From Eleftheria terrae (GTDB lineage: Bacteria > Pseudomonadota > Gammaproteobacteria > Burkholderiales > Burkholderiaceae_C), in the NCBI RefSeq assembly GCF_030419005.1, contig NZ_CP106951.1, positions 1,302,001 to 1,366,000 of the forward strand: a stretch of DNA of 64,000 bases, in the 5' to 3' direction. Of the stretch, positions 1-64,000 are shown piece by piece. The position numbers were made by a program, and so were the translations under genes. Each line of letters starts with the position of its first letter. The stretch's first letter is position 1. The notes under the pieces are model-generated. The model made no database searches, was not told the DNA's origin, and saw only the letters and a list, made by a program, of their open reading frames with translations.

Positions 1-9986
<9,986 letters not shown>

Positions 9987-9990
<4 letters not shown>

Positions 9991-10802
9991 GCATGGAAGT
10001 CAGACGTTTTGGCGGGCCCCGGCGCGAGATGGTCGGCATGCTGCAGCGGCCCGACCTGCCCGCCGAGGACGGCGCCGCCCTGTTGCTGTGCAAGCCCTTC
10101 GGCCAGGAGGCCGTGCGCACCAACCAGATGTTCCAGGCCCTGGCCAACCGCCTCTGCCGCGAAGGCTGCACGGTGCTGCGCTTCGACTATCACGGCAGCG
10201 GCGACTCGCCAGGCGAAGGCGCCGATCAAACGCTGGAGCAGTGGACTGGCGACACCCTGCTGGCCTGGCGCGAACTCGAGTCCTGCGCCGCGGGCGCGCC
10301 GCTCCACCTGTTCGGCGTCGGGCTCGGCGCCACGCTGGCCGCCCGGGCCGCGCTGCGGGCCAGCAGGCCACCCGGGCAGGTGCTGCTCTGGGAGCCGGTG
10401 CTGGAGGGCCGGGCCTACCTGTCGGCCCTGCTGGAAGCCCACCGGCGGGAAGTCGCGCGCGAGATGCAGGCGCCCTGGGCGCGCCTGCGGCGTGAAGGCC
10501 GCGTGCAGGAACCGACCCTGCCCGGGTCGGTGATCGGGTTCGAGATGGGCGCTGCGATGGTGCGGGAGATCGAGTCGCTCGACGTCCAACCGATGCAGGC
10601 GCTGCTGGCCCGTGGCCTGCCGCTGCGCTGCGGCGTGCAGCCCGCGCAGGCCCGGGCGCTGCGCGCGGCGGGCCTGCCCGAACCGCTGCTGCGCCCCATC
10701 GAAGAAACCATCGACTGGATGTCGGGCGACGCACGTGGCACCGCCATCGTTCCCCGTGAGATCCAGGCCTTCCTGCTGGACGGCCTGCCGCAGCGAGCAT
10801 GA
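9987..10802 (+). CDS. Alpha/beta hydrolase-fold protein, exosortase-A-associated hydrolase 2-like, lacking the serine nucleophile
   Basis: A 271-residue protein whose ATG overlaps the PKS-NRPS stop by 4 bp, so it is translationally coupled to it. The early strand-turn RFDYHGSGDS (residues ~60-70) is typical of serine hydrolases, but the nucleophile elbow reads G-V-G-L-G instead of G-x-S-x-G. Exosortase-A-associated hydrolase 2 proteins often also lack Ser here, from family memory. Known: such proteins sit beside EPS/exosortase genes and their substrate is unknown. Inferred: it may hold or hand over the acyl chain rather than hydrolyse it. An alternative in-frame ATG lies at 9993. Confidence 0.75.
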
Positions 10803-11686
10803 CAGAAGAAACCATCGTCTTCGGGCCAGAACAGAACCTTGTCGGCACCTTCACCGCCCCCCGTCCCGGCCCGGCCGTCCGCGATGACGTGATGGTGTTG
10901 CTCAGCAATGCGGGCGTGATCCCGCGCATCGGGCCGCACCGCATCAACGTCAAGCTGGCCCGGCACTTCGCCACGCTGGGGGTGACGACCTTCCGCTTCG
11001 ACACCAACGGCCTGGGCGACAGCGGGCGCTCTGCCTCCACCCTGCCGGTGGCCGAGCAGTTCGTCGCCGACACGCGTGCCGCCATGGATGCCGCCGAGGC
11101 CCGGCACGGTCGCCGCAATTTCTACATGATCGGCATGTGCTCGGGCGCCGACATCGGCCACCTCACCGCACTGGAAGACGCGCGGCTCAAGGGCGTGGTG
11201 CTGTTCGACGCCTATGTCTACCCAACCTGGAAGACCGGCGCGCTGCGCCTGCTGCACCGCGCCCGCAACCTGGGCGCGCGCGGCATCGCGCGCAAGCTGG
11301 CGACGCGCGCCGCCGCGCTGCTGCCGGGCCGGCGTGCCGCGGGCGCGGCCGCCGGCCTGCCGGCGCCTGCCCCTCGCGTGGCCGCCTCGGTGGGCATCTT
11401 CGGCCGCTCCAGCGTGCCCGCGCCGGCGGTCTTTGCCGAGCGCATCCATCGGCTGCTGGCCCGGCGGGTCGAGCTGTTCTTCATCTTCTCCGGCGGCGAG
11501 CCGGGCGCCTACAACTACCGCCGCCAGTTCCACGACAGCTTCCAGCGCTTCGGCTTCGTCGACAAGGTCGCCTATGAATGGCTGCCCGAGTGCGACCATG
11601 TGCTCACGCTGCCGACATCGCAGCAACGCTTCCTGGAGACGGTGAGCCGCTGGCTGCAGGACAGGGCACTGGCCGAGGGCCGGTGA
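10799..11686 (+). CDS. Alpha/beta hydrolase (serine nucleophile present), exosortase-A-associated hydrolase 1-like
   Basis: A 295-residue alpha/beta hydrolase-fold protein starting inside the previous stop (ATGA overlap 10799-10802). RFDTNGLGDSG near residue 65 is the hydrolase strand and turn. The elbow GMCSGAD (about residue 117) carries a plausible nucleophilic Ser. PECDHVL near the C-terminus could supply the catalytic Asp/His pair. It follows a megasynthase with no thioesterase, so a role in releasing or transferring the product is reasonable but inferred. It forms a pair with the preceding serine-less homologue. The exact family (hydrolase 1 versus a generic S33-like hydrolase) is uncertain. 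Confidence 0.75.
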   Translation: MTEETIVFGPEQNLVGTFTAPRPGPAVRDDVMVLLSNAGVIPRIGPHRINVKLARHFATLGVTTFRFDTNGLGDSGRSASTLPVAEQFVADTRAAMDAAEARHGRRNFYMIGMCSGADIGHLTALEDARLKGVVLFDAYVYPTWKTGALRLLHRARNLGARGIARKLATRAAALLPGRRAAGAAAGLPAPAPRVAASVGIFGRSSVPAPAVFAERIHRLLARRVELFFIFSGGEPGAYNYRRQFHDSFQRFGFVDKVAYEWLPECDHVLTLPTSQQRFLETVSRWLQDRALAEGR

Positions 11687-12028
11687 TCGGCACGCCGGCC
11701 GCCCGCAGCGGCCGGCACTGCGACTGCCGCGCAGTGTGGCCGGAACGCGCTGAATTGCAAGCAGGCGCTGCAAGGCGGCCCGGACAGGGCAGCTCGCACC
11801 GATACTGCGGGCCCGGTGGTTCCCTCGGAGCCGGAGCGAGCCGCACTGCAGCCCCGTCGCGGGCCGCGCCGTCGGCCCCTCGGTGGCAGCGTGCCACCAT
11901 GGCTGGGCGCGACGGCCGCCAGTGCGGACCGGCGCCCATCGCCTCGTGACGTGTGGCGCCGGGGCGTCCGCTGCGAAGGGACCGGCAATGGATGCGAGCA
12001 ACGCCACAGGCAGGAGGGCCTGCAACCC
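11687..12028. other. 342-bp gap between hydrolase pair and PPTase, with one strong hairpin
   Basis: No convincing gene is present. Just past the hydrolase stop a perfect 9-bp inverted repeat (11694-11702 with 11708-11716, 5-nt loop) could form a GC-only hairpin. No T-run follows, so it is at best a weak or Rho-dependent end. An in-frame extension of the PPTase reading frame to 11816 codes for Arg/Pro-rich, non-family sequence and is not credible. Confidence 0.5.
12012..12017 (+). promoter_or_regulatory. Shine-Dalgarno AGGAGG that sets the PPTase start
   Basis: A perfect AGGAGG lies 11 nt before ATG 12029. It marks this codon, not the far upstream in-frame starts, as the beginning of the phosphopantetheinyl transferase. 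Confidence 0.7.
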
Positions 12029-12697
12029 ATGATGGACTTGAGCGATCGCCTCGGCTGGCCGCCGCTGCGACTCTGGTTGGCGCCGCTGGACGCCTGGCCC
12101 GATGCGACCCGGCAGCAGGTGCTGTCCGACGAGGAACGCGCCCGCGCCGCCCGTTTCGTCTTCGAGCGCGACCAGCGCCGCTTCACCGCTGCGCACTGCC
12201 TGCTGCGCGAGCGGCTGGCCCAGGCCAGCGGCCTGCCGCCTGCGGCACTGCGCTTTCAGCAGGGCCCGCACGGCAAGCCCTACCTGCTGGACGCCCCCGG
12301 GCTCAGCTTCAACCTCAGCCACAGCGGCGACTGGGCCGCGGTGGTGGTGGCGCCGGGCGGCGAAGTCGGCGTGGATGTCGAGGTGATCCGTACGATGTCG
12401 GATGTGGTGGCCCTGACGCGCGGCAACTTCACGCCGCAGGAGAACGATGAACTGCTGGCCTTGCCCGAGGCCGAGCGTGAAGCCGCCTTCCTGTGTGGAT
12501 GGACCCGCAAGGAAGCCTGCCTCAAGGCCCTGGGCAGCGGCCTGAGCCTGCCGGCCGCCAGCTTCCATGCCGGCCTGGCGCCGACCACCACCCGGGTCGA
12601 GATGCCGGGCCGCGACGGCCCGTTTGCAGTCGAGCTGCGATCGCTGCAGCACGGCGGCGTGGCGATGCTGTCGGTGGCATGGCAGTCCACCCCCTGA
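12029..12697 (+). CDS. 4'-phosphopantetheinyl transferase, Sfp type
   Basis: A 222-residue protein, the usual size for Sfp/Gsp-type enzymes. It moves the phosphopantetheine arm of CoA onto the Ser of carrier proteins. Visible motifs are the substrate-side NLSHSGDW stretch (~residue 93), the Mg/CoA motif G-V-D-V-E (~114) and W-T-R-K-E-A-C-L-K (~157). Two adjacent ATGs (12029, 12032) are possible; the first is chosen from the upstream AGGAGG. Context: directly after the PKS-NRPS block, where the ACP and two PCPs need priming. It is very likely the dedicated activator of that assembly line, though it could also serve others in the cell. Confidence 0.92.
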   Translation: MMDLSDRLGWPPLRLWLAPLDAWPDATRQQVLSDEERARAARFVFERDQRRFTAAHCLLRERLAQASGLPPAALRFQQGPHGKPYLLDAPGLSFNLSHSGDWAAVVVAPGGEVGVDVEVIRTMSDVVALTRGNFTPQENDELLALPEAEREAAFLCGWTRKEACLKALGSGLSLPAASFHAGLAPTTTRVEMPGRDGPFAVELRSLQHGGVAMLSVAWQSTP

Positions 12698-13160
12698 TCA
12701 GGGCCCCTGGATTGAGGGGGGCCTCCGGGCTGGGGCGAACAGCGGCAGATATAGTCCGCCGCGAGAGGGGCAGCTCACACCGCCGCGGCTTTGGCAATGA
12801 AAAAACTCACACAAGCCGCGACGTGTTGTACGGGGAGCGAGCTGCAGGGCCCCTGCGCCAAGGCGCGGGCGGCTCCCCTTCCAGCAGCGCAAGGGGCAAG
12901 GGCCCGACCGGCCTGCCGCCGGCGGCTCCCAGCCTGGGCGTGATGTTCATCCACAACAAGATAAAGCGCGAGTCGATGGTGATCTGGACCTTGGCAAGCA
13001 CATGTCGCACAACACCTTCTTTCCAGCCCTGGTCCCCTTGCCCTGCAGGCAAGCCGGGCCGACCCTTGCCAGGCCGGCGGCCTGCGCCCGTGGTCGCGGC
13101 GACAGCGGCACCCGTTTCACCGCGGGCGGCGACGCCCTGGCGCCAGCCGGCCTGCCGACG
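12698..13160. other. 463-bp gap upstream of the polysaccharide deacetylase
   Basis: No supported gene. A short ATG frame at 12798 begins with Lys-rich sequence but turns into Ala/Arg/Pro composition and is rejected. A TATAGT hexamer (12750-12755) is a possible -10 box, without a good -35. An inverted repeat GGGGAGC/GCTCCCC starts near 12832. An in-frame upstream ATG at 13002 would add a non-conserved extension to the deacetylase and is not preferred. Confidence 0.4.
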
Positions 13161-14198
13161 ATGACGAGGCCCGACCGCTCGATGGCCGCCGCCCTCCTGC
13201 GCACCGCGGCGCGCCTGACCTACCCCGGCGGCAGCCGCTCGCCGCTGCCCATCCTGATGTACCACCGCGTCGTGCCCCGCCACGACCCGCTGCTGCCGGA
13301 CGTGCCCGATGCCGCCCGGCTGGCCGACCAGTTCAGGGCGCTGTCGCAGGCCTTCACGGTGCTGCCGCTCGAAGAAGCCGCCGATCGCCTGCAGGCCGGC
13401 ACGCTGCCGCCACGGGCGGCCTGCATCACCTTCGACGACGGCTACCGCGACAACTACGACATCGCCTTGCCGCTGCTGAAGCAGTTCGGCCTGACCGCCA
13501 CGTTTTTCGTTGCCACCGGCTTCGTCGACGGCGGCCGCATGTTCAACGACACCGTGATCGAATGCGTGCGCCGCCTGCAGGGCCGGCCACTGCAACTCGG
13601 CAGCATCGGCCTGGGCCTGCGCCATGCGGATGGCACGGCGGCCCGGCTGCGGCTGGCCGACGAGATCGTGCAGAAGATCAAATACATGGGCCTGACAGCC
13701 CGTGAGGCCTTTTGCGCCGAGCTGCAAGCCCAGGTCGGCGAGCCGCTGCCGGACGACCTGATGATGACCTCGTCGCAGGTGCGCGACATGGCACGCCAGG
13801 GCATGACCATCGGCGGCCACACCCGCGACCACCCCATCCTCGCCCGGCTCGACCGGGCCGAAGCGGCTCACGAGATCGCGGTGAACCGGGATGCGCTGGC
13901 CTCGCTGCTGGACGAGGCGCCGCGTTGCTTCGCCTATCCCAACGGCAAGCCACAGCTCGACTACACCGGCGAGCACATCGATCTTGTGCGGCAGGCCGGC
14001 TACCGGGTGGCGGTGTCCACCGCCTGGGGCGTGGCCACCCGCGAGACCGACCGCTTCCAGTTGCCGCGATTTGGTCCACCCGATCGTCATCCGGCGATGT
14101 TCGTCGCGCGTTTGATGCGCATGTCCTGTCATTCCCAGCCCCAGCTCGTGCCGACCCCGACCGCGGGTGCCGCCAGCAGCGGCCGCTCGGCGGCCTGA
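13161..14198 (+). CDS. Polysaccharide deacetylase (NodB fold)
   Basis: A 345-residue carbohydrate esterase 4 type protein, predicted to remove acetyl groups from an amino-sugar polymer. Motif 1 is ITFDDGYRDN (~residue 90) with the catalytic and metal Asp pair. The metal-binding H-T-R-D-H motif is at ~219 (GGHTRDHPIL). The C-terminal FAYPNGK stretch is also typical. It opens a run of EPS genes: deacetylase, glycosyltransferase, flippase. No clear signal peptide is seen with the ATG at 13161; 13182 is an alternative start, so a cytoplasmic or lipid-intermediate substrate is possible. Confidence 0.88.
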   Translation: MTRPDRSMAAALLRTAARLTYPGGSRSPLPILMYHRVVPRHDPLLPDVPDAARLADQFRALSQAFTVLPLEEAADRLQAGTLPPRAACITFDDGYRDNYDIALPLLKQFGLTATFFVATGFVDGGRMFNDTVIECVRRLQGRPLQLGSIGLGLRHADGTAARLRLADEIVQKIKYMGLTAREAFCAELQAQVGEPLPDDLMMTSSQVRDMARQGMTIGGHTRDHPILARLDRAEAAHEIAVNRDALASLLDEAPRCFAYPNGKPQLDYTGEHIDLVRQAGYRVAVSTAWGVATRETDRFQLPRFGPPDRHPAMFVARLMRMSCHSQPQLVPTPTAGAASSGRSAA

Positions 14199-14234
14199 GG
14201 CCCACCAGGCCCCTCACCGGAAACCCACTCTTCT

Positions 14235-15368
14235 ATGGCCGTCCTGGGCATCAGCCTCGAACCTCCCTTCGATCCCCGCAGCTGGTCGGGTTCGTCCAAG
14301 TTCTTCTTCGACGCCCTGCGCCAGCGCGGGGTGCTGCAGGATGCCCTGCAGGTCCAGCTGTCGCGCCCGCATGAACGCTTGCTGCAGCTGGCGGCGCTCA
14401 GCTGGCCCCGCGAGCGCTGGCGCAGCCGCTACAACTCCAGCCCGGCGCGATTCACCGCGCTGAGCGCGCGCGCCCAGGCCGAGATCCGCCGCCGGCCGCA
14501 GACCCGGGCGGTGCTGCAGATCGGCGCCCGCCTGCGTTGCGCCGGCCCGGCCCGCGGCCTGCCGCCGGTGTTCGGCTACCACGACGGCAATGCCGCGCTG
14601 CGCTACCGCTACTACGACCAGGGCTTGCTGAGCGACCGGTCGCGCCAGGACCACCTGCGCTGGGAAGGCGAGGTCTACGGCCAGATGCGCGGCATCTTCG
14701 TGATGAGCGCCTGGCTGGCCGACTCCTTCATGAAGGACTTCAACGTGCCGGCCGACAAGCTGCATGTGGTGGGCGCCGGCATCAACTTCCCGACGCTGCC
14801 GGTGGTGCCGCAGCAGGACTTCGCCGAGCCGCATTTCCTCTTTGTCGGCCGCGAGTTCAAGCGCAAGGGTGGTGAACACCTGCTGGCCGCCTTCGCGGAA
14901 GTGCGCCGCGCCCTGCCACGGGCGCGGCTCAGCATCGTGGGGCCCGACGCGCCGGGCACACCGGCGCCGGACGGCGTGCAGTTCGCCGGCTTCCTGTCCA
15001 AGTCCGATCCCGCTCAGGCGCAGCAACTGCAGCAGCTGTTCGCGCAAGCCACCGCGCAGGTCCTGCCCTCGGTCTATGAGCCTTTCGGCATCTCGCTGCT
15101 GGAGGGCATGGCCTGGGGCCTGCCCTGCATCGCCTCCGACCGCTGCGCCATGCCCGAAATCGTCGAGCACGGCCACACCGGCCTGATTGCAGCGGCCGAA
15201 CATCCGCCGTCCCTCGCTGCGGCCATGATCGAGCTCGGCCGGCAACCGGACCTGGCCCGCCGCATGGGCCAGGCCGGGCGGCAACGGGTCGAACGGCAGT
15301 TCACCTGGGATGCGGTGGCCGGTCGCATCCAGGGCGTCTTGCGCGACCAGTACCGTGTCTGCCCCTGA
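14235..15368 (+). CDS. GT4-family glycosyltransferase
   Basis: A 377-residue GT-B-fold transferase with the GT4 nucleotide-sugar domain at residues ~215-360. Visible landmarks are FVGREFKRKGG (start of the C-terminal Rossmann half) and EPFGISLLEGMAWGLPCIA, which holds the E-x7-E motif. The N-terminal acceptor half is divergent. Probably adds one sugar to the lipid-linked EPS repeat in the cytoplasm; donor and linkage cannot be read from sequence. It lies 36 bp after the deacetylase and before the flippase, likely in one operon. Confidence 0.87.
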   Translation: MAVLGISLEPPFDPRSWSGSSKFFFDALRQRGVLQDALQVQLSRPHERLLQLAALSWPRERWRSRYNSSPARFTALSARAQAEIRRRPQTRAVLQIGARLRCAGPARGLPPVFGYHDGNAALRYRYYDQGLLSDRSRQDHLRWEGEVYGQMRGIFVMSAWLADSFMKDFNVPADKLHVVGAGINFPTLPVVPQQDFAEPHFLFVGREFKRKGGEHLLAAFAEVRRALPRARLSIVGPDAPGTPAPDGVQFAGFLSKSDPAQAQQLQQLFAQATAQVLPSVYEPFGISLLEGMAWGLPCIASDRCAMPEIVEHGHTGLIAAAEHPPSLAAAMIELGRQPDLARRMGQAGRQRVERQFTWDAVAGRIQGVLRDQYRVCP

Positions 15369-15466
15369 ACCGGCGCGCATGCGCCAGCCCCTGCCGGAGA
15401 CGGCCGCGCCCCGGCGCGGCCACCGCCGGTGCCCCTTGTGTTCCTTGCAGTTCTGGAGCCGCGGCC

Positions 15467-17005
15467 ATGAGTGACCGCTTCGGCAGCAAAGCGGTGTTCC
15501 GCTCGGCCCTGTTGATCACCGGGTCCACCTACGTGGCCTATGCAGCGGGCTTGTTGACCAACACCGTCATCGCACGCAGCCTGGGCCCGGCCGACTTCGG
15601 CCGCTATTCCTATCTCATCTGGCTGTCGGGCCTGCTGGTCGTGTTCATGAACAACGGCCTCACCACCTCCGCCATCCGCTTCGTCTCCGAATGCGTCGGC
15701 CGCGGCGAGGCCGACGCCGCGCGCAAGCTGCACCGCTGGTTCAGCGCACGGCAGTGGGCCGCGGTGCTTGGCGTGGCGGCCGTCTTCCTCGCGGTGCTGC
15801 CCTGGCTCAAGCCGGCCGGCTGGGACGGCAACCTGATGGTGTTCGCCGCGCTGGCGCTCACTGCGGCGGTGGCGCGCGCCTGGTACTTGTTCGGCGTGTC
15901 GGTGGCAAAGGGCCACGGGCTGTTTGGCCTTGAAGCGGGCAGCGTGAGCCTGCTGGCGGTGGCGAGCATGGTGGCCGCCGTCGGCGCCATGTTCGCAGGC
16001 GCCGGGCTGATGGGCTTTCTCGTCATCTTCGTGCTGCACAGCCTGGCGCATCCGGTGGTGATTGCCATCTGGTCGCGCAAGGCCGGCGTGGCAAGCGCCG
16101 CTGGTGCCAGCGATCCGGCACTGCTGCAGCGGGTGCGGCCGCACCTCTACTGGACGGTGGTGCTGACCTTCGCCGCGGCGCTCAGCAACAAGTCCTTCGA
16201 GACCTACCTGCTGAACTCCATGGTCGGGGCCGAGGCGGTCGGCTTCTTCACCATCGCAGCCGCACTGACCCGCGGCGGGGTGGACCTGCTGTCCTCCGGC
16301 CTCACCTCCATCCTGATGCCGACCATGGCGCATGCCTACGGCGCTGGCGGCGTGGACCGGGTCAGCCGCATCACCTCGGACGCCGCCCGCTACTTCCAGT
16401 ACCTCGGCCTGTTGCTGGCCGGCGTGGGGGCCTTCTGGGCCGCGCCGGTGATCTCCATCATGTACGGGCCGGCCTACCATCAGGCCGCCTTCCTGCTGCA
16501 AGTCATGGTCGTGGTGGGCGGGCTCACCCTCACCCAGGGCACCTTCGGCGCCCTCCTCTCGACCACCGACAACCAGCGCGTGCGGGCCGGGGTGTCGGTG
16601 TTCTCGGTGGCCTTCAGCGCGGTGGCCGCCCTGTTGCTGGTGCCGCGCTTCGGCATCCTCGGTGCCGTGGCGGCGCATGCGGTCTCCAGCCTGGTGGTGC
16701 TGGCGGTGGTGGCCGGCTTTGTGGTGGTCACCCTGAAGATCCGGCTGCCCTTTGCCGACCTGGGGCGCATGTTCCTGGCCGCCGGCTGTGCACTGGCCGT
16801 CGCGGCGCCGGTGGCCTTGGCCTGGCACGGCCCGCTGGGACAGGGCCTGGCCGGCGTGGTCTACGGCCTGGCTTACCTGGCCAGCTCGCTGCTGCTGCGC
16901 GTCTGGTATGCGCGCGACCTGGAAGTGATCGGTTCAGCCGCACGGCGCTTCTCCTTCCTGGCCGGCGTGCCAGCCTGGCTGGACCGCTGGACGCGCCCGG
17001 CCTGA
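15467..17005 (+). CDS. Lipopolysaccharide/EPS repeat-unit flippase (Wzx/MurJ-like)
   Basis: A 512-residue multi-pass membrane protein with about 12-14 hydrophobic segments, the size and pattern of polysaccharide flippases. Near the N-terminus is the family-like stretch GPADFGRYSYLIWLSG, following the TNTVIARSLG turn. A GGAG element lies about 8 nt before the ATG. It probably moves the undecaprenyl-linked repeat unit across the inner membrane for a Wzy-type polymerase, for which the ligase/polymerase at 30388-31725 is the candidate partner. Confidence 0.88.
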   Translation: MSDRFGSKAVFRSALLITGSTYVAYAAGLLTNTVIARSLGPADFGRYSYLIWLSGLLVVFMNNGLTTSAIRFVSECVGRGEADAARKLHRWFSARQWAAVLGVAAVFLAVLPWLKPAGWDGNLMVFAALALTAAVARAWYLFGVSVAKGHGLFGLEAGSVSLLAVASMVAAVGAMFAGAGLMGFLVIFVLHSLAHPVVIAIWSRKAGVASAAGASDPALLQRVRPHLYWTVVLTFAAALSNKSFETYLLNSMVGAEAVGFFTIAAALTRGGVDLLSSGLTSILMPTMAHAYGAGGVDRVSRITSDAARYFQYLGLLLAGVGAFWAAPVISIMYGPAYHQAAFLLQVMVVVGGLTLTQGTFGALLSTTDNQRVRAGVSVFSVAFSAVAALLLVPRFGILGAVAAHAVSSLVVLAVVAGFVVVTLKIRLPFADLGRMFLAAGCALAVAAPVALAWHGPLGQGLAGVVYGLAYLASSLLLRVWYARDLEVIGSAARRFSFLAGVPAWLDRWTRPA

Positions 17006-17280
17006 AGCGCGGGCAGCCTGCCAACGAGGCGGGCTGCTTCAAGCGGTCGATGGGGGCAAGGCCAGCACGGGCGGCGGACGGACGCCGCCACGAAGCGCAT
17101 CGACGCTGAGCCGCTCCCTGCTGCAGCAGCCGGGGTGAACCGGCTTCTGGGGCCTTCCCGCTTCCACGCGGCGTCCTGCCGTTCATCGGCTCGGGCGCTG
17201 CCACCCTGTGCACCACCGCTGGACGACAGTCGACGCGCCGCCATCATCGCCCCGCAGACCCGCCTTGTGCGCCAGCCTTG

Positions 17281-17820
17281 ATGCCCAGCTTCCCAGCTCC
17301 CATGCCCGACGGCCCCCGCTTCGAGATGCGCCCGGAAACGCAGGCGGACGTGGCCGCCATCGAGGCCGTCACGATCGCCGCCTTCCGCGACGTCGGCCAC
17401 TCGAGCCACACCGAGCACCACATCATCCGGGCCCTGCGCGCGTCTGGCGAGCTGCTCCACTCGTGGGTGGCCGAGGAGCGCGGGCAGATCATCGGCCATG
17501 TCGCACTGTCGCCCGTCACTGTCTCGGACGGCAGTGCCGGCTGGTACGGGCTGGGGCCGGTCTCGGTGCGGCCCGGCTACCAGGGCCGGGGCGTGGGCTC
17601 GCGACTGGTGCTGTGTGCCTTGTCCGCGCTTCGCGCCCAGGGCGCCGCGGGCTGCGTGGTGCTCGGTGAGCCTCGCTACTACTCGCGCTTCGGTTTCCGG
17701 GCCGAACCGGCGCTGCGCCTGCCCGGCGTGCCGGCCGAGTACTTCATGGCCATGGCCTTGCACGGCGCAATGGCCTCGGGCACCGTCAGCTACAGCCCGG
17801 CGTTCGACGCGCGACGCTGA
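17281..17820 (+). CDS. GNAT-family N-acetyltransferase (YhbS-like)
   Basis: A 179-residue single-domain acetyltransferase. The acetyl-CoA pyrophosphate loop reads V-R-P-G-Y-Q-G-R-G-V-G-S-R (about residues 98-110). G-E-P-R-Y-Y-S-R-F-G-F-R is typical of the YhbS subgroup. A TTG directly precedes the ATG chosen here. The substrate is unknown: it may acetylate an amino sugar of the local polymer or be an unrelated housekeeping enzyme. A 272-bp gap separates it from the flippase, so it is probably not in that operon. Confidence 0.85.
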   Translation: MPSFPAPMPDGPRFEMRPETQADVAAIEAVTIAAFRDVGHSSHTEHHIIRALRASGELLHSWVAEERGQIIGHVALSPVTVSDGSAGWYGLGPVSVRPGYQGRGVGSRLVLCALSALRAQGAAGCVVLGEPRYYSRFGFRAEPALRLPGVPAEYFMAMALHGAMASGTVSYSPAFDARR

Positions 17821-17940
17821 AGAACCAGGCGCCTGCCTCTTGGCAGCCCGCCATCGGGCCCACGGCCCATCGCATCGCCGGGCAGGATGCGCCAGGCGCC
17901 GCGACAGCACAGACAGAAGCCGCAGCGGCGGGCCACCGCC

Positions 17941-19401
17941 TCAGGCCGGCGCGGCGCTGCGTCGCACCAACATCAGCTGCAAGCCGCCCTGCGGCCGCAA
18001 GGTGACGTTGAATACCGGCACCGCCGGCCCGGCGCCCGGTGGCAGCGCCAGGGTGCAGCGCTGCAGCAACATGGCGGCGATGATGCTCATCTCCAGCATC
18101 GCGAAATGCTGCCCGATGCACACCCGCGGCCCGGTGCCGAACGGCATCCAGGCGCCGCGCGGCGGCGGCGGCGCATCAGGCAGGAAGCGCTCGGGCCGGA
18201 AGGCATCCGGCTCGGCGAAGGAGCGCGGGTCGCGCTGGAGCACCCAGGGCGTGATGCGCACCATGGTGCCTCGGGGCACAAGCCAGCCCTGCACCTGCAC
18301 GTCCGCCGTGGTGCGCCGCGACATCAGGGCCGCGGCCGGTGGATACAGGCGCATCGCCTCCTTCAGCGTGGCGGTCAACCAGGGCAAGGCGGGCAGGTCC
18401 TGCGGCCGCGGCGGCCTGCCGCCCAGCACCGCGTCCACCTCGGCCCGGGCATGTGCCGCCGCCGCCGGATGCTCCGCCATCAGCCGGCTCCACCACAGCA
18501 AGGCGGTGGCGGTGGTCTCGTGGCCGGCCTGGAAGCTGACCATGCACTGGTCGAACACCTCCTGATCGCTGAGAGACCCACCGGTGGCCTGCGGCCCCTC
18601 CGTGTCACGCAGGTTCAGCAACAGCGCCAGCAGGTCGTCCTGCGGCACCGGCCGGCCCGCCGCGATCGCGGCCCGGCGATCGCGAACATGGCGGCCCACC
18701 AGCTCGCGCAGCCGCCTGAGGGCCCGGCGCTTCTCGGCCTTGCCGGGCAGGGGCAGCCAGTCAGGCAAGGTCATCGGCATGAACATCTCCTGCATCGCCA
18801 CGCGCGACAGGGCCTGGGTGGCTTCGGCTGCCCCGCGGATGTCCTCCGCGGCCGAGCGACTGAACAGCGTGCGCAGGATCACATCCATCGCCAGGCCCTG
18901 GAACAGCGCCTCCATGTCCACCAGCCCGCCGGTCGGTCCCGCCGGCAGCGCCTGCTCCAGCGCGGGCGCGATGGCCGCGACCATCAGGCCGGCCTGGGCA
19001 GCCACCTTGCGCGGCGTGAAGGCCGGCTGCAGCATGCGGCGCTGGCGCTGCCAGGCAGCGCCCTCGGTCACCAGCACGCTGCGGCCGAACACCTGCTCGA
19101 ACACCTCGATGCCACGCTCCCACCGGACCAAGTGGGCAGCGTGGTCCACCAGCAGCTCGCGAACCGCCTCGGGGCTGAAGAGGTCGAGGGTGCGTTCATG
19201 GCCAAGCCGCATCGCGACGGTGTCGCCGTAGCGCTCCTGCAGGCGGCGGGTGAAGCCGAGGTAGTCGGCGCGCATGGCGCGCAACAAGGGCAGCCCCCAC
19301 CAGCGGGTCGGCGGCCCCGGTGGCAGGCCGCCGGGGTGGACATGAGGGCGAAGCCGGCCAGGGGCACAGTCATCAGGGGGCGTGTCAAGGTGCGCGTTCA
19401 T
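17941..19401 (-). CDS. Cytochrome P450 monooxygenase
   Basis: A 486-residue P450. The heme-ligand loop is P-F-G-T-G-P-R-V-C-I-G with Cys428; the I-helix oxygen-activation motif is A-G-H-E-T-T-A (~residue 290); K-E-A-M-R supplies the ExxR pair. There is no membrane anchor, as expected for a soluble bacterial P450. The N-terminal proline-rich GGLPPGPP stretch matches the usual hinge. ATG 19401 is preferred; an in-frame ATG at 19452 would add 17 residues that overlap the regulatory gap. The divergent AraC-type gene is the likely regulator. Substrate unknown; a fatty-acyl or polyketide chain is a guess from context. Confidence 0.9.
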   Translation of the reverse strand: MNAHLDTPPDDCAPGRLRPHVHPGGLPPGPPTRWWGLPLLRAMRADYLGFTRRLQERYGDTVAMRLGHERTLDLFSPEAVRELLVDHAAHLVRWERGIEVFEQVFGRSVLVTEGAAWQRQRRMLQPAFTPRKVAAQAGLMVAAIAPALEQALPAGPTGGLVDMEALFQGLAMDVILRTLFSRSAAEDIRGAAEATQALSRVAMQEMFMPMTLPDWLPLPGKAEKRRALRRLRELVGRHVRDRRAAIAAGRPVPQDDLLALLLNLRDTEGPQATGGSLSDQEVFDQCMVSFQAGHETTATALLWWSRLMAEHPAAAAHARAEVDAVLGGRPPRPQDLPALPWLTATLKEAMRLYPPAAALMSRRTTADVQVQGWLVPRGTMVRITPWVLQRDPRSFAEPDAFRPERFLPDAPPPPRGAWMPFGTGPRVCIGQHFAMLEMSIIAAMLLQRCTLALPPGAGPAVPVFNVTLRPQGGLQLMLVRRSAAPA

Positions 19402-19511
19402 GTCGCGGATGGTGCGACGCCTGCCGGGCACCGTATTGAACGATGTCGACATGGCGCCCGGCGATGTGCCGCCCAGCCAGCGCGCCGCGACCGACACCGG
19501 CCGCCCGCTCC

Positions 19512-19517
19512 TATACT
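19512..19517 (+). promoter_or_regulatory. Candidate -10 box of the AraC-type regulator gene
   Basis: TATACT (5 of 6 to consensus) lies 8 nt before the preferred ATG 19526, with CCGACA at 19491-19496 as a partial -35 at a short 15-bp spacing. If real, the transcript would be nearly leaderless. Confidence 0.3.
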
Positions 19518-19525
19518 GCCCGGAT

Positions 19526-20413
19526 ATGCCTGCCCCCGCCGCTGCGCCGGCCCCGATCGACCGCCTCTGGGCACCGCGCCTGTCGCTGAGCGCCTGCATC
19601 CGCGCCATCATGGCGCGCGACACGCGCGGCGCGGCGCTGCAGCCCGAGCAGCGGCTGAACTACTTTCCCGCCACGCCGCTGTGCTCCATCGCCTGGACGT
19701 TGCACGGCAGCACCGAGCGGGTGCTTGGCCCGTTCCCCCAGCGCGAGGCCCGCCTCGACGACCCGCGCGAGCCGGTCGTCGCCCGCGTGGTGCTGACCGG
19801 GCCGTTCAATCAGCCCTCGGTGAGCTGGAACCCCGGGCCCTTGCACGGGATGATGCTGCTGCTGATGCCCGATGCGCTGCAGTCCATGACCGGCCTCGAC
19901 CCGGCCATCTTCGTCAACCGCATCGTCGATGCGAACGGGGTGCTGCCGCCCGACTGGTGTGCCATGTGCGAGGCGGTGGCGACCGCCACCGACGACGCAA
20001 CCCGGGTGCGCCTCATCGAGGACTTCCTGGAGCCACGCTGGCAGGCCGTGCGGCCCAGGCACGGCCTGGACGGCCACCGCTACCAGGACTGGGCGCAGGG
20101 CTTGGCCATGCGTGCCGCGCAGAGCGCTGCCGGCCGCAGCCTGCGGCAGGTGGAGCGCCGCATCAAGCAATGGGCCGGCCAGCCGATGCGGGAACTGCAA
20201 GGCATCGGCCGCATCGAGCGGGCGTTCTTCGAGGTCATGGCCGCCGAGGCGGAGGACCGGCTGCACTGGGCCGAACTGGCAGCGGACTGCGGCTATGCCG
20301 ACCAGTCCCACCTCAGCCGCGTGACGCGGCGCATGACCGGTTTCTCCCCAGAGGAACTGCGGCGGCGCATCCACGGCGAGGCCGCCTTCTGGGCCTACCG
20401 GCTCTGGCAATGA
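19526..20413 (+). CDS. AraC-family transcriptional regulator
   Basis: A 295-residue protein with a C-terminal AraC-type double helix-turn-helix (residues ~200-290). The second HTH reads L-A-A-D-C-G-Y-A-D-Q-S-H-L-S-R followed by R-R-M-T-G-F-S-P-E-E-L. The N-terminal half is an unassigned sensing domain rich in short hydrophobic stretches. ATG 19526 is chosen; the frame is open further upstream (to 19382), but that would overlap the divergent P450 start. The 124-bp shared gap with the P450 suggests it controls that gene, and perhaps itself. Confidence 0.87.
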   Translation: MPAPAAAPAPIDRLWAPRLSLSACIRAIMARDTRGAALQPEQRLNYFPATPLCSIAWTLHGSTERVLGPFPQREARLDDPREPVVARVVLTGPFNQPSVSWNPGPLHGMMLLLMPDALQSMTGLDPAIFVNRIVDANGVLPPDWCAMCEAVATATDDATRVRLIEDFLEPRWQAVRPRHGLDGHRYQDWAQGLAMRAAQSAAGRSLRQVERRIKQWAGQPMRELQGIGRIERAFFEVMAAEAEDRLHWAELAADCGYADQSHLSRVTRRMTGFSPEELRRRIHGEAAFWAYRLWQ

Positions 20414-20545
20414 AGGTCGGGCCGGCCACGGGGCGTGTCGCAGCGCCTCTGGCGCGGCGCGGGCCGGACGAGCCCGGCCGCCCTCCAGGCAGCGCCTTGC
20501 CGCCGGCAACCGGCCACGAGCGCAGCCCCAGCCGGCGGACGCTCG

Positions 20546-22375
20546 TCAGCGCTCCACCGCCCCCAGGTCGAGGGCACCGCCGGTGGCCGTGCGCGCCTTC
20601 GGCAGGAAGGCGGTGTCGAGCTGGAAGCCCACCGGGAAGGCACTGGCGCCCGCCGTCGGCGTGGCCTGTGCCGCATTGAGCACCGGGCTGTTGGCCAGCG
20701 GCACGAAGGTCTTCAGGTCAACCGGTGCCGTGGTGCCGGTGATCAGGTTCGACGCGCCGTTGAGCTTGCCGCCCACGGTGTGCCATGGGCCGGAGTCGCT
20801 CCAGCGGGCGTCGATCCAGTTGCGGTACAGGTTCACGATGCCGCCCGCCTTCGACGGATCGGCATACGCGCCTTCGTTGTCCTGCTTCTCGCGCATGCGC
20901 GGGTGGTCCACCGTGGGCGCGAACATGAACACGTTGTTCCAGACCTCGGCCTTCTCGTCGATGGTCGAGAGCTGGAAGATCACCGCATAGCCGTTGCCGC
21001 CGATGTGCACCGTGTTGTTGAAGAAGTACAGCGTCCCCTTGCGGTAGCTGGCTTCATTGCCGCCATGGTCGCCACCATAGTGGATGGTGGTGCCCTGCGT
21101 GCCGTCCTTGGTGATCTGGTTGCCATACACATAGGTATGACGATAGGTGGGGTCGTCCTTGACGGCCTTGAAGTAATCCTCGGCCTCCACCAGGTCCAGC
21201 GAATGGGCACCGCCTTCGATGCGGTTGTAGCGGATCACGACGCCCGCCGAGCGGTCCTTGATCGCATTGCCATAGGCGCCACTGCGCAGCGGGCCGTAGC
21301 GGTTGAACTCGTACACCACCCCCACGCTCTGGATGTAGGTGTTGTGCACCAGCTCGACCCCGGCCACGCCGTTGTCGTGGATGTAGTTGCCGGCGATGCG
21401 CAGGTTGCGGGTCACGGCGAAGTCGCCGTCTTCCTTCGAGTTGGTGAAGATGGCGTGGGTGCAGTCGTCGATCTCGTTGTTGGCGATCACCACGTTGTGG
21501 CCGCGCTCCACCCAGACGCAGGCACCGAACTCCACATAGTTGCGGCGCTGGCCGTGGGTGTCGGTGAACTGGTTCTTCGGATGCGCACCACGGATGCGCA
21601 GGCCGTCGATCTGGACAAACTTGGGATAGGCCTCCCAGGCTTCGGTCTGGAAGCGGTTGAGCACGATCACCGAGCGCGACTCATGCAGCTCGTGGCCATA
21701 CGCAAGGCCGCGGCGAGCCACGGCGTCCTTGCCTTCGAGGACCGGCCGCTCGCCTTGCGGGCCCGGCACGCCGCACAGGCGCACCGGTGCATCGGCCCGG
21801 CCCTGCGCCGCGATGATGGCCTTGCCGTGGTAAGGCGCCGGACGATAGAAGACCCGCACCGTGTCGCCGGCAGCCAGCTTCTCCCAGGGCACCTGGTCGA
21901 GGTCGGCCAGCTGGCCGGCATAGGGCCCGACCTGGTAGTCCTTGCCCTTGCCGGACGGCTGGCAGGCGGTCAGCGACAGCTCCGGCGGCGCATTGCTCGG
22001 TGCAGGTGCCGGCGCAGGCGGCTTGGGGGTGGGCGCCGGAGGGGTCGGCGCCGGCGGTGTGGGCGCGGGAGGCGTCGGCGCCGGAGGCTTCGGCGTGGGT
22101 GCCGGGGGCGGCGGAGGCGGCGGCGGCTTCGGCGTCGCGGGCGGCTTGGGTGTCGGGGCGGGCGGGGTCGGCGCACCCGGGTCCGGCGTCGGCGCCGGGG
22201 AGCCCGGGCCGGAAGCGGCCGGCTCCGGCGCCGGTGGCACCACCTGGTTTGGCATGCCGCTGCCGTCATTGCCGGCGGACCCGTTGTCACTGCCACCGCC
22301 ACCGCAAGCTGCCAATGCGGCAGTCACGCACAGCCAGGCCGAGAACACCCATTTACGTCGCTGCGCAAGGCTCAT
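20546..22375 (-). CDS. Secreted right-handed parallel beta-helix lipoprotein with Pro-rich spacer (copy 1)
   Basis: A 609-residue predicted lipoprotein. The signal peptide ends in a lipobox (L-A-A-C-G-G-G-G), followed by ~100 residues of APTPP/APTPKPP repeats as a wall- or matrix-spanning spacer. The remainder (~residues 130-609) has the short Asn-rich, turn-rich repeats of a right-handed parallel beta-helix (R-Y-N-R-I-E-G-G-A, F-F-N-N-T-V). Such folds are common in polysaccharide lyases, hydrolases and epimerases, but no catalytic motif could be assigned. Start chosen from the signal peptide; the frame runs further upstream without support. A close paralogue lies at 37806-39602 and a distant one at 22635. 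Confidence 0.82.
   Translation of the reverse strand: MSLAQRRKWVFSAWLCVTAALAACGGGGSDNGSAGNDGSGMPNQVVPPAPEPAASGPGSPAPTPDPGAPTPPAPTPKPPATPKPPPPPPPPAPTPKPPAPTPPAPTPPAPTPPAPTPKPPAPAPAPSNAPPELSLTACQPSGKGKDYQVGPYAGQLADLDQVPWEKLAAGDTVRVFYRPAPYHGKAIIAAQGRADAPVRLCGVPGPQGERPVLEGKDAVARRGLAYGHELHESRSVIVLNRFQTEAWEAYPKFVQIDGLRIRGAHPKNQFTDTHGQRRNYVEFGACVWVERGHNVVIANNEIDDCTHAIFTNSKEDGDFAVTRNLRIAGNYIHDNGVAGVELVHNTYIQSVGVVYEFNRYGPLRSGAYGNAIKDRSAGVVIRYNRIEGGAHSLDLVEAEDYFKAVKDDPTYRHTYVYGNQITKDGTQGTTIHYGGDHGGNEASYRKGTLYFFNNTVHIGGNGYAVIFQLSTIDEKAEVWNNVFMFAPTVDHPRMREKQDNEGAYADPSKAGGIVNLYRNWIDARWSDSGPWHTVGGKLNGASNLITGTTAPVDLKTFVPLANSPVLNAAQATPTAGASAFPVGFQLDTAFLPKARTATGGALDLGAVER
20943..21076 (-). repeat. 134-bp perfect direct repeat, copy A
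   Basis: Identical over 134 bp to 38200-38333, in the same orientation. It lies inside the beta-helix domain of the first lipoprotein gene. It is the longest exact match I traced within a much longer similar stretch. Confidence 0.88.
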
Positions 22376-22634
22376 GCCTTTGCTCTCTTTCTTTTTTCTT
22401 CGGCACGGCGCGATGGCCGGTGCCCGATCGGAACGACAGTGCGTCGTTCCGCCCCCAACAACCTGCGGGCCGGGAGGTGCACAGCGATCCCGCAGCGCTC
22501 CGGCGGCGCCCGTCAGCGAGCCCTTCCCTCTACAGCTCAACCCTCTTCTCAGGTGCGCCAGCGTAAGCGGAAATACCTTTCGCGGTGTAATGTTTTGTTT
22601 CTCATCTGAAGTATCTGGCGCGCCGAGTGACAGA

Positions 22635-24251
22635 TCACCGTTGTTCGAAGGCGCCGAGGTCATAGCCCTTGCCACGGCGTTGCCGCTCGACATAGCCGCC
22701 CTGCGGCGAATACTCGTAGCGCACCGCCAGGTTCTCCACCGCCACCGGGCCGCTGGCCGGCGGCGGCAAGGCGGTGGCCTTGTCGATCACCGGCGATCCT
22801 TCGCGCGGGCGCGCGTCGGCGTCCAGCCCCGGGTCGCGCCCCAGCACGAGGTAGCCGTTGCGCCGCAGCGCCACCGGCGACTTGCGGTCGCCCACCAGCC
22901 AGCCGCTGCTGATCCAGTTGGTGCCGGCCAGCTCGATGGTGCCGTTGTCGGTGCCGAGCCTCAGCTCGGCGGTGTTCCGGTTGACGATGACGTTGCCACG
23001 GGCCGAGACCGTCTGGCGCGCCTCGGGCATGTCGAACAGCGTCACGTACCAGAACTGCTTCTGCTGCTCCACATTGAGCAGCACCGTGTTGCCATAGAAG
23101 TGCAGCGTGCCGTGGCGGAAGGCATCCGGGCTGTTGTCACCGCCCCAGTGGATGAGCTTGACCGAGGACTGCCCCGGGTTGTTCCAGTCGCTGACGATGA
23201 GGTTGCCGAACACCCAGGCCTGGTGGTAGAGCGGGTCGTCGCTGACCTGCTTCACGCCGTCCTCGATCTCCACCAGATCGAGCGCGCGGGCGGCCGCCAC
23301 GATGTGGTTGTAGCGCACCACCGTGCCGCTGGCGCGGTCCTTCAGCGAGGAGCCGAGCGCGCCCGGCACCAGCTGGCCGATGTAGTTGCCCTCGTAGAGG
23401 GTGCGCGCGGCCTGCACATACAGGTTGTGCTCCAGCCAGCTGCCGCTGTTGCCGTTGCCATGGATGCGGCTGCGACGCACCGTGATGTAGGCGCTGGCCT
23501 CGTCCACCGAGCGGCTGTTGATGAAGATGCCGTTGCCATTGCCGGTGATCTCGCAATTGTCGATCGTCAGGTGCTCGGCGACGATGGCATAGATGCCGGC
23601 CGCACCGCTGGCATAGCGGCCGGTCGAGCCGTCCTGCGCGGTGTAGCTGTTCTTCTTGTGCGCACCGGTGATCTTCAGGTTCTGGATCATCAGGTGCTTG
23701 GGCCGGTGGCCCCACTTGTCCTGCGGACCTCGGTACAGGAAGACGGTGCCGAGGAACTCGCTGTGCTCCTTGCTGAAGAACCTGGCCCGCGCAGCGTCGC
23801 GCGCCGTCACCGCCGATTCACCACTGATCTCCGGGCGCTCGCACTTGGCGTTGGTCACCCCGTTGATGATCACCGGTGCCTCCGGCCGGCCCTGGGCCCG
23901 CAAGGCGATCTTGCTGCGGTAGGGCTGCGGGCGCCAGTGGATGTTGACCACGTCCCCGGGACCGAGCTGCAACCACGGCACGTCCTCGAGTTCCGTGAAG
24001 GGCTTGCCCGGTCCGACGTCCATCGTGCGGCCGCCGGCACCCGCCTTCAGGGGCCCCGCACAGGCATCGCGCCGCACGGCGGGCAACGGCGGCGGCCACA
24101 GGGCCGCTGCGTTCTGGTCGAGCAGCAGTGTCGACGCTGGCGGCAGGCCCACCGGGCCGGCGGCATGGACAGCCAGCGACAGCAGCGCGCCGCCAAGCAG
24201 CGCCAGCAAGCTGGCAGGACGGGGTCGGTGAATCTGGCCGGACGGCGTCAT
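22635..24251 (-). CDS. Secreted right-handed parallel beta-helix protein (no lipobox)
   Basis: A 538-residue protein with a cleavable signal peptide (hydrophobic core LLALLGGALLSLAV, then H-A-A) and no lipobox Cys, so it is probably periplasmic or secreted. It shares the layout of the two lipoproteins: an N-terminal P-W-L-Q-L-G-P-G-D-V-V strand, A-Q-G-R-P-E-A-P-V-I-I-N-G, helix rungs such as R-Y-N-H-I-V, and the closing Y-D-L-G-A-F-E-Q. ATG 24251 has GGGAG about 8 nt upstream; 24269 is an alternative. A role in trimming or modifying the exported polymer is inferred; catalytic residues were not recognised. Confidence 0.8.
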   Translation of the reverse strand: MTPSGQIHRPRPASLLALLGGALLSLAVHAAGPVGLPPASTLLLDQNAAALWPPPLPAVRRDACAGPLKAGAGGRTMDVGPGKPFTELEDVPWLQLGPGDVVNIHWRPQPYRSKIALRAQGRPEAPVIINGVTNAKCERPEISGESAVTARDAARARFFSKEHSEFLGTVFLYRGPQDKWGHRPKHLMIQNLKITGAHKKNSYTAQDGSTGRYASGAAGIYAIVAEHLTIDNCEITGNGNGIFINSRSVDEASAYITVRRSRIHGNGNSGSWLEHNLYVQAARTLYEGNYIGQLVPGALGSSLKDRASGTVVRYNHIVAAARALDLVEIEDGVKQVSDDPLYHQAWVFGNLIVSDWNNPGQSSVKLIHWGGDNSPDAFRHGTLHFYGNTVLLNVEQQKQFWYVTLFDMPEARQTVSARGNVIVNRNTAELRLGTDNGTIELAGTNWISSGWLVGDRKSPVALRRNGYLVLGRDPGLDADARPREGSPVIDKATALPPPASGPVAVENLAVRYEYSPQGGYVERQRRGKGYDLGAFEQR

Positions 24252-24405
24252 CCCTGTCTCCCTGAGCATGGGGCGCCCATTGTGCGGTCTGGCGGGCCTG
24301 CAGGCGACCCGCACCCCCCGGATGAGCGGGCCGCAAGACCGCGCGGAGCCGCCCCCTTCCACTACAGTAACGGGCTCTTCTTTCACACCCCGGCCGGCCT
24401 TTTCT

Positions 24406-25542
24406 ATGCGAGTGATGCACATCCTGGAGTCCCTGGATCACGGTGGACTGGAGCGCGTCGTCACCGACCTCGCCATTGCGCAGAAGCGCCATGGCCTCGA
24501 TGTGTCGGTGCTGTGCCTGCACCGCACCGAAGGCTACAAGGCCGAGCTGCTGGACCACGGCCTCGACGTGATCGTCGCGGAGAAGTGCAAGCCCTTCGAC
24601 ATGCGGGCCCTGCGCTGCATCCGCCGCTCGGTCGCCGAGCGGCGGGTGGAGGTGGTGCATGCCCACAGCTTCGTGCCCAACTACTACGCCGCCGCCGCCA
24701 TGTGCGGCATGAGCGGGCGGCCCACCCTGGTCGGCACCTGCCATGACATGGGCACCCGGCTGAACAACCGGCGCCTGAACCTCTTCTACGGCTGGTCGCT
24801 GCGCCGCACGGCCGGTGTGGCGATGGTGGGGCGCCAGGTGCATGACCGCTTCGTTGGCGACGGCATCGTGCCGGCGGCCAAGGCCACCACGGTGCTCAAC
24901 GGCATCCCGGTGGACCGCTTCCTAGGTTCCGCCGAGCGGCGGGCCCAGGCGCGCCACGCGCTCGGCCTGGGCGCCGGCGAGCGGGTCATTGGCGCGGTGG
25001 GCCGCATGGTGGCGCTGAAGAACCAGCGCCTGCTGATCGAGCTGATGCCCACGCTTGTCGCCGAACACCCCAGCACCCGCCTGGTGCTGATCGGCTCCGG
25101 CCCGCTGGAGCAGGAGCTGCGCCACTGCGCCCGCCAGCTCGGCGTCACCGACCGCGTGCTGTTTGCCGGCCAGCGCTCCAACGTCGCCGACCTGACGCCG
25201 GCCTTCGACGTGTTTGCCATGCCGTCGCTGACCGAGGGTGTCTCCATCGCGCTGCTCGAAGCGTGCGCCACCGGGCTGGCGGTGGTCGCCACCCGGGTCG
25301 GCGGCAATCCCGAGATCGTCACTGACCGCGAGACCGGCCTGCTGGTGCCACCGGCCGACGGCCCCGCGCTGCACGCCGCCCTCAGCCGCCTGCTGGCCGA
25401 TGCCGAGCTGCGTCGCCGGCTGGGCGAGCAAGCGGCGGCCTGGGTGCGCAGCCATGCGTCGGTCGACACCCTGCGTGCCGCCTACGACCGCTTCTATGCC
25501 AAGGCGGCCGGCCAGCCGCTGGGCGCTGCGCAAGCAGCCTGA
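24406..25542 (+). CDS. GT4-family glycosyltransferase
   Basis: A 378-residue GT-B transferase. The N-terminal half opens with H-I-L-E-S-L-D-H-G-G-L-E-R-V, the acceptor-side glycine loop of GT4 enzymes. The C-terminal half contains G-R-M-V-A-L-K-N-Q and the E-x7-E region (TEGVSIALLEACATGLAVVA). It is transcribed divergently from the beta-helix gene across a 154-bp gap. Related by pattern to exosortase-A-associated GT4 enzymes, but the donor sugar is unknown. The start is uncertain by three codons (24415 is also ATG). Confidence 0.87.
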   Translation: MRVMHILESLDHGGLERVVTDLAIAQKRHGLDVSVLCLHRTEGYKAELLDHGLDVIVAEKCKPFDMRALRCIRRSVAERRVEVVHAHSFVPNYYAAAAMCGMSGRPTLVGTCHDMGTRLNNRRLNLFYGWSLRRTAGVAMVGRQVHDRFVGDGIVPAAKATTVLNGIPVDRFLGSAERRAQARHALGLGAGERVIGAVGRMVALKNQRLLIELMPTLVAEHPSTRLVLIGSGPLEQELRHCARQLGVTDRVLFAGQRSNVADLTPAFDVFAMPSLTEGVSIALLEACATGLAVVATRVGGNPEIVTDRETGLLVPPADGPALHAALSRLLADAELRRRLGEQAAAWVRSHASVDTLRAAYDRFYAKAAGQPLGAAQAA

Positions 25543-25803
25543 TCCCGAGGGCGCCGGCCGCGGGCGGGTGCACAGCCACCCGCCATCCATCGGCGGGCTC
25601 ATGCGCCGATCCTGCTGCAGCCGCACTGCGTCTGCAGCACCCCAAGGTCAACCAGGCCCATGGGTGGGTGGGCGACCCGGAGGGTGTCGGCGTCCTGCCC
25701 CGCCCTCCCTTTGCCTGCCCTGCCCTGCCTTTACCTGCATTCCCTTGCATGCACTGCATGCATTGACCGGGCCGCAACCAGCGGCCCCGCCACCCGGGCC
25801 CGC

Positions 25804-26811
25804 TCAACCGAGCTGAGCGCGCCAGGCTTCGAAGGAGCGCCGCATGCCCTCAGCCGTCGAAACACGGGGCGTCCAGCCGATGCGCTTGAGCGCCGCATTG
25901 CTGTACTGCAGCGGCGTGAACATCGACCGCACGACATAGGGTGTGAAGACCGCCGGCAGCTGGCCCTTGGAGGCCTTGTGGTAGCGCAACAGCCAGCGCG
26001 CACCGAGTGCCAGCGCCCAGTGCGGCACCGGCAGCACCCGCATCTTCTGCACTGAACGGCAGTACTGGCGCAGGTAGCTGCGGCAGCTGGGCAGGTCGTC
26101 GTCCACCACGCTGAAGACGCTGCCCGGCGCGGCATGCAGCGTCGCCCGAGCCACCGCGTCGGCGCAGTTGTCGACATAGGTCAACGGCAGCAAGGCCTTG
26201 CCGCCCAGGCTGAAGAAGAAGCCCATCGCCTTCAGCCCGACGCGCGGCGACAGCGCGCCGCCACCGGGGCCATAGATGACACCCGGCCGCAGCACCACCG
26301 AGTCGAAGCCGTGCTCGCGCTGGAATTCGGCGAACAACTGCTCCTGCCGGGTCTTGGCATAGCCGTAAGGCCCCTTCTCGACGCCGACTTCCTCGGTGGG
26401 CGCGGTCTCGTCCAATGTGGCGCCGGCGGGCAGGTGCTCGGTGCGGAACACCGCAAACGAGCTGATCAGCACCACCCGGCGCACCCCCTGGGCAACCGCC
26501 GCTTCGAGCAGGTTGCGGGTGCCGATGACGGTGTTGGCGAACATGTCGGCCGCGGCCCCCCGCATGCCGGCCGCCGCATGCACGATGCAGTCGACGCCGC
26601 GCACCAGCTCGTCGAGGCTGCCACGGGCCAGCAGGTTGCCGGTGCCGATTTCGATGTGGGCCTCGGGGAAGTCGCGCTGCAGTGTGTCGAGCAGGCCACG
26701 CGGCGCGGTGTGGCGCACGTGCAGGCGCAGGTCACGCGCGCCTTCTGCCAGCAGGCTGCGGGCGATTTGCTTGCCGAGGAAACCGGCCGCGCCGGTGAGG
26801 AGGATCTTCAT
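25804..26811 (-). CDS. NAD-dependent epimerase/dehydratase (extended SDR)
   Basis: A 335-residue extended short-chain dehydrogenase. T-G-A-A-G-F-L-G at residue 6 is the NAD-binding loop; the catalytic Y-G-Y-A-K (~residue 143) supplies the Tyr-x3-Lys pair with S-S-F upstream. It acts on a nucleotide sugar or a lipid-linked sugar, substrate unknown. Its ATG lies inside the stop of the upstream oxidoreductase gene (ATGA, 26808-26811), so the two are translationally coupled and probably work on the same sugar. It is the last gene of a five-gene minus-strand EPS operon (31725 down to 25804). Confidence 0.87.
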   Translation of the reverse strand: MKILLTGAAGFLGKQIARSLLAEGARDLRLHVRHTAPRGLLDTLQRDFPEAHIEIGTGNLLARGSLDELVRGVDCIVHAAAGMRGAAADMFANTVIGTRNLLEAAVAQGVRRVVLISSFAVFRTEHLPAGATLDETAPTEEVGVEKGPYGYAKTRQEQLFAEFQREHGFDSVVLRPGVIYGPGGGALSPRVGLKAMGFFFSLGGKALLPLTYVDNCADAVARATLHAAPGSVFSVVDDDLPSCRSYLRQYCRSVQKMRVLPVPHWALALGARWLLRYHKASKGQLPAVFTPYVVRSMFTPLQYSNAALKRIGWTPRVSTAEGMRRSFEAWRAQLG

Positions 26812-27878
26812 GCTGCGGCCCCGATGCCTTCGACGATCTGGTCGATCACCCGGCACACGCGGATGATCTGTTCCTGCGGCACCGGGTCGGCGCCCTTGCC
26901 TTCCACCGCGTCGTAGAAGCGGTCGAGCAGCACCCGCATGCACTGGAAGTAATGGAATTCATGACGCCGGAACTGCCCGGCATTGCGCCAGCCGTTCTTG
27001 AAGAACTGGCGGCCCTGGCTCCAGGGCACGAAGCTGCGGCCCAGTGCGCTGGGCTGGCTCTGGCGGGCGCTGCGCACCAGCGTGCGGCCGGCATAGTCCA
27101 GCTCCACCGTGTCGCGCGTGCCGACCACCCGCAGCGTGTGGGCCACTGGCCGGCCATGGGCGCTGACCAGCCCGGACACCGTCAGGTGGCCGCTGCGCAG
27201 CAGAAAGCGCAGCTCGTCGGGCATTGCGTCCACTCCCGGGTTGCCGGTGGGCTCACGGCGGCGGAAGGCGCAGACCTGGGTCTGCACCTCGTCGCCCAGG
27301 TGCGGCACCACCTTGGCCAGCACGTGGTCGAGCACGTTGTGGAAGAGCTTGCCGGGCAGGCGGTGCACCCAGTGGGCGGGGTCCGACATCACGGCCAGCC
27401 CGTAATCGCCCGCGAGGTTGTAGCCATAGGCGGTGTCCAGGTGCACCAGCTCGCCCAGGGCACCGGCATCCAGCAGGCGCTGCAGCTCCAGGCCCGGCCA
27501 CTCGAAGTTGTAGAGGTAGTTGACGCCGACCTTGCGGCCGGCCTCGTTGGCGACGTCCACGATGGCTTGCGCCTGTGCCTCGGTGAGGGCGAAGGGCTTC
27601 TCCATGAAGACATGGCAGCCCGCCGCGAAGGCGATCTTCGCCAGCGCCAGGTGCGAGTCCGGCGGCGTGGCGATGTGCACCGCATCCAGCCGTTCGTTCT
27701 GCAGCATCTGCTGCAGGTCGGTGTAGCGCCCGGGGATGCCCAGGCGCACGGCCAGCTGTTCGGCCATCAAGGCCTCGCGGTCGCAGACCGCCACCACTTC
27801 AGCGCGGCCGATGGCCCGCAGCTGCTCCACATGGCCGTCGGCGATCTTGCCGCAGCCCACGATTCCGACCCGAAACAC
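26808..27878 (-). CDS. Gfo/Idh/MocA-family sugar oxidoreductase
   Basis: A 356-residue NAD(P)-dependent oxidoreductase. The Rossmann loop is G-I-V-G-C-G-K-I-A near the N-terminus. The conserved E-K-P motif (M-E-K-P-F-A-L) is near residue 92. H-N-V-L-D-H-V-L (~residue 190) fits the family's substrate-binding helix. The GTG start at 27878 is chosen because a perfect GGGGAGG lies 9 nt upstream; an in-frame TTG at 27896 is less likely. Probably oxidises or reduces a UDP-sugar in EPS precursor supply, paired with the overlapping SDR gene. Confidence 0.88.
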   Translation of the reverse strand: MFRVGIVGCGKIADGHVEQLRAIGRAEVVAVCDREALMAEQLAVRLGIPGRYTDLQQMLQNERLDAVHIATPPDSHLALAKIAFAAGCHVFMEKPFALTEAQAQAIVDVANEAGRKVGVNYLYNFEWPGLELQRLLDAGALGELVHLDTAYGYNLAGDYGLAVMSDPAHWVHRLPGKLFHNVLDHVLAKVVPHLGDEVQTQVCAFRRREPTGNPGVDAMPDELRFLLRSGHLTVSGLVSAHGRPVAHTLRVVGTRDTVELDYAGRTLVRSARQSQPSALGRSFVPWSQGRQFFKNGWRNAGQFRRHEFHYFQCMRVLLDRFYDAVEGKGADPVPQEQIIRVCRVIDQIVEGIGAAA

Positions 27879-27887
27879 CTTGTGCTT

Positions 27888-27894
27888 CCTCCCC
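27888..27894 (-). promoter_or_regulatory. Shine-Dalgarno GGGGAGG deciding a GTG start
   Basis: On the minus strand GGGGAGG stands 9 nt before GTG 27878. It supports that codon as the oxidoreductase start over the TTG at 27896, which would lie upstream of this site. Confidence 0.65.
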
Positions 27895-27936
27895 AATGTC
27901 TCTGAAAACTAGCGCTTGTCCGGTGGCGCCCGGCGT

Positions 27937-29115
27937 TCATCGGCTGCTGCGGCGCCACGACCCGCTGTAGCGGCCGGTGGCATATCGCAGCGAAGCGACG
28001 AGGAACGCCCAGTTCAAGGCGAACAGGAAAGCCGGCAGCCGCAGCAGCGAGGGCAGCTTGACCCCCCGCACGCTGCCGGCGAACAGGGCCGCCGCCGCCA
28101 GGTAGCCGCCCAGCTGCAGCAGCGCGAACACGCGCCAGCCCACCGAGTGGAGCCCCAGCCAGGCCGACCCCAGCAAGGCAAGCACCAGCAGGTGCGGTGC
28201 CACCCAGCGCAACACCTTGTGCGACAGGTAGGCGAAGGCGGTGGCCCAGGACGTGCGCAGCAGGTATTCCGGATGCCGGCACAGCGCCTGGAAATTGCCG
28301 ATGCCGATGCGCACGCGGCGGCGGTACTCCTCGCCGATGGCCTCCGGCGTCGCTTCCTCGGCCCAGGCCGACGGCTCGTACACCAGCCGCTGGCCGGCCG
28401 CTGCCACGCTCATCGCCACGCAGAAGTCGTCGCAGATGGTGTCCGGCCGCAGCACCTTCCAGGCCGAGCGGCGGATCGCGTAGATGGCACCATTGGCACC
28501 CAGCAGGCCGCCGATGCGCGCCTCGAAGAACTTCAGGAACTGCTCGATGCGCCAGTAGAGGCTGTCCTGGTTGTCGCCGCTGCTGCCCTGCAGGCGCAGC
28601 TCGCCGCTGACGCCGCCCACCCGCGGATCTTCGAACGGCGCCACCAGCTTGCGCAGGGCACCTGGCTCGAAGAAGGTGTTGGCGTCCGAGAACACCAGCA
28701 CCGGCTCCTGCGTGCGCGAAACGAGGTCGTTCAGCACACTGGCCTTGCCGCGGTTCTGCTCGAAGACGAAGGCCCGGATGCGCGCGTCCTGGCAAGCCGA
28801 CAGGATGGCGCCCGTGGCGTCGCTGCTGCCGTCGGAGCCGATGTAGGCGCGCCAGCGGTCGGCCGGGTAGTCGAGTGCCAGCAGGTTGGCAATGCGCTCG
28901 CCAATGTGGCGCTCTTCGTTGAAGGCCGAGATGACGATGGCCACCTGCGGCAGCTCGGCTTGCTTCAGCGAGGCGCGCCGCTCGGTCTTGCGGAAGACGC
29001 GGGCGGCATCGCGCCGCCCCTGCACGGCGGCGCCCAGCACGAACAGCACCACCGGGTAGAAGAGGTAGGAATAGAGCACCGCCACCAGGCAGGCCACCAC
29101 CAGCACCGCCACCAT
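27937..29115 (-). CDS. Membrane GT2-family glycosyltransferase (cellulose-synthase-like)
   Basis: A 392-residue processive-type GT2. An N-terminal membrane helix (residues 3-28) is followed by a GT-A domain with A-F-N-E-E-R, S-D-G-S-S-D, F-S-D-A-N (the D-x-D-like metal site) and D-D-F-C. R-R-R-V-R-I-G lies where the Q-x-x-R-W motif is expected, so that motif is degenerate. Three to four C-terminal membrane helices follow. It may elongate or initiate a chain at the inner membrane, or act as a single-addition transferase. Member of the 25804-31725 operon. Confidence 0.86.
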   Translation of the reverse strand: MVAVLVVACLVAVLYSYLFYPVVLFVLGAAVQGRRDAARVFRKTERRASLKQAELPQVAIVISAFNEERHIGERIANLLALDYPADRWRAYIGSDGSSDATGAILSACQDARIRAFVFEQNRGKASVLNDLVSRTQEPVLVFSDANTFFEPGALRKLVAPFEDPRVGGVSGELRLQGSSGDNQDSLYWRIEQFLKFFEARIGGLLGANGAIYAIRRSAWKVLRPDTICDDFCVAMSVAAAGQRLVYEPSAWAEEATPEAIGEEYRRRVRIGIGNFQALCRHPEYLLRTSWATAFAYLSHKVLRWVAPHLLVLALLGSAWLGLHSVGWRVFALLQLGGYLAAAALFAGSVRGVKLPSLLRLPAFLFALNWAFLVASLRYATGRYSGSWRRSSR

Positions 29116-29154
29116 CAGCGGGCCCGCGGATCGAAGGGCGAGGCCATGGCCAGC

Positions 29155-30324
29155 TCAGCGCGGTGCATAGGCCGGCCGCGGCACGACATGGTCGCGGTAG
29201 TCATTGGGATCGCCCTGCAGGCCGGCCTCGGCCGCCTTGACGATGTTGTACATCTCGCGGGCGCTCACATAGTGCAGCTTCCATTCGCGGCCGTCGTTGT
29301 AGCGGCTTTCCAGGTGGCTGAAGGCCTTGTGCATCGGCTCGCCGAGCAGCGTGTCCATGTCGCGCTCCTGCGTGCCGTGGGTGTGCACCTTCACGAAGAT
29401 CCAGTCCGGCTTGCCCTGCACGTGGATGCCGCAGTCGACCCACGCATCCACCCGCGCCGCGGTGGGCGGGTTGCTGGTGCGCACGTCGGCATTCTCGATG
29501 CGGGGCAGCAGGCCGAACTTGCGGTGCTTCCACATGAAGCCGAGCGGCCCCTGGATCAGCATCAGGTCGCCCACCGGCTGGCCACCCACCTTCACGCGCT
29601 CGCCCGTGTCGTGCGACTTGGGACGGTGGATGTCATCGCTCGCGTAGTAGATCTTGTTGATCGTGCTGGTCTGGCAGGGATCGGGTGCAGCCGGGTAGGT
29701 GTAGTCCACGTAGCAGCCCTCCTCGCGCAGCACCACCAGCTCGTTGTTGACCCCGCAGCCGCTGCCGTGTGGGTGGCAGTTGTCCAGCGCCCAGTTGCCG
29801 TGGATGAAGGCCCAGCGCGGCTGCCCGGTGGCGGGGTCGACCGGCAACGCATCGTGGCGGTCCACCAGCAGCCGGGTGAAGCGGCGCAGCTTCTCTCGCA
29901 GGCCGGCTTCGGTATCGTTGTCATGGTGCAGGTGGATCTCGATCTCGCCGATGCCCATGCGGCACATCTCCACCAGCGCGTCCAGGTGCTCGGGCCGGTA
30001 CTCCTCCTCGGGGTAGAAGAAGCTGTGCACCGGCGGCCGGCCATCGCCGTCGCGGTGCAGCGCGCACAGGGCCGGATAGTCGCGCCGCCAGCGCGCCACG
30101 CGGGCGCATTCGACGTCGTAGCCCGGCTGCTGCCAGCCCGGCTCATAGTGGTCGACGAAGCAGAACATCAGGTGCTTCAGGCCGGGCGCCGGCGCCTCGG
30201 GCTTCCAGTCCTGCCGCAGGTAGCTGCGCAGCCACACCGAGATGTTCCGCTGGCGCAGGTAGGCCAACACCACGGCGGCCACGCCGGCCAGCAGTGCCAG
30301 GACAATCAGGAGCACGATGTTCAT
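29155..30324 (-). CDS. Membrane-anchored deacetylase-like protein of unknown function
   Basis: A 389-residue protein with one N-terminal hydrophobic anchor (residues 3-23) and a globular domain. Histidine- and acid-rich motifs suggest a metal-dependent hydrolase of the glycoside hydrolase/deacetylase superfamily: F-V-D-H-Y-E-P (~residue 57), H-S-F-F-Y-P-E-E-E, E-I-H-L-H-H-D (~130) and F-I-H-G-N-W (~175). I do not recognise a named family. It sits between the polymerase and the GT2 gene in the operon, which supports a role in modifying the nascent or exported polymer. Confidence 0.7.
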   Translation of the reverse strand: MNIVLLIVLALLAGVAAVVLAYLRQRNISVWLRSYLRQDWKPEAPAPGLKHLMFCFVDHYEPGWQQPGYDVECARVARWRRDYPALCALHRDGDGRPPVHSFFYPEEEYRPEHLDALVEMCRMGIGEIEIHLHHDNDTEAGLREKLRRFTRLLVDRHDALPVDPATGQPRWAFIHGNWALDNCHPHGSGCGVNNELVVLREEGCYVDYTYPAAPDPCQTSTINKIYYASDDIHRPKSHDTGERVKVGGQPVGDLMLIQGPLGFMWKHRKFGLLPRIENADVRTSNPPTAARVDAWVDCGIHVQGKPDWIFVKVHTHGTQERDMDTLLGEPMHKAFSHLESRYNDGREWKLHYVSAREMYNIVKAAEAGLQGDPNDYRDHVVPRPAYAPR

Positions 30325-30387
30325 GTAGTGGTCGGTTCAGCAGAGAGGATGTGAAGGGCAATCGAAGCCGGCCGCCGCCGGGCCGGC

Positions 30388-31725
30388 TCAGCCGCCGGCA
30401 TAGTGGATGCGCACGAAGGTGAAAACGGCCAGCACGGTGACCAGCATGGCCTTCCAGGTACTGCCGGCCCAGCCTTGCAGCGCCAGGTCACCGGCCGGCT
30501 GCAGACGGTGGCCGGCGCAATGCCAGACGGCGACGCACAGCCCCAGCAGGAAGAACAGCGTCGACTGGTAGGTGCGCGAGAGGAACCAGGCGCAAGCCAG
30601 GAAGCCCACCAGGGCCAGCCGCAGCAGCCGCGCCAGGCGATGCTCCTCGGTGTCCGCCGGCAGGCGCTGCAGCACCAGGCTCATGCCCTTGAACGCGATC
30701 ACCAGCATGCCCATCCAGGTGAAGAAGCCGAGCAGCCCGGTCTCGGAGAAGCACAGCACGAAGGAGTTGTGCGCTGTCAGCTCATGGTGCTCGGTGAAGT
30801 TGCCGAAGCCCACCCCGAACAGCGGATGCGACTTGAACATGATGAGGCCGGTGCTCCAGGCCTCGATGCGCTCGCCGGCCGAGCCCTCCTTCGAGGAGAT
30901 GGCGCGCTCGCCTCCCATGCTGGCCGCGATGGCCAGCAGCCCGAGCGTGCCGACCATGATCATGCTCTTGACCCGGCCGAGCCGGCCCTGCAGCCACATG
31001 GCGAACACCGCCCCCACGCCCAGCAGTGCGCCGCGCGACTGCGTGAGGTAGATGCTGTAGAGCAGCGCCGCGCTCGGCAGCAGCTGCAGCGCCAGCATGC
31101 GCCAGCGCCGCCCCGGTATCCAGACGGCCCACAGCAGCGGCAGGGTCGCCACCATGATCTGGGCGAAGTCGTTGGGGTCGTTCAAAAAGCCCAGCCAGCG
31201 CACCCGCCACATGTAGAGGCCCGACTGGTCCTGCGCCGGCACGGTGCTCTCGTCCGGCGTGGAGCCATCGCCGCGCTCGCCGCTGAAGCCGCCTTGCCGC
31301 AGCACCAGTTCGTCGGCCCGGTAGCCACTGTGGTACGAGTAGATCGATACACAGGCGGCGAAGACCATCGTGACCGCCAGGGCGATGCAGGTGGACCTCA
31401 GCCGCTGCACGGTGGTGACGTTCATGCACACCAGCACGAAGAGCAAGGCCGAGGTGCTGAACTGGCTGACCGCCTGCATCGCGCCACCGGCCCAGCCGTT
31501 GGCCACCTGCGAAAGCGCCAGGATCACCGTGAAGCTGCCCAGCAGCGCCATGTGCACGCCGCGCGCCGCGAACTCGCGCCGCGATACGCTGCGCCCCAGC
31601 GCCATCATGAAGGCCAGCAGCCAGAGCCAGAACATCGGCCGCAGCTCCGCCAGCCCGGGTGCGAGCAGCTCGATGGGCCGCAGGAAATTGCAGACCACAT
31701 ACAACAGGAAGACGGCGAAGCTCAT
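30388..31725 (-). CDS. O-antigen ligase/Wzy-type polymerase family membrane protein
   Basis: A 445-residue protein with about 11-12 membrane helices and one large periplasmic loop. The loop around G-V-G-F-G-N-F-T-E-H-H-E-L-T-A-H-N-S-F carries the His typical of the Wzy_C/O-antigen-ligase domain. It likely polymerises flipped repeat units, or ligates glycan to a protein or lipid acceptor. ATG 31725 is chosen because membrane sequence begins at once; the frame extends upstream through Arg/Pro-rich, unlikely sequence. First gene of the five-gene minus operon. Confidence 0.85.
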   Translation of the reverse strand: MSFAVFLLYVVCNFLRPIELLAPGLAELRPMFWLWLLAFMMALGRSVSRREFAARGVHMALLGSFTVILALSQVANGWAGGAMQAVSQFSTSALLFVLVCMNVTTVQRLRSTCIALAVTMVFAACVSIYSYHSGYRADELVLRQGGFSGERGDGSTPDESTVPAQDQSGLYMWRVRWLGFLNDPNDFAQIMVATLPLLWAVWIPGRRWRMLALQLLPSAALLYSIYLTQSRGALLGVGAVFAMWLQGRLGRVKSMIMVGTLGLLAIAASMGGERAISSKEGSAGERIEAWSTGLIMFKSHPLFGVGFGNFTEHHELTAHNSFVLCFSETGLLGFFTWMGMLVIAFKGMSLVLQRLPADTEEHRLARLLRLALVGFLACAWFLSRTYQSTLFFLLGLCVAVWHCAGHRLQPAGDLALQGWAGSTWKAMLVTVLAVFTFVRIHYAGG

Positions 31726-32120
31726 GGCCTGGACTCGAAGGCGCGCCTGACGCGGGCGCCCACCCACCTCGTGTTTGTGTCGGAGCAGTGATTGGAAGGG
31801 GAGATCGGCAGAGGAACCGTCGCGACCCTCGGCACATGGCACGCCGCCCCCCGTTGCACAGGGCTCGGCCAGCCACGATGGCCCGACCCTGCCCCTTGTA
31901 TCAAGCGGTGCCAATGCTAAAGGGAGTGCGCCTGCTGCTGCAGAGAATCTGCCCCCCGCGCCTGCGGGGGGCGGGCCTGTCCGAGGGGGTGCACGCCCCT
32001 ATGATAGGCGCCTCCTGCAGGCAGCCCCCGACCGGCTGCGGTCGGCCATGCATCCGCGCCGCCGCTGCCGTCCTGCTTCCCGCCATCCAACAGGGCCCCC
32101 GCATCGCGGGGCCGAGACCC
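31726..32120. other. 395-bp divergent intergenic region with a perfect GC hairpin
   Basis: It lies between the divergent polymerase and glycosyltransferase genes, so promoters for both strands should lie here. GCCCCCCGC (31951-31959) pairs perfectly with GCGGGGGGC (31964-31972) across a 4-nt loop. TATGAT at 32001-32006 is a good -10 box for the + strand gene, but its -35 is weak. No coding sequence is supported. Confidence 0.5.
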
Positions 32121-33356
32121 ATGACAGAGAACACGACAACGCCGCCGCTGAAACGGGTGCTGTACCACCATCGAACCCAAGGCAAGGCCGTCGAGGGTGT
32201 GCACATCCGCGGCATCGCCGATGCGCTGCGTGCGCTGGGCGTCGCGGTCGACGTGGTGTCGGTGCCGGGGGCCGACCCCTATGCGAGCCCCAAGGCGATG
32301 TCGCCGACCCAGCAGGCGAAATGGTGGATGAAGATCGTCACCCGCCTGCCCGAGCCGCTGTTCGAGCTGGCCGAGCTGGCCTACAACGCGGTGGCCGGCT
32401 GGCGCATCCTGCGCTACCTCGGCCGGCATCCGGACGTCGAACTGATCTACGAGCGCTACTCGCTGTTCCTGTTCGTGACGGTGTGGATTGCCAAGCGCCG
32501 CGGGCTGCCCATCATCCTCGAGATCAACGACTCGGCGGCGGTGCACCGGGTGCGGCCGCTGCACCTGGGCGGCCTGGCCAAGCGCATCGAAGGCTGGACC
32601 TTGCGCAATGCCAGCGGGCTGGTGTTCGTGTCGGGCCTGTTCCGCGACCGGGTGCTGCAGGCCCACGGTCGCATGGCGCCGGCCATCGTGACACCCAATG
32701 CCGCGAACATCGACAAGTTCAGCTTCACCGAGGCCCAGCGCAACGACACCCGTGCCAAGTACGGCCTGCAGGGCAGCGTGGTGTGCGGCTACCTGGGCGC
32801 CTTCGTGCCCTGGCATGCGATCGACCAGTTCGTCTACCGCATCGCCGACCGGCTGGCCACCGCCCCTCACCTGAAGCTGCTGCTGGTGGGCGACGGCGCC
32901 ACCTTCGACACGGTGGCCAAGTTCGTGCATGACCGCGGGCTGGATCACCAGGTCATCCTGACCGGCCGCGTCTCTCACGACGAGGTGCCGGGCCTGCTCG
33001 CCGCGATGGACCTCGCGGTACTGCCAAGCGCTGGCGACTACACCTCGCCAGTCAAGCTGTTCGAGTTCATGGCTTGTGGCATTCCGCCGATCGCCCCTGA
33101 TTTTTCTCCGATCCAGGAAGTGCTGAGCGAAGGCCGCACCGGCTGGATGTTCAAGGCCGGTGACCTGGACGCCGCGGTGAACGCGGTGCTGGCCCGCAGC
33201 ACCGATGCCGCGGAACTGGCCCGCGTCGGCCAGGCGGCGCGCGCCTACATCGCGGCCGAGCGGCAATGGCGCAACAACGTGCTGCAGCTGATCGACTTCA
33301 AGCACAGCGTCGCCGACACCCCCGCCCTGCCCGCCCGCCATGCTGCTGCTGGCTGA
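32121..33356 (+). CDS. GT4-family glycosyltransferase
   Basis: A 411-residue GT-B transferase. The C-terminal donor domain contains V-C-G-Y-L-G-A-F-V-P-W, L-L-V-G-D-G and a Y-T-S-P-V-K-L-F-E-F-M-A-C-G loop, in which the usual first Glu of E-x7-E is replaced (S-P-V-K-L-F-E). A-N-I-D-K-F follows the family's usual linker. The start at 32121 is chosen because the frame upstream is low-quality Arg/Pro sequence. Its end overlaps the acetyltransferase start by 17 bp, implying co-expression. Donor sugar unknown. Confidence 0.87.
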   Translation: MTENTTTPPLKRVLYHHRTQGKAVEGVHIRGIADALRALGVAVDVVSVPGADPYASPKAMSPTQQAKWWMKIVTRLPEPLFELAELAYNAVAGWRILRYLGRHPDVELIYERYSLFLFVTVWIAKRRGLPIILEINDSAAVHRVRPLHLGGLAKRIEGWTLRNASGLVFVSGLFRDRVLQAHGRMAPAIVTPNAANIDKFSFTEAQRNDTRAKYGLQGSVVCGYLGAFVPWHAIDQFVYRIADRLATAPHLKLLLVGDGATFDTVAKFVHDRGLDHQVILTGRVSHDEVPGLLAAMDLAVLPSAGDYTSPVKLFEFMACGIPPIAPDFSPIQEVLSEGRTGWMFKAGDLDAAVNAVLARSTDAAELARVGQAARAYIAAERQWRNNVLQLIDFKHSVADTPALPARHAAAG

Positions 33357-33834
33357 CCTGCGCGCCAAGCAGCGCCTCTACTCGCAGTACGGCGAGCGCT
33401 GCTCGCTGCTCAAGGCCGTGATGGCCGACGGCACTTCCGCCAACGCGCTGTACCGGCTGCAGGCCGCACTGGCGCGCTGGCGGCTGGCGCCGCTGGCCCT
33501 GGTGCCGCACGTCCTCAACAAATGGTTCAACGGTTGCGTGATCGGCGTGCGCGCGTCCTTCGGGCCGGGCTTTGTGCTGATCCACCCGGTGGGCGTGGTG
33601 ATCAACTCCAGCGTGCAAGGCGGCAGCAATGTCTGGCTGGAAAGCAGCGTCGTGATCGGCGACAACCGTGGCGGCTGCCCGCGGCTTGGCAACGACGTGT
33701 TCATCGGCTCGGGCGCCAAGGTCATTGGCGGCTTGCAGGTGGGCGACCGGGCCCGCATCGGCGCCAACGCCGTGGTGCTGCACGACGTGCCCGACGGTGC
33801 CACTGCCGTCGGCATCCCGGCCCGCATGCGCTGA
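33340..33834 (+). CDS. Hexapeptide-repeat acyltransferase (serine acetyltransferase-like)
   Basis: A 164-residue left-handed beta-helix acetyltransferase. The catalytic His region reads F-G-P-G-F-V-L-I-H-P-V-G-V-V-I, as in serine acetyltransferases, followed by hexapeptide turns ending in G-A-N-A-V-V-L-H-D-V-P. The N-terminal ~60 residues are short compared with true CysE, so an EPS sugar O- or N-acetyltransferase is more likely. It overlaps the preceding glycosyltransferase by 17 bp. Confidence 0.83.
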   Translation: MLLLADLRAKQRLYSQYGERCSLLKAVMADGTSANALYRLQAALARWRLAPLALVPHVLNKWFNGCVIGVRASFGPGFVLIHPVGVVINSSVQGGSNVWLESSVVIGDNRGGCPRLGNDVFIGSGAKVIGGLQVGDRARIGANAVVLHDVPDGATAVGIPARMR

Positions 33835-34204
33835 CACGGCGCGCTTCCTCCGCGCCGCGCGGCCTGCGGTTGCGCGCCGGGGCATGCGCCTTGCGTCAGC
33901 CACGCAGCGCGCCGTGCACCGGCATCACCCCCTTGTCATCGCCCACCGTGACGGCGCGCCGCATGACCGGCCGGCAAGATCCACCATCACGCCACCATCA
34001 CAGGTGGCCTGCAAGTTGCGGCCAGCCCGCATCAGCATCAGGGGTGGGCGCACATGCCGTCCACCCTGCATCACCGCCTGGCGGGGTCGTCGGACCGAGA
34101 CCTCGTCCGCTCCGACGCTGCCGGTGGCGGTGGCGGTGGCGGCGCGGTGGCGGCGCGGTGGCGGTGGCGGCGCGGTGGCCCCCGAGAGGTTCAGGAACGA
34201 TGGT
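33835..34204. other. 370-bp convergent gap with GC-rich low-complexity DNA
   Basis: It lies between two convergent genes. Apart from the GGTGGC-type repeat listed separately, nothing recognisable is seen: no hairpin with a T-run and no supported gene. Confidence 0.5.
34123..34179. repeat. GGTGGC/GGCGCGGTGGC simple repeat
   Basis: 57 bp built from GGTGGC hexamers interspersed with GGCGC. It lies just downstream of the stop of the minus-strand glycosyltransferase, in the convergent gap. It is purine-biased on the + strand and may arise by slippage. Confidence 0.85.
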
Positions 34205-35467
34205 TCAGGTCTTGCGCCGCAGCGCGACCACCGACTCGCAGACCTGCAGCGTCTCGACGGCCACATCGTCCCAGGTGCGGCGCATGCGCTCGGCGATGCC
34301 CTCGTGGTCCCACTGGCGGTCCAGGGCTTCGCGCAAGGCAGTGCGCAGCCGCTCCACATCGCGCGGCGGCACCAGGATGCCATTGCGCTCGTCGACGATC
34401 TCGGCGGTGCCGCCCACGTCGGTGGCCACCACCGGCCGGCCACAGGCCACCGATTCGACCACCGCGTTGGGATAGCCTTCGGACCAGCTCGGCAGGGTGA
34501 GCAGGTCGCAGGCGCGGATCCAGCGCGCCACCTCCAGCGGCGGCACGCCACCGGGCACCAGCACGCGCTCGGACAGGCCCGACGCAGCCACCCGCGCCAT
34601 CAACGCATCGCGCATCACGCCGTCGCCGATCAGCACCAGGCGCAGCTTCGGGTCCTGGGCCGCCAATTGCGAGAAGGCGTCGAGCAGCTCGAGCACCCCC
34701 TTGGCCTCGACGAAGCGACCGACGAAGACCATGTAGCGGCCATCTTCCGCCAGCCCCAACTCACGGCGGGCCTCGAGCTGGCTGCCGGGGCGGAACACCG
34801 AGGTGTTGAAGCCGTTGACGATGGTGTGCACCCGTTCAGGCAGGGCACCGTAGTCGCGGATGGAAGCGCGACGCATGGCCTCGCTCACGGTGAGCAGTGC
34901 GTCGGCCGAGGCGATGGTCTTGCGCGTCATCACCACGTTGATGCCGCTGCGCACATGGATGTCCGAGCCAAGCGCCCCGACCACGCAGGGCACCCCCAGC
35001 GCACGGGCCACTCGCACCGCGGCATAGCCGTCGGGATAGACCCAGTAGGCCAGTACCACGTCGGGCCTGAAGGCCTGCACGCGCGGCTTCAGCACCCAGC
35101 CCGCCACGTGGCCGTTGAGCACCCGCGAGATGACCGGCAGCGCCGGGTAGTCGAAGGCGTCGACATCGATGCCGTCCAGCGTGTAGCCGCGCTCCACCTC
35201 GCCATAGATGAAGCTGCGCGGCCGCAGCAGCGGCACGTCGGGATAGCGCATGGTCTGGAAGAAGACCTTCACATCCGCCAAGCGGGCCAGCGAGCGCGCC
35301 GTCTCGTGGATGTAGCGGCCGCGGGTCTGGTCGTGCGGCACCGGGAGCATGGGCGTCACGAGCGCAATGCGCAGGCGCCGCGCTTGCGCGGCCGGCCCGC
35401 CCACCCCACCTTCGAGGACGCAGGACGAAGCAGCGCTTCTCCAAATTGCCGTGTCCGAGCCCTGCAT
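34205..35467 (-). CDS. GT4-family glycosyltransferase
   Basis: A 420-residue GT-B transferase. The N-terminal half has L-V-T-P-M-L-P-V-P and a T-R-G-R-Y-I-H acceptor loop. The donor half has F-V-G-R-F-V-E-A-K-G and S-E-G-Y-P-N-A-V-V-E-S-V-A-C-G with the E-x7-E pair intact. ATG 35467 follows a GGGGAGGGG tract. The first ~35 residues (Ser/Ala/Gly-rich) lie before the conserved start, so translation could begin slightly later. The frame upstream of 35467 is not credible coding sequence. Monocistronic, convergent with the acetyltransferase gene. Confidence 0.87.
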   Translation of the reverse strand: MQGSDTAIWRSAASSCVLEGGVGGPAAQARRLRIALVTPMLPVPHDQTRGRYIHETARSLARLADVKVFFQTMRYPDVPLLRPRSFIYGEVERGYTLDGIDVDAFDYPALPVISRVLNGHVAGWVLKPRVQAFRPDVVLAYWVYPDGYAAVRVARALGVPCVVGALGSDIHVRSGINVVMTRKTIASADALLTVSEAMRRASIRDYGALPERVHTIVNGFNTSVFRPGSQLEARRELGLAEDGRYMVFVGRFVEAKGVLELLDAFSQLAAQDPKLRLVLIGDGVMRDALMARVAASGLSERVLVPGGVPPLEVARWIRACDLLTLPSWSEGYPNAVVESVACGRPVVATDVGGTAEIVDERNGILVPPRDVERLRTALREALDRQWDHEGIAERMRRTWDDVAVETLQVCESVVALRRKT

Positions 35468-35737
35468 CTTCCCCTCCCCATGTCGAGCCCGGCATTGTGC
35501 ATGTGCCAGGCGGCCTGCCGCAGCAGCGGCGGCCGCCTGGATGAGGGATTGCCGGGCCCCGCCGGGCTGCCCATAGTGGCGGCCATCGCGCAAGCGCCGT
35601 GCTTTCCGCTGCGAAGGCATCTTCGGTGCGCCTGCCAGGCTAGACAGGGCTGCGCCCGCGGCTGGACCCCACTACCATGCGCGTCCTGGCGCTGCAGCCC
35701 GCAGCGCGGCGATCCACCTTCCCTCTCTCAGACAGAC

Positions 35738-37666
35738 ATGGCTACTGCACGCAATCGTCGCAAGCGCTGGAGTCTCGCCATCCTGGCGGTGACGGCCGCC
35801 GCGCTGGCCGTGGCCACCGCTTATCGCCACGAACTGCTGGACGGGGTGCCCCTGCACTGGCGTACCGACGCCCGGGCGCTGCTGACCGGCATCTCGGTGC
35901 AGCACGACCTGCGCCTGCGCATGCGCGACGGCACCGAACTGGCCAGCTCGCTCTACCTGCCGCGTGCGGGCAAGGAACCGCGCGGCACGGTCCTGGTGCG
36001 ACTGCCTTACGACCGGCTCGCTTATGCCGAAGGCCTCAATGCCGGCCTGTTCTTCGCCCGTCACGGCTATGCGGTGCTGGTGCAGGACCTGCGCGGCACC
36101 GGCGCCTCGGGCGGCGAGCTGCTGCCCTGGCAGCACGCCATGGAGGACGGCGTGGACACCCTCGACTGGATCGTCCGGCAGCCGTGGTCCAACGGCAAGG
36201 TCGGCAGCTACGGCTGCTCGGCCCTGGGCGAAGTGCAGCTGGCGCTCGCCCGCGCCCGCCATCCCGCCCACCGCGCCATGATCCCGATGGGCGCCGGCGG
36301 CATGCTTGGCTCGCTCGGTGGCGACCATCCACACTACGGCTGGTTCGAGGGCGGCGTGTTCGCGCTGGCCAGCGGCTTCGGGTGGTTCCTGGACCACGGC
36401 GCCAGCTCCTCCGAGGTGCCGCCCCCCGCCGCACTCGACCGCCTGCAGGCCCTCGAAGGGTTGCCGGTGGCCGAGCTGCTGAAGCGCCACCGCCCGGGCC
36501 CCAACGCCTACGATTGGTTCATGACGACCCCTTTGCTGGACCCGCGCTGGCGCGAGCTGGGCTACGTCGATGAGACGGACCGCTTCAGCACGCCCGCGCT
36601 GGTCATCAACAGCTGGGGCGACCAGACCGTCGAGGAAACGCTGCTGATGGCCGAGCATGCGCGCCGCCAGGCCGCGGTCAGCGTGCCGCAGCATGTGGTG
36701 ATCGCGCCCGGCAACCATTGCAACTTCGAGGAAAACGCGGCCCAGGGCCGCTACGGCGAACTGGAGATTCCCAACGCCGAGCAGCCCTACCGGGAGTGGT
36801 ACCTGAAGTGGTTCGACCATTGGCTGCTGGGCAAGGGTGACGGCCTCGCGCAGATGCCGCCCTACCTCTACTACATGCTGGGCGAGGGGGGCTGGCACAC
36901 CGCTGACGCCTGGCCACCCCCCCAGGCCCGGCCGCAGCGCTGGTACCTGGGCGGCAAGGGCCGGGCCAACGGCAGCATGGGTGATGGCGCCGGCACGCTG
37001 GCACCCGGCCGTGCGCCGGAGATCGCCGGGGCCGACAGCTACGTCTACGACCCGGACAACCCGGTGCCATCGGTCGGCGGGGCGATCTGCTGCACCGGGG
37101 ATCCGGCGCAGCGCCCGGGGCCCGCCGACCAGCGGCCGATCGAAAGGCGCGAGGATGTGCTGCTCTACACGTCCGAGCCGCTGGAAGCGCCGCTGCAGAT
37201 CGCGGGCCGGCTGAAGGCGCAGCTTCATATCGCGTCCAGCGCGCCGGACACCGATTTCATCGCCCGCCTGGTCCATGTGTGGCCCGACGGCCGGGCGACC
37301 ACCATCCAGGAGGGCGTGCTGCGCGCCCGCTACCGGGACGGCTACGCATCGCCGCATCCGCTGCCTCGCGACGAGCCGCAGCAGATCAGCATCGACATGC
37401 GCTCCATCGCCTACCGGCTGCCCGCCGGTCATCGCCTGCGGCTGCACATCACCAGCAGCAGCTTCCCCCGGCTGGAGCGCAACCGCAACACCGGCCGGGC
37501 CAACCTGAACGAGGTCGGCGTCCTGCTGGCTCGCAACCAGGTCTTCCATGGCGGGGAACGGGCGTCCTACATCGAGCTGCCCATCCTGCCGGAGGATCCG
37601 GACGCCGCTGCGGCCGTGCCCGGCACTTCTCGCGCCGGCGACGCCAAAAAAAATGAGCGACCGTAG
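35738..37666 (+). CDS. CocE/NonD-family hydrolase with N-terminal membrane anchor
   Basis: A 642-residue enzyme of the cocaine-esterase/X-Pro dipeptidyl-peptidase family. A basic N-terminus and hydrophobic stretch (residues ~11-30) form a signal anchor. The catalytic domain shows the nucleophile elbow G-C-S-A-L-G (Ser161), the acid region W-G-D-Q-T-V-E-E and the His in A-P-G-N-H-C-N-F. The C-terminal jelly-roll domain of the family is present (~residues 430-620). Known members cleave esters or N-terminal acyl groups; the natural substrate here is unknown. The last codons overlap a terminator that serves the opposite strand. Confidence 0.87.
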   Translation: MATARNRRKRWSLAILAVTAAALAVATAYRHELLDGVPLHWRTDARALLTGISVQHDLRLRMRDGTELASSLYLPRAGKEPRGTVLVRLPYDRLAYAEGLNAGLFFARHGYAVLVQDLRGTGASGGELLPWQHAMEDGVDTLDWIVRQPWSNGKVGSYGCSALGEVQLALARARHPAHRAMIPMGAGGMLGSLGGDHPHYGWFEGGVFALASGFGWFLDHGASSSEVPPPAALDRLQALEGLPVAELLKRHRPGPNAYDWFMTTPLLDPRWRELGYVDETDRFSTPALVINSWGDQTVEETLLMAEHARRQAAVSVPQHVVIAPGNHCNFEENAAQGRYGELEIPNAEQPYREWYLKWFDHWLLGKGDGLAQMPPYLYYMLGEGGWHTADAWPPPQARPQRWYLGGKGRANGSMGDGAGTLAPGRAPEIAGADSYVYDPDNPVPSVGGAICCTGDPAQRPGPADQRPIERREDVLLYTSEPLEAPLQIAGRLKAQLHIASSAPDTDFIARLVHVWPDGRATTIQEGVLRARYRDGYASPHPLPRDEPQQISIDMRSIAYRLPAGHRLRLHITSSSFPRLERNRNTGRANLNEVGVLLARNQVFHGGERASYIELPILPEDPDAAAAVPGTSRAGDAKKNERP

Positions 37667-37674
37667 TCGCTCAT
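37645..37674 (-). terminator. Intrinsic terminator for the beta-helix lipoprotein gene (copy 2)
   Basis: Read on the minus strand, a perfect 9-bp stem (37674-37666 with 37661-37653, 4-nt loop) is followed by a run of eight T. It lies 132 bp after the stop at 37806, in the correct orientation. It is embedded in the last codons and stop of the convergent CocE-like gene. Confidence 0.88.
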
Positions 37675-37805
37675 GATCATCACCTGCCAGGGGCAGGCGG
37701 CCCCGCCCGGGCGGTCGGCGGCACTTGGCCGCCAGGCGCCCGGCGGGTCGCCGCCGGGCGTTGTCCGGGCTGCAGGTGGCAGGGCCAGCGCCCTGCCCGC
37801 CCGCA

Positions 37806-39602
37806 TCAGCGTTCCACTGCGCCGAGGTCCATCGCCGCGCCCTTCACCGTGCGGGTGGTGGGCAGCGCGCTGCCGTCCAGCTGTGCTTGCACCGGGAAGC
37901 CGGTCGGCGCCACCGGCGCGCCCTTGGCGGCATCCACCAGCTTGCTGCCGGCCAGCGGCACGAAGGTCTTGAGATCGATCGGCGTGCCGGTACCGGTGAT
38001 CAGGTTCGACGCGCCGTTGAGCTTGCCACCCACGGTGTGCCACGGGCCGGCATCGCTCCAGCGGGCATCGATCCAGTTGCGGTACAGGTTCACGATGCCG
38101 CCCGCCTTCGACGGATCGGCGTACGCGCCTTCGTTGTCCTGCTTCTCGCGCATCCGGGGGTAGTCGACCGTGGGCGCGAAGCTGAACACGTTGTCCCACA
38201 CCTCGGCCTTCTCGTCGATGGTCGAGAGCTGGAAGATCACCGCATAGCCGTTGCCGCCGATGTGCACCGTGTTGTTGAAGAAGTACAGCGTCCCCTTGCG
38301 GTAGCTGGCTTCATTGCCGCCATGGTCGCCACCGTAGTGGATGGTGGTGCCCTGCGTGCCGTCCTTGGTGATCTGGTTGCCGTAGACGTAGGTCTTGCGA
38401 TAGCTCGGATCGGCCTTGACAGCCTGGAAGTAGTCCTCGGCTTCCACCAGGTCGATCGAGTGGGCGCCACCCTCGAGCCGGTTGTAGCGGATCACGGCGC
38501 CGGCCGACCGGTCCTTGATCTGGTTGCCATAGGCGCCGCTGCGCAGCGGACCATAGTGGTTGAACTCGTACACCACCCCCACGCTCTGGATGTAGGTGTT
38601 GTGCACCAGCTCGACCCCGGCCACGCCGTTGCCGTGCATGTAGTTGCCGGCAATGCGCAGGTTGCGGGTCACGGCGAAGTCGCCGTCTTCCTTGGAGTTA
38701 CTGAAGATGGCGTGGGTGCAGTCGTCGATCTCGTTGTCGGCGATCACCACGTTGTGGCCGCGCTCGACCCAGATGCAGGCACCGAACTCCACATAGTTGC
38801 GGCGCTGGCCGTTGCTGTCGGTGAACTGGTTCTTCGGATGCGCGCCGCGGATGTGCAGGCCATCGATCTGGACGAACTTGGGATACGCCTCCCACGCCTC
38901 GGTCTGCAGACGGTTGACGACGATCACCGAGCGCGACTCATGCAGCTCATGGCCATAGGCCAGACCACGGCGGGCCACCGCGTCCTTGCCGTCGATGATG
39001 GGGCGCTCGCCGCTGGCGCTCGGCACGCCGCAGACACGCACCGGTGCGTCGGCGCGGCCCTGCGCGGCCAGCAGCACCTTGCCACGGTAGGGAGTGGCGC
39101 GATGGAAGATGCGCACGGTGTCGCCGGCGGCCAGCTTGTCCCAGGGCACCTGGTCAAGTTCCTTCAGCTGGTTCGCGCCGGTGCCGACCTGGTAGTCCTT
39201 GCCCTTGCCGGACGGCTGGCAGGCCTTCAGCGCCAGCTGCTCGGGAGCGGGGGCAGGAGCGGGATTCGGCGTGGGCGTGGGTGCAGGCGGCGTCGGTGCA
39301 GGAGGAGTCGGAGCGGGCGGCGTCGGCGCAGGCGGCGTCGGTGCGGGCGGCGTGGGGGCCGGTGGCGTCGGCGCGGGCGGCGTGGGGGCCGCCGGCTTGC
39401 GGACCCAGGTGTTGCCGTCCCAGTACCAGCGACGACCCATGGCGTCTTCGCGCTCCTGGCCTTCGGACGCATTGGCGGAGGACAGCGCCTCGTCCGTGGA
39501 AGCATCGCTTCCGCCCCCGCCACAGGCGGACAGGACGGCGCAAGAGGCGAACAGGTGAGCAGCCCAGGCAAGGCGGGCGCGTTTGGTCAGATCTTTATTC
39601 AC
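37806..39602 (-). CDS. Secreted right-handed parallel beta-helix lipoprotein with Pro-rich spacer (copy 2)
   Basis: A 598-residue predicted lipoprotein with lipobox L-S-A-C-G-G-G-G. It is followed by a short region with R-R-W-Y-W-D-G-N-T-W, then about eight APTPP repeats, then the same beta-helix domain as copy 1 (20546-22375), nearly identical over long stretches. GTG 39602 gives a normal signal peptide; ATG 39626 would add eight residues and cannot be excluded. It is probably anchored in the outer membrane with the helix presented beyond the spacer. Function unknown; polysaccharide binding or cleavage is inferred from the fold and the EPS neighbourhood. A clear terminator follows. Confidence 0.82.
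   Translation of the reverse strand: MNKDLTKRARLAWAAHLFASCAVLSACGGGGSDASTDEALSSANASEGQEREDAMGRRWYWDGNTWVRKPAAPTPPAPTPPAPTPPAPTPPAPTPPAPTPPAPTPPAPTPTPNPAPAPAPEQLALKACQPSGKGKDYQVGTGANQLKELDQVPWDKLAAGDTVRIFHRATPYRGKVLLAAQGRADAPVRVCGVPSASGERPIIDGKDAVARRGLAYGHELHESRSVIVVNRLQTEAWEAYPKFVQIDGLHIRGAHPKNQFTDSNGQRRNYVEFGACIWVERGHNVVIADNEIDDCTHAIFSNSKEDGDFAVTRNLRIAGNYMHGNGVAGVELVHNTYIQSVGVVYEFNHYGPLRSGAYGNQIKDRSAGAVIRYNRLEGGAHSIDLVEAEDYFQAVKADPSYRKTYVYGNQITKDGTQGTTIHYGGDHGGNEASYRKGTLYFFNNTVHIGGNGYAVIFQLSTIDEKAEVWDNVFSFAPTVDYPRMREKQDNEGAYADPSKAGGIVNLYRNWIDARWSDAGPWHTVGGKLNGASNLITGTGTPIDLKTFVPLAGSKLVDAAKGAPVAPTGFPVQAQLDGSALPTTRTVKGAAMDLGAVER
38200..38333 (-). repeat. 134-bp perfect direct repeat, copy B
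   Basis: Identical to 20943-21076 in the same orientation, offset by 17257 bp. It lies within the beta-helix domain of the second lipoprotein gene. Confidence 0.88.
39270..39394 (-). repeat. 15-bp tandem repeats encoding a Pro-rich spacer
   Basis: About eight imperfect 15-bp units encode A-P-T-P-P pentapeptides after the lipobox of copy 2. Copy 1 has a longer, more irregular version at roughly 21990-22230. Confidence 0.8.
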
Positions 39603-40167
39603 GGCGAAACCCCAATGACCCCACATATCGGCCGGCGTCCTGGGGCAGCGGGCGCTGCCTCGATCCGTCGGCCTATTCCAGTGCCAGGGGCTCACCGCGT
39701 GGGAGCGGGTCGGCCACCTCTTGTATTGGCGCTGGTCCTGTGTCCGCCGCGAATGTCCGGCGGGTACTCCTTTGAATGCGGCGGAATGCTAGGTGGGGCT
39801 TAGGGCTCTTCTGTAAGCGAAGTAACGCTCCCGTAACGACATGTGCTTGCCGCGGCAAGTGTTCACCCTCGCTGCAAAGGGCCTGGGGCGGCCGCATCGC
39901 CAGCTATACCGAAACCTAGGGTTCTCCTGGAGGCAGGCACAGCCGATGCGCTAGCCGCCTCCAGGGGTTACAAAGTGGCGCGAGTTCGTGGAAATGTGTC
40001 CCACGCAACTCGATGTGTGAAGCAGTTCACGTTTCTGACGGTCTGACCGCAGGAAATTGGCATTCCCCCGGTTTCTCGTCAGCCGGCAGCGACAAAGCCA
40101 AGCGGCGTGTCAAACCACCGCAGCCGGTCGCGGCTGCACAAAGGGCGCCGCCGGGCGGCGCCGCTGG
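39603..40167. other. ~565-bp intergenic region, lower GC, candidate regulatory zone
   Basis: It is the least GC-rich stretch of the window and has no supported gene. Direct repeats GTAACG at 39822-39827 and 39833-39838 are 11 bp apart, about one helical turn. A perfect 14-bp palindrome CTTGCCGCGGCAAG lies at 39846-39859. The region should carry the promoter of the lipoprotein gene and the end of the export operon. A T-tailed terminator for the latter was not found. Confidence 0.5.
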
Positions 40168-42252
40168 TCACGACCGCAGGCTGGCCTGCGGGTGAATGGC
40201 AGCGTCTTCCTGCCACAGCCAGGCACTGAGGTGCTCCGCCATGCGGGCGGCGGGGCCGCCGTCCCAGTAACCGGCCTCCTCCTGCCGCGGGCGGGTGCGA
40301 GCGGCCGCCTCGCCCACCAGGGCCAGGGCGCGCTGCACCTCGTGCACCGCACCGGCCTCGCCGAACTCGGCCGGATGGCCGGCGGCAACCAGGCGCACCA
40401 CCGGGACGCCCAGCGCGCGCGCCTCCTCGGCCAGGTCGGCATCGCCGCCGGCCAGCAGGCAGTTGGCGCGTTGCAGCAGGCCCAGGCGTTCCAGGTAGCC
40501 GAGCCCGCTCAGCGCATCGATCTTGCTGTTCTTGATCCAGCGTCCCAGGCCCACCCGCTCGAGCGCCGAGCGGGTCTCGTCCTGCATGGGCCAGATCACG
40601 CGCAGGTCCGGCGGCATCGCGACAAAGCCGGACACCAGGTCGCTCAGGACTTCAACCCGGGTCGATTCCGGCTCGAACTGCAAGGTGACCAACACATAGC
40701 CGTCTTGCGGCTTGAGGCCGCGGGCTGCAGCGGTCTCGCGCTGCAGCGTTGCCTCCGCCTCGGCAGCTGCCGGCACCGCCAGGTGCAGCAGGTTGAGCAT
40801 CAGGTTGCCGAAGCAGTGCACCCGGTCGGCAGGAATGCCTTCCCGGTAGAGGGTGTAGTGCGTGCTCAGCTCGTTGGTGTAGAGGGCGGTGGCCAGGCGG
40901 TCCAGCAGGATGGCATTGCTGTCGGCGCCAAAAGGATCGCCGCTGCGCCTGCCTGCCTCGGCGCGCACCACCGGCACGCCGGCCTTGTGCGCCGCCAGGC
41001 TGCAGGCGAGCACATCGTCATTGCTGCCGATGGCCATCACCGCGGCGGGCTGCAGCTCCAGCAACAGCTGGTCGAAGGCAGCCAGGACCTGCGTTGCGCG
41101 AGGACCGAAGCGCTCACCCCGGGCCTGCAGGTGGACGTCCAGCGCCGGCCGCGGCAAGACCTCGGCCAGCTCACCGGGCAGGCGCACGTCGGCCTGCAGA
41201 CCGCCATTGAAAGTCACGACCGCCGGCAGCTCGGGCTGCCTGGCACTTTCGGACGCGAAGGCGCAGGCCTTCATGTAGCTGGCCGGTGAGTCGACCAGGC
41301 AGACGATCGGCCGCTGCAGGGACACGCCGGCCACATGCAGCTCGCGGACCGCTTCGGCGGGCAAGGCAGGCAGCGGATCATCACCGGCCCCGGACTCGGC
41401 CGCCGCCGGCTTGGAAACCGCCGCGACCAGCGTCGTCTCGCCGACCTCGCCCCGCATTTCGCGGGCCGTCTGCATCACGAGCGTGGCGCTGACCTCGTCG
41501 CTGTTGCCGAGGTACGCCCCGAGCAGCAGGCGGTTGCACAGCAGGTTGATGCGACGCGGGATACCGCCGGTCCAGCGGTGGATTTCCTCGAAGGCCGCGT
41601 CATCGAACGAGGGACGGTCCTGCCAGCCGACACGGCGCAGGCGGTGCTCGACATAGGCCCGGGTCTCGACCACGTCAAGCGGGCCCAGGTGGCAGGACGC
41701 GATCACCCGCTGGCGGAACTGCTCCATCGCGCGCGATTCGAGCAGCTTGCGCAGCTCCGGCTGCCCGACCAGGAAGCTCTGCAGCAGCGCATGGTGCTCC
41801 AGCTGGAAGTTCGACAGCATGCGCAGTTCTTCGATCGCCTCCAGGCTGAGGTTCTGGGCTTCGTCCACCACCAGCAAGGCGCGCCGGCCGCTGGCCGCCA
41901 CCGCGGTGAGGAAAGCCTCCAGGCTGGCAATCAGCTCGGCCTTCGTCTTGCCGGCCGGCGCAATGCCGAAGGCGGTGCAGATTGCGCGCAGCAGGTCACC
42001 CGATTCGAGCTGGGTGCTGACCACCTGGGCGGCCACGACCTGCTGGCGGTCGAGCCCGCCGAGCAGCGTGCGCACCAGCGTCGTCTTGCCGGCACCGATG
42101 TCACCGGTGACCACGATGAAACCCTCGCCCTGGTAAACGCCGAAACGAAGGTAGGCCAGCGCGCTGGCATGGCCGCGGCTGTCGAAATAGAACGACGGGT
42201 CCGGGTTGAGCTGGAAGGGCGCGCCTGAAAAGCCGAAGTGCGATTCGTACAT
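40168..42252 (-). CDS. ExeA-like ATPase fused to a WecB (UDP-GlcNAc 2-epimerase)-like domain
   Basis: A 694-residue two-domain protein. Residues 1-~270 are the exosortase-A-associated AAA ATPase type: Walker A G-D-I-G-A-G-K-T-T (50-58), Walker B L-L-V-V-D-E (126-131), and G-G-I-P-R-R-I-N at ~229. Residues ~314-670 follow the non-hydrolysing UDP-GlcNAc 2-epimerase fold: V-P-V-V-R-A-E-A-G-R-R-S, a Y-R-E-G-I...F-G-N stretch, and E-E-A...G-V-P-V. Key epimerase positions are altered: the usual P-E-E before N-R is F-G-A-D-S-N, and the H-R motif after L-V-T reads L-Q-F-E. In related loci these are two separate genes (from memory). The epimerase half may be regulatory or structural. Confidence 0.83.
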   Translation of the reverse strand: MYESHFGFSGAPFQLNPDPSFYFDSRGHASALAYLRFGVYQGEGFIVVTGDIGAGKTTLVRTLLGGLDRQQVVAAQVVSTQLESGDLLRAICTAFGIAPAGKTKAELIASLEAFLTAVAASGRRALLVVDEAQNLSLEAIEELRMLSNFQLEHHALLQSFLVGQPELRKLLESRAMEQFRQRVIASCHLGPLDVVETRAYVEHRLRRVGWQDRPSFDDAAFEEIHRWTGGIPRRINLLCNRLLLGAYLGNSDEVSATLVMQTAREMRGEVGETTLVAAVSKPAAAESGAGDDPLPALPAEAVRELHVAGVSLQRPIVCLVDSPASYMKACAFASESARQPELPAVVTFNGGLQADVRLPGELAEVLPRPALDVHLQARGERFGPRATQVLAAFDQLLLELQPAAVMAIGSNDDVLACSLAAHKAGVPVVRAEAGRRSGDPFGADSNAILLDRLATALYTNELSTHYTLYREGIPADRVHCFGNLMLNLLHLAVPAAAEAEATLQRETAAARGLKPQDGYVLVTLQFEPESTRVEVLSDLVSGFVAMPPDLRVIWPMQDETRSALERVGLGRWIKNSKIDALSGLGYLERLGLLQRANCLLAGGDADLAEEARALGVPVVRLVAAGHPAEFGEAGAVHEVQRALALVGEAAARTRPRQEEAGYWDGGPAARMAEHLSAWLWQEDAAIHPQASLRS

Positions 42253-42260
42253 GAGGTTTC

Positions 42261-43814
42261 TCAGAAGCGGTGGCCCAGGCCGACAAAGCCGGCGGATTCC
42301 TGAGCTGAGCCGGTCACGCTGGAGTCGAGCAGCGCACGGCGCAGGCCGACGCTGACCTGGGTCTGCGGCGACAGATTGTGGTGCAAACCTGCACGCAGCA
42401 CTTTCTCATGGCTGCGCGAGCCTTCCAGCAAGCCCTGCCCCACCACCCGTGCCCAGGACAAGCCGAGGTCGGCCTGTGTGGTGGCGCTCAGGCGGCGGTT
42501 CAGGTTGAACGCGATGCCGCGCTGTTCGTTGTCCGCGCTGCCGCCGCCCAGGTCGGCCAGGGGGTCGTCGGCCCGCCGCAGCCGTTCGAGCTTGCGAACG
42601 TACAGGGTGGCAGTGAGCGTCGTACGCCGCCCCAGCAGGGCCAGGCTGGCAGAGGTGTCCTGCTCCAGCTGTGCATAGTTCGAGAACAGCTCCACCGGGC
42701 GCAACAGCTGGGCCGGCAGGCCCAGGCGGGCGATCATGTCCTGCACCAGCTGGCGCCGCTGCACAGGATCGGGGTGCCGCGTGGTCAGGATGGCATCCAG
42801 CAGGGATGCGGTGTCGCCGCCACTGCTGCCCAGCCGCTGGGACGTGCTGAGGGCCACCGGCTGGCGGCTGGCGCGCACGGTGAGGGCGACAAAGGGCGAG
42901 CGGTGCTGCCATTGCAGGTTCCAGCCGGTGCCCATGAAGCGACGCTCCACCGCAGCCTGCAGCTCGGTGCGCTCGGTGGGCGACCATTGCAGCCGGGCAC
43001 CGTAGATGGCGTCGCTCTCGTCGGTGCCCAGGAAGGCGCTGCGCTCATGGCCGGCGACCAGGCTCAGCACCAGCTCCGGGTCCACCGCATAGCTGGCCAC
43101 CAGGCGGATCGCCTCGAGCTCGAGCGCGGAGATGCTGTCGCCGCCATAGGAAGCATCGTCGCGGGAATACTCCACCGATCCACCAAAGGGCAGCGGCTGC
43201 CGGCTGAGGCGGACCAGCTGCTGTTGCTGGTAGACGCGGTCGCCCCCGGCGCTGGTGGCGCTGTCGTCACCGCTGCGCCGGGTCCAGGCGTGTTCGCTGC
43301 GTGCCAGCAGCGCCAAGGTGGGCGATAGCCGCCGGTCGATGGCAGGCGCCACCCGCAGCCGCTTGGTGGTGGCCTGGTTCAGCGAAGAGCCTGCCTCGGG
43401 CTGGCCGGCGAAGGCGTCGGAAGCGCTTTGCTCGACGGCGGCATTGGCGTCAAGCCGCAGCCACTGCTCCACCGGCTGCGACTCCAGCGATAGGCGGGCA
43501 TTCGGCAGCAGCCGGTCGGCCAGCGTGCCGCGTGCGTAGTGCACCGCATTGGCGCCCACCTCGCCCGAGAGCTTCAGCCGCGCACCGTCGCGCTGCAGCC
43601 GCAAGCGTGGTGCGACGTCGAGCAGCACATCGCCATGGGCCTTGCCACTCTGGCCATAGGTGCTGTTGCTGGTGGCCGTGAGGGTCGTCGTCACATCGGC
43701 CTCAGCCCGCAACGGCTGCGCGCCGGCCGGCGTCGCCGCCAGGCAGCACATGGCCAGTTGCAGGGACCGCGTGAGGCGCAGCAAGGGAAAGCAAGGGCGG
43801 TGCGCACCAGGCAT
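42261..43814 (-). CDS. PEP-CTERM/exosortase-A system-associated outer-membrane beta-barrel protein
   Basis: A 517-residue protein with a signal peptide (C-C-L-A-A-T-P-A-G-A) and a long series of alternating hydrophobic beta-strands ending in a C-terminal Phe (G-F-V-G-L-G-H-R-F), the outer-membrane barrel signature. It lies 14 bp after the tyrosine kinase gene, where the uncharacterised PEP-CTERM-associated barrel (TIGR03016-like) is usually found. It probably forms part of the EPS secretion path. ATG 43814 is taken as start; the long frame upstream overlaps the kinase gene and is not real. Confidence 0.83.
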   Translation of the reverse strand: MPGAHRPCFPLLRLTRSLQLAMCCLAATPAGAQPLRAEADVTTTLTATSNSTYGQSGKAHGDVLLDVAPRLRLQRDGARLKLSGEVGANAVHYARGTLADRLLPNARLSLESQPVEQWLRLDANAAVEQSASDAFAGQPEAGSSLNQATTKRLRVAPAIDRRLSPTLALLARSEHAWTRRSGDDSATSAGGDRVYQQQQLVRLSRQPLPFGGSVEYSRDDASYGGDSISALELEAIRLVASYAVDPELVLSLVAGHERSAFLGTDESDAIYGARLQWSPTERTELQAAVERRFMGTGWNLQWQHRSPFVALTVRASRQPVALSTSQRLGSSGGDTASLLDAILTTRHPDPVQRRQLVQDMIARLGLPAQLLRPVELFSNYAQLEQDTSASLALLGRRTTLTATLYVRKLERLRRADDPLADLGGGSADNEQRGIAFNLNRRLSATTQADLGLSWARVVGQGLLEGSRSHEKVLRAGLHHNLSPQTQVSVGLRRALLDSSVTGSAQESAGFVGLGHRF

Positions 43815-43828
43815 GCGTCGTCCCCGGC

Positions 43829-44920
43829 TCAGTAGCCGTAACGGGCGACCGAAGCCGGACCGCGCGTCTTGTTCAGCACCGACATCACCACCGGGCAGCT
43901 TTCCACCGCCGCATACGCTTCGGTGGCGGCCGCACGGGTCGTGCGGCCCGCCTCGACCACCATAACCACCTGCCCCACCCGGGTGGCCAGCACCCGGGAT
44001 TCGGTGGTCGGCAGCAGCGGCGGCGCGTCGAAGATCACGATGCGGTCGGCATAGCGTGTGGCCAGTTCGTCGAGCAGACGTTCCATCGCACTGCTGGCCA
44101 GCAGTTCGTTCGAGTTGATGCCCGGCGCGCCGGTCGGCAGCACCGACAGCTTGGGCACGTTGGTGCGCAGCAGCACTTCGGACAGGTCGAGCCCGGGGTT
44201 CTTGAGCACGTCCAGCAGCCCGCGGTCGACGCCCAGGCCGAGCCGGCTCATCACGGCCGGTCGGACGACGTCGGCATCGACGAGCAGCACGGTCTTGTCG
44301 ACCTCCATCGCGATGCTCAGCGCCAGGTTGATGGCGCAAAAGCTCTTGCCTTCGCCAGGCATCGCGCTTGTCACCAGGATCAGGTTGGGGCGGTGCAGCG
44401 GCGCCGCCGACTGGCCCTGGGCGTTCTTGATCAAGGGGCGCTTGATGACGCGAAACTCGTCGGCCAGTTCGGCCTCCGGTCGGCCCGGCACCAGGTAGCC
44501 GGCACGCGCCAACCGGTCGAGGTCGAGCGCCACGCTGCGCGAGCGGCGCTCGGCGCCCGCGCCGGCATCAGCCGGCGCGTCGATGTGCGGCAAGGCCGGA
44601 AAGCCGGAGCCTGCCAGCGCATCGCCCGGCTCTGCGGCGGGGGATCGGGCTGCCCCGGCGGGCTCGGCGAACGGCACGGCCGGCGGCGCTGACAGCGGCC
44701 TTGCTGTCGCGTGGGCCGGCCCCGCAGCGGGTACAGCAGGCCTCGGCGGCACGGCGACCGGGGCCGGCTCGGCGCCCCCAAGCGGCGGCACCCGCCGCAC
44801 GATGGGCTCGCTCGGCTCCTGCGGATCCCAGCTGCCGAATTCCGAAGGCGCCCAGGGCACCTCCACGCCGGCGCGGCGAAGTTCTTCGAGCCGCTTGGCG
44901 GCCAGTTCGATGATGCTCAT
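43829..44920 (-). CDS. EPS tyrosine autokinase (CpsD/CapB-type, exosortase-A-associated)
   Basis: A 363-residue cytoplasmic BY-kinase lacking a membrane half. A Pro/Ala-rich N-terminal linker (~residues 30-125) leads to the P-loop domain: Walker A S-A-M-P-G-E-G-K-S, Walker A' V-L-L-V-D-A-D-V-V-R-P, and Walker B I-V-I-F-D-A-P-P. The C-terminus ends R-Y-G-Y, a reduced tyrosine cluster for autophosphorylation. Known role: cycling phosphorylation controls chain length with the Wzz-type partner, whose gene lies next to it. ATG 44920 is chosen; a GTG at 44929 is possible. Confidence 0.9.
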   Translation of the reverse strand: MSIIELAAKRLEELRRAGVEVPWAPSEFGSWDPQEPSEPIVRRVPPLGGAEPAPVAVPPRPAVPAAGPAHATARPLSAPPAVPFAEPAGAARSPAAEPGDALAGSGFPALPHIDAPADAGAGAERRSRSVALDLDRLARAGYLVPGRPEAELADEFRVIKRPLIKNAQGQSAAPLHRPNLILVTSAMPGEGKSFCAINLALSIAMEVDKTVLLVDADVVRPAVMSRLGLGVDRGLLDVLKNPGLDLSEVLLRTNVPKLSVLPTGAPGINSNELLASSAMERLLDELATRYADRIVIFDAPPLLPTTESRVLATRVGQVVMVVEAGRTTRAAATEAYAAVESCPVVMSVLNKTRGPASVARYGY

Positions 44921-44935
44921 GCTTGCCACCCGTCC

Positions 44936-46483
44936 TCAGACCCGGCCCTGGAGGGTGATCCAGCCGACCCACGCCATATTGGCGACGAAGAACACGCCGG
45001 CCGCGCCAGCGAACTGCAGCCGCTCGCGCCGCTCCTTGCGCCGCCCCTCGTCGGTTTGAACCACCCCGACGCTGCCGAGCACCGGGCGCTTGCTCAACTC
45101 GCGCAGGGCCTTCTCGTCGTGGAAGGACGGGAAGAGCCGCGTCATCAGGAAGGCTGCCACGCAGCCGGCCGCAGCCGAGCCGAGCATGGCCAGCAAGCCC
45201 AGGATCTTGCGGCTCGGGAACACCGGCCCCGGCGAAACGCGGGCCGGCTCCACCATGCGGAAATCGGTCAGGTGCGACGACTGGTCGATCTTCACGCCCA
45301 GCGAGGCGGCCTCACGGCGAGACACCAGTTGCTCGTAGTTCTTCCGGATCACTTCATAGTCGCGATTGAGCTGGGCCAGCTCCGCTTCGACTTGCGGCAC
45401 CCGCCCGGCCAGCGCGCGGATCTGCTCGAGCCGGGTCTGCTGCGCACTCAGCTGGCCACTGAGCGAGGCGACGTTGGCCTCGGCCTCCGCCAGCGCAATG
45501 CGAATGCGCTGGAACACGGGGTTGGTCGCCGCCGCCTGCCGGCCGCGGCCGCTGACGGCTCGCGCGTCGACTTCCTGCTTCTTCTGCTGCTCGATGGCCG
45601 CAATCGTGCGCCGCACGCTGATGACATCCGGATGATCATCGGTGTAGCGGCGCAGCAGGTCATCGAGCTGGCGGCGCTGGGCGTCCAGCCGGGCATCGAG
45701 CTCGGACACCACCGGCCCACCGGCCGGCAACATCGCCTCGGGGGGCAGCTGCGGCTCCTCGGCGTTCAGCTCCTTGCGCAGCGCATCGCGCGAGCGCTCG
45801 GCGGCGCTGAGGTCGATGCGCAGCTTGTTGACCTCGTCCGACAAGGTCGACATGCGGGCGAAGTAGTCCTGGTTGGACATGCCGGTGAGGCCGAAATTGC
45901 GCAGCTTGAAATCCTTCAGGCGGTTCTCGGCATCCACCAGCTTGGACTCGTATTCCTGGATCTGCTCGTCGATGAAGCGGCTGGCTTCCTGCGAATCGCG
46001 CTTCTTGCCACCGATGCTGGCTTCCATGAACAGGTTCACCAGGCCCTCGACCACGCGATGGGCGCGCTGGCCGTCGCTGTCGCGGTAGCTGATGGTGTAG
46101 AGGTTGCCGCCGCCGCTCGGGGTGACGCGGATCTTCTTCATCAGCGCGTCGATGGTCCGCGCGCGCAACTTGGGGTCGGAACTGGCGAGGTCCATCTCCG
46201 GCGTGTCCACCAGCTTCTCGACGTTCGGCCGCGAGATCAGTGTCTTGGCCAGCATGCGCACCTGCTGGTCGACATCGGGCTGGAAGGCCAGGCCGGCCAT
46301 CAGGGGCTTGAGCACCGTCTGCGTGTCGACGTAGACCTGCGCGGTGGCCTCGTAGCGGTCCTTGTAGACGAAGATCACCGCGCCGCTCAGCAGCGCGACC
46401 GCCCAGGCGACCAACAACGCGATCCAACGGCGTTGCCATACCTCGTACAGCACGCCAGCGGCCTGGCGAACATATTCGTTCAT
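44936..46483 (-). CDS. EPS chain-length determinant (Wzz/PCP-type)
   Basis: A 515-residue inner-membrane protein. An N-terminal transmembrane helix (residues ~20-40) is followed by a large periplasmic region with a long coiled coil (~180-400), then C-terminal membrane helices around 430-450 and 495-512. This is the exosortase-A-associated chain-length protein layout (TIGR03007-like). It partners the separate tyrosine kinase encoded just downstream. Together they set polymer length and contact the export lipoprotein. Confidence 0.9.
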   Translation of the reverse strand: MNEYVRQAAGVLYEVWQRRWIALLVAWAVALLSGAVIFVYKDRYEATAQVYVDTQTVLKPLMAGLAFQPDVDQQVRMLAKTLISRPNVEKLVDTPEMDLASSDPKLRARTIDALMKKIRVTPSGGGNLYTISYRDSDGQRAHRVVEGLVNLFMEASIGGKKRDSQEASRFIDEQIQEYESKLVDAENRLKDFKLRNFGLTGMSNQDYFARMSTLSDEVNKLRIDLSAAERSRDALRKELNAEEPQLPPEAMLPAGGPVVSELDARLDAQRRQLDDLLRRYTDDHPDVISVRRTIAAIEQQKKQEVDARAVSGRGRQAAATNPVFQRIRIALAEAEANVASLSGQLSAQQTRLEQIRALAGRVPQVEAELAQLNRDYEVIRKNYEQLVSRREAASLGVKIDQSSHLTDFRMVEPARVSPGPVFPSRKILGLLAMLGSAAAGCVAAFLMTRLFPSFHDEKALRELSKRPVLGSVGVVQTDEGRRKERRERLQFAGAAGVFFVANMAWVGWITLQGRV

Positions 46484-46634
46484 ACCGTCTCAGACCCTGT
46501 TCCTGGCCCCGCGCCGGCCAACGGCGCGAGGCACCCACCTCGGTTTACGATTCGCGCCCTGCCACAAGCATGGCCCCCGGCCCGCGATGAGCCGGGCCCA
46601 GGCGCACCCGCGGCAGCTGTCCGGCCCTGCGGGC

Positions 46635-47270
46635 TCAGAACCAGCTCTGCGGCACGATGATGATGTCGCCCGGCTTCACGTCGACATTGGCGGAGATGTC
46701 GCCCCGCTTGAGCAAGTCCTTCAGTCGCACGCTGAACTGCTTGCCGCCCTCGGCACCGCGCACGAGCACCGCGCCGTTGCCATTGGCATAGTCGGTCAGG
46801 CCACCGACCTGGATCATCACGTCCAGCAAGGTCATGTTCTGCCGGAACGGCACGGCCTGCGGGCGCGCGGCCTCGCCGACGATGCGGATCTGCTCCGAGA
46901 ACGTGCCCTGGAAGTTGCTGACCACCACCGTCACGACCGGATCACGCACGTACTTGCCCAGCACCTTCTCGATGTCGCGAGCCAATTCGGCCGGGCTGCG
47001 GCCGGCGGCCATCACGTCTTCGACCAGCGGGGTGGAGATGCGACCGTCCGGCCGGACCGAGACGGTGGACGACAGCTCGGGATTGCGCCAGACGACGATA
47101 TTGAGGGTGTCGAGCGCACCGATCTGATAACGGTGGTCCGGCGTCTGTGCCGAGACCGGCGCCGGCGGGTACTGGCCGGTGGTGCCGCAGGCCGTCAGCA
47201 AGGCGGCAGCAGCGGCAGCCAGCCAGACACGCAGGGAGCGACGCATGCCGCCCGAGCTCGAATTCCACAT
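46635..47270 (-). CDS. Polysaccharide export outer-membrane lipoprotein (Wza-type)
   Basis: A 211-residue secretin-like export protein. A signal peptide with lipobox L-L-T-A-C is followed by the Poly_export domain (D-T-L-N-I-V-V-W...V-R-P-D-G-R-I-S-T-P) and a SLBB-like domain (~residues 130-200). It ends I-I-I-V-P-Q-S-W-F, typical of the exosortase-A-associated export protein. ATG 47270 is chosen over 47246 because of a perfect AGGAGG 9 nt upstream. It is shorter than E. coli Wza, as usual for this type. Confidence 0.92.
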   Translation of the reverse strand: MWNSSSGGMRRSLRVWLAAAAAALLTACGTTGQYPPAPVSAQTPDHRYQIGALDTLNIVVWRNPELSSTVSVRPDGRISTPLVEDVMAAGRSPAELARDIEKVLGKYVRDPVVTVVVSNFQGTFSEQIRIVGEAARPQAVPFRQNMTLLDVMIQVGGLTDYANGNGAVLVRGAEGGKQFSVRLKDLLKRGDISANVDVKPGDIIIVPQSWF

Positions 47271-47279
47271 CAACGATTT

Positions 47280-47285
47280 CCTCCT
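47280..47285 (-). promoter_or_regulatory. Shine-Dalgarno AGGAGG deciding the export lipoprotein start
   Basis: On the minus strand AGGAGG stands 9 nt before ATG 47270. This gives a product eight residues longer than the internal ATG 47246 would. Confidence 0.75.
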
Positions 47286-47310
47286 AACCGGACCGCTGTC
47301 ACTGTCGCGC

Positions 47311-48717
47311 TCAATGGGCGCCTTCGCGGAACAGCACCACACTCACCGTCTCGATCAGGACCAGAAGGTCCAGGAAGAGGGAGTTGTTCTTCACATAGTA
47401 CAAGTCGTACTGGTGTTTCTTTCGGGCATCGTCCACCGAGGCGCCGTAGCGGTAGCGAATCTGTGCCCAGCCGGTCACGCCGGGCTTGACGCTGTGGCGG
47501 AGGTCGTAGAACGGGATCTGCTCCTTCAGCTCCTGCACGAAGCTGGGCCGCTCGGGCCGCGGGCCGACCATGCTCATTTCACCGCGCAGCACGCTCAGCA
47601 GCTGCGGCAGCTCGTCGATGCGGGTCTTGCGGATGAAGGCGCCCACCCGGGTGATGCGCGAGTCGTTCTGCGTGGCCCAGCGGGCAACGCCGTCCTTCTC
47701 GGCATCGCTGCGCATGCTGCGGAACTTCAGGCACATGAAGGAGCGGCCGCCTAGGCCCACTCGCTCCTGCCGGTAGATGATGGGGCCCGGGCTGTCCAGC
47801 CGGATCAGCAGTGCGGTCAGCAGCATGATGGGCGCCGACACGACCAGCAGGAGCAGCGAAGTCACGATGTCGAACACGCGCTTGGCCACCGTGCGCGCCG
47901 GACCCTGCACGAAGCCCTGGCTGTAGATGAGCCAGCTGGCCTTCAGACTGTCGATCGGCACTTCGGCCTTCGCGCGCTCGTAGAAGCCGGCCAGGTCCAG
48001 CACCGGGGTGCCGCGAATGCGGCAGGCCAGCAGCTGGTCGACCGGGATGCCGCCACCGCGCTGCTCACGCACCGCGACGATGATCTCGTCCACATCGTTC
48101 TGCGCCACCACCTCCTCGATGGACAACCCGCGCGCGAACACCTTGTTGGCCGGCACGGCAGCCGCACCTTCGGTGGACGTGGGGTAGAAACCAACCACAC
48201 GCCGCTCGATGCGCCGCAGCGCGGCCAGATCGGCCGCCACGCTCTGCGCTTCGGGACCAGTGCCGACGATGAGCACCCGGGGCGCGCCGATCAGGCGCTG
48301 CATCATGAAGACGGCCAGCCGCACCACGATCAGGCCGACCAGCAGGTAGGCCATCACGAGCGCGACCACATAGCCCGGCGAGGCGCCGCCGGTCACCGAG
48401 TCGATCAGCAGGTAGGTGAGGCAGGCACCGATGAACAGGGCCAGCAGTCCGCGCCGCACGATGCTTCCGGCGCCCATTGGCTCGGCACCCTGGCGGTACA
48501 GGCCCACAAAGGAATACAGCAGCAGCATGGCCAGCGCGAAGCCGGCTGCCAGCCAGAACATGTCGGCCTGTGCGACGACCTTGACATGGTCACCCGGCAC
48601 CCAGTGAATCATCGAAGCGATGAACAGGGCTGCGAGAAAACACAGCAGGCTGTCCGCGATCAACTCCAACAGCGTTGATAGCGCGACATGATGATGAAAA
48701 ACCCGGAACACCCTCAT
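47311..48717 (-). CDS. Undecaprenyl-phosphate sugar phosphotransferase (EpsB-like initiating transferase)
   Basis: A 468-residue polyisoprenyl-phosphate hexose-1-phosphate transferase. Four N-terminal membrane helices are followed by a nucleotide-binding-like domain (~residues 145-250). The catalytic C-terminal domain starts with a membrane helix near 290 and contains [14 protein letters not shown] and K-P-G-V-T-G-W-A-Q. It puts the first sugar phosphate on the lipid carrier. GGAGG precedes ATG 48717 closely. It heads the export operon (sugar transferase, export lipoprotein, chain length, kinase, barrel, ATPase), as in exosortase-A-type EPS loci. Confidence 0.93.
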
Positions 48718-49032
48718 TCTGTCCTCCCTAGTAGCTCCCTCGGCCGAACGACAGGCGAGCGGTAAGAGCCTGAAACTCTTGCAACGGCATTCTCCCCAAT
48801 CGGACTTTTCGCACAATCCTTTAAACAGGGGCTAGCGCCCCCTTGAGTGAGGGGTCGCTCCGCTCGAAAACAGACACTTTCGCAAGAGACGTAAGGGAGG
48901 TAGCAGGATGTGGGCCATGCGGCGCTGTGGCGCAGGTCCCAAGAACAGCAAGGCCAGCCAGGTGCTTGCATGACAGAACTGTATGAAGCTGAGACACCGC
49001 AAGTGAGCCACAGCCCCCTCATCCACAATGTG
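48718..49032. other. 315-bp region upstream of the EPS export operon
   Basis: No gene is supported. It contains a promoter candidate (listed separately) and a GGGGC/GCCCC hairpin (near 48827-48840). The start side faces the end of the CDP-DAG synthase gene, so all its promoters should point to the minus-strand export operon. Confidence 0.45.
48789..48816 (-). promoter_or_regulatory. Candidate sigma70-type promoter of the EPS export operon
   Basis: On the minus strand TTGTGC (48816-48811) and GAGAAT (48794-48789) are separated by 16 bp, about 70 bp before the start codon. Both boxes match four of six consensus bases. No sigma54 -24/-12 site was found. Confidence 0.3.
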
Positions 49033-49992
49033 TCAGGGTGTCCACCAGAACCGCACGATGTGGAAGAACATCGGCGCGGCGAAGACCACCGAGTCGAGCC
49101 GGTCCAGCATGCCGCCATGGCCTTCGATGAGGGTGCCCCAGTCCTTCACACCGCGGTCGCGCTTGATGGCCGACATCACCAGCCCGCCAAGGAAGCCCAT
49201 CAGACACAGGGTGAGTGCCACGGCGGCTGATTGCAGCGGCGTGAACGGCGTCACACCATGAAGCGCTGCGCCGAGCAGGGTGGCCGACGCCACGCCGCCG
49301 ACGAAGCCCTCCACCGTCTTGGACGGCGAGAGCTCCGGCGCGATCTTGTGCCGCCCCAGCAGCTTGCCCCACACGTACTGCAGCACGTCGCTGCCCTGCA
49401 CGACGATGATCAGGTAGGCCACCAGCAGCAGCTGCCGGCCTTCATACCCGGGAATCTCCAGCGTGAGCAGGGCCGGCACGTGCGAGACGCAGTAGACGCA
49501 GATCATCAAACCCCACTGCACCTTGGCGGTCCGCTCGAGGAAGCGCCGCGTGTCGCCGCGCAGGCAGGCGAGGATGGGCAGCACGAGGAAGGCATGCACC
49601 GGGATGAAGATCGAGTACAGCCCGTACCACTCGATCCAGATCAGGAAGTACTGCAGCGGCAGCACCAGGTAGAACAGCAGCGCCAGCGCCAGGTGGTCGG
49701 CCCGCCGGGTGTGGGTGAGCGTGATGTACTCGCGCAGCGCGGCCCACGACGTGAAGGCGAACAGGACCAGCGCCCCCGGCTTGCCAAAGGTGAAGGCCAC
49801 ACCGAGCAGCGCCACCATCACCCACCAGGCGTTGACCCGGCTGTTGAGGTTGTCGATCACCGCATGGGGCCGGCCCTGGGCGACACGCCACTTGAGCAGG
49901 CCACCCACGATGGAGGCCACCAGCAGCACCGCAAGTGTGCCGGCGAAGAGCTGCCAGGTCGGGTCCTGCAGTGGCAAGGCATCCAGGATCAT
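49033..49992 (-). CDS. ynbB: CDP-diacylglycerol synthase-like phosphatidate cytidylyltransferase
   Basis: A 319-residue protein with about eight membrane helices. The C-terminal CdsA signature reads S-A-I-K-R-D-R-G-V-K-D-W-G, then G-H-G-G-M-L-D-R-L-D-S, with the metal-binding Asp pair intact. It makes CDP-activated lipid from CTP and phosphatidate. Similar in size and context to E. coli YnbB rather than the essential CdsA. Last gene of the ynb-like group; its start is 4 bp before the stop of the acyltransferase, so they are coupled. Confidence 0.88.
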   Translation of the reverse strand: MILDALPLQDPTWQLFAGTLAVLLVASIVGGLLKWRVAQGRPHAVIDNLNSRVNAWWVMVALLGVAFTFGKPGALVLFAFTSWAALREYITLTHTRRADHLALALLFYLVLPLQYFLIWIEWYGLYSIFIPVHAFLVLPILACLRGDTRRFLERTAKVQWGLMICVYCVSHVPALLTLEIPGYEGRQLLLVAYLIIVVQGSDVLQYVWGKLLGRHKIAPELSPSKTVEGFVGGVASATLLGAALHGVTPFTPLQSAAVALTLCLMGFLGGLVMSAIKRDRGVKDWGTLIEGHGGMLDRLDSVVFAAPMFFHIVRFWWTP

Positions 49993-50600
49993 GTTTCCTC
50001 CTCAGGGCGCAAGGCCAGCACGGCGGCCGCAGCCCGGGCCAGGAAGGTGGCCTCGTCCTCGCCATCGACCCGTACCAGCGGCACGCCGTAGCTCACGGTG
50101 CAGGCCAGCGGCAGTGGCAGCCATTCGCCGGGCGGCATGACGCGGCGCATGTTGGCGATCCATACCGGAACGAAATCCATCTCCGGATGCGCCTGCCTTC
50201 GCTGGTACAGCGGCGCGGCAAATGGCAGCAAGGCCTGCTCGCCGGTATTGCGGCAGCCTTCGGGAAAGACCAGCAGCGAGTGCCCCTGCAGCGTGGCAGC
50301 GCCGGAGTCACCGGCCGGCCGGGGCCATGCGAACAGGCAGCGCGCAAGGAAGCGCCGCAGCGCGGTGGCCCCGCCCGGCTCCGCGTCGACCACCGGGCAC
50401 AGGCGCCGGCGCTGGTGGGCGGGCAAGGTGGCCCAGACCAGCACGGCATCCCCGTGGCTCGTGTGGTTCGCAAAGTAGACGCAGGGGCGCCCGCCTGGCG
50501 GCTCACCGGCCCACAGCGGGCGCGCGCCGGTCCAGGCGCGCACCGCGGCGAGCACCAGCAGGCGCACCGGCCAGGCCATCAGGTCATGCACACGGGACAT
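49989..50600 (-). CDS. 1-acyl-glycerol-3-phosphate acyltransferase-like (PlsC family)
   Basis: A 203-residue membrane-associated acyltransferase. The catalytic N-H-T-S-H-G-D motif (~residue 45) matches H-x4-D, and F-P-E-G-C-R (~112) is the substrate-phosphate motif. It would supply phosphatidate to the adjacent CDP-DAG synthase. ATG 50600 is chosen because AAGGAG lies 9 nt upstream; an ATG at 50639 would overlap the previous gene. E. coli ynbABCD has no such gene, so this is an addition to the group. Confidence 0.86.
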   Translation of the reverse strand: MSRVHDLMAWPVRLLVLAAVRAWTGARPLWAGEPPGGRPCVYFANHTSHGDAVLVWATLPAHQRRRLCPVVDAEPGGATALRRFLARCLFAWPRPAGDSGAATLQGHSLLVFPEGCRNTGEQALLPFAAPLYQRRQAHPEMDFVPVWIANMRRVMPPGEWLPLPLACTVSYGVPLVRVDGEDEATFLARAAAAVLALRPEEET

Positions 50601-50609
50601 GCAGTGCGA

Positions 50610-50615
50610 CTCCTT
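50610..50615 (-). promoter_or_regulatory. Shine-Dalgarno AAGGAG deciding the acyltransferase start
   Basis: AAGGAG on the minus strand sits 9 nt before ATG 50600. It favours this start over the in-frame ATG 50639, which is upstream of the site. Confidence 0.7.
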
Positions 50616-50629
50616 GACGTCAGCTTGAT

Positions 50630-51076
50630 TCAGGTCCATGCGCCACCGGCCAGCGCCGCCAACGCCAGCCCTGACAGCGCCAGCGCGGCTGCCACATGAG
50701 CGCGGTAGAGCCGGCGAGCGCCTGCGATGCGCGGGGCCAGTGCCCGGCCGACCTTGTGTGGCGGCAGCCGGAAATGCGCGGCCAGTGCCGCATCGAGCGT
50801 GGCCAGACACAAGCCCTCGGCCCGCGCCAGGCGCTCGAACAGCCGGCGGTCCAGCGACAGGCGCACGGCGAGATAGCGCTCGATGCCGAGCGCCAGCAAG
50901 AGCATCGCCGCCGGCCACCCGGCCGCCGGCGCCTGGCGAGCGAGCAGCCAGGCAGCAAGCGCCGCGCTGCCGGCAGCCAGCCCATCCCAGCAGCGGGAGG
51001 TGGCGAGGAAGTCCGCCGTCACCGCGCAGTCGCAGCGGTCCTGCTCGGGCAGCGGGGCGGAGCCGGTCTCGTTCAT
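50630..51076 (-). CDS. Small membrane protein of unknown function in ynb-like operon
   Basis: A 148-residue protein with three probable membrane helices (~residues 32-48, 52-70 and 122-142) and an Arg/Ala-rich cytoplasmic middle. I recognise no family. Its ATG overlaps the stop of the phosphatase gene by 4 bp, so it is a coupled part of the operon. A role as accessory membrane subunit of the phospholipid pathway is inferred only from position. The same region also has an open frame on the other strand, which is a shadow. Confidence 0.7.
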   Translation of the reverse strand: MNETGSAPLPEQDRCDCAVTADFLATSRCWDGLAAGSAALAAWLLARQAPAAGWPAAMLLLALGIERYLAVRLSLDRRLFERLARAEGLCLATLDAALAAHFRLPPHKVGRALAPRIAGARRLYRAHVAAALALSGLALAALAGGAWT

Positions 51077-52380
51077 GGCGTGGGGCTGGGCAGCGCAATG
51101 GCCTGCGCCACCGCCAGCAGCAAGGCGGGCTTCAGCACGACTTGCGGCCGGGCCCGGCGCAGCAGGTCCGCGGCCGCCGCCACGCTCGGTGCGCGGCCGC
51201 TGAGGCAGAGCCAGGCCAGCACCACGGCGGCGCTGCGCGAATAGCCAAGGGCGCAGCACACCAGCACGCTGCCCTGCCCGGCCAGGCGCTGCAGGTGCTC
51301 GGCAGCGGCGCGCAGCTGAGTCGCCGCGGGCACCACCAGGTCGAGCTGCGGCAGCGCGTGCAGGCGCGGATGGCGCACCGAGAGCTCGGCGCTCACATCG
51401 AGGATGCGATCGAATTGCCGGTGCTCGGGCTCGCCGGCACGCGGCAGCCGGCCGATCCAGACGCCGTCGCACACCTCGGCTGCCGGCGGCACGCAGCGCG
51501 TCCACAGCCGGGCATTGACCCAGGCACCCAGCCGATAGGGCGCAAACAACCAGCGGGAGGCCAGCGTGTGGCGGCCGTTGCTGCGCTTCTGGAAGCCGCC
51601 GGCACCCACGCCCGCGTAGCACAAGGCGACCAGCAGCAAGGAGGCCGCCGGCCAGAACAGCCACCAGCCGGTCCGTCCCGCCAGTACGGCCAGCAGTGAC
51701 AGTGCGGCCGCGCCCGCGCCATAGAGCAGCGCGAGACGCCGGCGGACACCGTCGGCAGGCCACTGCCATTGCGGGCGCGCGCCGTCCAGCGGCCACAGCC
51801 AGAGGCACAGCAGGCCCACCAGCAGCCCGGTGGGAATGTCGATGAAGTGGTGTTGCCAGGTCGTGAGCACCGACACGCCGATCAGCAGGCTCCAGCCATG
51901 CACCACCGCACGCGCTGCGCCGCGGGTGCGACGGCGGTAGAAGTCCCACAGGATCAGCAGCAGCACGATGTGCAGCGAGGGCGCCTGGTTGTAGGGCAGG
52001 TCGAAGCCGGCCAGGGCGTCGAACAAGCGGCCCGACCAGCCTTGCAGCGGCGGCCTGCTCACCGAGTACCGCAGCGGGAACAGGAAGAAGCAGGCGACGG
52101 CGATGAGCTGGGCCGTCAACAGGCGCCGCGCATGGTGCGCCAGCTCAAGCCGGTCGCGGCAGATGAGCAGCGACAGACCGTAGAACAGGTCAATGGACCA
52201 GTACGGCAGGATGGTCCAGGGCCACAGCGGCACCCAGCGCTCCCAGTCGAACACGATGCTGGGCACCGCCGGCAAGCCGGCCGCATGGTGGTTGGCCACG
52301 CCGTAGCTGATGAAGAACAGCGGGGCCAGCACCACCAGCCAGCACAGGCCGGGCCGCCACAGCGGAGGCAGGCGCATCAT
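51073..52380 (-). CDS. ynbD: PAP2-family/dual-specificity phosphatase fusion protein
   Basis: A 435-residue protein. The N-terminal membrane half is PAP2-like (P-S-L-H-I-V, then W-Q-H-H-F-I-D-I-P with the catalytic His). The C-terminal cytoplasmic half is a dual-specificity phosphatase with the C-x5-R loop C-C-A-L-G-Y-S-R-S (~residue 380). This two-phosphatase layout and length match E. coli YnbD (about 430 residues). It may dephosphorylate phosphatidylglycerophosphate- or inositol-phosphate-type head groups. It starts 9 bp after the preceding gene; the start could also be the second ATG. Confidence 0.86.
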   Translation of the reverse strand: MMRLPPLWRPGLCWLVVLAPLFFISYGVANHHAAGLPAVPSIVFDWERWVPLWPWTILPYWSIDLFYGLSLLICRDRLELAHHARRLLTAQLIAVACFFLFPLRYSVSRPPLQGWSGRLFDALAGFDLPYNQAPSLHIVLLLILWDFYRRRTRGAARAVVHGWSLLIGVSVLTTWQHHFIDIPTGLLVGLLCLWLWPLDGARPQWQWPADGVRRRLALLYGAGAAALSLLAVLAGRTGWWLFWPAASLLLVALCYAGVGAGGFQKRSNGRHTLASRWLFAPYRLGAWVNARLWTRCVPPAAEVCDGVWIGRLPRAGEPEHRQFDRILDVSAELSVRHPRLHALPQLDLVVPAATQLRAAAEHLQRLAGQGSVLVCCALGYSRSAAVVLAWLCLSGRAPSVAAAADLLRRARPQVVLKPALLLAVAQAIALPSPTP

Positions 52381-52389
52381 CGCGGGCGC

Positions 52390-54147
52390 TCAGCCGGCGT
52401 TGCGCACCGCAAGCGAGACACTGAAGATGCCCCACTCGTCAATGCGCTGCTCGATCTTCTGGAAGCCAGCGGCCTCCACCAGCTGGTCCATCTCCTGCTG
52501 GGTGCGGCGGCGCATCACCCAGGCCTGGCCCTGCCGGTGGCTGGTCAGCGCCCGGGCGATCAGCTCCAGCTGCGGGTGCCAGGGCTGGTTGGTATAGACC
52601 AGGCAGGCACCCGGCGGCATCGCATCGGCCAGGCCGGCCAGCGAGCGGGCCACCAGGGCGTTGTCGCCAAACAGCTCGTAGAGGCCGGACACCACCGCCA
52701 CGGTGGGCGCCGGCCGGCTGGCAGCCAGGCTGGCGCGGTCGAAGGCGTCGGCCTGCACGAAGCGCGCAATGTCCTGCAAGCCGCGCGAGCGGATGAGTGC
52801 GGCACCATCCCGCACATTGAGCTCGCTGTAGTCGCGCAGCAGGATGCTGTCGGGCCGCTGCGACTGCTGCGCCACCGCGTCCAGCACATAGCGGCCATGG
52901 CCGGCTGCGATGTCCATCAGCTGCACCGGCAGATGGCGCGAGCGCACGCGCTGCATGGCCCGGCCCAGCAGTTCCTCGACATGCAGCTTGCGCTGGCGAA
53001 TGCCCCGCCAGCCAATGGCATTTAGGTAGTTGCGATCGATCAGCCGGCCGACCGGGCCACGGCCACGGGCCTGGTTGCGGTAGATGTAGTCGAGCGTGCT
53101 GCCGGAATCGAAGCCGGTGGCATGTCCGAGCTTCACACCGTCGCTGAGCAGGCCGCCGAGCTTCATGCCGGCCCGGGTCGCGGCCCAGTACAGCCCGCGC
53201 GGCGAGCTGGCCGGCAGCGGCCGCGCCAGCGCCTGGGACTCCTCAAAGGTGGGCCCGCGCTGGTGAGCGTCGAGCAAGGAGGGCCGCTGAGGCCGCTGCT
53301 CGGCGAGCTTCAGGATGAAGTCGCGAATGGAGCGCACGGCTGTGGCCCGGTCGCGCTCCCCCAGGGTGTCGTGATAGAAGCCCGGCAGCACGTGCTTTTC
53401 CTTCACCGGGCTGGACAGCCGCTCGAAGAAGCGGTGTTGCGGCGCCGCGTGCACCACCCAGTCGGCCCCCGAGATCAGCAGCTGCACCGGCGCCGTGATG
53501 GCCGCGGCATCGCCCACCACCCGCTCCGCCGCGTCATACAGGCCCAGCAGCACCTTGGCCGAAATTGGCCGTGTGATCAGCGGGTCACGCTCGTAGCTGG
53601 CGATGCGCTCGGCATCGTGGGTCAGGAAGCGGGCCTTGACATAGCTGTTGACAAAGAAGTCGCCGCGCAAGGCGGTCAGCAGCTTGAGTCCCGCGCGGGC
53701 GAAAGGCACGTACAGCTTCACCTGGAAGGCCGGCGATGCCAGCGTCACGCCGCGCACGCGCGGCGCGTAGTCGTGCAGCCAAGTGGCAGCCAGCACCGCG
53801 CCCACGCTCTGTGCCACCACATGGATGTCTTCCTGCTTCACGCCATGGACATGGGCCAGGTGGTCGACAAAGCTCTGCAGGTCGCGCACCGAGGTCGCGA
53901 AGCTCGGGCTGTGGCCACGTCGGCCGGGCGAGCGGCCGTGGCCGCGTGCGTCCCAGGCATAGAACTCATGGTCGGCCAGCTGGAGTTCGTCCACCAGGTG
54001 CGCCATGCGTCCCGAGTGCTCGTGGCCGCGGTGCAGCAACACCACCACCCCCTGGCGCGGCTGGCCGGGCACGACGGCCCAGCGGCGGTAGTAGAGCGAC
54101 TGCTGATCGTGCGTTTCGAATTGGTGTTCTGTATGTACGCGTGTCAT
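52390..54147 (-). CDS. ynbC: Bifunctional alpha/beta hydrolase/SAM-dependent methyltransferase
   Basis: A 585-residue two-domain protein, the same length as E. coli YnbC. Residues 1-~300 are a monoglyceride-lipase-like hydrolase: H-R-G-H-E-H-S-G-R, A-Q-S-V-G-A nucleophile elbow, I-S-G-A-D and the C-terminal His in P-G-F-Y-H-D. Residues ~330-585 are a Rossmann methyltransferase with L-M-D-I-A-A-G-H-G-R-Y as SAM-binding motif I. AGGAAGG precedes ATG 54147. Likely a lipid deacylase and methyltransferase acting on the unusual phospholipid of this operon. Confidence 0.87.
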   Translation of the reverse strand: MTRVHTEHQFETHDQQSLYYRRWAVVPGQPRQGVVVLLHRGHEHSGRMAHLVDELQLADHEFYAWDARGHGRSPGRRGHSPSFATSVRDLQSFVDHLAHVHGVKQEDIHVVAQSVGAVLAATWLHDYAPRVRGVTLASPAFQVKLYVPFARAGLKLLTALRGDFFVNSYVKARFLTHDAERIASYERDPLITRPISAKVLLGLYDAAERVVGDAAAITAPVQLLISGADWVVHAAPQHRFFERLSSPVKEKHVLPGFYHDTLGERDRATAVRSIRDFILKLAEQRPQRPSLLDAHQRGPTFEESQALARPLPASSPRGLYWAATRAGMKLGGLLSDGVKLGHATGFDSGSTLDYIYRNQARGRGPVGRLIDRNYLNAIGWRGIRQRKLHVEELLGRAMQRVRSRHLPVQLMDIAAGHGRYVLDAVAQQSQRPDSILLRDYSELNVRDGAALIRSRGLQDIARFVQADAFDRASLAASRPAPTVAVVSGLYELFGDNALVARSLAGLADAMPPGACLVYTNQPWHPQLELIARALTSHRQGQAWVMRRRTQQEMDQLVEAAGFQKIEQRIDEWGIFSVSLAVRNAG

Positions 54148-54224
54148 TTCGGAAACCTTCCTGCGGGGCGATGCGTCGCGGCCCGCGTTGCAAAACGCCG
54201 GCCGATGCGGGCCTCGTGCTCGAT

Positions 54225-54842
54225 TCATCCTGGCGGGCGGGCTGTCGCCTCGCTGAGCCCGCGTGCCACGCGCCGGCAGACCGTCCAGGCCGTCAGTGCC
54301 GCCACCAGCGGCAGGATGGCTCCGGCCCAGGGCGGCAGCGGGTGGGCGACGGCCATGGCGAGGGCCAGCGCCCCGAAGACGAAGGCCCGGTCGCTCTTGC
54401 CCATCGGGCCGTCATAGCGGCGCGAGGCCCCCAGCGTCTGGCCCAGCACGCCCGCCATCTCGCTCAGTGCGGCAAGCAAGGCGATGGTGGCGATCCAGAA
54501 GCCGTCGAATGGCGCATAGGCGGCCAGGGGCAGGTAGAGCGCGGCATCCGAGAGCACGTCGGTCAACTCGTTCAGGTAGGCGCCCAGGCGTGACTGCTGG
54601 CCGTGCTCGCGGGCCAGCATGCCGTCGACCGCATTGAGCGCCATGCGCAGGAAGAGCCACAACGGCAGCAGCGCCAGCCAGGCCGGCGCGGGCCGCACCA
54701 CATAAAGCGCCAGGCCCAAGGCCACCGAGGCGGCGCATGCCGCCAGCGTCACCTGGTTGGCCGTCACGCCCCGGCGGGCCAGCCCGGCCACCGCCGGCCG
54801 CAGCAGGGCCTGGAAACGCGGCTTGAGTTGATAGATGGACAC
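54225..54842 (-). CDS. ynbA: CDP-alcohol phosphatidyltransferase (YnbA-like)
   Basis: A 205-residue membrane enzyme with about six helices. The CDP-alcohol motif reads N-x2-D-G-x2-A-R-x8-G-x3-N-x3-D-x3-D; the first and a middle Asp are replaced by Asn relative to the canonical D-x2-D-G-x2-A-R-x8-G-x3-D-x3-D. It transfers a phosphatidyl group from CDP-DAG to an alcohol head group. GTG 54842 is preferred because AGGAG lies 4 nt upstream; the frame continues further up. First gene of the ynb-like group. Confidence 0.85.
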   Translation of the reverse strand: MSIYQLKPRFQALLRPAVAGLARRGVTANQVTLAACAASVALGLALYVVRPAPAWLALLPLWLFLRMALNAVDGMLAREHGQQSRLGAYLNELTDVLSDAALYLPLAAYAPFDGFWIATIALLAALSEMAGVLGQTLGASRRYDGPMGKSDRAFVFGALALAMAVAHPLPPWAGAILPLVAALTAWTVCRRVARGLSEATARPPG

Positions 54843-54914
54843 ACGACTCCTGACGCCGACGGGCTTAGGGACCGGGGCACGGCACCAGCGCCGCACCACC
54901 TGCCCCTTCTTGCC

Positions 54915-55901
54915 TCACTCGGCAGCGGCCTTGCGCTTGAAGAGCTTCGCAACGCCGGCGATCAGCCCGGCGCCTGCCAGCAGCGCGACCTTGGCGAACT
55001 TGGCGAGGAAGGCACCGATCACCGCGAACAGGCCAAGCTTCTTGGCCGCGCCACCGGCAATGAGGGCGGCCAGGCCGTAGGACGCCACCTTGTCGGTGGA
55101 GGCGTCGAAGTCGGCGTAGCGCTTGCCGGCGTTGTACTCGAGCGCGCTCAGCAGGGTGGCGGCATGCACCTTGTCCTGGCCGATGTCCTTCAGCTCGGTG
55201 ATCAGGTTGAGCGAGACATAGCCTTCGCGGCCGAGCGCATAGGTGTTGTAGTTGATGCTCTGCGTGCCGTCCGCCGGTGCGCCCTTGTCACGCACCGACA
55301 GGGCCCACACCAGGCGGTGGTTGCTGCTGTCGTAGGTGGGCTTCTCCACCCAGGGGCCGATCTCCAGCTCCTGGAAGCCGCGGGACTTGCGGTCTTCGTT
55401 GCCGGCTTCGGTGCCGTCCTTCAGGCTGGTGTACAGCTCGTCGATGTCCCAGTCGCGGGCATCGTCGTCCTTCACGTAGCCTGCCGGCTCGAACTCGGCC
55501 GCCACCATCCACTTCTCTTCACCGGCCGGGAACACCAGACCCACCATGCGGTTGTCGACCGTGTTGCCCATCGCGCGCATCAGGCGGTTGGCCTGGGTCT
55601 GGGGCACCCAGACATAGCCTTTCGGCAGGTGCAGCACCGCCTGGTCACGCACCTTGATATCGGCCGGGCCCACCGTCTGCGCAGCTTGTGCGGCCTGGCT
55701 GGCGGCGGCCAGCTCGGCATCGAGGCCGGCCTGCACCGAAGCGTTCGGTTCCGCCTCGCCGCTCCAGGCGGGCGCGGCGGGCAGCACGGCAGCCCCCAGG
55801 GTCAGCAGCGCGGCGGCGGCCACGCGGCGCATCAGCGGGGACAGGCGGTTCAGCAAGGCGGGGACCGCCAGGGCGGACGTGCAGGCGGTGGAAGACACCA
55901 T
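54915..55901 (-). CDS. DUF2167 family membrane-anchored protein
   Basis: A 328-residue protein with an N-terminal signal peptide (hydrophobic stretch, then P-A-W-S-G) and a C-terminal membrane helix pair around residues 280-318, ending in a basic tail. The middle has L-P-K-G-Y-V-W-V-P and Y-V-K-D-D-D-A-R-D-W-D-I, typical of DUF2167. Function unknown. GAGG lies about 6 nt before ATG 55901. A 72-bp gap separates it from the ynbA-like gene downstream, so it may or may not share its transcript. Confidence 0.82.
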   Translation of the reverse strand: MVSSTACTSALAVPALLNRLSPLMRRVAAAALLTLGAAVLPAAPAWSGEAEPNASVQAGLDAELAAASQAAQAAQTVGPADIKVRDQAVLHLPKGYVWVPQTQANRLMRAMGNTVDNRMVGLVFPAGEEKWMVAAEFEPAGYVKDDDARDWDIDELYTSLKDGTEAGNEDRKSRGFQELEIGPWVEKPTYDSSNHRLVWALSVRDKGAPADGTQSINYNTYALGREGYVSLNLITELKDIGQDKVHAATLLSALEYNAGKRYADFDASTDKVASYGLAALIAGGAAKKLGLFAVIGAFLAKFAKVALLAGAGLIAGVAKLFKRKAAAE

Positions 55902-55978
55902 GGGTTCCTCAGGATCAGCAGCTTGTTTGTTGTGTGAGGAACGCCGTGTCGGCCGCTTCCCCTCCGAGCCGAAATGGT

Positions 55979-55996
55979 AGCGAGACGTTTCTCGCT
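55979..55996. other. Perfect inverted repeat upstream of DUF2167 gene
   Basis: AGCGAGA-CGTT-TCTCGCT: a 7-bp stem with a 4-nt loop, about 80 bp upstream of the start codon. Another 7-bp stem (CGATGGG/CCCATCG, 56047-56064) lies further up, after the NadR stop. Neither has a T-run. They may be an operator and a weak transcript end. Confidence 0.35.
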
Positions 55997-56184
55997 GCAC
56001 CACCCTTCGAACGGGGGAAGCGGGATCAGGCCAGCGGCCGGGATGACGATGGGTGCGCCCATCGGGCTCGGTCGAGCGCGCGCCGCCCGCGGCGGTGAGC
56101 GGGCCAGATCGAGCGCCAGCGCCAAGGGCAGGTGGCGGGCGAGCCCCGCCCTCGCCCGCCACCGGCTCACCACATCGCAAGCGC

Positions 56185-57240
56185 TCAGCCTCCCTCGCTT
56201 GGCAGGCCCTCGGGCAAGTAGGCGGAGAGGCGGTCGAGCCGCTGCTGCAGCGAGCCCTGTGCCAGCACGAACGGCCAGCCGCGTTCCTGCAGAGCCTGCA
56301 GATACCAGTCGTGCTGCCGCGCGCGGAAGCCGGCATCGCGGCGGGTACCGTCCTGCACGAAGTCGAAGTCGGGAGCGCACAGCACCAACAGGGCATAGCG
56401 GCGCCCCGCGCGCGCCAACACCTCGGGATGCACCCGGCCGAACATCGCCAGGCTGTAGAAGCAGGTGGTGAGCACCGAGGTGTCGCAGAACAGGTGACGG
56501 CGGGCCGTGCGCAGTGCCGCATCCTCACGCGCCTGTTGCTCGCGGGCAATGTGCAACATGTCGCCTTCTTGCAGGCGGCCAGCCCGCTGCTCCCACAGCT
56601 CTCGCCCGTATTCGGGGACCCAGGTGGTGCGGTGGCGTGCCGCGAGCGCCGCGGCCAGGGTGGTCTTGCCGCTCGACTCGCCGCCCAGCAGGCAGACCCG
56701 CTGTACCAGCGACGCCCGCACCGGCCATGCGAGGTGCCGGTCCCAGTCCGCCGGACTGGCGCGCAGCCGGCTGGCGCTCACCGGCACCGTGCGGCGTTGC
56801 GGGTCGAACAACACGCCGTCCACCGGATGCCCCAGGCGATGCGACAGACGCGCTGCGCAGGGCGCCACATAGGCCTCGCTGCCGAACATGGCGTCCGGCA
56901 GGCGCTGCAACAGCTCGGCCAGCAGCCAGCCGAGGAAGTCCTGGTGCGTGGCATCGTCCGCATCGTTGGGCGGCAGGCCGCGCGGCGGCAGCCGGCGTTC
57001 GGCACAGCGCTGGGCGATGGCGCTGTCATCCAGCACCACGCAGTCGTGCGCTGGAAATCGCTCGGCCAGCCAGCGGCGGCGCGCCTCGACGCCACAACCC
57101 AGGAACTCCGGCCGGCTGTAGCTCAGCACCAGCAGCTGTTCGCAGCGGGCAGCGGCGAAAGCCACCAGCGCCTCGTGCCCGGCGTGCAGCGGTGCGAACT
57201 TGCCCACCACCAGGCCCAGCCGGTAGCGTCGCTGCGTCAT
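56185..57240 (-). CDS. nadR: NadR: NMN adenylyltransferase/ribosylnicotinamide kinase
   Basis: A 351-residue bifunctional NAD-salvage enzyme without the HTH regulator domain of enterobacterial NadR. Residues 1-~175 are a nucleotidyltransferase: G-K-F-A-P-L-H-A-G-H is the (H/T)xGH site, and S-A-S-R-L-R the second. Residues ~185-351 are a P-loop kinase: L-L-G-G-E-S-S-G-K-T-T and P-E-Y-G-R-E. It converts imported nicotinamide riboside to NMN and NAD. Its ATG lies in the stop of pnuC (57237-57240). Confidence 0.93.
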   Translation of the reverse strand: MTQRRYRLGLVVGKFAPLHAGHEALVAFAAARCEQLLVLSYSRPEFLGCGVEARRRWLAERFPAHDCVVLDDSAIAQRCAERRLPPRGLPPNDADDATHQDFLGWLLAELLQRLPDAMFGSEAYVAPCAARLSHRLGHPVDGVLFDPQRRTVPVSASRLRASPADWDRHLAWPVRASLVQRVCLLGGESSGKTTLAAALAARHRTTWVPEYGRELWEQRAGRLQEGDMLHIAREQQAREDAALRTARRHLFCDTSVLTTCFYSLAMFGRVHPEVLARAGRRYALLVLCAPDFDFVQDGTRRDAGFRARQHDWYLQALQERGWPFVLAQGSLQQRLDRLSAYLPEGLPSEGG

Positions 57241-57806
57241 CGGCCCGCTCCTGCCGCCTGCCACTGGGCCCGCCAGCGCCACCAGCCGACCCAGGCATTG
57301 AGCCAGTAGCACGCATACAGCGCCGCGGTCAGGTGCAGCTCGCGGGAGGCGAACAGCGGTACCGCCAGGGTGTTCACCGCCAGCCACACCGGCCAGGTCT
57401 CGAGCCGCCGCTGCATCAACAGCAGCTGCGCGACCACACTCAGGGCGAGCACGGCCGAATCGAGGTAAGGCGCATAGGCATCGGTGAGCCGGTGCAGCAG
57501 CGTGCCGTAGCCCGCCGTGACGGCGATGGCCGCCAGTGCCATCGCCAGCACCTGCCAGGGCGGCACGCGCGACACCGGGGGCTGCCCGGCTTGCTCGCCG
57601 CGCCGCCAGCGCCACCAGCCGAGCACGCTGGTGCCGATGAAGAACACCTGCAGGCTCAGGTCGGCATACAGCTTGGCCTGCAGGAACACAGCGGCGAACA
57701 GCACGCAACCGATGATGCCGGGCCACCAGGTGTGCAGGCTGTTGCGCGCCGCCAATGCAATGGACAGCGTGGTGGCGAGATTGGCCGCGACTTCGAGCGC
57801 CGTCAT
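57237..57806 (-). CDS. pnuC: PnuC: nicotinamide riboside transporter
   Basis: A 189-residue membrane protein with about seven helices. S-L-Q-V-F-F-I-G-T-S-V-L-G-W-W-R-W (~50-66) and W-L-A-V-N-T-L-A are hallmark PnuC stretches that line the riboside site. It takes up nicotinamide riboside, which is trapped by the kinase of the coupled nadR gene. It starts inside the stop of the PaaK-like gene (57803-57806), so all three are translationally linked. Confidence 0.93.
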   Translation of the reverse strand: MTALEVAANLATTLSIALAARNSLHTWWPGIIGCVLFAAVFLQAKLYADLSLQVFFIGTSVLGWWRWRRGEQAGQPPVSRVPPWQVLAMALAAIAVTAGYGTLLHRLTDAYAPYLDSAVLALSVVAQLLLMQRRLETWPVWLAVNTLAVPLFASRELHLTAALYACYWLNAWVGWWRWRAQWQAAGAGR

Positions 57807-59185
57807 GCCAGATCGCTCGTGTATTGCCGCACTTTGTCGTCGGCGTGCAGCGGCTCCAGCTGCAGCGGCAGTGGCCCCAGCAGCTGCCCGAGGCGGGCAC
57901 GCAAGGCGGGCGCCAGGCCGTCCAGCGGCAGCAGGCTGTCGACCGCCAGCCGCAGCATGCCGTCGGCGTGCTGGTGCAGGGCGTATCGGGTCAAGGCCAA
58001 GTCCTGCAGGGCATGGGTGACCTCGATGTTGTTGAGCCACTGTCCGTCCGCCGTGCGAAAGCGGACCGGGGCCCGGCCCTGCAGGCCGCGCAGCACCCAG
58101 GTGCCGCAGGCGGCCCGCTCGAGGCGGCCATGGTCGCCGGTGCGGTAGCGCAGCAGGGGCAGGTAGGGGTTGAAGCCGCCGGTCACCGTGATTTCGCCCG
58201 GCTCGCCCAGCGGCAAGGTGCGGCCCTGGGCATCCAGGATCTCCACATGCAGCCGGGGCTGCAGCAGTGCAAAGCCGTCCAGTGCCGGATCGAAGACAGC
58301 GATGGGGCCGACCTCGTTCATCGAATACAGGTCGAGCACCGGGCAGGCGAAGCGCTCAGCCAGCCGGTTGCGCAACGCCGGCGACAGCGCCATCGAGGTC
58401 GACAGCAGCGCCCGCGGCCGATGCTGCAGCGGCAGCCGCATCAACTCCACGAGCGAGACCGGGTCGCCCGAAATCAGCTCGGGCGCCAATGCGTCGAGAT
58501 AGGCCGCGCGGTCCGACGCGCGCGACCATTCGCCGGGATGCAGGTTGATCTTGGCCAGCCCGCAGTCGCCCTGCAGCGGGTTGACCGAGACGTAGGTGAA
58601 GCAGCGCCGCTGGTAGCCGGCCAGCACGATGCCCACCTGCCCCGTGCCAGCGCGCAGCTCGAGGCCAAAGCGCGCCAGCGCACGCCGGTGGTAGGCCAGG
58701 TACTCGGCAGCCACCCGCGGGTGCGAGGGCACGCGCAGCGGGTGTCCGGTGGTGCCGCTGGTGCTGAAGCACAGCACGCGCCCGAGGGGCAGCCCGGGCG
58801 GCACGAAGTCGTCGATGCGGGCGCTCAGGTCGGCACGTGTCACCGGCTCGATGTCCTGCAGCCTTGCCGGGCAGGCACCGCGCCCCTGCCAATGGGGCAC
58901 CGTGCGCCAGGTCCGCCGGACGAAGCGGGCCACCCAGGCCGCCGGCTCGCCCTGCGGGCCGATGACCACCTGGCCGTGGCGCACCCGCCAGCTGCGCCAG
59001 CGCACCTGCCACTGGGCCATGCTGTCGAGCCGATGGCCGCTGTAGTTGCGGAACTGCGGTGCGCTCGGGTGGCTGCGCAGCCAGGCGAGCATTTCGCGGC
59101 CGCGGGCCGACAGCCGGGGAAAGCGCCGCGGGTCGAACAGCTCGCGACGCACGTCGGCCGGCAGCAAGGCCATGGCGCTACCCAT
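57803..59185 (-). CDS. PaaK/CapK-like AMP-forming ligase, specificity unknown
   Basis: A 460-residue adenylate-forming enzyme. C-F-S-T-S-G-T-T-G-H-P is the P-loop (A3-type) motif (~residue 147). Y-S-M-N-E-V-G-P-I-A (~295) fits the A5 region; Y-R-T-G-D-H-G (~365) fits A7. The C-terminal domain is the short phenylacetate-CoA-ligase kind. Its ATG overlaps the stop of the small membrane gene (TGATG). The substrate is unknown. In CapK-type contexts such enzymes act in capsule modification; here coupling to pnuC/nadR is unusual. Confidence 0.82.
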   Translation of the reverse strand: MGSAMALLPADVRRELFDPRRFPRLSARGREMLAWLRSHPSAPQFRNYSGHRLDSMAQWQVRWRSWRVRHGQVVIGPQGEPAAWVARFVRRTWRTVPHWQGRGACPARLQDIEPVTRADLSARIDDFVPPGLPLGRVLCFSTSGTTGHPLRVPSHPRVAAEYLAYHRRALARFGLELRAGTGQVGIVLAGYQRRCFTYVSVNPLQGDCGLAKINLHPGEWSRASDRAAYLDALAPELISGDPVSLVELMRLPLQHRPRALLSTSMALSPALRNRLAERFACPVLDLYSMNEVGPIAVFDPALDGFALLQPRLHVEILDAQGRTLPLGEPGEITVTGGFNPYLPLLRYRTGDHGRLERAACGTWVLRGLQGRAPVRFRTADGQWLNNIEVTHALQDLALTRYALHQHADGMLRLAVDSLLPLDGLAPALRARLGQLLGPLPLQLEPLHADDKVRQYTSDLA

Positions 59186-59799
59186 CAGTCGCGGGTGTAT
59201 TTGTCGGCCGCTTCCTGGGCCTCGTCGCTGGCGAGGCGGTCGCTGACCGGGCGCGTGCCGTCCGCGGGCCGCGGCGAGACGGACGTCGCCTGCGGTGACG
59301 ATGGCACGGTCGACGACGACCGCGGTGCTGCCGCGCCGGGCGGACGCGGTGTGATCCAGTGCCTCACGCTGGCCACAGTCACCAGCGGATAGGCGAGCAG
59401 CAGCAACAGGCCCTGCAGCACCCGGGGGTCGAACCACCGTCCCAGCAGCAGGGCGAGCGACCCCATGACCGCCACCACCCAGGCGGCGGCCAGCAGCAGC
59501 GCCGCCCCCCGGCCAAGCGCCGCCGACGTGGGTGGCAGCAGCCAGGGCAGCACCAGCGCAGCCAGCGGCCACAGCGCCGTTGGCAGGCCCGACGACCGCA
59601 GGGCCAGCCGCGCGATGTGCAGGCCGATGGCAGCCAGTGCGAGCAGGAAAGCCGCCGCACCGAGCCGGCGCCAGGCGCGTGGCAGGTCCTCGCGCACGGC
59701 GGCGCTGGCGGCAAGCAGGGCCGGCAGCGGCAATGCAAGCCAGACCACCAGGGACCGCGGCTCGGCCACGCCGGACAACACGTCGAGCAGTGGATGCAT
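59185..59799 (-). CDS. Small integral membrane protein, unknown function
   Basis: A 204-residue protein with about five membrane helices in the first 145 residues and a cytoplasmic Ser/Pro-rich tail (~150-204) ending A-A-D-K-Y-T-R-D. No family is recognised. It is separated by 25 bp from the YfaP-like gene and overlaps the ligase start by 1 bp. From its position it may be the membrane partner of the ligase. Confidence 0.7.
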   Translation of the reverse strand: MHPLLDVLSGVAEPRSLVVWLALPLPALLAASAAVREDLPRAWRRLGAAAFLLALAAIGLHIARLALRSSGLPTALWPLAALVLPWLLPPTSAALGRGAALLLAAAWVVAVMGSLALLLGRWFDPRVLQGLLLLLAYPLVTVASVRHWITPRPPGAAAPRSSSTVPSSPQATSVSPRPADGTRPVSDRLASDEAQEAADKYTRD

Positions 59800-59824
59800 G
59801 GCCGGCCCCCCTTGCCTCAGCCCG

Positions 59825-60649
59825 TCACCAGGCGACCGACTTGACCCAGGTCAGGTCGCCGATGCGCCGCAGGGGCACCACCACCGTCTCGCGCTTCTCG
59901 CGGGCGGTGTTCTCGTGGCTCACCAGCGTCAGCCGCACGGTGATGACCGGGCGCTGGCGCGTCGTCTCGTCGAAGTGGTAGCCGGCGTCGCCGAAGTTGC
60001 CCCAGTAGTTCACATAGAAATGGTAGGTGCCCTTCACCGGCGCGGCGAGCGAGAACATCTCGGGGCCGGCACCATCGACACTGTCCACATCCAGCCCGCC
60101 ACCGCCCTGCAGCACCGGCGAGCCCCAGTAGGCGTGCTGGCCATCGGGCGTGACGACGTGCAGGTCGACCTCGGCCTGCTTGTCGTCCCAGCTGGCGATC
60201 AGCCGCATCGCAGCCCGGGGGCCGTTGCCCCGCGTCTCATAGAACTGCACCCGGCGCGTGGGCCGCCCGTCCGGGCTGCGCACCTCGATGGAGTTGGAAC
60301 CGGCGCCGAAGGCATAGGGACGCACGAACTCGCCGTCCTTGCCGGTGTAGAGCGGCATGGGGTTGCCGTTGACCACCAGGGTGTGCGGCCGCCGCTCGCC
60401 CTGCATGGCCTGCAGCCGGCCGCGGATCAGCGTGCGGCCCTTCTGGGCACCGCGGTCGATCAGGTTGTAGGGATAGGCCACCTGGGGGCGGTCCTCGTCG
60501 TCCAGCAGGCCGGCGTCGCGCCAGCCGCCGCGCGGGCCGTCCAGCTGCACCTCGCCCGCCTGGCTGGCCGCCCCACCGCCCAGGGCCAGCAGGAAGGCCA
60601 GCACGGCCTGCCACCGCGGCCGTTCAGAGCACACTGAAGCTCGCCACAT
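59825..60649 (-). CDS. yfaP: DUF2135/YfaP-like secreted protein, second copy
   Basis: A 274-residue protein with a signal peptide (core V-L-A-F-L-L-A-L). It contains the family's D-G-P-R-G-G-W-R opening, L-V-V-N-G-N-P-M-P-L, and the W-D-D...E-V-D-L-H-V-V-T-P-D-G-Q-H-A-Y core, then Y-H-F-Y-V-N-Y-W-G. Its start overlaps the end of the first copy by 26 bp; GTG 60634 is an alternative start. In E. coli yfaP lies beside yfaQ and yfaS, as here. Biochemical function unknown. Confidence 0.85.
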   Translation of the reverse strand: MWRASVCSERPRWQAVLAFLLALGGGAASQAGEVQLDGPRGGWRDAGLLDDEDRPQVAYPYNLIDRGAQKGRTLIRGRLQAMQGERRPHTLVVNGNPMPLYTGKDGEFVRPYAFGAGSNSIEVRSPDGRPTRRVQFYETRGNGPRAAMRLIASWDDKQAEVDLHVVTPDGQHAYWGSPVLQGGGGLDVDSVDGAGPEMFSLAAPVKGTYHFYVNYWGNFGDAGYHFDETTRQRPVITVRLTLVSHENTAREKRETVVVPLRRIGDLTWVKSVAW

Positions 60650-61385
60650 GGAGAAGGTCCCCGGTGCCGCGCAGCGGCACCCGGTACACGCGCTGGGTCT
60701 CGCTGGGCGTGCCCTCGCCGGTGATGACCGCCACCTGGGCGGTGCTGGTGACCCGGCCGTCGCCACCGCTGCCGTAGTAGTTGACGTAGACGTGCCAGAT
60801 GCCGCGCTGAGGCCGGGGCGAGGCGAAGATCTCAGGCCCGTAGCCGGTCGTCACGTCCACGTCCAGCGCGGCACCGCCGGCAATCACGCGCTGGCCATAC
60901 CAGGCGTGCTGGCCGTCCGGCGTGATCACATGCAGGTCCAGGTCGGTGCCCGGCGTGTCCCAGCTCAGCAGCACCCGCAGCCGGGGCCGCGCGCCGGAAC
61001 CGCCGTCGATGAACTGCAGGCGGCGGCGCCCTTCGGCAGAGCGCACCTCGACACTGTTGGAGCCGGCACTGAAGGCATAGGGACGGCCGAAGCGGCCGGA
61101 TTCGTCGGTCTCCAGCGGCATCGACACGCCATTGACGACCAGGGTCGCCGGGCCGTCCGCCTTGCGCTGTCCGGCGATGCGGCCCCGGATCTGGGCCGCC
61201 GACGACACGTCGGCCCGCAGTTGCACCTGCGAGGCCGGGTAGTGCACCTCCTGCACGAATTCGTTCTCGCGGTCACCGCTGGTGGCCCGCCAGCCGCCAC
61301 GCGGCAGCTCAACGGCCACCTGGGCCTGGGCGGCGAGTGCCGCGCCCATCGCGGCCAGCAGCACCGCCTTGCAAAGTAGCTTCAT
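60624..61385 (-). CDS. yfaP: DUF2135/YfaP-like secreted protein, first copy
   Basis: A 253-residue protein with a clear signal peptide (M-K-L-L-C-K-A-V-L-L...A-Q-A-Q). It shares with its neighbour P-R-G-G-W-R, L-V-V-N-G-V-S-M-P-L, S-W-D-T...D-L-D-L-H-V-I-T-P-D-G-Q-H and Y-V-N-Y-Y-G. The D-x-D-L-H-V stretch could be a metal or ligand loop, but no role is known. It begins directly after the DUF2300 stop with no spacer. Confidence 0.85.
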   Translation of the reverse strand: MKLLCKAVLLAAMGAALAAQAQVAVELPRGGWRATSGDRENEFVQEVHYPASQVQLRADVSSAAQIRGRIAGQRKADGPATLVVNGVSMPLETDESGRFGRPYAFSAGSNSVEVRSAEGRRRLQFIDGGSGARPRLRVLLSWDTPGTDLDLHVITPDGQHAWYGQRVIAGGAALDVDVTTGYGPEIFASPRPQRGIWHVYVNYYGSGGDGRVTSTAQVAVITGEGTPSETQRVYRVPLRGTGDLLHVASFSVL

Positions 61386-63131
61386 TCAATCAACTCCCAA
61401 CAGCCGGCGTGCCTGCTGCTCGATGAAGTGTTCGTCGGCGCCCCGGGGGTGTCCCGAGAAAGCCAGGTGGAGAAATTCATGCACCAGCGTCAGCCGGTCT
61501 TCCAGCGAATGCAGGCCTGCCGCATAGATGCGCGCCGCCGAGCGCAGCGCATGGGCCCGGCCCTGCTGCAACCGGCAGACCTGCACTGGCGGTGGCGCGG
61601 TGTAGCCCGCCTCGCCGGCCAGCAGCCGCTGCCAGCGCCCCCGCCGCGCGGCCAGCCACTGCTCGGCCTGCGGCAGCGGCTCGCAGCCCTGGCTGCCCCG
61701 GCCACCGGCGGTGGCCAGCGTCGCGCGCGGATAGGCACTGGCGAGGATCTGCTCGAAGCCCTGCCCGGCCTCCGCCGCTCGCACGGCGTCGGTCCAGGCC
61801 ATCACGTCGCGGCCCGCCCGCGTGCTGTGGTAGCGGCCTTCCGCGCCCTGCAGCACCAGGTCGGCCGTGTGGCGTACCGCCGCCTGCGCCGCGGCAGTGG
61901 GCGGTCGCGGTGCGACGCGCTGCCGCGCGCTGCTGTCGGCAATGGCCAGGCAACCACCGGCCCCCGGCTGCCCGTTGGCCAGCACGTAGCTGCGGGCCGC
62001 CACCGCCAGGGCCTGGGCGGCAGCAGCGGGCTGGCCGGCGCCTTCGCGGTCGACCACCCGGGCCACGTAGTCGTCCAGCGTGAAGCGGCCCAGCAGATGC
62101 GGCTGCCCCGTGGCGTCCCGGCGCCATGTCAGGTCACGCCGGCTTTCGATGTCGAGCTGCACGCCATTCGCGAAGCGCACCCGCCATCGACCATCGGGCA
62201 GCACGCCTTCGGCCGCTGGCGCCGGCTCGATGGCCTGCAGCGGGTAGCGGCTGAAGAAGCTCACCTCGACGCAGGACGCGCCGCCGTCGGCTGCCGGCCA
62301 GGGCTGGCCCGCCTCGCGCTGTGCGTCGAGGTGGCGCAGCACGAGGGGCGCCCACCTCGGCACCACTTGCGCGCTGCTGCCGCGGGCGGCCATCCACAGG
62401 GGCGTGCCCTCGCGCGTCCAGCCCGAGGCACCGGACCAGCGCTCGCCCGCCGCGCCCGGCTCGCGGCGCTCCAGCGTGAAGGTCTTCAGGCGCAGCCGCC
62501 CGCCCACCTCGCCGAGCGCCTTGCGGCCCGGGCCTTGCAACCAGTAGCCGGCCAGGTCGTCCTGGGCCTGCTGGCGCGTGGCAGCCGGCCAGCGTCCGAG
62601 CCAGGCCAGCCAGTCGGCCAGCGGCACCCGGGTGCGCTCGCCAAGCCCGCCGGCTTGCTGCAGCACGGACAAGGACGGCGGCAGGGCCTGCAGCGTCTCG
62701 CCCAGCAGCAGCCGGTCCCAGCCCAGGCGCGAGGGCTGGAAATAGAGGCCGCAGGAACGCCACAGGGCGGCGCCACGCGAAATGCGCTGGCCCGGCTCGC
62801 AGCAATAGACCTCCTCGCGCTGCCGGCCGGTGCAGGTGTAGTCGCCCTCGCGCACCGGGTTGTCGGCCAGCCGCGCATAGGCAGCCAGCTTCCACAGGCT
62901 GCCCAGCGGCACCTCGTCGCCATGCGCGAAGGGAGCGGACGGCAATGGGCGGGAGCTGCCGTCGGGCGCCAGGGCCACCGCATGGAAGCCGCCGGCGGCA
63001 TCCAGCCAGGCCAGTTGCAGCTCACCGCGCGCCGGTTCTCCCGCCTGGGCAAAGGCGCAGCAGCCGGCCGCCGCCAGGGCGGCCAGCCGCAGCCCCGGCC
63101 TGCGGCCGGACGCCTGAGAGGAATGCGCCAT
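61386..63131 (-). CDS. yfaQ: DUF2300/YfaQ-like secreted protein with HExxH motif
   Basis: A 581-residue protein with a signal peptide (L-A-A-L-A-A-A-G-C-C-A-F-A-Q-A-G). A Cys-rich stretch near residue 100 (Y-T-C-T-G, Y-C-C-E-P) may form disulfides. A middle domain has A-A-A-R-S-Y-V-L, reminiscent of SpoIID-type murein hydrolases. The C-terminus carries H-E-F-L-H-L-A-F-S-G-H, matching HExxH plus a third His, so a zinc peptidase activity is possible. ATG 63131 is chosen from the signal peptide. It follows the macroglobulin gene, as E. coli yfaQ neighbours yfaS. Confidence 0.83.
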   Translation of the reverse strand: MAHSSQASGRRPGLRLAALAAAGCCAFAQAGEPARGELQLAWLDAAGGFHAVALAPDGSSRPLPSAPFAHGDEVPLGSLWKLAAYARLADNPVREGDYTCTGRQREEVYCCEPGQRISRGAALWRSCGLYFQPSRLGWDRLLLGETLQALPPSLSVLQQAGGLGERTRVPLADWLAWLGRWPAATRQQAQDDLAGYWLQGPGRKALGEVGGRLRLKTFTLERREPGAAGERWSGASGWTREGTPLWMAARGSSAQVVPRWAPLVLRHLDAQREAGQPWPAADGGASCVEVSFFSRYPLQAIEPAPAAEGVLPDGRWRVRFANGVQLDIESRRDLTWRRDATGQPHLLGRFTLDDYVARVVDREGAGQPAAAAQALAVAARSYVLANGQPGAGGCLAIADSSARQRVAPRPPTAAAQAAVRHTADLVLQGAEGRYHSTRAGRDVMAWTDAVRAAEAGQGFEQILASAYPRATLATAGGRGSQGCEPLPQAEQWLAARRGRWQRLLAGEAGYTAPPPVQVCRLQQGRAHALRSAARIYAAGLHSLEDRLTLVHEFLHLAFSGHPRGADEHFIEQQARRLLGVD

Positions 63132-63160
63132 GCCTGCCACCTTGCCCGGGATGCGCCGCC

Positions 63161-64000
63161 TCAGCGCACCTCCCAGCGCAGCACGCCGCCCTCGACCGCC
63201 TCGAAGGCCTGCGACTGCGGCTGGTACATGCGCCACAGCCGTGCCGGCGGCAGCGCGAAGCGGCCCTTCTGGCCAAAGCGCACCAGATGCTGGAAGACGA
63301 CCGACTTGCCCGCCTCCAGCGCATCGACCGGCACGGTGTAGCCGGTGGCGGAGGCCTCGCCCACCGCCCGCTCGATGGGTTCGCTATTGGCGCCATCCAC
63401 CAGCGAGACGCCCCAGGTGCTCGGCTCCATCTGTGCGCCCGGCGGCAGTGCCAGCTCGACCAGCGCAAAGGACAGCGGCCGGCGCGAGTTGACGGTGACC
63501 ATGTCGAGGTACAGCTCGCTGGTGGACAGCGCGTCGCCCGGCTCCACCGCCTCCGCCTCGAAGCCCTTGCCCTTGGGCTTGAGCCGGAACAGCGTGCGCG
63601 TCACCTCGGCGGCCAGCGTGTTCTTGCTCGCATCGATGCGGCCGCGCAGGCGCACCGAGAGGGTCAGCGGCTGCGCGGTCGGCGCGCTCCACTCCACCGC
63701 GGCGGGCGGCTGGGCGGCGGTGCTCACGTATTCGGTGTTGCCGCTGGCCGTCATGCGGGCCTTCCAGCCCGACTTCGGCGCCTCGGTCGCAGCGGCCTCG
63801 GGCTTCAGGCTCAGGCCCTGGCTGCGCGACAGCACCGCCAGCGCGAGCGCGCGATCCACCGTGGGTTCGGCCTCGCTGGCGCGCTGCAACGCGGCCGACA
63901 AGGCCTCCCCGCTCACCGGCCGGCGGCCGGCCCAGACCAGCACCGCCTGCGACAGCAGCGAGTCGGACGCCTCCATCCGGGCATAGGCCGCCTCCAGCGC
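63161..64000 (-). CDS. yfaS: Alpha-2-macroglobulin family protein, C-terminal part (YfaS-like)
   Basis: Only the last ~280 residues are in the window; the frame is open to the right edge, so the ATG at 63976 is internal. The visible part corresponds to the terminal receptor-binding-like beta-sandwich region of bacterial macroglobulins (V-N-S-R-R-P-L-S-F-A-L-V-E, P-P-A-R-L-W-R-M-Y-Q-P). The thioester and bait regions, if present, would lie outside. Bacterial macroglobulins trap proteases in the periplasm. It is the upstream gene of the run continuing to nadR. Confidence 0.8.
   Translation of the reverse strand, partial: ALEAAYARMEASDSLLSQAVLVWAGRRPVSGEALSAALQRASEAEPTVDRALALAVLSRSQGLSLKPEAAATEAPKSGWKARMTASGNTEYVSTAAQPPAAVEWSAPTAQPLTLSVRLRGRIDASKNTLAAEVTRTLFRLKPKGKGFEAEAVEPGDALSTSELYLDMVTVNSRRPLSFALVELALPPGAQMEPSTWGVSLVDGANSEPIERAVGEASATGYTVPVDALEAGKSVVFQHLVRFGQKGRFALPPARLWRMYQPQSQAFEAVEGGVLRWEVR

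Follow-up and report, generated by a model that had tools for sequence, protein, structure and literature searches.

A polysaccharide-export ATPase fused to a WecB-like domain without its catalytic set, in Burkholderiales loci without a nearby exosortase A

The closest relatives of the protein presented here are an AAA+ ATPase associated with the XrtA/PEP-CTERM system (TIGR03015) and a UDP-GlcNAc 2-epimerase of the WecB type (TIGR00236), which are usually encoded by separate genes. We know of no established role for the XrtA-associated ATPase; WecB-type enzymes are dimers. For psc1 of Rubrivivax gelatinosus, a table in PMC3684757 lists the ATPase (RGS1_10397) and the epimerase (RGS1_10398) separately, and PMC4793188 describes GNE as an active enzyme that also has a kinase domain. 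For the term combinations searched, no paper was found in the literature. Within the family of the window genome (the window being the whole 64-kb stretch of Eleftheria terrae DNA that was analysed) 40 separate-gene loci were read for comparison, together with all loci of the fused lineage. According to our reading of the open reading frames, wecB directly adjoins or overlaps the ATPase gene in 17 of these 40 loci and is non-adjacent within the stretch examined in the other 23; the separate ATPase frames examined have about 350-415 aa. An initial interpretation made from the sequence alone (the sequence-only reading) had taken separate genes to be the rule in such loci, and these neighbours as well as the Rubrivivax table bear this out.

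In the window the following features are found:

40168..42252 (stop codon included), minus strand: fused gene, AAA+ ATPase plus WecB-like pseudo-epimerase, 694 aa, single open reading frame
41452..42252, minus strand: residues 1-267, XrtA/PEP-CTERM-associated AAA+ ATPase (TIGR03015)
41323..41451, minus strand: residues 268-310, linker, with pLDDT <50 at residues 271-295
40198..41322, minus strand: residues 311-685, GT-B / UDP-GlcNAc 2-epimerase fold without the catalytic set
42261..43709, minus strand: TIGR03016 outer-membrane protein directly upstream of the fusion, 232.3 bits against a cut-off of 90.85
43829..44929, minus strand: XrtA-associated tyrosine autokinase (TIGR03018)
44936..46483, minus strand: polysaccharide chain length determinant (TIGR03007)
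46635..47342, minus strand: exopolysaccharide export protein (TIGR03027)
47311..48816, minus strand: EpsB-type sugar transferase (TIGR03013)

The ATPase half reaches 371.3 bits in the TIGR03015 profile search (cut-off 324.5) and carries a Walker A (GDIGAGKT) and a Walker B motif (LLVVDEA). The epimerase half matches the PF02350 family and retains the two-domain GT-B fold in the predicted structure, but it misses the TIGR00236 equivalog cut-off with 79.4 against 210.15 bits. Both domain matches lie in one open frame, which confirms the earlier description of a single 694-residue protein. The model of the full-length fusion has a pTM of 0.58 and therefore does not give the placement of the two halves relative to each other. 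The TIGR03016 match covers residues 211-692 of the listed frame 42261-44339, and the EPS core is present in the window, with TIGR03007, 03013, 03016, 03018 and 03027 all above cut-off. The next gene downstream of the fusion (37806-39695) encodes a protein of 629 aa, which contains a PTPPAP repeat tract and gives a weak beta-helix match; its match in Aquabacterium sp. A7-Y is 74% identical.

The catalytic set of WecB, which we take to be D95, E117, E131 and H213 in E. coli numbering, was located by alignment of the fused and separate proteins with E. coli K-12 WecB, whose sequence carries these four letters. Glu131 is also named in PMC4793188. The window protein has S410, E432, A443 and Q525 at these positions, which means that only E432 is kept. 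For the fused set 43 rows remained after removal of exact duplicates by the last 150 residues. They include one cut frame (L101) and two divergent class-B rows (L055 744-2798, L058 9493-11604); a different protein (L049 9828-11804), a wrong-strand frame (L009 2604-3275) and a row in the wrong frame (L083) were left out. Not one of the catalytic residues is kept in 15 rows, one in 22 and two in six; three or four are found in none of the 43. H213 is retained in two rows only, both from Aquabacterium MAGs (L093, L094). Among the separate WecB rows 20 of 21 keep all four residues, the metagenome protein P0006 keeps two, and the set is complete in 16 of 16 locus-adjacent separate WecBs. The claim that the known catalytic set is missing from the epimerase half is thus upheld, and the alignment restores it in none of the 43 fused rows.

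A TIGR03015 match over cut-off occurs in 105 of 299 genomes of the family. The ATPase is fused in 24 of these (G005 has two fusions), and in five more it is short, without the epimerase domain, and belongs to the same lineage; the resulting 29 fused-lineage genomes were all recognised by the open frame or by the short, low-scoring ATPase. A single-pattern contig scan yielded 22 loci with the fusion in Aquabacterium, Rhizobacter, Caldimonas, Methylibium, Ideonella and Piscinibacter as well as in unclassified Burkholderiales, Burkholderiaceae, Comamonadaceae and Proteobacteria, and the 43 aligned rows come from many assemblies. Some fused proteins (L047, L053, L054, L056, L057) are 777-1046 aa long with the starts as predicted, the extra length lying before or between the domains.

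The phylogeny of the ATPase was reconstructed from 80 domains, namely 46 separate (six from outside the family), 29 fused and five ATPase-only. One branch with support 100/99 splits the 46 separate domains from all others. The ATPase-only rows are nested inside the fused side (group support 85/43), and this position suggests that the domain was lost there; in these five genomes the epimerase domain is dispensable, since they have the ATPase without it. Because the tree is unrooted and some rows, above all L058_11526, are long-branched, we infer rather than read from it that the fused state is derived.

The same split separates loci with and without exosortase A. The window genome has the export core and no exosortase A by PF09721: its only match to this family lies 3.24 Mb from the locus and is an XrtB (371.4 bits; XrtA model 163.2 against a cut-off of 208), and tblastn at 1e-6 gave no hit for FemAB (TIGR03019) within the 64-kb window. 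New in the lineage as a whole is that, unlike separate-gene loci, its loci have no exosortase nearby. None was found by PF09721 within 20 kb at 30 fused-lineage places of the 29 genomes, whereas 28 of 29 sampled separate-gene loci (chosen from 76 genomes over cut-off, mostly the best-scoring) have one 3.0-5.6 kb away, the exception (G027) being near a contig end. An exosortase lies on the same contig at eight fused-lineage places, only on other contigs at 16, where no distance can be measured, and is missing at six; the nearest is an XrtB at 20.9 kb (G197). Contig ends are close in some drafts (e.g. G223, G005 C11, G119), and eight of 24 fused-lineage places sit on short contigs. A tblastn search detected both FemAB and XrtA in all 11 separate-gene loci tested but in none of 24 fused and none of five ATPase-only loci. 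The deacetylase was hit in 11 of 11, four of 24 (one weak) and none of five, respectively; the absences of exosortase A and FemAB are not independent counts, since they follow one split on the gene tree. The co-absence of exosortase A is probably a single evolutionary event. In the stretch examined, three of the 24 fused loci (L040, L051, L057) have none of the searched export genes and two (L049, L055) have only EpsB.

Each of the 42 PF09721 matches in the fused-lineage genomes was assigned a type: 30 are XrtB over cut-off, eight XrtQ and one XrtA, and the remaining three, judged from the match stretches only, are best to XrtB just under its cut-off. Six of the 29 genomes have no match. Exosortase A is therefore absent from 28 of 29, with the exception of G199, where it lies on another contig than the fused gene (L116, G199:C1, 301.6 bits). 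All ten typed exosortases of separate-gene loci are XrtA.

A separate intact epimerase gene does occur in the window genome, elsewhere. This one further PF02350 protein (L106, G000:C2:3355380-3356366, 363.5 bits) has all four catalytic residues and is flanked by a DegT aminotransferase, a GFO/IDH/MocA oxidoreductase and a UDP-sugar dehydrogenase, a cassette which we take to resemble the Wbp pathway. Outside ATPase-epimerase fusions, PF02350 matches occur in 17 of 29 fused-lineage genomes (in two only as split matches) and are missing in the other 12; in the separate-gene sample a match of at least 300 bits is present in 28 of 29 genomes. Near one fused gene a 659-aa protein (L049:9828-11804) reaches 302 bits with the WecB model (cut-off 210) with intact site residues, and its N-terminal 288 residues match neither Pfam nor NCBIfam.

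In some genomes there is also a second class of ATPase-epimerase fusion that is divergent, with an ATPase 42-57% identical to that of the window (L055:744-2798, L102:4892-7117, L103:5761-7956, L104:3757-6012, L105:632-2647, L109:6993-9104). At most one of the four catalytic residues remains in each of the six that were aligned. Its gene sometimes lies a few kb from the first, and three of the five ATPase-only genomes have it 3-6 kb away. An independent ATPase-WecB fusion was found in G746, a genome of the same class and another family (L110, G746:C1:655000-669000). It is one open frame, 734 aa from the start of the ATPase match, in which none of the nine catalytic and contact residues checked is replaced, and its locus has matches to FemAB and the deacetylase as well as an XrtA (356.7 bits). 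A fusion can therefore exist without the catalytic set being lost, and this one hints that ATPase and epimerase work together.

Our tentative preference, at a little below even chances, is for a joint reading in which the ATPase descends from an XrtA-locus ATPase and the epimerase half from a WecB-like epimerase often encoded beside it, and in which the dead domain is a pseudoenzyme that serves as scaffold or regulatory module for the export ATPase in an EPS locus without exosortase A. One lineage of Burkholderiales has the two as a single protein, whose epimerase half is without the catalytic set but retains the GT-B fold of two domains, and neither exosortase A nor FemAB was found in its loci. 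The AAA+ half would do the work, and the dead half, as a non-enzymatic arm, may hold ATPase subunits together or, alternatively, dock the ATPase onto the export machinery or onto sugar enzymes of the cytoplasm.

The sequence-only reading had proposed that the dead epimerase senses a nucleotide sugar. Such a domain would bind UDP-GlcNAc, UDP-ManNAc or a uronic-acid derivative and report precursor supply to the ATPase, which we consider unlikely. The UDP contacts can be followed at R10, H213, S290, E296 and R313, presumably the equivalents of GNE residues described in PMC4793188, as matched in part by alignment. The retained fold speaks for sensing, as does E296, which is kept in 32 of 43 fused rows; its equivalent contacts ribose in relatives according to PMC4793188. 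The window protein, however, keeps E296 only, with P323, Q525, G603 and P627 in place of the other four contacts; only one contact is likewise left in 20 of the 43 rows, and three have none. Four or five contacts are kept in 12 rows, which have lost D95 and E131 and in most cases H213 too; 11 of these 12 belong to an Aquabacterium-like branch and make up most of it. Judged from these residues, that branch looks binding-competent with broken catalysis, and the window protein seems to have lost both. Sensing is thus doubtful for the window protein and possible above all in the Aquabacterium-like branch.

It is improbable, in our estimation, that the domain is a decaying relict which the fusion made hard to lose and which has no role beyond not harming the ATPase. 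Such decay would agree with the nested ATPase-only members and with the variability of columns 131 and 213, which exceeds that of 77% and 84% of the columns in the fused set, respectively; the column of E296 is within the most conserved 11%. The domain also evolves faster than the ATPase. In eight close fused pairs its dN/dS is 0.08-0.28 (each <1, P < 1e-14) as compared with 0.03-0.09 for the ATPase halves; separate wecB genes show 0.05-0.23 (three pairs), and the comparison of the window protein with that of Aquabacterium sp. A7-Y yields 0.07 for the ATPase and 0.27 for the dead domain. Among 41 looser pairs (>50% identical) the dN/dS of the domain rises with distance, reaching 0.53 between the window and Caldimonas mangrovi and 1 or more in four pairs; at pN near 0.4 and above saturation and alignment error are likely and may account for this, but it weakens the claim of constraint. 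For close pairs the dead domain is under purifying selection, which argues against decay, as do its 30 most conserved columns, kept in 29-43 of 44 rows (the 43 rows plus L083), and its retention in 24 of 29 fused-lineage genomes.

That the GT-B cleft was remodelled for another sugar-nucleotide reaction, e.g. glycosyl transfer, appears quite improbable. At E. coli position 97, aspartate is found in 38 of the 43 fused rows and asparagine in 20 of 21 separate rows; moreover, D/E117-A-G-x-R, N134 and E296 are conserved among the fused rows. Both would fit a new active site. Most UDP contacts are nevertheless gone from the window protein, and in the alignment the solved Thermus relative 8sxy has aspartate at position 97 as well, so the residue need not be new there. 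An assembly artefact or a frameshift would be conceivable because the separate genes touch each other or share a few bases, but it is refuted by the recurrence of the fusion in 43 rows, which come from many assemblies, isolates among them, and its probability is practically nil.

The scaffold reading can be extended to an evolutionary scenario, which we regard as possible though rather doubtful: a locus enzyme would have been captured by the neighbouring export ATPase as a non-catalytic control or assembly domain while the locus was released from exosortase A. On the order of losses presumed here, the Aquabacterium-like branch would still show a ligand-binding, catalysis-dead intermediate. The lineage with a dead but retained domain and the G746 fusion with its apparently intact enzyme and its exosortase A represent a natural comparison for the role of the ATPase, and allow to ask whether this ATPase needs an exosortase. 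The annotations 'UDP-GlcNAc 2-epimerase' and 'XrtA/PEP-CTERM system' can mislead in fused-lineage genomes.

Among known systems the protein resembles the TIGR03015 ATPases by its score over cut-off, its Walker motifs and its position beside TIGR03016, 03018, 03007, 03027 and 03013 genes, but it differs from the separate members, which are shorter and stand in loci with XrtA (10/10 typed), FemAB and deacetylase (11/11). In contrast with WecB and the Thermus UDP-GlcNAc3NAcA 2-epimerase (8sxw etc.), D95, E131 and H213 are replaced. The G746 fusion has the same domain order in one open frame but keeps its nine residues, and its locus has XrtA, FemAB and the deacetylase. With GNE the window protein shares the principle that an epimerase fold is joined to a domain which uses ATP, but here this partner is an AAA+ ATPase and the epimerase site is broken.
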